In this document: positions 1 to 32,681 of the stretch, one piece after another
How positions within the stretch are numbered: position 1 is the first letter of the stretch
How the letters are laid out: the number at the start of each line of letters is the position of its first letter
Position numbers and translations under genes: made by a program
Origin: Clostridiaceae bacterium
Lineage (GTDB): Bacteria; Bacillota; Clostridia; Saccharofermentanales; DTU023
Length of the DNA stretch: 32,681 nt
Assembly: GCA_012838355.1 (NCBI GenBank)
Contig: DUPJ01000136.1
Span: 1 to 32,681 of the forward strand
Reading direction: 5' to 3'
The notes under the pieces: generated by a model
The model's database searches: none
Seen by the model: the letters and a program-made list of their open reading frames with translations, nothing else
Told to the model about the DNA's origin: nothing

Positions 1-469
1 AATATGCATATTCATATGAAATTTATTAAATTTATCATTTTGTAGAAATTGGCAACATTGTGATAATTTACAAGAATATGCCGAAAGCGACTGATAGTTG
101 AATTAGCTGCGAATGGCAATAAATATAAATGGAGCCGGCAATATGGCAATATGCCGAAAGATAATGTATAATTCGTTTATCTTCGCCGAAGTCGCTATTG
201 TGGTGTCTGAAAACAGGCAGCAACAGTTCGCGGAACAATAAAATCCATGCATATAACCCTGCCGCTGTCGTCAATCCGGAATCATTTTTCGAATAATTAG
301 GACAAACGGTTAAGCGATTTTGCGCTTGACCGCACATTTCCCGCGTCCTGCTTCGCAATCACAAGCAAAAGAGAGTCGCTTATGTATACGAAGCGAATCA
401 AGCACAGGCAGCCGGATTACGTCGCCGCAAAATTCGTCTGGTTGCTCCCGTGTGCGATGAACGACACGT
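1..469. other. left-edge region without a recognised gene
   Basis: I see no convincing gene here. The first 60 bases are AT-rich and begin with the palindrome AATATGCATATT. The 12-mer ATATGCCGAAAG occurs twice as a direct repeat (76-87 and 149-160). A 96-codon minus-strand reading frame (68-358) has no ribosome binding site that I can see and an uneven, low-complexity composition, so I do not call it. The segment lies downstream of the stop codon of the acetyltransferase gene, which reads toward it. Confidence 0.5.
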
Positions 470-1027
470 TTAACTCAAGGCAAACGTCAGTGAATCGTAC
501 AACTTGCCGCAGACACTGACCGTATCCGGCTTTCGATCCACCAGCGAAAAGCCGCATTTATGTGCGACGCGGACCATGCGCAGATTGCCGGACCAGGTCT
601 GCGTGAATACTTCCGGTATGCCATGCTGCCGGTGATAGGTGATATAGGCCATGAATGCCTCGGTGCCGAGGCCCCGGTGCCAGTAGGAAGATTCGCACAG
701 ATCGATCCCGAGGGTATAACGAAAACCGCCGTCGGTGCTGTGTTTCCACACATAATCCTGATCGGTCAGGTAGGCATTGACGCGGCCGATGTGCACATGA
801 TCTCGCGTGCCAATTTCAAAACTGCGGCGCAAATTTGCATCGGCTGCCGTCTGCCGCAAGGCATCAAGTTTCATTTTGCGATACTGTTCTGCATCAAACG
901 GGAGTCCCTTCTCCCAGGGTGCATCCCAGTCTTGCCAGGCCGTTTCTTCTGTCATCCAGCGAATATAGTCCGTGATATCCGCTTCGCAAAAGTCGCGCAG
1001 TATGATTGATCCGTATCCAATGGTCAC
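470..1027 (-). CDS. GNAT-family N-acetyltransferase
   Basis: This is a 185-residue protein of the GNAT acetyltransferase superfamily, which moves an acetyl group from acetyl-CoA to an amine on a small molecule or protein; the substrate cannot be told. I chose the GTG start at 1027 because AGAGG lies six bases upstream and the protein then begins VTIGYGSIILRDF, the usual N-terminus of this clostridial GNAT subgroup; a longer frame to 1096 exists but has no such site. The middle carries the family pattern: a beta strand ending in LGIDLCESSYWHRGLGTEAFMAY, where the RGLGTEA segment is the acetyl-CoA pyrophosphate-binding loop, followed by the C-terminal strand with QTWSGNLRMVRVAHKCGF, the N-x-x-x-x-x-x-x-x-G-F ending typical of GNATs. 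It is transcribed divergently from the ABC exporter genes, with about 210 bp between them. Probably host chromosome. Confidence 0.85.
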   Translation of the reverse strand: MTIGYGSIILRDFCEADITDYIRWMTEETAWQDWDAPWEKGLPFDAEQYRKMKLDALRQTAADANLRRSFEIGTRDHVHIGRVNAYLTDQDYVWKHSTDGGFRYTLGIDLCESSYWHRGLGTEAFMAYITYHRQHGIPEVFTQTWSGNLRMVRVAHKCGFSLVDRKPDTVSVCGKLYDSLTFALS

Positions 1028-1240
1028 GTTGCACCTCTTTTTCCATAATAGCCGACTTGACACGACGTGAGCCAGTTTCGGTTTGACATTCGGCAAGACC
1101 CGTGACAGCCTGATACGGATTCTCGCCTGCCGCTCGATCCGGCGTTTTCTGATCAGCCGTTCAGGCGACTGCGGTATGATGGTGCAAAGGTGATCGAGCA
1201 GGCTTGACTGCGATACTCGCGAAAGGAGACGATAAAGTGG

Positions 1241-2995
1241 ATGCTTAGGAGGTACGTCGCACCGCTGCGCGGCCGCGTCATCAAAAATGCGGTGATCAAG
1301 ACGACGGGGACGCTTCTGGAGGTTGTTCTGCCGACGATTCTGGCGTTCATTGTTGATGAGGTGACTCCGACTCGGGATACGGGACGGATCGTCTTCTGGG
1401 GGATTTTCATGGCAGGCTGCTCAATTGCAGCCTGGTTTTTGAACGTGGCGGCGAATCACATGGCGTCGCGCACGGCGTCGGAAGTTGTCTCAAACATCAG
1501 GCAGGACTTGTTCTGCCGCTCGCTTGACCTCTCCGCGCGTCAGCTCGATGAGATTTCTGTCTCGTCGCTTGAATCGCGGCTGACATCAGATACGTACGTG
1601 ATTCACCGTTTTCTCAGTGCGACCTTGCGCATGGGTATTCGCTCGCTGCTTTTATTCCTTGGCGGTGTCTTCTTCTGTTTCTATCTCAGCTGGCGGCTGG
1701 CGCTGGTTCTCGTCGTACTCGTGATTCCGCTTTTTTTTGTTATTCGCTTCGTCTTCAGCAGGGCCATTCCGAAGTTTCGCCAGGTGCAGATAAAAGTGGA
1801 TGATATGGTTCAGGTGATCCGGGAAAATATTCGCGGCATCAAGGTGTCGAAAGCATTGAACAAGACACAATTTGAACAGGAACGATACAGCGTTGTGAAT
1901 GAAGATGTCAGGCAGGCTGAGGTGGCGGCGATCGATCTCATGGCGCTGATGTCGCCGCTTGTCAATATTCTGCTTTTTGGCGGCCTCACCGTTGTCCTGA
2001 TCTACGGCGCCCATCTTGCCGGTGCCGGACTCGTGAAAACGGGGACGATTATCGCCTTCATGTCTTACTTTATTCAGATTACCAACTCACTGCTCGGTCT
2101 AAACCGCATGTTCAATATTTACAACCGATCGGTGGCTTCAACGGCCAGAATCACTGAGGTGCTCGACATGCCCGTCGATCAGAGTCAGGCGGTGCCGGCT
2201 GCAGAGGCATCCGTTTTGCCTTCGGCATCGCCCGATGTACCGGAGGTGATTTTCCGGCATGTGACGTTCAGTTATCTGGGCAAGCAAAATGATCTGGAGG
2301 ATATCAGTTTCGCTCTGTATCCGGGCCGCACGCTAGGTATCATGGGTGCAACCGGTTCCGGCAAGAGCACCATTATTCGCCTGCTTCTCCGCCAGTACGA
2401 TGTAACTTCGGGTGAGATCCAGGTCCGCGGTGTACCGCTGAAAGAAGTCCCGGCAGCCGAGTTGAAAGCGCTGTTCGGGATCGTCTTTCAAAATGATTTT
2501 CTCTTCGGCGATACGGTTCGTGCCAATGTGCGCTTTGGCCGCGATCTTGACGACGACGAACTGATGACCGCACTCAGACATGCGCAGGCTGACGATTTCC
2601 TCGCGGACAAAGACGGCGGCCTTGATTTTAAACTGGCGTCGAAAGGCGTCAATCTGTCCGGCGGACAAAAGCAGCGGCTCCTGCTCGGCAGAGCGCTGGC
2701 AGGCGGACCGGATGTGCTTTTGCTGGACGATGCGTCGAGTGCGCTCGATTTCAAAACGGAAGCCAGACTGCGCGGTGCGCTGCGCAGGCATTACGAAACG
2801 ACGACGATCATCATTGCGCAGCGCATCAGTTCGGTGAGGCAGGCGGACGAAATACTTTTCCTGGAGAAGGGACGGGCGATTGCGCAGGGCGATCACGATC
2901 ATCTGATGGCGGTGTGCGAGCCGTATCGGGAAATCGCGCACATGCAGCTGGGCAGAACTTCGCGCACATCCGCCGATGCAAGGCAGGTACCGTGA
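1241..2995 (+). CDS. heterodimeric ABC exporter, subunit with degenerate ATPase site
   Basis: A 584-residue type IV ABC exporter half-transporter: an N-terminal six-helix membrane domain (about residues 15-310) fused to a nucleotide-binding domain (about 340-565). Walker A is GATGSGKS from residue 369 and the signature is canonical LSGGQ. Two catalytic residues are changed: Walker B ends in LLLDDASSALD, with Asp where the catalytic Glu normally is, and the switch region reads AQR instead of AHR. Those substitutions mark the degenerate-site subunit of heterodimeric exporters such as TM287/288 and BmrCD. The gene overlaps the next one by 20 bp, so the two are made together. An AAAGGAG site lies 12-18 bases before the ATG, a somewhat long spacing. 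The exported substrate (drug, lipid or peptide) cannot be inferred from sequence. Confidence 0.93.
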   Translation: MLRRYVAPLRGRVIKNAVIKTTGTLLEVVLPTILAFIVDEVTPTRDTGRIVFWGIFMAGCSIAAWFLNVAANHMASRTASEVVSNIRQDLFCRSLDLSARQLDEISVSSLESRLTSDTYVIHRFLSATLRMGIRSLLLFLGGVFFCFYLSWRLALVLVVLVIPLFFVIRFVFSRAIPKFRQVQIKVDDMVQVIRENIRGIKVSKALNKTQFEQERYSVVNEDVRQAEVAAIDLMALMSPLVNILLFGGLTVVLIYGAHLAGAGLVKTGTIIAFMSYFIQITNSLLGLNRMFNIYNRSVASTARITEVLDMPVDQSQAVPAAEASVLPSASPDVPEVIFRHVTFSYLGKQNDLEDISFALYPGRTLGIMGATGSGKSTIIRLLLRQYDVTSGEIQVRGVPLKEVPAAELKALFGIVFQNDFLFGDTVRANVRFGRDLDDDELMTALRHAQADDFLADKDGGLDFKLASKGVNLSGGQKQRLLLGRALAGGPDVLLLDDASSALDFKTEARLRGALRRHYETTTIIIAQRISSVRQADEILFLEKGRAIAQGDHDHLMAVCEPYREIAHMQLGRTSRTSADARQVP

Positions 2996-4775
2996 CGTGG
3001 CTGAAACGATGATTACTGAAGAAAAGCGCGCGAAACCGAAGGATTACCGCAAAACACTGCGCGGATTGCTGGCATACCTGAGACGCGAGTGGATCATGCT
3101 GTTGTTTGCCTTCAGCCTGATCCTGGTCTCAAATGTGCTCGCGCTCTGGGGACCGCAGCTGAGCGGCCAGGCGATCGATGCGATGGGCGGCAATTCGGGG
3201 CAGCTGAACATACCGCTGACCGTCCAAAAAGCACTTTTGATGCTGGCTGCCTATTCAGGTGCGGCCATTCTCAATTATGCTGTCACGCGCCTCGTTGTTC
3301 GTCTCTCTCAACGCGTCGTCAAACGCATGAGGCAGGATACCTTCAATAAGATTGTGGAACTGCCGCTCGCCTACATTGACACGCGCCAGACGGGAGATCT
3401 TGTTTCACGCATTTCGTACGACCTCGATGTGGTCAGCCAGTCACTGACGCATGACATCATCCAGATCGGCGCCAGCGTGATTACAGTGGTCGGCTCATTG
3501 ATCATGATGATCCGCCTTTCGCTTGACCTGTCGCTCGTATTTCTCCTCATTGTTCCGGCCACGATTGTCTTTACGATCTACCGCATCCGCAAGACGCGCC
3601 CGCTTTTCCGAAAACGATCGAAAAAACTGGGCGAGATGAACGGCTATGTTGAAGAGATACTGTACGGACAGAAAACGATCCGCGCGTACAATCAGGAAGA
3701 GCACTTTGCGAGCGAGTTTCGCGTACGCAATATCGACAGCATGGATGCGTATTTCAAGGCCGATTACCAGGCGTCGATGAACGGCCCGTCGGTCACCCTG
3801 ATCAGCAATATATCGCTCGCCCTTGTCTCCATGTTCGGTGCGCTTCTTTTTATTGCAGGACGCTTCAGTCTCGGCAACCTGACCGCATTCATCCTTTATT
3901 CCCGCCGTTTTTCCGGTCCGATCAATGAAGTTGCTGCGCTCATCGCTGAGCTGCAATCGGCCCTGTCAGCAGCTGAACGCGTATTCACGCTGCTTGCCGA
4001 ACCGGCGGAACCGGCCGATAAGGACGGCGCACTCGATCTCACGGATGTCAAAGGTGAAGTCGAATTCGACCAGGTGTCCTTTGCCTATGAACCTGGCAAG
4101 CCGGTTATTCGCAATCTGAACCTGAAGGCTAAGGCACAAAGTTTGACCGCGGTCGTGGGACCGACCGGTGCAGGGAAGACAACACTCGTCAATCTCCTGA
4201 TGCGTTTCTATGATCCGCAGGCAGGTGAAATCCGTATCGACGGATATCCGATTCAGGATGTAACGCGCAGCAGTCTGCGGCAATCGTTCGCGATGGTTTT
4301 GCAGGATACGTGGCTGTTTCAGGGCTCGATTCGCGACAACATCGCCTACGGTAAACCGGAGGCAAGTCTTGAAGATGTGAAACGTGCGGCCAGAGCCGCG
4401 CACATCGACGCATTTATCGAGGCCCAGCCAAACGGCTACGACACAATAATCAGCGACGGCGCCACCAACCTGTCGCAGGGACAAAAACAGCTCTTGACGA
4501 TTGCGCGGGCGATGCTGCTCGATTCGCCGCTTCTGATTCTGGATGAGGCGACATCAAATGTAGACAGCCGGACAGAAATCAAAATTCAGGATGCGATGAA
4601 TAAGCTGATTGAGGGACGCACATCATTTGTCATCGCTCACCGTCTGTCCACGATACAAAACGCCGACACGATCCTGCTGGTAAGTGACGGCGAGATAATT
4701 GAGCAGGGAACTCATGCGGAATTGCTGGCCAATAAAGGCGCATACGAAGACCTGTACCGTGCTCAGTTTGCGTAA
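2976..4775 (+). CDS. heterodimeric ABC exporter, catalytic subunit
   Basis: A 599-residue ABC exporter half-transporter, partner of the gene it overlaps. The membrane domain covers about residues 35-340 and the nucleotide-binding domain 365-595. Walker A is GPTGAGKTT (from about 395), Walker B is canonical LLILDEATSNVD and the switch is IAHRLST, so this subunit supplies the hydrolysing Walker B/His. Its signature is LSQGQ rather than LSGGQ. That fits the known asymmetry: in the dimer this weak signature faces the Walker motifs of the degenerate partner, giving one active and one structural ATP site. The start is uncertain: 2976 is the furthest upstream ATG; GTG at 2997 or ATG at 3009 (MITEEKRAK) are also plausible. 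No clear U-run terminator follows, only the palindrome AAACCGGTTT over the stop. Confidence 0.93.
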   Translation: MQGRYRDVAETMITEEKRAKPKDYRKTLRGLLAYLRREWIMLLFAFSLILVSNVLALWGPQLSGQAIDAMGGNSGQLNIPLTVQKALLMLAAYSGAAILNYAVTRLVVRLSQRVVKRMRQDTFNKIVELPLAYIDTRQTGDLVSRISYDLDVVSQSLTHDIIQIGASVITVVGSLIMMIRLSLDLSLVFLLIVPATIVFTIYRIRKTRPLFRKRSKKLGEMNGYVEEILYGQKTIRAYNQEEHFASEFRVRNIDSMDAYFKADYQASMNGPSVTLISNISLALVSMFGALLFIAGRFSLGNLTAFILYSRRFSGPINEVAALIAELQSALSAAERVFTLLAEPAEPADKDGALDLTDVKGEVEFDQVSFAYEPGKPVIRNLNLKAKAQSLTAVVGPTGAGKTTLVNLLMRFYDPQAGEIRIDGYPIQDVTRSSLRQSFAMVLQDTWLFQGSIRDNIAYGKPEASLEDVKRAARAAHIDAFIEAQPNGYDTIISDGATNLSQGQKQLLTIARAMLLDSPLLILDEATSNVDSRTEIKIQDAMNKLIEGRTSFVIAHRLSTIQNADTILLVSDGEIIEQGTHAELLANKGAYEDLYRAQFA

Positions 4776-4807
4776 ACCGGTTTGCATAGTTCCTTGCTCG
4801 ATCGAGA

Positions 4808-4836
4808 TTGACACGATGATCCCTTTATGCTAATTT
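4808..4836 (+). promoter_or_regulatory. sigma-A type promoter of the tRNA locus
   Basis: TTGACA (4808-4813) is separated by exactly 17 bp from TAATTT (4831-4836), which is preceded by TGC, giving an extended -10. Predicted transcription would begin around 4843, a few bases before the tRNA remnant at 4849 and upstream of the intact tRNA-Ala. The perfect -35 and ideal spacing make this the best promoter seen in the window; the -10 hexamer itself is weak. Confidence 0.65.
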
Positions 4837-4848
4837 TGTCAAAGCCAC

Positions 4849-4900
4849 GGGGGTGTAGCTCACTTGGGAGAGCGAACTGTCAACTCTGCTACCCCGCGGG
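4849..4900 (+). pseudogene. tRNA remnant truncated in the T arm
   Basis: The sequence begins like a tRNA: acceptor strand GGGGGTG, TA, D stem GCTC/GAGC around ACTTGGGA. The anticodon arm that follows does not form five good pairs, and the variable region leads into GCGGG, the normal 5' half of a T stem. There the tRNA pattern stops: the T loop and 3' acceptor are replaced by ATATTTGAAAACTGAAT. The anticodon cannot be assigned safely (tRNA-Asp, Val or Ala types share this opening). The sequence right after the break, TTTGAAAACTGAATGAT, resembles the spacer found before 23S rRNA genes in many Bacillota, so the break may reflect recombination between rRNA/tRNA operons or a past integration event. 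Confidence 0.6.
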
Positions 4901-4965
4901 ATATTTGAAAACTGAATGATGGATAATCCGCTAGATCCGCTGTTTACAGTGGGTTTGGGACAAAC

Positions 4966-5042
4966 GGGGAATTAGCTCAGTCTGGGAGAGCGCCTGAATG
5001 GCATTCAGGAGGTCGTGGGTTCGAGCCCCATATTCTCCACCA
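4966..5042 (+). tRNA. tRNA-Ala (anticodon GGC)
   Basis: A complete 77-base cloverleaf: acceptor GGGGAAT pairs with ATTCTCC (one G-U), D stem GCTC/GAGC, anticodon stem CCTGA/TCAGG around the loop ATGGCAT with anticodon GGC, variable AGGTC, T stem GTGGG/CCCAT around TTCGAGC, discriminator A and an encoded CCA. It reads GCC/GCU alanine codons. It lies 65 bp after the broken tRNA and is followed at once by a terminator. tRNA 3' ends are common ICE integration sites, and the ICE genes begin directly behind this one, but I found no second copy of the tRNA 3' end elsewhere in the window. Confidence 0.95.
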
Positions 5043-5049
5043 AAACAAG

Positions 5050-5086
5050 CCGAAAAGCAAAAACTTTTCGGTTTTGTTTTTTCTTT
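5050..5086 (+). terminator. Rho-independent terminator of the tRNA locus
   Basis: CCGAAAAG (5050-5057) pairs perfectly with CTTTTCGG (5064-5071) around a 6-base loop and is followed by TTTTGTTTTTTCTTTTT. Flanking AAAACAA can extend the stem into the T-rich tract. It starts eight bases after the tRNA CCA. Confidence 0.85.
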
Positions 5087-5138
5087 TTCAAATCCACCAG
5101 AGATCGAACACTTGAATATAGGATGGAGAAATGTCTTT

Positions 5139-5169
5139 GAGGTCAGGTAGAGATGCTTGACCTCTTTTT
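5139..5169 (+). terminator. second terminator-like hairpin before repA
   Basis: GAGGTCA (5139-5145) pairs with TGACCTC (5158-5164), extendable by wobble pairs inside the loop, followed by TTTTT. It would insulate repA from the tRNA locus. The remaining 5170-5320 stretch shows no gene and no promoter I would defend. Confidence 0.6.
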
Positions 5170-5327
5170 CATTTTCACATTTAGATAATGAACTGCTCGA
5201 CTCAAATATCATGATGCACAGATCTTTTGTTTTCTTTTTCACTCATCGTTCTGGGGAGTTCAGTTATGAGGCTTTCACCAAAACGCAACTATTTAATAAG
5301 TTAACACCAAAGTGATAGGGGGTGTCC

Positions 5328-6296
5328 ATGAAACCAGAATTTGACTATTTTTACGGTCAGGAGGCTGAGCAGTTTACCTTCTATCGCATTCCCAAAGTCC
5401 TGTTTACAAACGAAGTATTTCATGGCCTATCGAGTGATGCAAAAGTGCTTTACGGATTAATGCTTGACCGCATGGGACTATCCCTCAAGAATCAGTGGCT
5501 CGATGAGATGAACCGGGTTTTTATCTACTTCACCCTGGAAGACGTCATGAAGCACATGAACTGCGGCCATAACAAAGGTGTAAAAATCATGGCGGAGTTG
5601 GATGGCGAAAAGGGCATCGGCCTTATTGAACGCGTGAAACAGGGAATGGGAAAGCCTGCCAGGATTTATGTAAAAAGTTTTGTGTTGCAGCAGCAACCAA
5701 CCGAATTGGATTCTCCGGAGATTGAAGTAAATGGCGGCAAGTTATACACAGTGTTATCCACAGAGGAAGTCAAGGCTTCCGATAAAGGGAAGTCAAGACT
5801 TCCGGAAAAAGGAAGTCAAGACTTCCGAAAAGCGGAAGCAAATAAGACTGATATTAATAAGACTGAGTTGAATGAGGGGGAAATATCTATCTATCAATCT
5901 AATCCGGGAGAACTGACTTCCTCATCTGCTCGGCATGAAAAGGTGGATCCATGGACGGGATATCGCCAAATGATCATGGAAAGCATCGACTACCATAGTT
6001 TGTTTCATCGCTATGGTGACACGGCGACAGAAATCCTTGACATCATGGTTGAGACGGTTAACTCGAATCGGGAGACAATCCGCATTAATGGATCTGACTT
6101 TCCTGCATCTGTAGTACGAAGTCAGTTTCTGAAGCTGGATTACGGTCATATCGAATACGTCATCGAAAGCTTAAGAAACAACACGAGCAAGGTCTACAAC
6201 ATCAAAGCTTACCTGCTGGCAACACTTTTCAACTCCAGATTAACTTATAAGCATTACTACCAGGCAGAGGTGAATCACGATTTGTACGGCAGCTAA
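5328..6296 (+). CDS. repA: RepA_N-family replication initiator
   Basis: A 322-residue replication initiator of the RepA_N type found on large Gram-positive plasmids and on many clostridial ICEs. The N-terminal winged-helix domain (about 1-115) is recognisable from FTFYRIPKVLF, LSSDAKVLYGLMLDRM and GIGLIERVKQGMGKPARIYV. A low-complexity linker (about 140-200) follows, and the C-terminal DUF6017-type domain (about 205-322) runs from GYRQMIMESIDY to the final AYLLATLFNSRLTYKHYY segment. I chose ATG 5328 over GTG 5322 because AGGGGG lies six bases before the ATG. The linker-coding DNA contains DnaA boxes and iterons, so the gene probably carries its own origin, as known for RepA_N plasmids such as pSK41 and pAD1. 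It would replicate the excised circle during transfer or maintenance. Confidence 0.93.
   Translation: MKPEFDYFYGQEAEQFTFYRIPKVLFTNEVFHGLSSDAKVLYGLMLDRMGLSLKNQWLDEMNRVFIYFTLEDVMKHMNCGHNKGVKIMAELDGEKGIGLIERVKQGMGKPARIYVKSFVLQQQPTELDSPEIEVNGGKLYTVLSTEEVKASDKGKSRLPEKGSQDFRKAEANKTDINKTELNEGEISIYQSNPGELTSSSARHEKVDPWTGYRQMIMESIDYHSLFHRYGDTATEILDIMVETVNSNRETIRINGSDFPASVVRSQFLKLDYGHIEYVIESLRNNTSKVYNIKAYLLATLFNSRLTYKHYYQAEVNHDLYGS
5742..5866 (+). other. candidate replication origin inside repA (DnaA boxes + iterons)
   Basis: Two perfect DnaA boxes (TTATNCACA), TTATACACA at 5742-5750 and TTATCCACA at 5754-5762, are followed by three copies of GGAAGTCAAGACTTCC (5765-5780 with one A to G change, 5788-5803, 5811-5826). 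Each copy is an inverted repeat with 7-bp arms around AA, and the copies are spaced exactly 23 bp apart; a half copy GGAAGC begins one further period on, at 5834. An AT-rich part then has AATAAGACTGA repeated at 5841-5851 and 5856-5866. This is the layout of an iteron origin: DnaA binding, initiator binding, unwinding region. It lies in the linker-coding part of repA, which is where RepA_N plasmids keep their origin. No experiment shows function here. Confidence 0.8.
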
Positions 6297-6401
6297 ACCG
6301 TATCTCCTGTCCGGTGCCTTCCTTGGTTGGTAATTAACAGACATTCTACATCGCCAATCATTAGTACAAGAAGCATGACCTTGATCGAATATCGATCAGT
6401 G

Positions 6402-6427
6402 AACGAGCAAACGTCTGCTCGTTTTTT
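6402..6427 (+). terminator. terminator-like hairpin between repA and pcfB
   Basis: AACGAGCA (6402-6409) pairs perfectly with TGCTCGTT (6416-6423) around AACGTC and runs into six T residues (6422-6427). Immediately upstream is a second small hairpin, GATCGA/TCGATC (6383-6397). The pcfB ribosome binding site (AAAGGAG) follows about 10 bases later, so this terminator sits within a co-directional gene series and may act as an attenuator. Confidence 0.75.
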
Positions 6428-6449
6428 ATTACACAGAAAGGAGCGTCAC

Positions 6450-6974
6450 ATGCAAGACGAAGTATCAGAGCGCACAGTTACGTTAGCCGTTCGGTCGTCA
6501 AAGATGACCGCAACCGTGCTGCTGCGGGCATTGCAAAAGCATCTTCGTATGAATCAGATAAACAAGAAGCGCGGAAGACAAAATACGACTTCAGCCGAAG
6601 GTTACCGCGGCCGCATGACGGTCAGAGAACTGATGCAAGACCGGGCAGCTCTTAACAGCATCGAAATCAGTGACGAGAATATCAAAGGCTTTGAGAAGAC
6701 GGCGAGAAAATATGGTATTGAATATGCCCTGAAAAGAGATTCCAGTCACAACCCACCCCAATACCTTGTTTTCTTCAAAGGCAAAGATGTCGACGTGCTT
6801 CAAATGGCTTTCAACGAATACGTTCAGAAACGGCTCAAGGTAAAAGAACAACCATCCGTTCGCATGAAGATCCAAGAACTACGCGGGAAAACGAAAGCTG
6901 AAGACCGCAAGCATCCTAAAAACACCCGAGCGAAGACGCAGGCAAAAATCAAGAAACGAGAGGTGATCCGATGA
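6450..6974 (+). CDS. pcfB: PcfB-like conjugation protein (DUF3801)
   Basis: A 174-residue basic protein of the PcfB/DUF3801 family. In the enterococcal plasmid pCF10, PcfB is an accessory factor that helps load the relaxosome onto the VirD4-type coupling protein; a matching role is inferred here from its position, overlapping virD4 by 4 bp (ATGA). The core MTVRELMQDRAALNSIEISDENIKGFEKTARKYGIEYALKRD and YLVFFKGKDVDVLQMAFNEYV is typical of the family. The last 40 residues are strongly basic (KTKAEDRKHPKNTRAKTQAKIKK). I chose ATG 6450 because AAAGGAG lies eight bases upstream; a longer frame from 6327 would read through the terminator hairpin and is unlikely. Confidence 0.88.
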   Translation: MQDEVSERTVTLAVRSSKMTATVLLRALQKHLRMNQINKKRGRQNTTSAEGYRGRMTVRELMQDRAALNSIEISDENIKGFEKTARKYGIEYALKRDSSHNPPQYLVFFKGKDVDVLQMAFNEYVQKRLKVKEQPSVRMKIQELRGKTKAEDRKHPKNTRAKTQAKIKKREVIR

Positions 6975-8755
6975 GGCTGGATATGAAGCACCTTATCCTC
7001 ACCAACCTGCCACTTCTTGTGCCGTGGTACTTCGGTAATAAGATCAGCCAGTTCTACGGTTTCTTCCGTGGGGGCGATCTTATTGACCGCATGCTTGCAA
7101 TGATTGATCGTCTGGATCTTTACAGTCTGTTCCCCTGGCCATCGCTGGCGTTAAAGGATGTCCTCGTCGGACTATTGGCGGCCGGATTATTGAAGGCGGC
7201 AATTTTGATCAAGAGTCGTAATAAGAAGAAGTTTCGCAAAGACGTCGAGTATGGCTCGGCTCGCTGGGGCACGGCCAAAGACATTGCTCCCTACATTGAT
7301 AAAAATTTTCGCAACAACATTATTCTTACAAAAACGGAACACCTGACGATGGAGAGTCGCCCCAAGAATCCGAAACTGGCCCGAAATAAAAATGTTATTG
7401 TCATTGGTGGTTCCGGTTCGGGCAAGACGCGCTTCTTTGTCAAACCCAATCTGATGCAAATGCATTCCTCCTACGTCATAACGGATCCGAAAGGCCAGAT
7501 CCTGGTCGAATGCGGCACGCTTTTGAAGCGACATGGCTACCGGATCAAAGTGCTAAACACCATTGATTTTCAAAAGAGCATGCATTACAACCCCTTTGCT
7601 TATCTCCGCAGCGAGAAGGATATCCTTAAACTTGTCAACGCCATCATCATGAACACGAAAGGCGAAGGCGAAAGAGCCGGTGAGGATTTTTGGATCAAAG
7701 CCGAACGACTCTACTACTCTGCACTCATTGGCTACATCTGGTACGAAGCACCTGAACAGGAGAAAAACTTCACCACGCTGCTCGAAATGATCGACGCGTC
7801 TGAAGCCCGAGAGGAGGATGAGACATTCAAGAACGAGGTCGATCAAATGTTCGAAGAGCTGGAGACCAAGGACGCCGATCACTTTGCCGTGAGGCAGTAC
7901 AAAAAATACAAACTGGCGGCTGGTAAAACGGCCAAGTCGATCCTGATCAGCTGCGGCGCAAGGCTTGCTCCTTTTGACATCCGTGAACTTCGCGACCTGA
8001 TGAGCTATGATGAGATGGAACTTGACACTTTGGGCGATATGAAGACAGCGCTCTTTGTCATCATCAGTGACACGGACGACACCTTTAACTTCGTGGTTGC
8101 GCTGCTTTACACACAGCTTTTCAACCTCCTCTGCAACAAGGCGGATAACGAATACGGCGGCCGGCTTCCGATCCATGTTCGCTGCCTGCTCGATGAATTT
8201 CCCAATATCGGGCAAATCCCGCGCTTTGAGCGGCTGATTGCCACTATCCGCAGCCGCGAAATCTCGGCCTGCGTCATGTTGCAGTCGCAATCGCAACTAA
8301 AAGCCATCTACAAAGACCATGCCGAAACGATCAACGGCAACTGTGACACCATGCTCTTTCTGGGCGGAAAGGAGAAATCAACTCTCAAAGACATGTCGGA
8401 ATATCTGGGAAAGGAGACGATTCACCTGGACAATACCTCGGATACAAGAGGACGGGAACGCTCCACGAGTATCAATCATCAGCGTATGGGCAAAGAACTC
8501 ATGACCCAGGATGAATTAGCGGTCATGAGTAACAGCAAGTGTATATTGCTGCTTCGGGGCGAACGTCCGTTTTTATCCGACAAGTATGACATCACGAAAC
8601 ACCCCAACTACAAACACCTGTCTGATTATGACAAGCGAAACGCCTACGATATTGCCGCCGACCTCAACACAAAACTGCGGCTGAAGCCGCGTCAACTGAC
8701 AGACCTTTACGACCTCGGTATCATCGACAGTTCTGAACAGGTCATTCTCCACTGA
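6971..8755 (+). CDS. virD4: VirD4/TraG-type coupling protein (T4CP)
   Basis: A 594-residue type IV coupling ATPase that recruits the relaxase-DNA complex to the transfer channel at the membrane. One clear hydrophobic helix lies at about 62-80 (VLVGLLAAGLLKAAILI), with a possible second near the N-terminus, followed by the conserved GSARWGTAKDI. Walker A is GGSGSGKT at 146-153, then ITDPKGQI, a strongly conserved T4CP motif. Walker B is RCLLDEFPNIGQIP near residue 405, and the TraG-type motif RSREISACVMLQSQSQL follows. Length and order are normal. It overlaps pcfB by 4 bp; its tail runs about 45 bases before the hairpin that precedes the adhesin gene. Confidence 0.95.
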   Translation: MRLDMKHLILTNLPLLVPWYFGNKISQFYGFFRGGDLIDRMLAMIDRLDLYSLFPWPSLALKDVLVGLLAAGLLKAAILIKSRNKKKFRKDVEYGSARWGTAKDIAPYIDKNFRNNIILTKTEHLTMESRPKNPKLARNKNVIVIGGSGSGKTRFFVKPNLMQMHSSYVITDPKGQILVECGTLLKRHGYRIKVLNTIDFQKSMHYNPFAYLRSEKDILKLVNAIIMNTKGEGERAGEDFWIKAERLYYSALIGYIWYEAPEQEKNFTTLLEMIDASEAREEDETFKNEVDQMFEELETKDADHFAVRQYKKYKLAAGKTAKSILISCGARLAPFDIRELRDLMSYDEMELDTLGDMKTALFVIISDTDDTFNFVVALLYTQLFNLLCNKADNEYGGRLPIHVRCLLDEFPNIGQIPRFERLIATIRSREISACVMLQSQSQLKAIYKDHAETINGNCDTMLFLGGKEKSTLKDMSEYLGKETIHLDNTSDTRGRERSTSINHQRMGKELMTQDELAVMSNSKCILLLRGERPFLSDKYDITKHPNYKHLSDYDKRNAYDIAADLNTKLRLKPRQLTDLYDLGIIDSSEQVILH

Positions 8756-8801
8756 TAAGAAGCGGTTCATTACGCCTCTGAAAACTGAAAATCAGACACT
8801 T

Positions 8802-8831
8802 AACGCACGTTCCCCGGTGGAGCGTTTTTTT
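8802..8831 (+). terminator. terminator-like hairpin between virD4 and the adhesin gene
   Basis: AACGC (8802-8806) pairs with GCGTT (8822-8826), continued by TCC/GGA (8811-8813 with 8819-8821) across a 4-base bulge, and is followed by seven T residues (8825-8831). A smaller TCTGA/TCAGA hairpin (8777-8796) precedes it. The adhesin ribosome binding site (AAAGGA) follows 13 bases later, so this may control how much adhesin is made. Confidence 0.6.
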
Positions 8832-8857
8832 ATTGTTCATCAAGAAAGGAACCTATC

Positions 8858-11800
8858 ATGCTCAAATCTAAACCAAAAAATAGCGGTCAACGTTCTGTTT
8901 TGACACTTCTTCTTGTCCTGTTGATGCTGATAACCAGCATCTCTTCTCCCACATTGGCTTCGACGATCGAACCAACGAAAACTTCAGCGGACTATTCACC
9001 AGTGGCAGAAACGAACGCTGGGAGCACAGTGAATGAAGCGACAACGCCCGCGGAGAAAACATCTGAGGCACCTGTGGGAACCGTACTTCCCGAACCGACA
9101 TCCTCGCCGCATGTGGAACCGCCGTCGGATCCGGAGACGACGACGGATGATAAGCCCATCGCTCTTCCGGATCCAACAGAAAACATGGAGGAAATCATTC
9201 CTTTACCCGACATGATGGAGGCTGACACAGAAGAACGTTCACCAGCTGTGAGCGCCGTTCGAGAAGATTACTCGACAGGTCTTCCCATAGATACGTGGTC
9301 GACGTGGGAAAGTGATATTCCAGGTTATAACTATTCCATTAGCTGGCTGGGTGGTGCATGGACAGACAAGACGGGTACCTATCATCCTGCCAATGATACA
9401 GGTGATGTGTCTTTTTACACATCTGTAGGTGGTACTGGCGCGGGAGAAGCCTGCTTTTGTATTGAACATGGTGAAATGACCTGGCGAAGTGTCGCGGCCA
9501 CGCGACCGCTATCGGAGATTGCCGGTGTAGAGAAAGCCAGAGAGATGTCGCTGGCTGCCTACTTCGGTTATTACTCCAACAAGAGTGTCGAAACACGCGT
9601 ATTTACTCAGTACTACATTTGGGAAGTCTACCCCACAAATTCTGCCGGATTTGATAACCGCTGTGCTATCACGCCTGATGACCCGGCTGTGGCAACTCGC
9701 TATCAGTTGTTTAAACGTGAGCTCACCGAGCAGATCGCCAAATCGAAGCTGGTGCCAAATTTTGCGGCTGAGACGATTCCCGTGATTGGCACCCGGACAA
9801 CCACCATCACCGATACCAACGGTGTGCTGGCCTACTTTATGAAGGCCAACGAATGGGTAGCCGGTACCCCTCACTCGCAAGATGGTTTTACCGTCTCGTG
9901 GGATGGCGGCAATTCGCTCGCGATTCAAGCAGAACCGCCAGCCAACGTGACTCAAATCACGCTGTCTAACATCCTGGCCAAATACCGGGTGTCACCATCG
10001 TCGCTTGTCACCCCGACCCATTACGCCGGGCAATACACCATGACCTACGGTGTGGGGGAACCGACGACGTTCACCCTCTCGCTTGAAAGGCTGCCGGGAA
10101 GCGGTCGTTTTCACATTAAGAAAACCGATGAGCTCGGCCAAGGGCTCGCCGGAGCCGCGTTTTCCCTGACCGCTCCGGACGGTTCTGTGTCAACGATCCA
10201 CATGGAATCTGAGACGTACTCTTCTCCTGACCTGACGCCGGGACACTACACGCTGGTGGAGACGAACGCTCCCGAAGGCTATCTGCTCGATCAGACGGCA
10301 AGAACGATCACGATTGAAGAAGGCACTGTCAATCAAGTGTATGTCCATGAAGCCATCGTCAACAAAGCGCCTGTCGGCATCGTACGGGTTGAAAAAAGAG
10401 ACGGCGTAAGCGATGCCCCGGTTGCGGGTGCCGTCTTTGATGTGTTGGATGCCCTGGGCACGGGCGTTGACACCATCACGACCGGAGCGGATGGTCGGGC
10501 TGAGTCTAGCCCCTTGCCGCTTGGCGACTACCATCTGGCGGAACGGCATGTCCCCGCGCCCTATCGATTAGCCACTGCTCCCACTCCCTTCACCCTCGCC
10601 TATGTCGACCAGCACACGCCAGTGGTTATATGTGAGGTGCGCGTGGTGAACGATCGAGCACAAGGCAGGATTCAGATCCAAAAGCAGGACGCCATTGATG
10701 CGCGCCCGATAGCCGGTGTGTTCTTCGACATACTGGATAGCCAGAATCTGGTGGTTTCTACACTTGAAACGGATGTGCATGGTCTGGCGGAAACGCCGCT
10801 CCTGCCGCTCGGTGAGTACGTGGCCGTGGAAAAGCAGCCTGCTGAAGGTTATCAGAAAAACACGAAGAACACACCGATCACGCTCTCGTATCAGGACATG
10901 CACACCCCGGTCGTGACGGCAAAAGCCATCGTCGACAATGATCCGATCAGCGGCCGGATTCAAGTCGTTAAAGTGGAAGACGATCAGGAGACACCGATAG
11001 CTGGTGCCGTCTTTCAGGTCTTTGACCGGAAAACCGGTGATGTCGCACTGGGACTTCAAAACGAGCCGGTCGGCGCACTCACCACCGATGCGAACGGTTT
11101 TGCCTTTACGCCGCTTCTTCGCCATGGCGATTACTACCTGATCGAGCAAGACGCACCCAAGCAGTATCTTTTGAACCAGCATGCGTACGACGTGTCTATC
11201 CGCGAACATGACAAGACGGAAGTCATTTACATCGCCAATCGGTTTGTCGAGCTGAGGCTCAAAATCACCAAAATGGATGCCGAGACGAAAGAACCTTTAG
11301 CCGATGTGGCCTTTCAGGTCCTGGATGAAGCAGGCGACGTCGTGACGTTTCAGTACTTAAATGATGCGCAGCAAATCGTTGAACAAACGCATCTCATCAC
11401 CAATCAGGACGGTGTCGCCTTTACCAGAGGATTCCTCCGGGCCGGTGAGTACCGCGTGGTGGAAACGAAAACACCGGATGGCTACCTGCCGGTTGCCGCG
11501 AAGCATATCAGCATCTCGCGTGACACCAGTTTCATCGATCTCGAATTCTTCGGAGCCACTACAGAACTTGTCATTGGTAATGCACCGACAAAAGTTTTCG
11601 TCTCGAAGAAAAGCATCACCGATGAGGACGAACTGCCCGGGGCACGGCTTCAGGTATTTGAAGCAAGGAGCGGCGCGGTGGTGGATGAATGGATATCCGA
11701 ACCTGAACCCCACCTGATCGAGCGCCTGAAAGCAGGCGAAACGTACATCCTGCGAGAAACCATCGCGCCTCTTGGCTACGCGCTTGCAAGTGACGTGACA

Positions 11801-13498
11801 TTCACGGTCACTGAGACAGATGACGTTCAACCGGTGGAGATGCGGGATGAATTAACCGGGCTCGAGATAAGAAAGCTCGACAGTGAAACAAAAGAACCTT
11901 TGGAACAGGTGCGTTTTCAGCTGACAAACGCCGACGGCGAGGTGATCGCGGTGCGAGAGGAAGGAGGCACATATGTCTACGATCCAAGCGCGGAAACATC
12001 GGTACTGAAGACCAATGCTCAGGGCGTCATCAGGATCCATGGCCTGCCGGTCGGTGACTATCTGATCACGGAGGAAGCCTTTGTCGGCTATATCACGGCA
12101 GCCCCTGTTTCTTGCCATATCGGTGCGGCCGATTCGGTCAGTCAGCCACGAACAGTCACGATCGAAAACAAACCGGTCATCGTCACCTTAACAAAGAGCG
12201 ATCTGGTCACCGGAAAGCCGGTGCCCGGAGCGACGATCCGGATTGAAACGGAGGAAGGCGAACTGGTCGAAGAAGCGATTACCGACAACGACGGACATAT
12301 CATCCTGACGCGCTTGACTCCCGGTGTGTACCGATTCAGGGAAACGGCAGAACCCAGGGGTTATGTTTTGAACGAAGACACATTCACGTTCACCGTCAGC
12401 CCGGATGGGGATGTGAGCGGTGTCACATCGTTTACCAATGAACCGACCGCGCTTCAGCTTGAAAAGACTGACAACGACACAGGCGAAGCCCTGGAAGGCA
12501 TCGTCTTCAGATTGCACCTGCCGGATGGTGAGCAGCCCGTACGCTTTGCACTTGAAGATGGCCTCTATCTGGCCGACGCCAATGGAGCGTATACCGATCT
12601 TTCCACGGACAAGGACGGCAAAATCCGCCTTCGTTATCTGTCTCAAGGCAACTACTTGTTGAAAGAGATCCGAGCCGACGGTTTTCGGTTAATGGAAGAG
12701 CCGATCACCGTGACGATCGACGACTCCTCCGGCGTGTTACACCCCAAGGCGATGCCGATCACGAACGACGCGATCGTCGTCACGCTCAGGAAGGAGGATT
12801 TGACGGATAGTGCCCCCGTGCCGGGAGCTACCATCGAGATCGCTGACAAGGCTAATCAGTTGGTTCAACGCGCCGTCACGGACGAGAAGGGAGAAGTTAC
12901 CTTAACGCGCCTACCGGCTGGTGAATACACGTTCCGGGAAGTGCTTGCGCCGGAAGGCTATCTGTTAAACCCGGACACGTTCACATTCACGGTTGATGAA
13001 CAAGGTGATGTCACCGGCACGACGACGTTCAACGACGAGCCGACGGAGCTACGACTCTACAAGTCGGTTAAAGACTCCGACAAGCCGATTGGCGGCGTCA
13101 GCTTTCAGCTTACTTTCCCCGATAAGACGGTACTTCGGTTTCGTCTGGAGAATGGTGTGTACATCGTCAGCAAAACGGGCGATCTGGATCAGCTCACCAC
13201 CAACCAAGACGGGCTTATCGTTGTCCGCACCCTGCCAATCGGCACATACCATCTCAGAGAAACGAAAGCCGCTGACGGCTTCGTCCTTGATGAGAGCGTG
13301 TATGAAATCAAGCTGGAAGCAAAGCATGGGGTGAATAACCCGCTGCAGATCGGCCTGACCAATCGAAGGATTACGACGGAAACAACTTTGCCAAAGACAG
13401 GCGAAGCGACGCCGTGGGCCTGGTATCTCGGCAGCGGTCTACTCGCAGGTGGTCTTTTGCTCCTAATCACAAAACTACGGCGGCGTTTTCACCACTAA
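8858..13498 (+). CDS. LPxTG-anchored thioester/CnaB (SpaA-type) adhesin
   Basis: A 1546-residue surface protein. It has a signal peptide (about 1-35, ending LASTIEP), a Pro/Thr/Glu-rich stalk to about 135, then a thioester-type domain (about 140-400) with FCIEHG (Cys201) and TQYYIW (Gln251). That Cys/Gln pair is the signature of domains that form an internal thioester able to bond covalently to a target surface. Eleven CnaB/SpaA-type repeats follow (starting near residues 415, 507, 603, 700, 797, 910, 1000, 1105, 1196, 1304 and 1395), most with the K-x-D opening, an inner Glu in the E-x-x-A-P-x-G-Y style and a closing Asn, consistent with isopeptide bonds. The C-terminus is LPKTG (1511-1515), a hydrophobic helix and RRRFHH, so sortase should anchor it to the wall. 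No sortase gene is in the window. Its place between virD4 and Maff2 suggests a role in donor-recipient or host contact; that is inference. Confidence 0.93.
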   Translation: MLKSKPKNSGQRSVLTLLLVLLMLITSISSPTLASTIEPTKTSADYSPVAETNAGSTVNEATTPAEKTSEAPVGTVLPEPTSSPHVEPPSDPETTTDDKPIALPDPTENMEEIIPLPDMMEADTEERSPAVSAVREDYSTGLPIDTWSTWESDIPGYNYSISWLGGAWTDKTGTYHPANDTGDVSFYTSVGGTGAGEACFCIEHGEMTWRSVAATRPLSEIAGVEKAREMSLAAYFGYYSNKSVETRVFTQYYIWEVYPTNSAGFDNRCAITPDDPAVATRYQLFKRELTEQIAKSKLVPNFAAETIPVIGTRTTTITDTNGVLAYFMKANEWVAGTPHSQDGFTVSWDGGNSLAIQAEPPANVTQITLSNILAKYRVSPSSLVTPTHYAGQYTMTYGVGEPTTFTLSLERLPGSGRFHIKKTDELGQGLAGAAFSLTAPDGSVSTIHMESETYSSPDLTPGHYTLVETNAPEGYLLDQTARTITIEEGTVNQVYVHEAIVNKAPVGIVRVEKRDGVSDAPVAGAVFDVLDALGTGVDTITTGADGRAESSPLPLGDYHLAERHVPAPYRLATAPTPFTLAYVDQHTPVVICEVRVVNDRAQGRIQIQKQDAIDARPIAGVFFDILDSQNLVVSTLETDVHGLAETPLLPLGEYVAVEKQPAEGYQKNTKNTPITLSYQDMHTPVVTAKAIVDNDPISGRIQVVKVEDDQETPIAGAVFQVFDRKTGDVALGLQNEPVGALTTDANGFAFTPLLRHGDYYLIEQDAPKQYLLNQHAYDVSIREHDKTEVIYIANRFVELRLKITKMDAETKEPLADVAFQVLDEAGDVVTFQYLNDAQQIVEQTHLITNQDGVAFTRGFLRAGEYRVVETKTPDGYLPVAAKHISISRDTSFIDLEFFGATTELVIGNAPTKVFVSKKSITDEDELPGARLQVFEARSGAVVDEWISEPEPHLIERLKAGETYILRETIAPLGYALASDVTFTVTETDDVQPVEMRDELTGLEIRKLDSETKEPLEQVRFQLTNADGEVIAVREEGGTYVYDPSAETSVLKTNAQGVIRIHGLPVGDYLITEEAFVGYITAAPVSCHIGAADSVSQPRTVTIENKPVIVTLTKSDLVTGKPVPGATIRIETEEGELVEEAITDNDGHIILTRLTPGVYRFRETAEPRGYVLNEDTFTFTVSPDGDVSGVTSFTNEPTALQLEKTDNDTGEALEGIVFRLHLPDGEQPVRFALEDGLYLADANGAYTDLSTDKDGKIRLRYLSQGNYLLKEIRADGFRLMEEPITVTIDDSSGVLHPKAMPITNDAIVVTLRKEDLTDSAPVPGATIEIADKANQLVQRAVTDEKGEVTLTRLPAGEYTFREVLAPEGYLLNPDTFTFTVDEQGDVTGTTTFNDEPTELRLYKSVKDSDKPIGGVSFQLTFPDKTVLRFRLENGVYIVSKTGDLDQLTTNQDGLIVVRTLPIGTYHLRETKAADGFVLDESVYEIKLEAKHGVNNPLQIGLTNRRITTETTLPKTGEATPWAWYLGSGLLAGGLLLLITKLRRRFHH
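12175..13365 (+). repeat. two-domain CnaB tandem duplication in the adhesin
   Basis: CnaB repeats 8+9 (about 12175-12768) and 10+11 (about 12769-13365) are two copies of one two-domain unit. Repeats 8 and 10 share VTLxKxDL, PVPGATI, LTRL, FRE, DTFTFTV and a closing NEP/DEP; repeats 9 and 11 share the GVYL/GVYI insertion, the LTT/LSTD-DG pattern and RETKAADGF/KEIRADGF. Repeats 6+7 follow the same alternation more distantly. Nucleotide identity is moderate, so the duplication is old or under selection for divergence. Confidence 0.7.
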
Positions 13499-13518
13499 AC
13501 AATGGTTCTTTACGTCCC

Positions 13519-13546
13519 GGCGCTGGCTTCAGCTGGAGTCAGCGCC
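13519..13546 (+). promoter_or_regulatory. stem-loop between the adhesin gene and Maff2 gene
   Basis: GGCGCTG (13519-13525) pairs with CAGCGCC (13540-13546) and the stem continues by GCTTC/GGAGT with wobble pairs to a 4-base loop, about 12 bp in all. No T run follows, so it is not a standard terminator; it may protect or process the mRNA. The Maff2 start codon is 30 bases downstream. Confidence 0.6.
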
Positions 13547-13576
13547 ATTCATTGATAAAAAAGAAAGAAGGAATCT

Positions 13577-13792
13577 ATGGAATTTTTCGGTGAAGCCATC
13601 AACGTGCTTCAAATTCTCGTTATCGCACTGGGTGCGGGTCTCGCCGTCTGGGGTGTCGTGAACCTTTTGGAAGGCTATGGTTCCGATAACCCCGGCGCGA
13701 AAAGTCAGGGCATCAAGCAGCTCATGGCCGGTGGTGGCGTGGTAATCATCGGCTTACGGCTCATTCCGCTTCTGTCCGGACTTTTCGGATAA
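13577..13792 (+). CDS. Maff2-family small membrane protein
   Basis: A 71-residue protein with two hydrophobic segments (about 10-30, VLQILVIALGAGLAVWGVVNL, and 48-68, LMAGGGVVIIGLRLIPLLSGL) separated by a short polar GYGSDNPGAKSQG loop. This matches the Maff2 family, which sits before virB6 in clostridial ICEs. Size and two-helix topology are like VirB2-type pilin subunits, so a structural role in the transfer channel is often supposed, though not demonstrated. AGAAGGA precedes the ATG. It is followed six bases later by virB6. Confidence 0.9.
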   Translation: MEFFGEAINVLQILVIALGAGLAVWGVVNLLEGYGSDNPGAKSQGIKQLMAGGGVVIIGLRLIPLLSGLFG

Positions 13793-13798
13793 ACGGCC

Positions 13799-14668
13799 AT
13801 GTTTGGCATACTCGACCGCATTGAAGAAGCCATCAGGAGTTTTTTCATCGGGCTGATTGAAGGCAACCTGACGACGATGTTCACGGATGTGAATGAGAAA
13901 ACGTCCACGATCGCCGAGCAGGTCGGACAGACGCCCGAGGGCTGGAACCGCAGTATCTTTCAGATGATTCGCTCGTTATCCGAAACGGTCATCATCCCGA
14001 TTGCCGGGATGATCATAACCTTCGTTCTTTGTTACGAGCTGATCACCATGATCACGGAGAAGAACAACCTGCACCAATCGGACTCGTTCGATTTCTTCAA
14101 GTATTTCTTCAAGATGTGGGTGGCGGTTTATCTCGTCTCCCATACCTTCGACATCACCATGGCGATCTTTGATGTGGCGCAGTACGTCGTGAGCGCAAGT
14201 ACCAGCGTCATCAGCGGCACCACATCCATTGACATCGACAGCGCACTGGCCTCCATGATCGCGGGGCTGCAGGCAATGGGAATCCCGGAGCTTGCAGCCC
14301 TCGCCATCGAGACGATCATCATCGGCAATGCCATGAAACTGCTCTCCATCCTGATCACCGTCATTCTTTATGGCCGCATGATCGAAATCTATCTCACCTG
14401 CTCGATTGCTCCCATTCCTTTTGCCACGCTGACCAACCGGGAGTGGGGGCAAATCGGCAACAACTACATCCGCGGACTTTTAGCCCTCGCCTTCCAAGGC
14501 TTTTTCATGATGGTCTGCGTCGCGATTTACGCGCTGCTGGTTCAATCCATCATCGTCTCGGACAACATTCAAAACAGTGTGTTGCAGATTGCCGGTTATA
14601 CGGTACTGCTTTGCTTCACGCTCTTTAAAACGGGAAGCCTGACCAAATCCATTTTCAACGCCCATTAA
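13799..14668 (+). CDS. virB6: VirB6/TrbL-like channel protein (CD1112 family)
   Basis: A 289-residue polytopic membrane protein that would form the inner-membrane channel of the type IV secretion machinery. At least five hydrophobic segments are visible: near 62-82 (TVIIPIAGMIITFVLCYELI), 103-125, 165-200 (LAALAIETIIIGNAMKLLSILITVILY), 225-250 (LLALAFQGFFMMVCVAIYALLV) and 263-280. The PIPFATLTNREWGQIGNNYIRGLLALAFQGF segment is the conserved VirB6/TrbL-like part. The N-terminal 45 residues are amphipathic. Only six bases separate it from the Maff2 gene, and prgI starts 28 bases after it, so the three are surely one transcript. Confidence 0.9.
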   Translation: MFGILDRIEEAIRSFFIGLIEGNLTTMFTDVNEKTSTIAEQVGQTPEGWNRSIFQMIRSLSETVIIPIAGMIITFVLCYELITMITEKNNLHQSDSFDFFKYFFKMWVAVYLVSHTFDITMAIFDVAQYVVSASTSVISGTTSIDIDSALASMIAGLQAMGIPELAALAIETIIIGNAMKLLSILITVILYGRMIEIYLTCSIAPIPFATLTNREWGQIGNNYIRGLLALAFQGFFMMVCVAIYALLVQSIIVSDNIQNSVLQIAGYTVLLCFTLFKTGSLTKSIFNAH

Positions 14669-14696
14669 CCACCACCCGATAAGAAGGAGGAATCCT

Positions 14697-15125
14697 ATGG
14701 CCTATGTCACCGTGCCAAAAGATTTAAACAAGGTGAAGACGAAAGTCGCCTTGAATCTGACCAAACGCCAGCTCATCTGCTTTTCTGCAGCGGGGCTCGT
14801 CGGTGTGCCGGTCTATCTCTTGACAAGATCCACGCTGGGAAACGATGTAGCGGCCACGCTCATGGTCATGATCATGCTGCCGCTCTTTGCCTTCGCGCTG
14901 TACGAAAAAGACGGCATGACGCTGGAAAAGATCATTGGAAACATGGTGCGCAGCCGCTTTTTCTATCCGAAACGGCGTCCCTACGAGACAGAGAACGTCT
15001 ACCGCATTATCCAGAACGAAATCAACGAACGAAAGGAGGCCGCCCGCCATGCCAAAAAGAAAAGACGCGCCCAAGCGGCGTTTGCCCGTCAGGCCGGACG
15101 CGCCAACCAAACCGAAAACCATTAA
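14697..15125 (+). CDS. prgI: PrgI-family transfer protein
   Basis: A 142-residue PrgI-family protein (VirB3-like position in Gram-positive conjugation systems). The N-terminus AYVTVPKDLNKVKTKVALNLTKRQLICF is the family signature, followed by two hydrophobic segments (about 27-46 and 52-70, the second being VAATLMVMIMLPLFAFALY), then a basic cytoplasmic tail rich in Lys, Arg and Ala. In most type IV systems this small protein partners the VirB4 ATPase; here virB4 starts inside its 3' end with a 77-bp overlap in another frame, which suggests coupled translation. GAAGGAGG lies ideally before the ATG. Confidence 0.92.
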   Translation: MAYVTVPKDLNKVKTKVALNLTKRQLICFSAAGLVGVPVYLLTRSTLGNDVAATLMVMIMLPLFAFALYEKDGMTLEKIIGNMVRSRFFYPKRRPYETENVYRIIQNEINERKEAARHAKKKRRAQAAFARQAGRANQTENH

Positions 15126-17454
15126 ACGTAAAGCGAAACCGAAGAAACGAGTCGTTCCCAACACGGCGCAAAAAACCATTCCCTATCAGCTGATGTACCC
15201 GGATGGAATCTGCCAGGTGAGTGACACGTTCTTCTCCAAAATGATCCAGTACAAAGACATCAATTATCAGCTGGCAAAAGAAGACGACAAACGAGCCATT
15301 TTCGAGCGCTACTGCGAATTTCTAAACTACTTCGACAGCTCAATCCATGTGCAGCTTTGTTTCTACAACTATTCGGGCCGCATGGACGATTACCAGGCTG
15401 CGATTGCCATCGATGAAAAAGCCGACGATTTCAACGACATCCGGGAAGAGTATGCCGAGATGCTAAAAAGCCAGTTGGCCAAGGGCAATAACGGGCTGGT
15501 AAAAACAAAGTTCCTGGTCTTTGGAATCGAGGCCGAGAGTTACCACGCGTCCAAACATCGGCTGGAAAGAATTGAGCTGGACATCCTGACGCACCTGAAA
15601 GGTCTGGGCGCAGCGGCCGAGCCCATGAACGGGCACGAGCGGCTGCATGTCATGCATCACCTGTTAAATGACAGCCGGGACAAGTTTCGCTTCGACTGGA
15701 AACGGCTCAAAGACACAGGACTGGTCACGAAGGATTTCATCGCGCCGACCGGCTTTGATTTTCGCAGCAAGGAGCAGTTTCGTATCGGCCGAAAGCACGC
15801 CCAGGTGTCGTACCTGCAAATTCTGGCACCGGAGCTCTCGGATGAACTCTTAAAGACCTTCCTCGATTTAGAATCCGATCTGGCGCTCTCCATTCACATC
15901 CAAAGCATCGATCAGACACTCGCTATCAAGATGATCAAGAGCAAAATATCGGACCTGGACAAAATGAAAATCGATGAGCAAAAACGTGCCGTTCGCGCCG
16001 GGTATGACATGGACGTGTTACCGTCCGATCTGGTGACCTATGGTCAGGAAGCAAAAGCGCTGCTTGAATCCCTGCAAGGACGAAATGAACGTTTGTTTCT
16101 TCTGACGTTTCTATTGATGAATGTCGCGTCAACGAAAACGACACTCGATAACGACTTCTATCAGGCAAGTGGTATCGCCCAGTCCGCCAACTGCAACCTG
16201 CGCCCGCTTGACTACCAGCAGGAGCGCGGCTTTGGTGCGATGCTGCCACTCGGAAAAAATCCCGTCCCGATCGAGCGGGCCATGACCACGTCGGCGACCG
16301 CCGGCTTTATCCCCTTCACGACGCAAGAGCTCTTTCAACCGGCACCGGCGCTTTACTATGGCTTAAACGCCTTATCGAACAACCTCCTGATGGCGGACCG
16401 AAGAAGGCTTAAGACGCCAAACGGCCTGATCATCGGTACGCCCGGTTCCGGTAAGAGCTTTGCCGCTAAAAGAGAGATCACGAACGCGTTTTTAATCACC
16501 GACGACGACATCATCATCACGGATCCGGAAAGTGAATACGCGCCGCTCGTTGAAGCCCTGCACGGGCAGGTGATCAGGATTTCGGTGAACTCGGATCAGT
16601 ACATCAACCCGCTGGACTTAAACCTCGACTACTCGGAAGAAGAAGACCCGATCGCGCTCAAAATGGATTTTGTCTTTTCCTTTTGTGAGCTTGCAGCCAA
16701 TAGAAAAAGTGGATTGAAGCCTGAAGAAAAATCGGTGTTGGATCGCGGCATTCAGATGATTTACCGGACGTACATGGACGACCCGATCCCGGAGAATTTA
16801 CCGATTCTTGAAGACCTGTACCGCGTGCTCCTCGCGATGGAAGAACCGGACGCCAAGTTCCTGGCGACCGTGCTGGAGATCTACGTCACCGGCTCCTATA
16901 AGGTCTTTAATCACCGGACGAACGTCAACACGGACAATCGCCTGATCTGTTTTGATATCCGGGAACTCGGCAAGCAACTGAAAAAACTCGGGATGCTCGT
17001 GATTCAGGATCAGGTCTGGAACCGCGTGACCAAAAACCGCGCGGCGCAAAAGACGACGTGGTTCTATCAGGACGAATTTCATCTGATGTTGAAAGAAGAA
17101 CAGACAGCCGCCTACTCCGTGGAAATCTGGAAGCGCTTCCGTAAGTGGGGCGGCATCCCGACCGCCATCACCCAGAATGTCAAAGACCTGCTGGCGTCAC
17201 GTGAGATTGAAAACATCTTCGATAACTCAGACTTCATCTACATGTTGAACCAGGCCGGCGGCGATCAGGAGATTCTGGCCAGACATCTGAGCATTTCGCG
17301 CGAACAACTCTCGTTTGTGACCCATAGCGGCGAAGGACAAGGACTGCTGTTCTACGGCAACACCATTATCCCGTTTAACGATCGTTTCCCGAAAAACACC
17401 AAACTCTATCAGATCATGACAACCAAGCCGGATGAAGTGCAGCAAAACCGCTGA
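15049..17454 (+). CDS. virB4: VirB4-type conjugation ATPase
   Basis: An 801-residue VirB4/TraE-type ATPase that powers channel assembly and DNA transfer at the cytoplasmic face. I chose ATG 15049 (MPKRKDAPKRR) because GAAAGGAGG lies nine bases upstream; the longer frame from 14935 lies inside prgI. The first 45 residues are very basic, perhaps for membrane or DNA contact. The N-terminal VirB4 domain carries TIPYQLMYPDGICQVSDTFFSKMIQYKDINY. Walker A is GTPGSGKS from residue 463, followed by DPESEYAPLVEALHGQVIRIS, a conserved VirB4 block; Walker B is TWFYQDEFHLML near 672, and a late GGIPTAITQNVKDLL motif follows. Everything expected is present. Confidence 0.95.
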   Translation: MPKRKDAPKRRLPVRPDAPTKPKTIKRKAKPKKRVVPNTAQKTIPYQLMYPDGICQVSDTFFSKMIQYKDINYQLAKEDDKRAIFERYCEFLNYFDSSIHVQLCFYNYSGRMDDYQAAIAIDEKADDFNDIREEYAEMLKSQLAKGNNGLVKTKFLVFGIEAESYHASKHRLERIELDILTHLKGLGAAAEPMNGHERLHVMHHLLNDSRDKFRFDWKRLKDTGLVTKDFIAPTGFDFRSKEQFRIGRKHAQVSYLQILAPELSDELLKTFLDLESDLALSIHIQSIDQTLAIKMIKSKISDLDKMKIDEQKRAVRAGYDMDVLPSDLVTYGQEAKALLESLQGRNERLFLLTFLLMNVASTKTTLDNDFYQASGIAQSANCNLRPLDYQQERGFGAMLPLGKNPVPIERAMTTSATAGFIPFTTQELFQPAPALYYGLNALSNNLLMADRRRLKTPNGLIIGTPGSGKSFAAKREITNAFLITDDDIIITDPESEYAPLVEALHGQVIRISVNSDQYINPLDLNLDYSEEEDPIALKMDFVFSFCELAANRKSGLKPEEKSVLDRGIQMIYRTYMDDPIPENLPILEDLYRVLLAMEEPDAKFLATVLEIYVTGSYKVFNHRTNVNTDNRLICFDIRELGKQLKKLGMLVIQDQVWNRVTKNRAAQKTTWFYQDEFHLMLKEEQTAAYSVEIWKRFRKWGGIPTAITQNVKDLLASREIENIFDNSDFIYMLNQAGGDQEILARHLSISREQLSFVTHSGEGQGLLFYGNTIIPFNDRFPKNTKLYQIMTTKPDEVQQNR

Positions 17455-17471
17455 CACATCCGGTTTTCTGC
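17439..17471 (+). promoter_or_regulatory. hairpin over the virB4 stop codon
   Basis: GCAG-C-AAAACCG (17439-17450) pairs with CGGTTTTCTGC (17461-17471), an 11-bp stem with one bulged base. Its loop holds the virB4 TGA stop codon. No real U run follows; the next gene's GGAGG starts 9 bases later. It may be a weak terminator or a translation-linked switch. Confidence 0.45.
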
Positions 17472-17493
17472 CAGGTAAAGGAGGTGAATCACC

Positions 17494-19503
17494 ATGCCTG
17501 ACATTTCCCAAAACAGTGATCGATTCAACGCAGCCTATCATATATGTCAGCTTGACCATAAAAACGGATCTGCATCCAGTAAGAAGACGGAGCCGCCACT
17601 TTCAGGCAATCCGCATAAAAGGAAGCAGGCGCTAAGCAGCGTTGAAGGAAAACAGAGGTCTTTTGAGCCTGCTAAACCCAGCGAAGCCAGCACGAACTTG
17701 CTTCAAGAGCGGGTCGCCACAGACGATTCAATGGAAGGGTTCTCCAACCAGCTTCGTTCACGCTCGTTTCGCGTTGAACAGGTTAGTCACGATAAGGTCC
17801 ATTCTCCTGTTCGACGGGAGGAACGAGGATCGATGTCGGCGGAGAGGAAATCTTTTCCAGATCCGTCCATGCAGAGAAATCGCAGGGCGGTCTATCGAGC
17901 GGCGAAAGAGAAAAGCGACGCCACTTCGAAAGGTACTTTCAACACTTCAGCAACGGAGCGTTCAGTGCCAAAAACAGGCGCGAAGCAGCAGGCGAATGCA
18001 ACAGCCAGTCCCGCTCTGCATTTTGAAAAAGAAAGCGCTCGGATGTTTCAATCGGCGCTTCGCTTCGATGAACCGCTCAACGTAAAAAAGAGCGGAATGC
18101 TCGCACGAGGAGTGGGGGCCCTCGGCACGACCGCTCTTGATGGGATGAGATCGAACGTTAAAGCAGGGACGGATGATAATGCCGGGCTACAAGCACTTGG
18201 AAGTGCGGATCGGTCAATACGGACGGGTACGTCCATGATTCGCTCGCAGCGTGAAAAAGGCGCGCTGCGAAGCGTGAAGAAAACAGAACGGCTGCGAACG
18301 AAAACACTTCAGCGTCAAGCCGATTACATCGGAAAGCGACAGGTAAGCCAACCTGGCGGCACCAATCCTATCAGCCGCGCGTTTCAGAAAAAAAGAATCA
18401 AACGCCAGTACGTGCAGGCGGCCAAAACCTTCCAGCGAACAGAACAGGTTCGAAGAAAAGGTCAGTGGACGAAAAGGACTGTAGGTAAAGGTGTACGCAC
18501 CGTTAAACAAGTCGTTAGGAAAAAAGGAGCGGTGTATCTGGCCATGGCTCTGGTGGCGTTTCTTTTCATTGGATCACTTTTTTCCTTTTTGTTTTCCGCC
18601 ACCACCATCATCGGCGGGAGCGCCGTTGGCGGACTCGCCAGCTCACCGGCCGGTGGAAAGATCTTCATCAGTCCGTTTGACTTTGACTGGACGCCGACCG
18701 TATCGAGTCGGTTTGGTTTTCGGACACACCCGGTGAGCGGCGAAACGGACACATTTCACACCGGTCTTGATCTGGCAGTGCCGGAAGGAACGCCGATTCG
18801 GGCGGTGCAGTCCGGCGTCGTCTTGCAGGCCGTGAACGGGACGGATGGCTATGGCCGGTACGTGCTGATTCAGCATGATAACGGCTATCAGACGCTGTAT
18901 GCCCATTGCCATGAACTGCTGGTCACATCCGGTCAAAAAGTATTGATGGGCGACGTAATCGCCAGGGTCGGCACAACGGGCATGTCGACCGGCAATCATC
19001 TGCATATTGAAGTACGACGAGACGGTGAGTTTCTTGACCCCTACCCGTTATTGGCCACCGGGAATGAGCTCAATACCGGATCTCCGGCGATGGTGGATGT
19101 GGCCGTCTCACAGATCGGAAACGTCGGCGGGAAACCGTATTGGACGTGGTACGGCTTCTCCCAGCGCATCGAATGGTGTGCGGTGTTCGTCTCCTGGTGT
19201 GCCGCCCAAAACGGCTATATCGATGCCGGCGCGGTCCCTAAATTTGCCGGCTGCACGCAAGGTTCCAACTGGTTTAAGGAGCGAGGACTTTGGATGCCGG
19301 CAGGCTACCTGCCGTTGCCGGGTGAACTCATCTTCTTCGACTGGGATGGAGACGGCATACCCGATCACGTGGGTATTGTCGAATCCTGTGATGGTTCGAC
19401 CGTCTACACCGTGGAAGGTAACACCTCCGACAGCTGCATGAGACGCGCATACGGTGTGAACAGCAAAAGTATTTACGGCTACGGGACCCCCGTTTATCCC
19501 TGA
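17494..19503 (+). CDS. membrane-anchored M23 + CHAP peptidoglycan hydrolase (CD1108 family)
   Basis: A 669-residue bifunctional wall hydrolase that would open the peptidoglycan for the conjugation channel, the VirB1-like function. The first 340 residues are basic, polar and probably disordered and cytoplasmic. One membrane helix follows (about 348-368, VYLAMALVAFLFIGSLFSFLF). Outside lie an M23 endopeptidase domain (about 390-520) with the zinc ligands HTGLD (His422, Asp426) and HLH (His502, His504), and a C-terminal CHAP amidase/endopeptidase domain (about 535-669) with EWCAVF (Cys562) and DHVG (His625). Both active sites look intact. Start ATG 17494 has AAAGGAGG 10 bases upstream. CD1108-type proteins are found right after VirB4 in clostridial ICEs. 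The unusually long basic N-terminus could touch DNA or VirB4; that is a guess. Confidence 0.92.
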   Translation: MPDISQNSDRFNAAYHICQLDHKNGSASSKKTEPPLSGNPHKRKQALSSVEGKQRSFEPAKPSEASTNLLQERVATDDSMEGFSNQLRSRSFRVEQVSHDKVHSPVRREERGSMSAERKSFPDPSMQRNRRAVYRAAKEKSDATSKGTFNTSATERSVPKTGAKQQANATASPALHFEKESARMFQSALRFDEPLNVKKSGMLARGVGALGTTALDGMRSNVKAGTDDNAGLQALGSADRSIRTGTSMIRSQREKGALRSVKKTERLRTKTLQRQADYIGKRQVSQPGGTNPISRAFQKKRIKRQYVQAAKTFQRTEQVRRKGQWTKRTVGKGVRTVKQVVRKKGAVYLAMALVAFLFIGSLFSFLFSATTIIGGSAVGGLASSPAGGKIFISPFDFDWTPTVSSRFGFRTHPVSGETDTFHTGLDLAVPEGTPIRAVQSGVVLQAVNGTDGYGRYVLIQHDNGYQTLYAHCHELLVTSGQKVLMGDVIARVGTTGMSTGNHLHIEVRRDGEFLDPYPLLATGNELNTGSPAMVDVAVSQIGNVGGKPYWTWYGFSQRIEWCAVFVSWCAAQNGYIDAGAVPKFAGCTQGSNWFKERGLWMPAGYLPLPGELIFFDWDGDGIPDHVGIVESCDGSTVYTVEGNTSDSCMRRAYGVNSKSIYGYGTPVYP

Positions 19504-19521
19504 CGGTCAAGGAGAAATCGG

Positions 19522-19758
19522 ATGAGTTTAAAACGAACAAGACAAGACAAAAAGAAAGTGCAAGACCGCATTGAAGCGCTGAAAGAAAAGCTGAGGCTAC
19601 TGAATGAGAAAGAGACTGAACTTGAGAACACAGAAATCGTCTCGGCCGTTCGCGCTTTGAAACTGGACCCGTTGGCGTTAAACCGCTTTTTGGATCGCCT
19701 GAAAAGAGGCGAACTACCGCCAACACCAAATAAAGAAATAGAGGAACAGGACCTATGA
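19522..19758 (+). CDS. DUF4315-family small protein
   Basis: A 78-residue, highly charged protein: a coiled-coil-like N-terminal half (KKKVQDRIEALKEKLRLLNEKETELEN) and a C-terminal helix LDPLALNRFLDRLKRGELPP. It matches DUF4315, which always sits between the M23/CHAP hydrolase and the DUF4366 protein in this class of ICE. Its function is unknown; a structural or regulatory role in transfer is possible. AAGGAG precedes the ATG, and the stop overlaps the next start (ATGA). Confidence 0.85.
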   Translation: MSLKRTRQDKKKVQDRIEALKEKLRLLNEKETELENTEIVSAVRALKLDPLALNRFLDRLKRGELPPTPNKEIEEQDL

Positions 19759-21317
19759 AAAAAAGACTATTGACTGTGCTGTTAATCCTAAGCCTGCTCG
19801 TTCCGCTCACGGGTAGAGCCCTGTTTAATGAGCCCGTGCATGCGAACGAATCGATAGCCGACGCCAGCGTTGAACCATCAACAACAGAAGAAGAGATACA
19901 GTCATCAAGTGAAGCGTCACACGAAGAATTATCACCGGTCGTTAATGCTGCGGGTGAAGCAAAATCGGCAACGCTAGAGGGTGGGGTTCAAGCGGAAACG
20001 GCATCAGTGGATGAGACTTTGCCCGACACGCCTACTGCACCGCTACTGGAACTGGAATTACTGCCTGTGTACGAGACGAACTGGACGAATCAACCGCTGG
20101 AAATCAGCGTGTTACTCGTCGACAAAAAAACCGGCCAGGAAGTTGGCATCAATAAACTGGAAGGGCGTGTGGCCGCCACCGATGACTGGACTGATATAAC
20201 CGGGCAGCAAAGCTGGACGATGAGAGAAAGCGGCACCTTGTACCTGCGCGGCGAAGCAAGTGACGGACAGATCCTCACGCATGAATTGGCCGTTTCGAAC
20301 ATCGACACCGAAATACCGATGGTCCACGCGAGCATTGACCAAGCCCAGGTAGCCATCCGCGCCACCGATGATCGATCCGGCGTGGCAATAATCTATGTCA
20401 ATGACTACCCGTTTGCCGATGTGAAAAACGGCAATCTGAACCTGCTCCTGCAAGACTACGACACGTACTTTGAAACGCTCTTCATTCAGGCGGTCGATCT
20501 GGCCGGGAACCGCTCATTGACCTACCATTTGAAGAACCCCTATTATCGAAATCCCGTCACGGCCGTGCCGACCGTTTCGCCCACCTCTCCCCCAAGCAGA
20601 CCAGCAGACATCATAACGCCTTCACCTGTCACTGAGGCAAAAGGAACGCTGACAAACGAAACGACCACTGGCCAGGGCACGTTCACGGAGAACACCGTGA
20701 TCCCGGTAAAAACATCGCCGTATCAAGCGGGTGTACAGACCCCGGAGCCGGTAACGACGCCGGCACCAACCGAAGAAACCGTGATTCCGGATCCGACCAG
20801 GCCGCCTAGAACCGACACGGATCAGGAGCCAACGATCACCGGGAGTGCGGATCAGGTGGCGAAGGAGTTCTTATCAGTCAAGACAAAAAGTGGCAAGATC
20901 TTTTATCTCATCATTGATCGAACCAGAACGACTGACAATGTCTATCTCGTCACCGAAGTCGACGAAGCGGATCTGATGCACTTCACAAACAGCGCTGGTG
21001 CAGCGGGTAACATACCGTTGCCGCAACCGGAAGAGACAGTACAGGTCACGCTGCCAAAACCGAGTGAAGCGCCGCCTGTGCCCTTAGACCCCATCGAAAA
21101 GCCGGATAAGAAAGGAAATTTTTCTCCGGGTACGATCATCACGATCCTTCTCGTTCTCGGTATAGCAGCAGGCGGTGTGTACTACCTCAAGGTGCTAAAA
21201 CCCAAACAGCAATATCCAAGCGAAGCGGACTTTTTCGATGAGGAGTACATGGACGACGAGCCCGTTTCTCATGAGGCATTCTCCCGCTCGGGTGACGACG
21301 ACAGCGACAACAGGTGA
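19755..21317 (+). CDS. DUF4366 surface protein (CD1107 family)
   Basis: A 520-residue exported membrane protein. It has a signal peptide (about 1-32), a Ser/Thr/Glu-rich stretch to about 100, a beta-rich middle with Ig-like character (about 100-260, including DRSGVAIIYVNDYPFADV and DLAGNRSLTYHLKNPYY), a Pro/Thr-rich linker (about 265-370) and the DUF4366 block FLSVKTKSGKIFYLIIDRTRTTDNVYLVTEVDEADLMHF. A membrane helix (about 458-478, TIITILLVLGIAAGGVYYL) leaves an acidic cytoplasmic tail ending EEYMDDEPVS. It is a standard component of Tn1549/CTn transfer operons, with no known biochemical function; surface scaffold or contact roles are guesses. It starts by a 4-bp overlap with the DUF4315 gene. 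Confidence 0.88.
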   Translation: MKKRLLTVLLILSLLVPLTGRALFNEPVHANESIADASVEPSTTEEEIQSSSEASHEELSPVVNAAGEAKSATLEGGVQAETASVDETLPDTPTAPLLELELLPVYETNWTNQPLEISVLLVDKKTGQEVGINKLEGRVAATDDWTDITGQQSWTMRESGTLYLRGEASDGQILTHELAVSNIDTEIPMVHASIDQAQVAIRATDDRSGVAIIYVNDYPFADVKNGNLNLLLQDYDTYFETLFIQAVDLAGNRSLTYHLKNPYYRNPVTAVPTVSPTSPPSRPADIITPSPVTEAKGTLTNETTTGQGTFTENTVIPVKTSPYQAGVQTPEPVTTPAPTEETVIPDPTRPPRTDTDQEPTITGSADQVAKEFLSVKTKSGKIFYLIIDRTRTTDNVYLVTEVDEADLMHFTNSAGAAGNIPLPQPEETVQVTLPKPSEAPPVPLDPIEKPDKKGNFSPGTIITILLVLGIAAGGVYYLKVLKPKQQYPSEADFFDEEYMDDEPVSHEAFSRSGDDDSDNR

Positions 21318-21322
21318 CGCAC

Positions 21323-21352
21323 AAAAGCGGTCAGGAAACTGGCCGCTTTTTT
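21323..21352 (+). terminator. terminator-like hairpin between the DUF4366 gene and topB
   Basis: AAAAGCGGTCAG (21323-21334) pairs with CTGGCCGCTTTT (21339-21350) around a GAAA tetraloop with one G-U pair; six T residues (21347-21352) close it. This is a strong intrinsic terminator by appearance, sitting 6 bases after one stop codon and 15 bases before the start of the next gene of the same operon. Confidence 0.8.
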
Positions 21353-21367
21353 AGAAAGGATGGTTTC

Positions 21368-23446
21368 GTGATTCTAATCGTGGCAGAAAAACCAAGTGTG
21401 GCGCTGACTCTGGCGCGAGTGCTTGGCGCAACAAAGAAAAAGGACGGTTTCTACGAAGGAGAAGGACTTTTAGTCAGCTGGTGTATCGGACACCTTGTCT
21501 CGTTCATGGACGCCGACGAGTACGATGCATGTTACCAAACATGGCGCTACGACGATCTTCCCATCGTGCCTTCGCCCTGGAAACTTACCGTCTCCAAGGG
21601 TAAGGAAGTACAGTATCGGGTGCTGGAATCCTTACTGCACCGCATCGATGTCAATGAAGTCTGCTGTGCGACCGATGCCGGCCGAGAGGGTGAGCTGATC
21701 TTTCGTTTTGTCTACGAAAAAGCGGGCGGAAAGCAGCCGGTCACGCGCCTGTGGCTTCGCTCCATGGAGGAAAAAGCCATTCAAAAAGGCTTTTCATCAC
21801 GTCAACCGGCGCGGGAATACGACAACCTCTATCACGCCGCGCTGTGCCGGGCCAAGGCGGACTGGCTGGTCGGTATCAACGCCAGCCGTTTGTTTTCGAT
21901 TCTCTACCGCACCACGCTGCCGGTTGGCAGGGTGCAATCACCGACACTGGCACTCGTGGTCGCACGCGAAGCGTCCATAGAAAATTTTAAGAGAACGCCG
22001 TACTTTCGGCTACGGCTTCGGCTGGACGGATTTGAGGCGCTCAGTTCGCGTTTTGCAGCAAGAAGCGAGGCAGAGGCATGCATGCGTTTTCTTCAGGACA
22101 AAGAAGTTGTCGTTCAGGACATCAACACGGAAGATAAACGAGTGCAACCGCCCCTCTTATACGATCTCACCACCTTGCAACGGGACGCCAATCGCCTTTT
22201 CGGATTCACGGCCAGCGAGACGCTGGAACTTGCCCAACGGTTATACGAGAAAAAACTTATTACGTATCCACGGACAGACAGCAACTACCTGACAACAGAT
22301 ATGGCCGACACCGTAAATGACACGATTCACACACTTCAGCACGCGCTGCACATGACGCTTCCGTACCAGCCGAAGACCGAGCGGCTCCTTCGTAACGCGA
22401 AGGTACGTGACCATCACGCCTTGATACCAGCCCTGAGCGTGACGGAAAGCGTCTTTCAGGACCTTCCCGACAACGAGCAGACGATCATTGAATGTATAGC
22501 GCGGCGCTTACTCCAGAGCACAGGAACGGCGCATGGCTATCAACTGAGAACCGTGACGCTCACGAGCAGAGATCAAGTCTTTACGGCCAAGGGAAAAGTG
22601 ATTGTGGATTTGGGCTGGAAGGCACTGGAAAAGGAAAATGACAGCGACCAGGGCGAAGCGGATGAAGAAAAGGTTCAATCATTGCCGACGCTACAAGTTG
22701 GCCAACACCTGTTCATCGAATCATTAGCCGTCACGGCTCACGAAACGACACCGCCCAAACCATACACGGACGATACGCTGCTGGCTGCGATGGAAAAAGC
22801 CGGTAAGGACGAATTGAATGAGGATCTTGAACCGGAGCGACAGGGGTTAGGGACGCCGGCGACTCGTGCAGGCATTATCGAAAAACTGATCGCCAGCAAA
22901 CTCCTTGTCCGTGAGAAAAGGACGCTACGCCCCACCCCGAAAGGCACCAATCTCATAGCGATTTTGCCAGATGCCCTCAAGTCGCCGTCGCTGACAGCCG
23001 AATGGGAAAACCGCCTGAACCGGATGGCGAGCGGAAATGAATCAGCCGATGCGTTTTTGACTGATATCGAAACGTCTCTACAAACGCTGGTCAGCACGTA
23101 TCAAGCAATAAAAACAAGTGAAACAAATCGATTCAACCCGCCCAAAGAAGTCGTCGGTCAATGTCCGCGCTGCAGCATGACGATTCATGAGAGTAAGAAA
23201 AACTTTTACTGTTCAAACCGAGGCTGTGATTTTGTCATGTGGAAAAACGATCTCTTCTTCACGCAGAAAAAAGCAACGCTCACCAAAGACGTGGCGGCGA
23301 CGCTTCTAGCCGGAGAAACCGTGTGGTTCAAGAGTCTCCATTCAGCCAAAACGAAAAAGACGTATCAAGGCGGGATTTCGATGAACGATACCGGTGAAAA
23401 GCATGTCCGCTACCAACTACATGTCACGAAAGAAGCAAACGAATAA
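21368..23446 (+). CDS. topB: type IA DNA topoisomerase III (conjugation-associated)
   Basis: A 692-residue type IA topoisomerase that cuts and passes single strands, probably to resolve DNA during ICE transfer or replication. The TOPRIM start ILIVAEKPSVA is at the very N-terminus, ATDAGREGELIFR carries the metal-binding acidic residues, and the catalytic tyrosine is Tyr300 in LITYPRTDS. The C-terminus has a C4 zinc finger, CPRCSMTIHESKKNFYCSNRGC, and a following 50-residue tail. I chose GTG 21368 with AAAGGA seven bases upstream; the longer frame from 21314 would read through the terminator hairpin. topB is a regular passenger of this ICE type. Confidence 0.93.
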   Translation: MILIVAEKPSVALTLARVLGATKKKDGFYEGEGLLVSWCIGHLVSFMDADEYDACYQTWRYDDLPIVPSPWKLTVSKGKEVQYRVLESLLHRIDVNEVCCATDAGREGELIFRFVYEKAGGKQPVTRLWLRSMEEKAIQKGFSSRQPAREYDNLYHAALCRAKADWLVGINASRLFSILYRTTLPVGRVQSPTLALVVAREASIENFKRTPYFRLRLRLDGFEALSSRFAARSEAEACMRFLQDKEVVVQDINTEDKRVQPPLLYDLTTLQRDANRLFGFTASETLELAQRLYEKKLITYPRTDSNYLTTDMADTVNDTIHTLQHALHMTLPYQPKTERLLRNAKVRDHHALIPALSVTESVFQDLPDNEQTIIECIARRLLQSTGTAHGYQLRTVTLTSRDQVFTAKGKVIVDLGWKALEKENDSDQGEADEEKVQSLPTLQVGQHLFIESLAVTAHETTPPKPYTDDTLLAAMEKAGKDELNEDLEPERQGLGTPATRAGIIEKLIASKLLVREKRTLRPTPKGTNLIAILPDALKSPSLTAEWENRLNRMASGNESADAFLTDIETSLQTLVSTYQAIKTSETNRFNPPKEVVGQCPRCSMTIHESKKNFYCSNRGCDFVMWKNDLFFTQKKATLTKDVAATLLAGETVWFKSLHSAKTKKTYQGGISMNDTGEKHVRYQLHVTKEANE

Positions 23447-23459
23447 CAGGAGGAAACCC

Positions 23460-23630
23460 ATGGATATTAAAGAAACAATAAAAAACCTTATCGGTGTCGA
23501 GGTGACGACCGATGACCTGAAAGCCATTCGTGAGAACCCCGAGCAATACACATCATCGAAAGAAAACGCGGCCAGGCTCGAAGAGCTGGTCATGCTGCTT
23601 CGCTTAACGGAAGAAACGGAGGATCAGTAA
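23460..23630 (+). CDS. 56-aa conserved-looking hypothetical protein
   Basis: A 56-residue, acidic, mostly helical protein starting MDIKETIKNLIGVEVTTDDL. I do not recognise the family. The ATG at 23460 has AGGAGG eight bases upstream, and the stop codon is adjacent to the next gene's ATG, so it is translated as part of the operon. No membrane segment or motif is visible. Candidates are a small DNA-processing or regulatory partner of TopB or of the ArdC-like protein. Confidence 0.75.
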   Translation: MDIKETIKNLIGVEVTTDDLKAIRENPEQYTSSKENAARLEELVMLLRLTEETEDQ

Positions 23631-26522
23631 ATGACACCCTTAGATGAAGTTCGCTATATTCAAGCCTACGCCCGTATCATGGGCGTGAAGGAAGAGGTAG
23701 TCGTCGAGTATGCACAAAAGAAAGGCATGGCGGCACTCGTCGATAACGCCACACAGTTATTAGTTACACCAACACAAAAAGAAAAGCACCGGGCGTTTCT
23801 CGATCTCTACCGGATGAGCAGCGCCATCACCCATGACAATCCGATCTTGAATTCACCTGAAGCCGTGGCCAGCTTCATGCGCTCGGTGATGGATCAGATT
23901 CATGATAAAGAAGCGTTCATCGTGGCATTCTTGAACACGAGAAATCGTGTTATCGACTATGACGAGGTAGCGCTTGGCTCCATCAACGGAGCCGTCGTAC
24001 ACCCGCGCGAAGTATTTCGCAAAGCCATTATCAATAAGGCCAATGCCGTCGTGATCAGCCATAACCATCCGACTGGTGACGTCACACCGAGCCAGCAGGA
24101 CCATCTGGCAACCGAACGCCTGAAGCAAGTGGGCGATATTGTCGGGATACCGGTGATGGATCACGTGATCGTGAATGGACTGAACAGCCATGATTTCTTT
24201 TCCTTCCGAGCCAATGGCGTGTTGGAAGAACAAGCGCTTTACCACGTAACATCGGCAATTGCCGAGGAAAAATCGGTTTATCAAGGCAAAAAGAACGAAC
24301 TTAAGGAGATTACCGATAAGCTCGAAGAAGGTATTCGCGAACTGTTTGAAAGCGGCAGGTATGAAAACTACCTGAAAGTCATGTCACGGTTTCACAACTA
24401 CAGTTCCAATAATATTTGCCTGATCGCCATGCAAAAGCCGGATGCGTCGTTTTTAGCCGGGTATCACGCCTGGCAAAAGAAATTCCAGCGTCAGGTCAGC
24501 AAAGGGGAAAAAGGGATCCGTATCATTGCGCCAGCGCCGGTTAAAAAGAAAGTGGAAAAAGAAAAGCTTGATCCGACTACGAAGAAGCCAATCCTGGACA
24601 AAGACGGCAAACCGCTTCTGGAGGAAGCGACCGTCACGATTCCGCAGTTCAAAGTCGTACCCGTATTTGATATCTCACAAACCGAAGGCAAAGCGTTGCC
24701 GTCGCTGGTGGAGCAGCTGCAAGGCAGTGTGCAAGATTTTGGGCTGATCATTGAAGCGCTGAAAGACGTTTCACCAGTTCCGCTTGCCTTCGAAGCGATG
24801 GAAAAGAGTAAGGACGGTTATTTTCACCTGAAGGATAAGCGTATTGCGATTCGTGAAGGTATGAGCGAAAGCCAGACGGTCGCTGCAGCCATCCACGAGA
24901 TTGCTCACGCCAAGCTTCATGGCATAGACCTGGCGGGACCCGATAAAGTGACGTCAGAAGACCGAAAGGATCAGCGAACAAGAGAAGTCGAAGCAGAAAG
25001 CATCGCCTACACGGTTTGTCAGTACTATGGAATTGAAACCGACGCCAACAGCTTTGGCTATGTGGCCGGTTGGAGCAGTGACAAAGAGCTGAAAGAATTG
25101 AAGGCCTCCCTTGAAACAATTCGTAAAACGGCAGGAGAACTCATCAACGACATCGATGCCAAAGTCTTGGAGTTAAAACAGCAGCGAGGCACGCTGGTAC
25201 CAGAGATGTCGACCCGACAAGAGGCAGCAGAAGCGCTGGCCGTAAAAATCGATGCGCTGGCGGAAGATGTTGATCCGTATGGCCGCAGCGACGCGCTGGA
25301 AGTAGGTGCTGATCCTATTGCCGAGACAAAAGCGCTCATTCTTTCCGGTGATGAAGGCATCCGTACGTGGTTACAAGAAGTAGTCACGGAAGGCACTGAT
25401 GAACAAAAGGAAACGGCAAAAAGCTACCTGAATGCATTGGATAAAATTCACCAGCAGGACGGGTTTTTCCATTTGTCAAACGGCGAGTTTTTATCCCTTC
25501 ACAGTCATGAGCAGGAAACCAGTTTTGTGTTCTACGACGCCTTTCTGACAAGACAGAAAGAAGGTCTCATTTCTCAGCCAGGCTTGATGCTGGATGTTGC
25601 CAAAGACCACTCATTACGTGAATATGGCCGAGATAATGTGCAGGCAAAAGAGATCAGTACAGACGATTTCAAGCACATCCAAGCGCTTGGAGATGCGGAG
25701 CCGACCGTCACCTTCCTTTGGAGTGAACATGAAGACATAAAAGATGGGATGAAGATGCCTCTATCGGAGGCCAACCGCTTGATAGAGGAACTGGATAAAA
25801 AGCAGCAAATCGATCGGGAGAAGCCGGAACATGAAGGGTTATGGTACTACAAGACAGGTTTTCAGATCGATTACGTCAAAAACGGAGAATACGCAACCTA
25901 CACCGGGCGGCAGGATATTGGTGACGGAGAGGGGGCACTCATTCATCACATTCAGCAGCACACCAACTATTATCTGACAGACGCCAGCTGGCAGAAGTAT
26001 CTGTCTGGAAAAGGGGAATCCGAACTGGCCAAAGCCAACCAGGAGCTTCGTTCCATGCGGGATGAGGTCATTCCCTACTTTAATGCCCATTGCTCACTGA
26101 CCGATCTGGAGCAAAGAACGACAGGGTATATTGCCGAAATAATGGCAGTACCGGCTACCGAGCGCACGGATCAAGAGGATGGAACATTAAACTACTATGC
26201 CGATGTCCAGGAATACGTGCGCCTCAGCCGTCAACAGATGAATCTCACCACTGACCCGGAAATGCCGGAGTTTCCGCAGATGCAACACTACATCTCGGAT
26301 CCTTCAGAGAAAGCAAAGGAAGTGGATCTCGATCAAGATGGCACCCCTTCGCGGATCGATATCGATGATGGCGACAGCCGGATGCAGCTCGTCCATCACG
26401 TGGAAAAGCGAGATGGAGCAGAGAACAAGCCATCAATAAGAGATCGACTTCGGGCGTCCAAAGAGCCGAGCGATAATAATCTCATTGAACAGAACTTAAA
26501 GATTGGAGAACGATTGAGATGA
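23631..26522 (+). CDS. RadC/JAB + ArdC (LtrC-like) large polyvalent protein
   Basis: A 963-residue multi-domain protein. Residues about 60-210 form a RadC-type JAB/MPN domain with a full metal motif SHNHPTGDVTPSQQD (about 142-156). Residues about 222-310 form an ArdC N-terminal (ssDNA-binding) domain with NYLKVMSRFHNYSSNNICLIAMQKPDASFLAGYHAWQKKFQRQVSKGEKGIRI. A zincin-type metallopeptidase follows, with HEIAH at 422-426. The C-terminal half (about 520-963) is acidic and repeats parts seen in LtrC-like and DUF4316-type proteins, ending with DLDQDGTPSRIDIDDGDSR. ArdC proteins protect incoming DNA against restriction; RadC-like domains are of unknown role. Together they suggest single-stranded DNA protection in the recipient, perhaps after transfer of the protein itself. 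It shares a 4-bp overlap with the next gene. Confidence 0.88.
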   Translation: MTPLDEVRYIQAYARIMGVKEEVVVEYAQKKGMAALVDNATQLLVTPTQKEKHRAFLDLYRMSSAITHDNPILNSPEAVASFMRSVMDQIHDKEAFIVAFLNTRNRVIDYDEVALGSINGAVVHPREVFRKAIINKANAVVISHNHPTGDVTPSQQDHLATERLKQVGDIVGIPVMDHVIVNGLNSHDFFSFRANGVLEEQALYHVTSAIAEEKSVYQGKKNELKEITDKLEEGIRELFESGRYENYLKVMSRFHNYSSNNICLIAMQKPDASFLAGYHAWQKKFQRQVSKGEKGIRIIAPAPVKKKVEKEKLDPTTKKPILDKDGKPLLEEATVTIPQFKVVPVFDISQTEGKALPSLVEQLQGSVQDFGLIIEALKDVSPVPLAFEAMEKSKDGYFHLKDKRIAIREGMSESQTVAAAIHEIAHAKLHGIDLAGPDKVTSEDRKDQRTREVEAESIAYTVCQYYGIETDANSFGYVAGWSSDKELKELKASLETIRKTAGELINDIDAKVLELKQQRGTLVPEMSTRQEAAEALAVKIDALAEDVDPYGRSDALEVGADPIAETKALILSGDEGIRTWLQEVVTEGTDEQKETAKSYLNALDKIHQQDGFFHLSNGEFLSLHSHEQETSFVFYDAFLTRQKEGLISQPGLMLDVAKDHSLREYGRDNVQAKEISTDDFKHIQALGDAEPTVTFLWSEHEDIKDGMKMPLSEANRLIEELDKKQQIDREKPEHEGLWYYKTGFQIDYVKNGEYATYTGRQDIGDGEGALIHHIQQHTNYYLTDASWQKYLSGKGESELAKANQELRSMRDEVIPYFNAHCSLTDLEQRTTGYIAEIMAVPATERTDQEDGTLNYYADVQEYVRLSRQQMNLTTDPEMPEFPQMQHYISDPSEKAKEVDLDQDGTPSRIDIDDGDSRMQLVHHVEKRDGAENKPSIRDRLRASKEPSDNNLIEQNLKIGERLR

Positions 26523-26740
26523 AAAACCTGACGATCGAAGAAGAAAATGTTCTTGCCATGTTGCCTGATAAAGTCAATAAAAAGGGCATGTTGGATGCGC
26601 TTGAGGTGATGAAGGAGCACACAGAGGATATTATTTTGAAAACAATCGTCGAGCGATGTGTAAAAACGATCTCTCAAATGATGGAAGATGATGTTACAGC
26701 GCTGGTATTCACTTGCGCAGATAAAATGTTAGAATACTAG
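26519..26740 (+). CDS. 73-aa hypothetical protein ending the operon
   Basis: A 73-residue, acidic, helical protein (MKNLTIEEENVLAML, then KVNKKGMLDALEVMKEHTEDIILKTIVERCVKTISQMMEDD). I do not recognise it. It overlaps the ArdC-like gene by 4 bp (ATGA) and is followed after 10 bases by a strong terminator, so it is the last gene of the transfer operon here. No membrane helix or metal motif is seen apart from two lone cysteines. Confidence 0.7.
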   Translation: MKNLTIEEENVLAMLPDKVNKKGMLDALEVMKEHTEDIILKTIVERCVKTISQMMEDDVTALVFTCADKMLEY

Positions 26741-26749
26741 TTTTGCGTT

Positions 26750-26797
26750 AAAAGGCAGCTTGTAAGGTCGTTCTTACCTCGTAGGCTGCCTTTTATA
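26750..26797 (+). terminator. Rho-independent terminator of the transfer operon
   Basis: AAAAGGCAGC (26750-26759) pairs perfectly with GCTGCCTTTT (26785-26794) across a 25-base loop that itself holds GTAAG/CTTAC. TTTTATAATT closes it. This ends the rightward operon. The rest, to 26951, is AT-rich, with a small GGAAT/ATTCC inverted repeat (26868-26879), and shows no gene. Confidence 0.85.
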
Positions 26798-26951
26798 ATT
26801 GTGCTGCACTTGAAAGAAATAACGATATGTCGTGCTGTTTATATTACAAGATGTCGCCGCATATTGGGGAATCTATTCCAAATAGTTAAATAGATCCGTG
26901 CAAAATCCAAATACAATTATAACTCAGGAAGTTGGTTATAGCTTTAAAGAA

Positions 26952-27473
26952 TTAATTTTCTTTCATAGTAGGATCGAATGAATCAGGCAATAGGTTTAAA
27001 AGTACCTCATCATCGAATTTAATGAAAACGACGTCAATCGCATCAGCCGCCAAGTCTGCCTGGCACATAACATAAACCTGGCGTTCTAGTGTATCAAGGG
27101 TTTTGCCTGTCCAGTATTCTACCCCGCTCACGACATCACGTGAAAACTCCCAATCAATAGAATCGTTAGACATAGATACAGTAAGATTGTTTTTATTGAG
27201 TTCATCAATCCCGACATTAATGATGTAAAGTTTGTATTCTGTAGGAAAAGCTGACTCTTCTGCGAGCGTGTCTTCATCAGTTGGCCTTGCAGAACTCGTA
27301 CCAGGGTAACTCATGTCAGCAGGTGGCTTTCTCGGTGCTTGAGGAGTGTCATATCCCAAAGGATTTGGTGCAGGTTCACGTGTCATCATAAATATAAATG
27401 CGCCTAGAATAAACACCAATAAAACAACGGTAACTATGTTTCTGCGTGACCTGAATTTTCCGTTACTCGCCAT
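26952..27473 (-). CDS. single-TM membrane protein of the ABC cluster
   Basis: A 173-residue protein with one N-terminal membrane helix (about 13-30, IVTVVLLVFILGAFIFMM), after a basic MASNGKFRSRRN, which puts the rest outside the cell. A Pro-rich stretch (about 33-65) leads to a small acidic domain with YKLYIINVGIDELN and VFIKFDDEVLLNLLPDSF. I do not recognise the family. It is the last gene of the minus-strand cluster, 32 bases after the large permease gene, so it is likely an accessory or immunity-type subunit of that transporter. Base composition is AT-rich like its neighbours and unlike the transfer genes. Confidence 0.75.
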   Translation of the reverse strand: MASNGKFRSRRNIVTVVLLVFILGAFIFMMTREPAPNPLGYDTPQAPRKPPADMSYPGTSSARPTDEDTLAEESAFPTEYKLYIINVGIDELNKNNLTVSMSNDSIDWEFSRDVVSGVEYWTGKTLDTLERQVYVMCQADLAADAIDVVFIKFDDEVLLNLLPDSFDPTMKEN

Positions 27474-27505
27474 ATTTCAAACCGCCTCTTTCCCAAAAAA
27501 GTTGT

Positions 27506-29818
27506 TTATTGACTATTTCGTAATACTCGCAGCAAGTCTCTTATGGTATCCCCTCGAAAAGGTGTCGTCAATAATTTTTCGATTGATTGTCTGCCCATTG
27601 CCTCACCTTGGGCAGCAAGAACATCAAGGACGAGAACTCGCAAATCAAAATCGAGTAGATGCTGCGCACTTATGCGAAATGGCTCAAATGATCGGGATTC
27701 TTCATCATGACCAGCAGCTGTTGACCGGATATAACTCACTGCCTCTTCTATCTGGCCGCGGCTCTCGTCTGTTTCGTTGATTACAGCCCTGAGCAATTGC
27801 TGGTCACGTTCAAATCTCTCCTGGGGTGAAAGATTAGGTATCTCGTCATAGAGAGAAAGCAAAAATTCGGTTTCGGATAGTGTATCGTTGTCATCAATAA
27901 AATAGTCTCGACAGGCATCCAGTACATTGGCTTTTCCTTTTTCCTCAAACAAATCCGCGAGAAATGAATAGGATGACTCTGTTGTGATGATAGGATCTTC
28001 ATCAGCGTAGTTCTTACCGGTCGGATCCCAGCCACTGGCTATGGCTCGCATTTCAATCTCACCAGGATGCTTCTCTTCATCCTCTATTAAGCTGAACAGA
28101 TCTTGCTTATAGTATGGCAGTTTCTGGAGTGCATAGAACTCAAACAATTCAGGTAGTGACTGAACGATGAGATGATCCGAATATTCTGACATGCGTTCTG
28201 CCATGGAACTAGCACGAAGGGGATCGACAACAAAAATGGTTTCTATATCTGGAGTGATAATATTCCTATTAACTCCTTGTTCGATCAAGCTTTGCCAATT
28301 GGAACTTAAAGCGTTATCTTTCCATTCTATGGAGGGCAGTATAAGGCGTATATCGCCCACTTCAGCTTCGCGGAAAAAACCGCTCACAAGTGATAGCCCG
28401 TTACTCCTACCGGAAAAACGATTATAACCGGTTTTTGGTAGATTGCAGAAAAACGCTAGATTTGACTTTATATTGACGTTGTATTGTACGGGCGACGATT
28501 CGTATAAAGGAATAAATTCATGTTTGCTGTCATACACTGGATGAAACCCAGCACGCGGATAATAGCAAAAGAAGCCTGGCAAATACGTTCCTTGAACGGT
28601 CGCAAAGAATCTATTCGAAACACCGGCGTATTCAATGATCAACGTATCAAGCATCAGCCGTTCAGGATTTAAAATGGATAGATAATCACTCTCCTGCTCA
28701 AACGAAAGTTCAATGTTATCAGTAGTCGTTACACGATTCACTTTGTAATTGTGATACAGCGTGAATCGATATGCTGAAAGTGCCGATGGCTCAACAGAAA
28801 TGGAAGCAACAGCATGCACCATTTGGCCCACTCGAAGATTCAAGTCTACGGAGGTGATAACGAAATCGGGCAAGGACTCTTTAGCCGAATGATTCTGATA
28901 ATAGAGACTATCGGCCATCACGGTGTCACGATGACCACGCGCAAAACTAACTATTGACGAAGGCTGCAAAAAGATGACGATCGAGACGACTGTCAGAATT
29001 AAGGAAATGAATCTAAGCCAGGATGTGCGACGATTTCGTTTTCTTACAAGAAAAGTCAGTAGCACGGTGGTAAAGCCAAAGAACCATATGGCAGCCAATG
29101 CGATACGATAGGGTAGTAAAGAAAAGCCGAATACGGAATTTGGTTGTGCATCTAGAGAAGGTGGTAACAAATTAAACACATCAAAGAGAGGCATGATGAT
29201 TTCACTGATACCAAATGAGACGCTGTCAATCGTATATGATAGCCAGCGTGAAAAAGGTGAAATGAGAAAGGTTATGCCGATTAATAACAGGTATGCTCGC
29301 ATCCGATTCTTTATAAGTACAGCCGTAATTCCCATGATAATGGCAATACAAGGGAGCACAAAGTTGTTAAATAAAATGCTGAGAACTACATGCGCCCGAA
29401 TGGGCAAATCATTGACTGCTAAATGATTTAGGTAATGAATATTAATGCCGAGCTGAATCGTTACGACAGCGAGTAGAAGGATCACATTCGAAATGAAAAT
29501 AGCAAAGAATATTTTTAGCCGGCCACGCCTTAACGCCGAAACCGGTTCGAGTAGATGACTGGTGACAACTTTCGCAGAGGCTTCATACGAAAAAAACAGA
29601 AAAAAGGTAAATAGCAGTAGGCTAACGCCTAAAGTACGATTTGTCAGGCTTAATTGTTGGGGTATGCCGCCTACAAGTGGTAATCTCAGCTCTTCAAGTA
29701 TTAGTGAATAGAATTTAAGTATAGTAAAGCTTGTCCAGATAACGAGGAGAATGTAGCTTGCCAGCATTTCTCTGTTCTTTAGTGTACGTTGAAGTTGAAA
29801 ACGAATCGTTTTTACCAT
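27506..29818 (-). CDS. ABC permease with large extracytoplasmic domain (M1-peptidase-like, no active site)
   Basis: A 770-residue protein. About seven hydrophobic segments lie in the first 290 residues (near 17-37, 62-80, 104-125, 145-168, 173-192, 238-258 and 268-288), followed by about 480 soluble residues that should lie outside the membrane. That part begins with a beta-rich block (PDFVITSVDLNLRVGQMVHAVASISV, then YLPGFFCYYPRAGFHPVYD and NGLSLVSGFF) that recalls the N-terminal domain of M1 aminopeptidases fused to ABC-2 permeases in other bacteria, and ends in helices. I find no HExxH anywhere, so if it is M1-like it is catalytically dead. The resemblance is by eye only. It lies in one operon with an ABC ATPase and a second permease, which argues that it is the receptor-like half of that transporter. 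Confidence 0.8.
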   Translation of the reverse strand: MVKTIRFQLQRTLKNREMLASYILLVIWTSFTILKFYSLILEELRLPLVGGIPQQLSLTNRTLGVSLLLFTFFLFFSYEASAKVVTSHLLEPVSALRRGRLKIFFAIFISNVILLLAVVTIQLGINIHYLNHLAVNDLPIRAHVVLSILFNNFVLPCIAIIMGITAVLIKNRMRAYLLLIGITFLISPFSRWLSYTIDSVSFGISEIIMPLFDVFNLLPPSLDAQPNSVFGFSLLPYRIALAAIWFFGFTTVLLTFLVRKRNRRTSWLRFISLILTVVSIVIFLQPSSIVSFARGHRDTVMADSLYYQNHSAKESLPDFVITSVDLNLRVGQMVHAVASISVEPSALSAYRFTLYHNYKVNRVTTTDNIELSFEQESDYLSILNPERLMLDTLIIEYAGVSNRFFATVQGTYLPGFFCYYPRAGFHPVYDSKHEFIPLYESSPVQYNVNIKSNLAFFCNLPKTGYNRFSGRSNGLSLVSGFFREAEVGDIRLILPSIEWKDNALSSNWQSLIEQGVNRNIITPDIETIFVVDPLRASSMAERMSEYSDHLIVQSLPELFEFYALQKLPYYKQDLFSLIEDEEKHPGEIEMRAIASGWDPTGKNYADEDPIITTESSYSFLADLFEEKGKANVLDACRDYFIDDNDTLSETEFLLSLYDEIPNLSPQERFERDQQLLRAVINETDESRGQIEEAVSYIRSTAAGHDEESRSFEPFRISAQHLLDFDLRVLVLDVLAAQGEAMGRQSIEKLLTTPFRGDTIRDLLRVLRNSQ

Positions 29819-29843
29819 GTTTACCTCTGGAAAGACAACGAGG

Positions 29844-30503
29844 TCAATTACTCAACCGGTTAGGCAAGAAGCGCCGCATGATGGCCAAAAACAATCCGGC
29901 GAATAAAAATCTCAAGTACGGAAATAATTCGCCGAGCTGATGAAGCTCCTGATGCTGACCATAGAAAGGAAAGCGTTGGTAGTTCATAACAATACTTACA
30001 AGAGAGTAAATCAATAAAACCAGCATGGTAATCGTGATGGATCCGGTTAACTGTGTCAAAATTACCATAAGTCCAAAGAAGAATACGCAGATCAGTAAAA
30101 TACGAATAAACTCCAAAAGAAATCGTCCGAAGATGAGGTGTGCCACGAAATAGAAGACAAAGATAGCAAGAACTGCGAACACAAAAAGTATGGTTGCGTC
30201 GATGTACCCGGGACGTATCTTCAACACAAACAATAATTCCCGACCGTCGCCCTCAGTGCGTTCACGAAGGGAAAGTAAAGACCACCACACTGAGAAAAAG
30301 GGGATGAGCAAAAACGCGATCTGATTGAAATATGTACGAAAAGTTATATAGGGGTCATTATATGAGTAACGCCAGAATAAGATCAAAATGATAGGCATGA
30401 TGAGATAAAAGATAAAGAACGGTGCTCTAAATGCCGAACCTAAACTCTTAGTAATCAACAAGAAGCGTTCGCGAGTTAATTTCAAATAGACTTTATTGTG
30501 CAT
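29844..30503 (-). CDS. ABC-2-type permease subunit
   Basis: A 219-residue polytopic membrane protein with about six hydrophobic segments (near 27-47, FFIFYLIMPIILILFWRY; 62-78; 102-125, DATILFVFAVLAIFVFYFVAHLI; 132-152; 156-178; 198-212). It overlaps the ATPase gene by 22 bp and is followed 25 bases later by the large permease. The layout ATPase, small permease, larger permease is that of ABC exporters for peptides such as LanFEG immunity pumps. I see no substrate motif. Confidence 0.82.
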   Translation of the reverse strand: MHNKVYLKLTRERFLLITKSLGSAFRAPFFIFYLIMPIILILFWRYSYNDPYITFRTYFNQIAFLLIPFFSVWWSLLSLRERTEGDGRELLFVLKIRPGYIDATILFVFAVLAIFVFYFVAHLIFGRFLLEFIRILLICVFFFGLMVILTQLTGSITITMLVLLIYSLVSIVMNYQRFPFYGQHQELHQLGELFPYLRFLFAGLFLAIMRRFLPNRLSN

Positions 30504-31327
30504 AGATATCCGTCTTCTATTTCCGGTTCACACGATGAGATCGCTTGCGGCACGTTAGAGAGAACACGATATCGGACCTGGCCACTGCGCGCATATTTCT
30601 TGAATATATAGGGTTCGCCCATCAGATTAGAGAGCTCAGATTCAGCAACATCAAAAACTTTGTGCTTCGCGATTTGTCGAACATCATCGTTTGTACCGTT
30701 TGCCTTAATTTGTTGATCGTGCAGAATCAAAATACGGTCGCATGTTGCATCAACGTCTTCGACGATGTGCGTAGAAATAACGACAATACGATCGCCCTTT
30801 ATATCAGCTATTAGATTCTTGAATCGTAATCGTTCCTCCGGGTCGAGCCCGGCCGTAGGTTCATCAAATAAAAGAATAGGCGGGTCACCGATTAACGCCT
30901 GTGCTATTCCCAGACGCCGAACCATGCCTCCGGACAAACTGCCTACACGGCTTTTTTCGCGGTCAATTAAATTGACAAGTGCTAACACACGCTGTATTTC
31001 TGAGCGTGCGACATGTTTATCTATACCTTTCAGATTTGCAAAAAGCTCAAGCATAGCATGAACCGACAATTCTGGATAAAGTCCAAAACGCTGTGGTAGG
31101 TACCCGATCTTGTCTAGGTAGTCATTGACATCACCTGAAGAGGTTCCATCAATAAAAACAGCATTTTCCCCTTCTTTATATAAATGTGTCAAACAACGTA
31201 GTAGCGTCGTTTTTCCAGCACCATTTGATCCAAGCAGACCATAAACATGTGGTTCAAATGTGACCGACAGCTCATTGAGAACGATTCTTTTACCAAAGAC
31301 TTTTGTCAGGTTTCTTACCTCAAACAT
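30482..31327 (-). CDS. ABC transporter ATP-binding protein
   Basis: A 281-residue stand-alone ATPase of the CcmA/DrrA type. Walker A is GSNGAGKTT (about 34-42), Q-loop region GYLPQRFGLYP, signature SLSGGMVRRLGIAQAL, Walker B ILLFDEPTAGLDPEE and switch STHIVEDVDATCDR. All catalytic residues are intact. After about residue 215 a 65-residue tail (DVAESELSNLMGEPYIFKKY...) is typical for this class. It energises the two permeases encoded next to it. Start ATG at 31327 has only a distant GAGGT upstream, so translation may be modest compared with the secreted protein before it. Confidence 0.93.
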   Translation of the reverse strand: MFEVRNLTKVFGKRIVLNELSVTFEPHVYGLLGSNGAGKTTLLRCLTHLYKEGENAVFIDGTSSGDVNDYLDKIGYLPQRFGLYPELSVHAMLELFANLKGIDKHVARSEIQRVLALVNLIDREKSRVGSLSGGMVRRLGIAQALIGDPPILLFDEPTAGLDPEERLRFKNLIADIKGDRIVVISTHIVEDVDATCDRILILHDQQIKANGTNDDVRQIAKHKVFDVAESELSNLMGEPYIFKKYARSGQVRYRVLSNVPQAISSCEPEIEDGYLCTIKSI

Positions 31328-31360
31328 CTTTTATTAAGTTACCTCACGTGTTCAAGTAAT

Positions 31361-31397
31361 ATGGATATGAGTTAGCATGTTACCAACTCATATCCAT
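31361..31397 (-). promoter_or_regulatory. 13-bp-stem hairpin between the secreted-protein gene and the ATPase gene
   Basis: ATGGATATGAGTT (31361-31373) pairs perfectly with AACTCATATCCAT (31385-31397) around an 11-base loop. It lies 30 bases after the secreted-protein stop codon and 34 bases before the ATPase start. No T run follows on the minus strand, so it may stabilise the upstream message or cause partial termination. Such a structure would give more secreted protein than transporter, as is common in bacteriocin operons. Confidence 0.75.
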
Positions 31398-31427
31398 CCT
31401 ATCAAATCGGTAGAGAATTAAAGAGAG

Positions 31428-31823
31428 CTAATAAGAATACCACAACCAACCATAACCAGTTGCGCCGACACCATCATTAGCTGATCCTAATTGTAATAGC
31501 CAATTTCGTTCGTTCAACAAATAACTTGTTCTGTAATTTTTTATGCTTCCTCCTATCTGGACAAAAACATCTGTGTCATAGTCATGCCACCATGATCCAT
31601 TGTAGTAGTACTTAGCGCATGCCCAAAGTTGCTGGCTTCCTCCATAGCTTGTCGCATCGAACATTTTGTAATAGCCATAGCCTTGACCAGAGACTCTGCG
31701 CTCTGCACCCAGAGGTAAATAGACGGTTGTGTACGGTGATTCATATGCCCATACAAATGACGCTGCCAATACTACAAGTAGTAAAACGCAAATGGCTCCT
31801 GCCAAAATCCTTTTCCTTCTCAT
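31428..31823 (-). CDS. small secreted aromatic-rich protein, possible bacteriocin or signal protein
   Basis: A 131-residue precursor. I chose ATG 31823 (MRRKRILAG) with GGAGG five bases upstream; an in-frame GTG twelve bases earlier is less likely. A Sec-type signal peptide is clear: basic start, hydrophobic core (about 7-25, LAGAICVLLLVVLAASFVW) and a likely cleavage after Ala26 (VWA/YES). The mature part, about 105 residues, is very rich in Tyr, Trp and Gly, has one Cys and appears beta-rich (VYLPLGAERRVSGQGYGYYKMF, WWHDYDTDVFVQIGG, GATGYGWLWYSY). I do not recognise the family. Lactococcin-972-type bacteriocins share the style (Sec-secreted, Tyr/Trp/Gly-rich, next to a multi-spanning membrane protein and an ATPase), but no diagnostic motif matches. 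Toxin, signal or transporter ligand are all open. Confidence 0.8.
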   Translation of the reverse strand: MRRKRILAGAICVLLLVVLAASFVWAYESPYTTVYLPLGAERRVSGQGYGYYKMFDATSYGGSQQLWACAKYYYNGSWWHDYDTDVFVQIGGSIKNYRTSYLLNERNWLLQLGSANDGVGATGYGWLWYSY

Positions 31824-31891
31824 AAGTACCTCCACCTCAAACTAATAATTTTGTCATAATGCCAATATGCAGTTGACAATACTTTGAGGTG

Positions 31892-31919
31892 TTGTTATTT
31901 TTGCACATAGTTTTGTCAA
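31892..31919 (-). promoter_or_regulatory. possible promoter of the secreted-protein/ABC cluster
   Basis: On the minus strand TTGACA (31919-31914) is followed after 16 bp by TAACAA (31897-31892). The -35 is perfect, the -10 is poor. The implied leader is about 60 bases before the ATG at 31823. Confidence 0.35.
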
Positions 31920-32261
31920 AATCAAGTATATGTCGTGAATTGGATCGAGTCAGGTAATTATTGGAGATGGAAAACCAGTATTCATCAGCATTTCACACAC
32001 ATTCGGCGCGTGGTGGATTTCACCATGGCATTTAGTTTGCGATAATGCCGTGATGAGCTGAAAGCATGGCTTGGACGGCTGATTAATTAGAAATATCGCT
32101 TTTTAAAGGCAAAATTGCAGCTATTACGTAGCTTTTCTCTGATGTGAGAGTTGTAGAGCCTTAATTCATCAATTCAATTTCTCCAAGTGCCGAATATGGG
32201 ATTTCATACCTCCATAGCTTTACAGTTTCCCGGACGTTGTATCAATCCAAGACGCATAATC

Positions 32262-32285
32262 CCGCCCTGCTTTGGGCGGTTTTTT
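32262..32285 (+). terminator. orphan Rho-independent terminator
   Basis: CCGCCC (32262-32267) pairs with GGGCGG (32274-32279) around TGCTTT and is followed by TTTTTT (32280-32285). It points right, yet no plus-strand gene precedes it for more than 5 kb. It may end an unrecognised small RNA, or be what remains of a gene lost when the IS66 fragment arrived. Confidence 0.75.
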
Positions 32286-32340
32286 GGTAAGCGTCTGTTA
32301 AACCACGTCTTGCCATCGCACGAAAATTCGTTTGGGAAAA

Positions 32341-32562
32341 TTACTTCTGTTTACAGGTCTGCTGCATGTAGGGGTGCCAGGGCATGAGCATGTCCATGAT
32401 GGTTGAGTCCTTCAGATAATTGCTGCCGGGGATATGCTGGAGCAGCGATTGCAGATAAAGGAAAGGGTCAAGTCCGTTGGCCTTGGCGGTTTCAATCAAT
32501 GAATAAACACAGGCACTGGCTTTGGCGCCGTTCGGTGAGCCGGAGAATAACCAGTTTTTCCT
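32341..32562 (-). pseudogene. IS66-family transposase, C-terminal fragment
   Basis: Translated on the minus strand, about 73 residues read KRKNWLFSGSPNGAKASA, then CVYSLIETAKANGLDPFLYLQSLLQHIPG and end MPWHPYMQQTCKQK before a TAA. The RKNWLFSGSxxGAxASA and YSLIETAKANGLDPxxYL segments are the conserved end of IS66 transposases (TnpC). The similarity stops just upstream, where the frame meets a stop codon inside a palindrome (32560-32587), so about the first 85% of the gene is absent here. It is a decayed insertion sequence and marks a past rearrangement at the right edge. Confidence 0.85.
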
Positions 32563-32674
32563 TTTATGTACTCAAGCACATAAAAGGAATTATGTGCTCA
32601 CATTATTTATGTGCAGCCGGGAGCGAAATCCCCGAAAAAATCTCGCTCCCAGTGCATAAGACAGCACATAAAAG
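32560..32674. repeat. cluster of AGCACATAAAAG repeats with two inverted repeats
   Basis: AGCACATAAAAG occurs as an exact direct repeat at 32575-32586 and 32663-32674. Reverse copies lie at 32590-32598 (TTATGTGCT) and 32606-32614 (TTTATGTGC), and a variant GTGCATAAG at 32652-32660. CCTTTTATGT (32560-32569) and ACATAAAAGG (32578-32587) form a perfect 10-bp inverted repeat with an 8-bp spacer, and GGGAGCGA (32619-32626) and TCGCTCCC (32643-32650) form another. This density suggests binding sites for a recombinase, integrase or repressor. It begins exactly where the IS66 similarity ends. Confidence 0.65.
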
Positions 32675-32681
32675 ATGGATC

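Follow-up and report, generated by a model that had tools for sequence, protein, structure and literature searches.

The window, i.e., the whole analyzed stretch of 32,681 nucleotides, raises the question of what is encoded by the five tightly spaced minus-strand genes located at positions 26952-31823, which the first-pass annotation described as a possible undescribed bacteriocin or peptide-sensing system. All five open reading frames were recovered upon ORF analysis of the window. Following the direction of transcription, P1 (31428-31823, minus strand) is preceded by a GGAGG ribosome site and encodes a protein of 131 aa with a Sec signal, the proposed effector of the system. Next to it locates a hairpin (31361-31397, minus strand), which is built from a 13-bp perfect inverted repeat without a U-tract and for which a folding z of -3.7 was obtained for the P1-P2 interval, hence confirming its earlier recognition. 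P2 (30482-31327, minus strand) is a 281-aa ABC ATPase which possesses a Walker A motif (GSNGAGKTT), the LSGG signature and a Q-loop and matches ABC_tran in the Pfam search (E 2.7e-27). Its reading frame overlaps by 22 nt with that of P3 (29844-30503, minus strand), a 219-aa ABC-2-like permease with about 6 hydrophobic (TM) segments, which stays adjacent to P2 in relatives. P4 (27506-29818, minus strand) is a 770-aa permease in which 7-9 hydrophobic segments, corresponding to about 7 TM, are followed by a large outer domain, while P5 (26952-27473, minus strand) comprises 173 aa with one N-terminal TM segment and an outer domain. The ABC_tran match and the hydrophobic segments are thus in agreement with the ATPase, the 6-TM permease, the 770-aa permease and the single-TM accessory protein proposed initially. 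For P1, P3, P4 and P5 no Pfam or NCBIfam family match was obtained, so that the placement of the secreted and the accessory protein outside of known families held true.

The cluster neighbors an integrative conjugative element backbone (5322-26740, plus strand) encoding RepA_N, VirD4, SpaA adhesin, TrbL, PrgI and VirB4; M23/CHAP, TopoIII, RadC/ArdC polyvalent and TTRAP genes were likewise observed within this backbone. A tRNA-Ala gene (4966-5042, plus strand) locates immediately before the element and likely served as its integration target; a second att repeat for it was not found within the contig. Upstream of the cluster, a remnant of an IS66 transposase C-terminus was identified (32341-32499, minus strand; PF13817, E 7e-12). 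At 42.0%, the GC content of the cluster is lower than that of the transfer genes (51.6%) and of the left flank (53.1%), which confirms the AT-richness noticed at first. A separate, AT-rich acquisition of the cluster is well supported, and it is probably carried as cargo by the integrative conjugative element. A paralogous cluster is present elsewhere in the same genome (identity: P1 71%, P2 77%, P3 70%, P4 61%, P5 ~32%), which is AT-rich as well, the drop in GC being found at both copies, and which possesses a hairpin at the equivalent P1-P2 position (z -4.1), the right-hand arm of which is not alignable with that of the window copy. The single further genome of this genus that was searched did not contain the cluster, pointing to a sporadic distribution. 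The neighborhood survey proposed initially revealed that P1, P4, P2 and P3 recur together in other genomes, with P5 being known only from the two copies of this genome. Considering both the paralogous copy and this recurrence, the gene set is not a chance arrangement. Taken together, the lack of family matches, the cross-phylum synteny and the AT-rich acquisition make it a well-supported conclusion, as far as sequence can tell, that the cluster represents an undescribed secreted-protein and ABC-transporter system.

Hydropathy analysis, rather than SignalP, identified the P1 signal, with a hydrophobic core (residues 6-24) following RRKR and a cleavage site at VWA|YES, which leaves a mature protein of about 105 aa and roughly 12 kDa. 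With 16 Y, 6 W and 14 G among these 105 residues, the description of P1 as a secreted Tyr/Trp/Gly-rich protein is correct for the protein itself but does not extend to its relatives, whose aromatic fraction varies from 0.08 to 0.23, so that Tyr/Trp richness is not a constant feature. Structure prediction, as had been proposed for this protein, yielded a confident model (pLDDT 89.6) of a small beta-sandwich, for which the fold search returned distant beta-sandwich matches only, the best being PirA with a TM-score of about 0.5. No bacteriocin was present among the top 50 fold matches, nor was 2LGN, the fold reference for the lactococcin 972 family, found within the 50 best PDB fold matches of the model. 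No relative was returned when the PDB was searched by sequence with P1 or P4, either as single sequences or as profiles, and no plasmid homologue of P1 was found by direct sequence search. The P1 profile detected a new case outside of its seed (E 3e-10) directly upstream of P4, and all strong profile matches in sets of 188 and 391 genomes adjoin P4.

The P4 outer domain (residues about 300-660), which follows the last TM helix and is thus C-terminal, was modeled as an M1-aminopeptidase fold (best Foldseek E 3.1e-9). All of the top 50 Foldseek matches are M1-fold entries, with the global TM-score being weak owing to the transmembrane part. The predicted fold therefore resembles that of the M1 family metallopeptidases, but neither the HExxH zinc motif nor the GxMEN motif was found in any of the 23 aligned P4 relatives, and the domain is fused to a permease. 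As all 23 relatives lack HExxH, the P4 outer domain is regarded as a pseudo-peptidase, and with both motifs missing, P4 as an active M1 peptidase was ruled out.

Based on these properties, we consider it probable, with modest confidence, that the cluster encodes a secreted effector together with a self-immunity module, in which a LanFEG-like exporter recognizes the Sec-exported, bacteriocin-like P1 via its pseudo-M1 domain. Initially, P1 would be exported by the Sec machinery, a step supported by its sequence, and freed as a beta-sandwich protein of roughly 12 kDa. An antibacterial function is suggested for it, whereby P1 may act as a bacteriocin against neighboring cells, probably at the cell envelope. 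P2, P3 and P4 are proposed to form a LanFEG-like exporter of one ATPase and two unlike permeases, a composition which the gene content supports while its role is a suggestion. Since P1 is equipped with a Sec signal of its own and the transporter lacks a peptidase module, protection of the producer is the more likely role of the latter as compared to secretion of P1. The zinc-less M1-like ectodomain, supported at the level of fold, may have retained its substrate-binding scaffold and may capture P1, which would allow the pump to remove P1 from its target or out of the membrane. As a membrane-anchored accessory protein, P5 would take the position of a LanI-type immunity protein. The P1-P2 hairpin may serve as attenuator or RNA-stabilizer and may allow for P1 output in excess of the pump. 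The mobility, AT-richness and sporadic distribution of the genes speak in favor of this reading, whereas the distant fold matches of P1, without bacteriocins among them, and the confinement of P5 to this genome speak against it.

Whether P1 and the transporter belong together at all was addressed by their linkage. Absence of the secreted gene beside homologous transporters had been named initially as a refutation of the system, and this check turned out in its favor: a gene encoding a Sec-signal protein of about 110-190 aa directly adjoins the P4-type permease in about 28 loci, which are distributed over Clostridia, Bacilli plasmids and one actinobacterium, in most of them in the order secreted gene-P4-ATPase-P3; roughly two dozen homologous P4-type loci, however, are without a visible small secreted gene. 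According to these latter loci, the function of the transporter may be a different or broader one, and they favor the view that it serves envelope stress or lipid transport in general, with the adjacent small secreted genes being unrelated passengers. We regard this as very unlikely, since a conservative automated adjacency test found such a gene beside 15 of 47 P4-type genes as compared to 8 of 196 other genes, an 11-fold enrichment (odds ratio 11, Fisher p=4e-7), the pair is retained in both copies of this genome, and P1 homologues adjoin P4 across several orders with correlated divergence (Mantel r 0.68; partial r 0.50 given the ATPase, p 0.0005). This co-divergence is weaker in reduced sets, with significance given the ATPase being lost in an 8-member set, and does not point to the ectodomain rather than the transmembrane part.

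That P1 and P4 are tightly linked and diverge together would also be expected if P2-P4 primarily exported or released P1 or a P1-bound product, P1 being a secreted carrier or envelope protein and not a toxin. Its jelly-roll fold is compatible with carbohydrate binding, and NCBI calls the related bacteriocin ABC class export (TIGR03608), the cut-off of which P2 does not reach (109 bits, cut-off 254.85). Against this stand the Sec signal on P1 itself, the absence of a peptidase or accessory export module and the finding that the one transporter chassis is shared by small secreted proteins in which no homology to P1, or to each other, is detectable, rendering export an unlikely primary function. 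Similarly improbable is that P1 serves as a secreted signal or sensing ligand, with the pseudo-M1 transporter being its receptor or clearance pump, in the manner of Bce-like sensing or detoxification, and no killing involved. This is favored by the P1-less transporters, by a conserved surface motif on the P4 ectodomain and by neighboring genes in relatives, i.e., AgrB, which immediately precedes two of the Lachnospiraceae loci, and a LytTR/GHKL pair and XRE-TM genes at others. However, a histidine kinase or regulator is absent from the window cluster itself, the Bce hallmarks (an FtsX permease and an ectodomain between TM7 and TM8) are missing, and P1, being folded, about 105 aa in size and fast-diverging, is unlike a short conserved signal. 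Together with the sigma-70/YvrJ/S8-peptidase sets beside loci on Bacilli plasmids, these AgrB, LytTR and XRE neighbors are regulators typical of competition traits and as such also favor the reading of a secreted effector with self-immunity.

Extending the reading of an effector with self-immunity, it is tentatively conceivable, with less confidence than for the module itself, that an undescribed protein-bacteriocin class exists in Bacillota and at least one actinobacterium, in which diverse Sec-exported beta-sandwich proteins share one conserved immunity exporter recognizing them via a dead M1 domain. Here, the element-borne pair would kill siblings which have lost or never had the element, and the chromosomal paralogue would confer cross-immunity. 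At any rate, a recurring unannotated gene set is at hand which current family libraries miss (four of the five proteins are without a Pfam or NCBIfam match), and relatives reside on plasmids of Geobacillus, Priestia, Halobacillus and Parageobacillus. Members amenable to testing are thus available in harmless, culturable bacilli such as Geobacillus (G. thermodenitrificans T12, pGeo12b) and Priestia (plasmid of P. megaterium H2); no relative was found in the viral contigs or phage records searched. If true, a class of folded, unmodified bacteriocins would be added, an ABC immunity pump would be found to recognize its substrate in a new way, via a dead peptidase domain, and the cluster would likely represent cargo by which conjugative elements of anaerobes provide fitness or addiction.

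Several known systems were compared. Anti-phage defense was rejected, as PADLOC matched the ATPase domain only and none of the other four proteins. A match of one P1 relative to the JUQZ/BLB8 bacteriocin family was rejected, as it covered residues 4-43 at the signal-peptide end only, and Geobacillin-26-type bacteriocins are larger and helical with a C-terminal TM segment and hence different. The parallel to lactococcin 972 (Lcn972) stands for the layout but not for homology. Like Lcn972 and mediterrocin, P1 is a small, beta-rich, Sec-exported protein of similar size, encoded beside a large polytopic protein and an ABC ATPase (PMC4055356; PMC12345188); the Sec signal, a feature of the Lcn972 family, is present on P1 by hydropathy, and both are plasmid or mobile-element borne. 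However, neither P1 nor 12 relatives matched PF09683 or the related NCBIfam model, a PF09683 search of the own genome was negative, and hhalign of P1 against a real Lcn972-like protein of the same order gave a probability of 0.2%. P4, a pseudo-M1 ABC-2-type permease accompanied here by a second permease, does not match DUF1430, the 7-TM Lcn972 partner, nor do its relatives, and it shares no similarity with the large membrane protein adjoining an Lcn972-like gene. Considering these P1, P4 and hhalign results and the ATPase, which scores far below the TIGR03608 cut-off expected for an Lcn972-associated ATPase, membership in the Lcn972 family was ruled out. In BceAB, too, recognition of the antimicrobial is proposed for a large extracellular domain of the permease, but there a single permease carries the ectodomain, which is inserted between TM VII and VIII and does not resemble M1 (PMC5786555), whereas that of P4 is C-terminal and of M1 fold, two permeases are present and FtsX was matched by neither P4 nor its relatives. 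The LanFEG parallel holds for subunit composition: as in LanFEG/CprABC, one ATPase is combined with two different ABC-2-type permeases (P2, P3 and P4 being conserved together), a peptidase domain is absent, a membrane-anchored accessory protein is present (P5, cf. LanI) and antimicrobial expulsion is proposed. Both LanFEG permeases possess about 6 TM segments and 24-29 kDa, which fits P3 but not the 770-aa P4, whose roughly 350-aa M1-like ectodomain sets it apart from a 6-TM protein of about 28 kDa and outside of the LanFEG family; P2 stays below the TIGR03740 cut-off (144.4 bits, cut-off 309.75), and the putative substrate is an unmodified folded protein, with no lanthipeptide genes being present here. 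Functional parallels in favor of the effector reading are Lcn972 with its immunity genes orf2-orf3 (PMC4055356), mediterrocin (PMC12345188) and the expulsion of lantibiotics by LanFEG (PMC5786555).

The five minus-strand genes reported in the first-pass annotation were found exactly as described at 26952-31823, where they encode the secreted protein P1 (131 aa), the ABC ATPase P2 (281 aa), the small permease P3 (219 aa), the large permease P4 (770 aa) and P5 (173 aa), for which the single, N-terminal TM segment was likewise confirmed. Searches of Pfam and NCBIfam with all five returned a match for P2 only, no family being matched by P1, P3, P4 or P5. The genes are as tightly spaced as had been stated (22-nt overlap of P2 and P3, gaps of 25 nt between P3 and P4 and 32 nt between P4 and P5), and the 100 nt between P1 and P2 hold the hairpin, a 13-bp perfect inverted repeat (z -3.7). 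The Sec signal of P1 looks normal by inspection (RRKR start, hydrophobic core, then VWA↓YES), in keeping with the claimed export, and leaves a mature protein of 105 aa (12.1 kDa, pI 5.6, one Cys). An imperfect inverted repeat (24 nt, 75%; 31821-31844 and 31880-31903), one arm of which lies over the P1 ribosome-binding site, could mask this site in the leader RNA or act as an operator.

The window is one entire contig, in which tRNA-Ala (4966-5042) precedes a conjugative element backbone comprising RepA_N, VirD4-type coupling protein, SpaA adhesin, TrbL, PrgI, VirB4, M23/CHAP hydrolase, topoisomerase III, RadC-ArdC polyvalent protein and TTRAP genes. Of these, the SpaA adhesin (8858-13498) is a 1546-aa LPxTG protein with 11 SpaA domains, predicted to form either an isopeptide fibre or a large adhesin on the cell surface, and the 963-aa polyvalent protein (23631-26522) combines RadC JAB, ArdC N-terminal, M78/DUF6782-like metallopeptidase and LPD25 regions. 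The P1-P5 cluster comes after the backbone genes on the opposite strand, with an IS66 transposase C-terminal remnant (32341-32499) upstream of P1, close to the contig end. As no relaxase or integrase was identified among the scanned window proteins, the element probably runs on beyond this end; the cluster is likely its internal cargo, for which the contig break precludes proof. The cluster is indeed more AT-rich than the transfer genes (42.0% versus 51.6% GC). A paralogous copy of the entire cluster resides in the same genome (L005, G000:C159 8638-14018), with the same gene order and identities of 71% (P1), 77% (P2), 70% (P3) and 61% (P4), while its P5 homologue (about 32% identical) lies upstream and is divergently transcribed. 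This copy adjoins an electron-transport gene set, read as rnf by sequence inspection, and also carries a P1-P2 hairpin (z -4.1), whose right arm is unalignable with that of the window copy. The system is absent from the sole other genome of the genus searched. Since the L005 genes (38-46% GC) likewise lie in GC-richer DNA (57-59%), both copies point to horizontal spread, which supports the proposed separate acquisition.

Profile and pattern searches with P4 as query collected relatives from many Clostridia, one Bacillus MAG, one Anaerosomatales (actinobacterial) MAG and plasmids of Geobacillus, Halobacillus, Priestia, Parageobacillus and Planococcus. At about 28 P4-type loci, the neighbouring gene encodes a Sec-signal protein of about 110-190 aa, the usual order being secreted-P4-ATPase-P3, and at about two dozen P4-type loci no such gene is visible; the neighbourhood survey bears out the linkage for part of the loci. 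In a deliberately strict automated count, a small secreted gene was found upstream of 15/47 P4-type genes versus 8/196 other genes (p=4e-7); these loci are partly non-independent, and some missed cases have a damaged signal region. The P1 profile gathers relatives stepwise, every strong match adjoins P4, and a previously unseen case beside P4 was thereby picked up in genome G330 (E 3e-10). Homology of the Bacilli small secreted proteins to P1 is not demonstrable by sequence; hence, several families of small secreted proteins appear to share a single type of transporter. Priestia filamentosa pBEH6 (L103) carries two near-identical small secreted genes (1769-2134 and 2317-2682, minus), divergent from the P4-type operon, and the P1 homologue of Mageeibacillus sp. 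UBA5442 (L006 6930-7342 / L037 7272-7616) has no in-frame signal peptide, be it by frameshift, decay or assembly error.

Among the neighbouring genes, AgrB is encoded immediately upstream of the small secreted protein at two loci, L040 and L046, the latter also having a LytTR/GHKL pair; a LytTR regulator occurs in L057, and at L062 and L031 the gene ahead of the small one encodes an XRE-TM protein. Sigma-70, YvrJ and S8-peptidase genes lie near the Bacilli plasmid loci, and in other loci the position after P3, held by P5 in the window, is taken by lipoproteins or one-TM proteins that vary between loci. Five Bacilli plasmid loci (L070, L071, L072, L104, L105) encode a protein of about 250 aa near the transporter; with its C-terminal, weakly PLA2-like region (CCxxHDxCY-type motif, Pfam below cut-off), it may be another secreted effector.

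From 12 related sequences, AlphaFold2 modelled P1 with high confidence (pLDDT 89.6) as about ten strands plus a signal helix. The closest folds in the PDB, with PirA scoring best (TM about 0.5), are beta-sandwiches of only distant similarity and indicate a fold class rather than a function. In the P4 model (pLDDT 78.8), the outer domain, set apart from a membrane portion, matches M1 aminopeptidases (best E 3.1e-9). As HExxH and GxMEN were found in 0/23 P4-type proteins, the best-conserved outer-domain motifs being FTLYHxYxV and LPGxFxYYP, the ectodomain is, by model and motif content, an M1-like pseudo-peptidase. Across 14 loci, P1 and P4 distances are correlated (Mantel r 0.68; partial r given the ATPase 0.50, p 0.0005), and the P1-ATPase correlation given P4 is nil. 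This co-divergence is suggestive only, as the effect is weaker when the analysis is confined to the mature part of P1 and to a smaller set of loci, and the ectodomain is not separable from the TM part of P4.

From Sec export of P1, one ATPase with two unlike permeases, a dead M1-like ectodomain and the linkage, as read from sequence and models, a mechanism may be proposed: exported P1 would inhibit other cells, while P2-P4 would shield the producer, the ectodomain capturing P1 and the pump expelling it; P5 may assist, and the hairpin may set the P1 surplus. The suggestion of an undescribed bacteriocin or peptide-sensing system is in part supported: the gene system is recurring and unannotated, and most likely represents a secreted bacteriocin with ABC immunity in a previously unseen form.

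Among known systems, that of lactococcin 972 (Lcn972) has immunity genes in its cluster, which also keeps plasmids stable via post-segregational killing (PMC4055356); mediterrocin, a gut bacteriocin exported by Sec, has both a DUF1430 protein and an ABC protein as neighbours (PMC12345188); and lantibiotics are expelled by LanFEG pumps (PMC5786555). Another genome of this order does contain a genuine lactococcin-972-like gene, with a large membrane protein encoded after it (L097, G049, 1-1725, minus). Membership of the P1-P5 system in the Lcn972 family was tested and rejected, P1, P2 and P4 giving no match, or none above cut-off, to the Lcn972-type families, and P4 departs from LanE/LanG as well as from the permeases of Bce detoxification transporters. 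By analogy, the P1-P5 system would function like Lcn972, mediterrocin and LanFEG, yet belongs to none of them.
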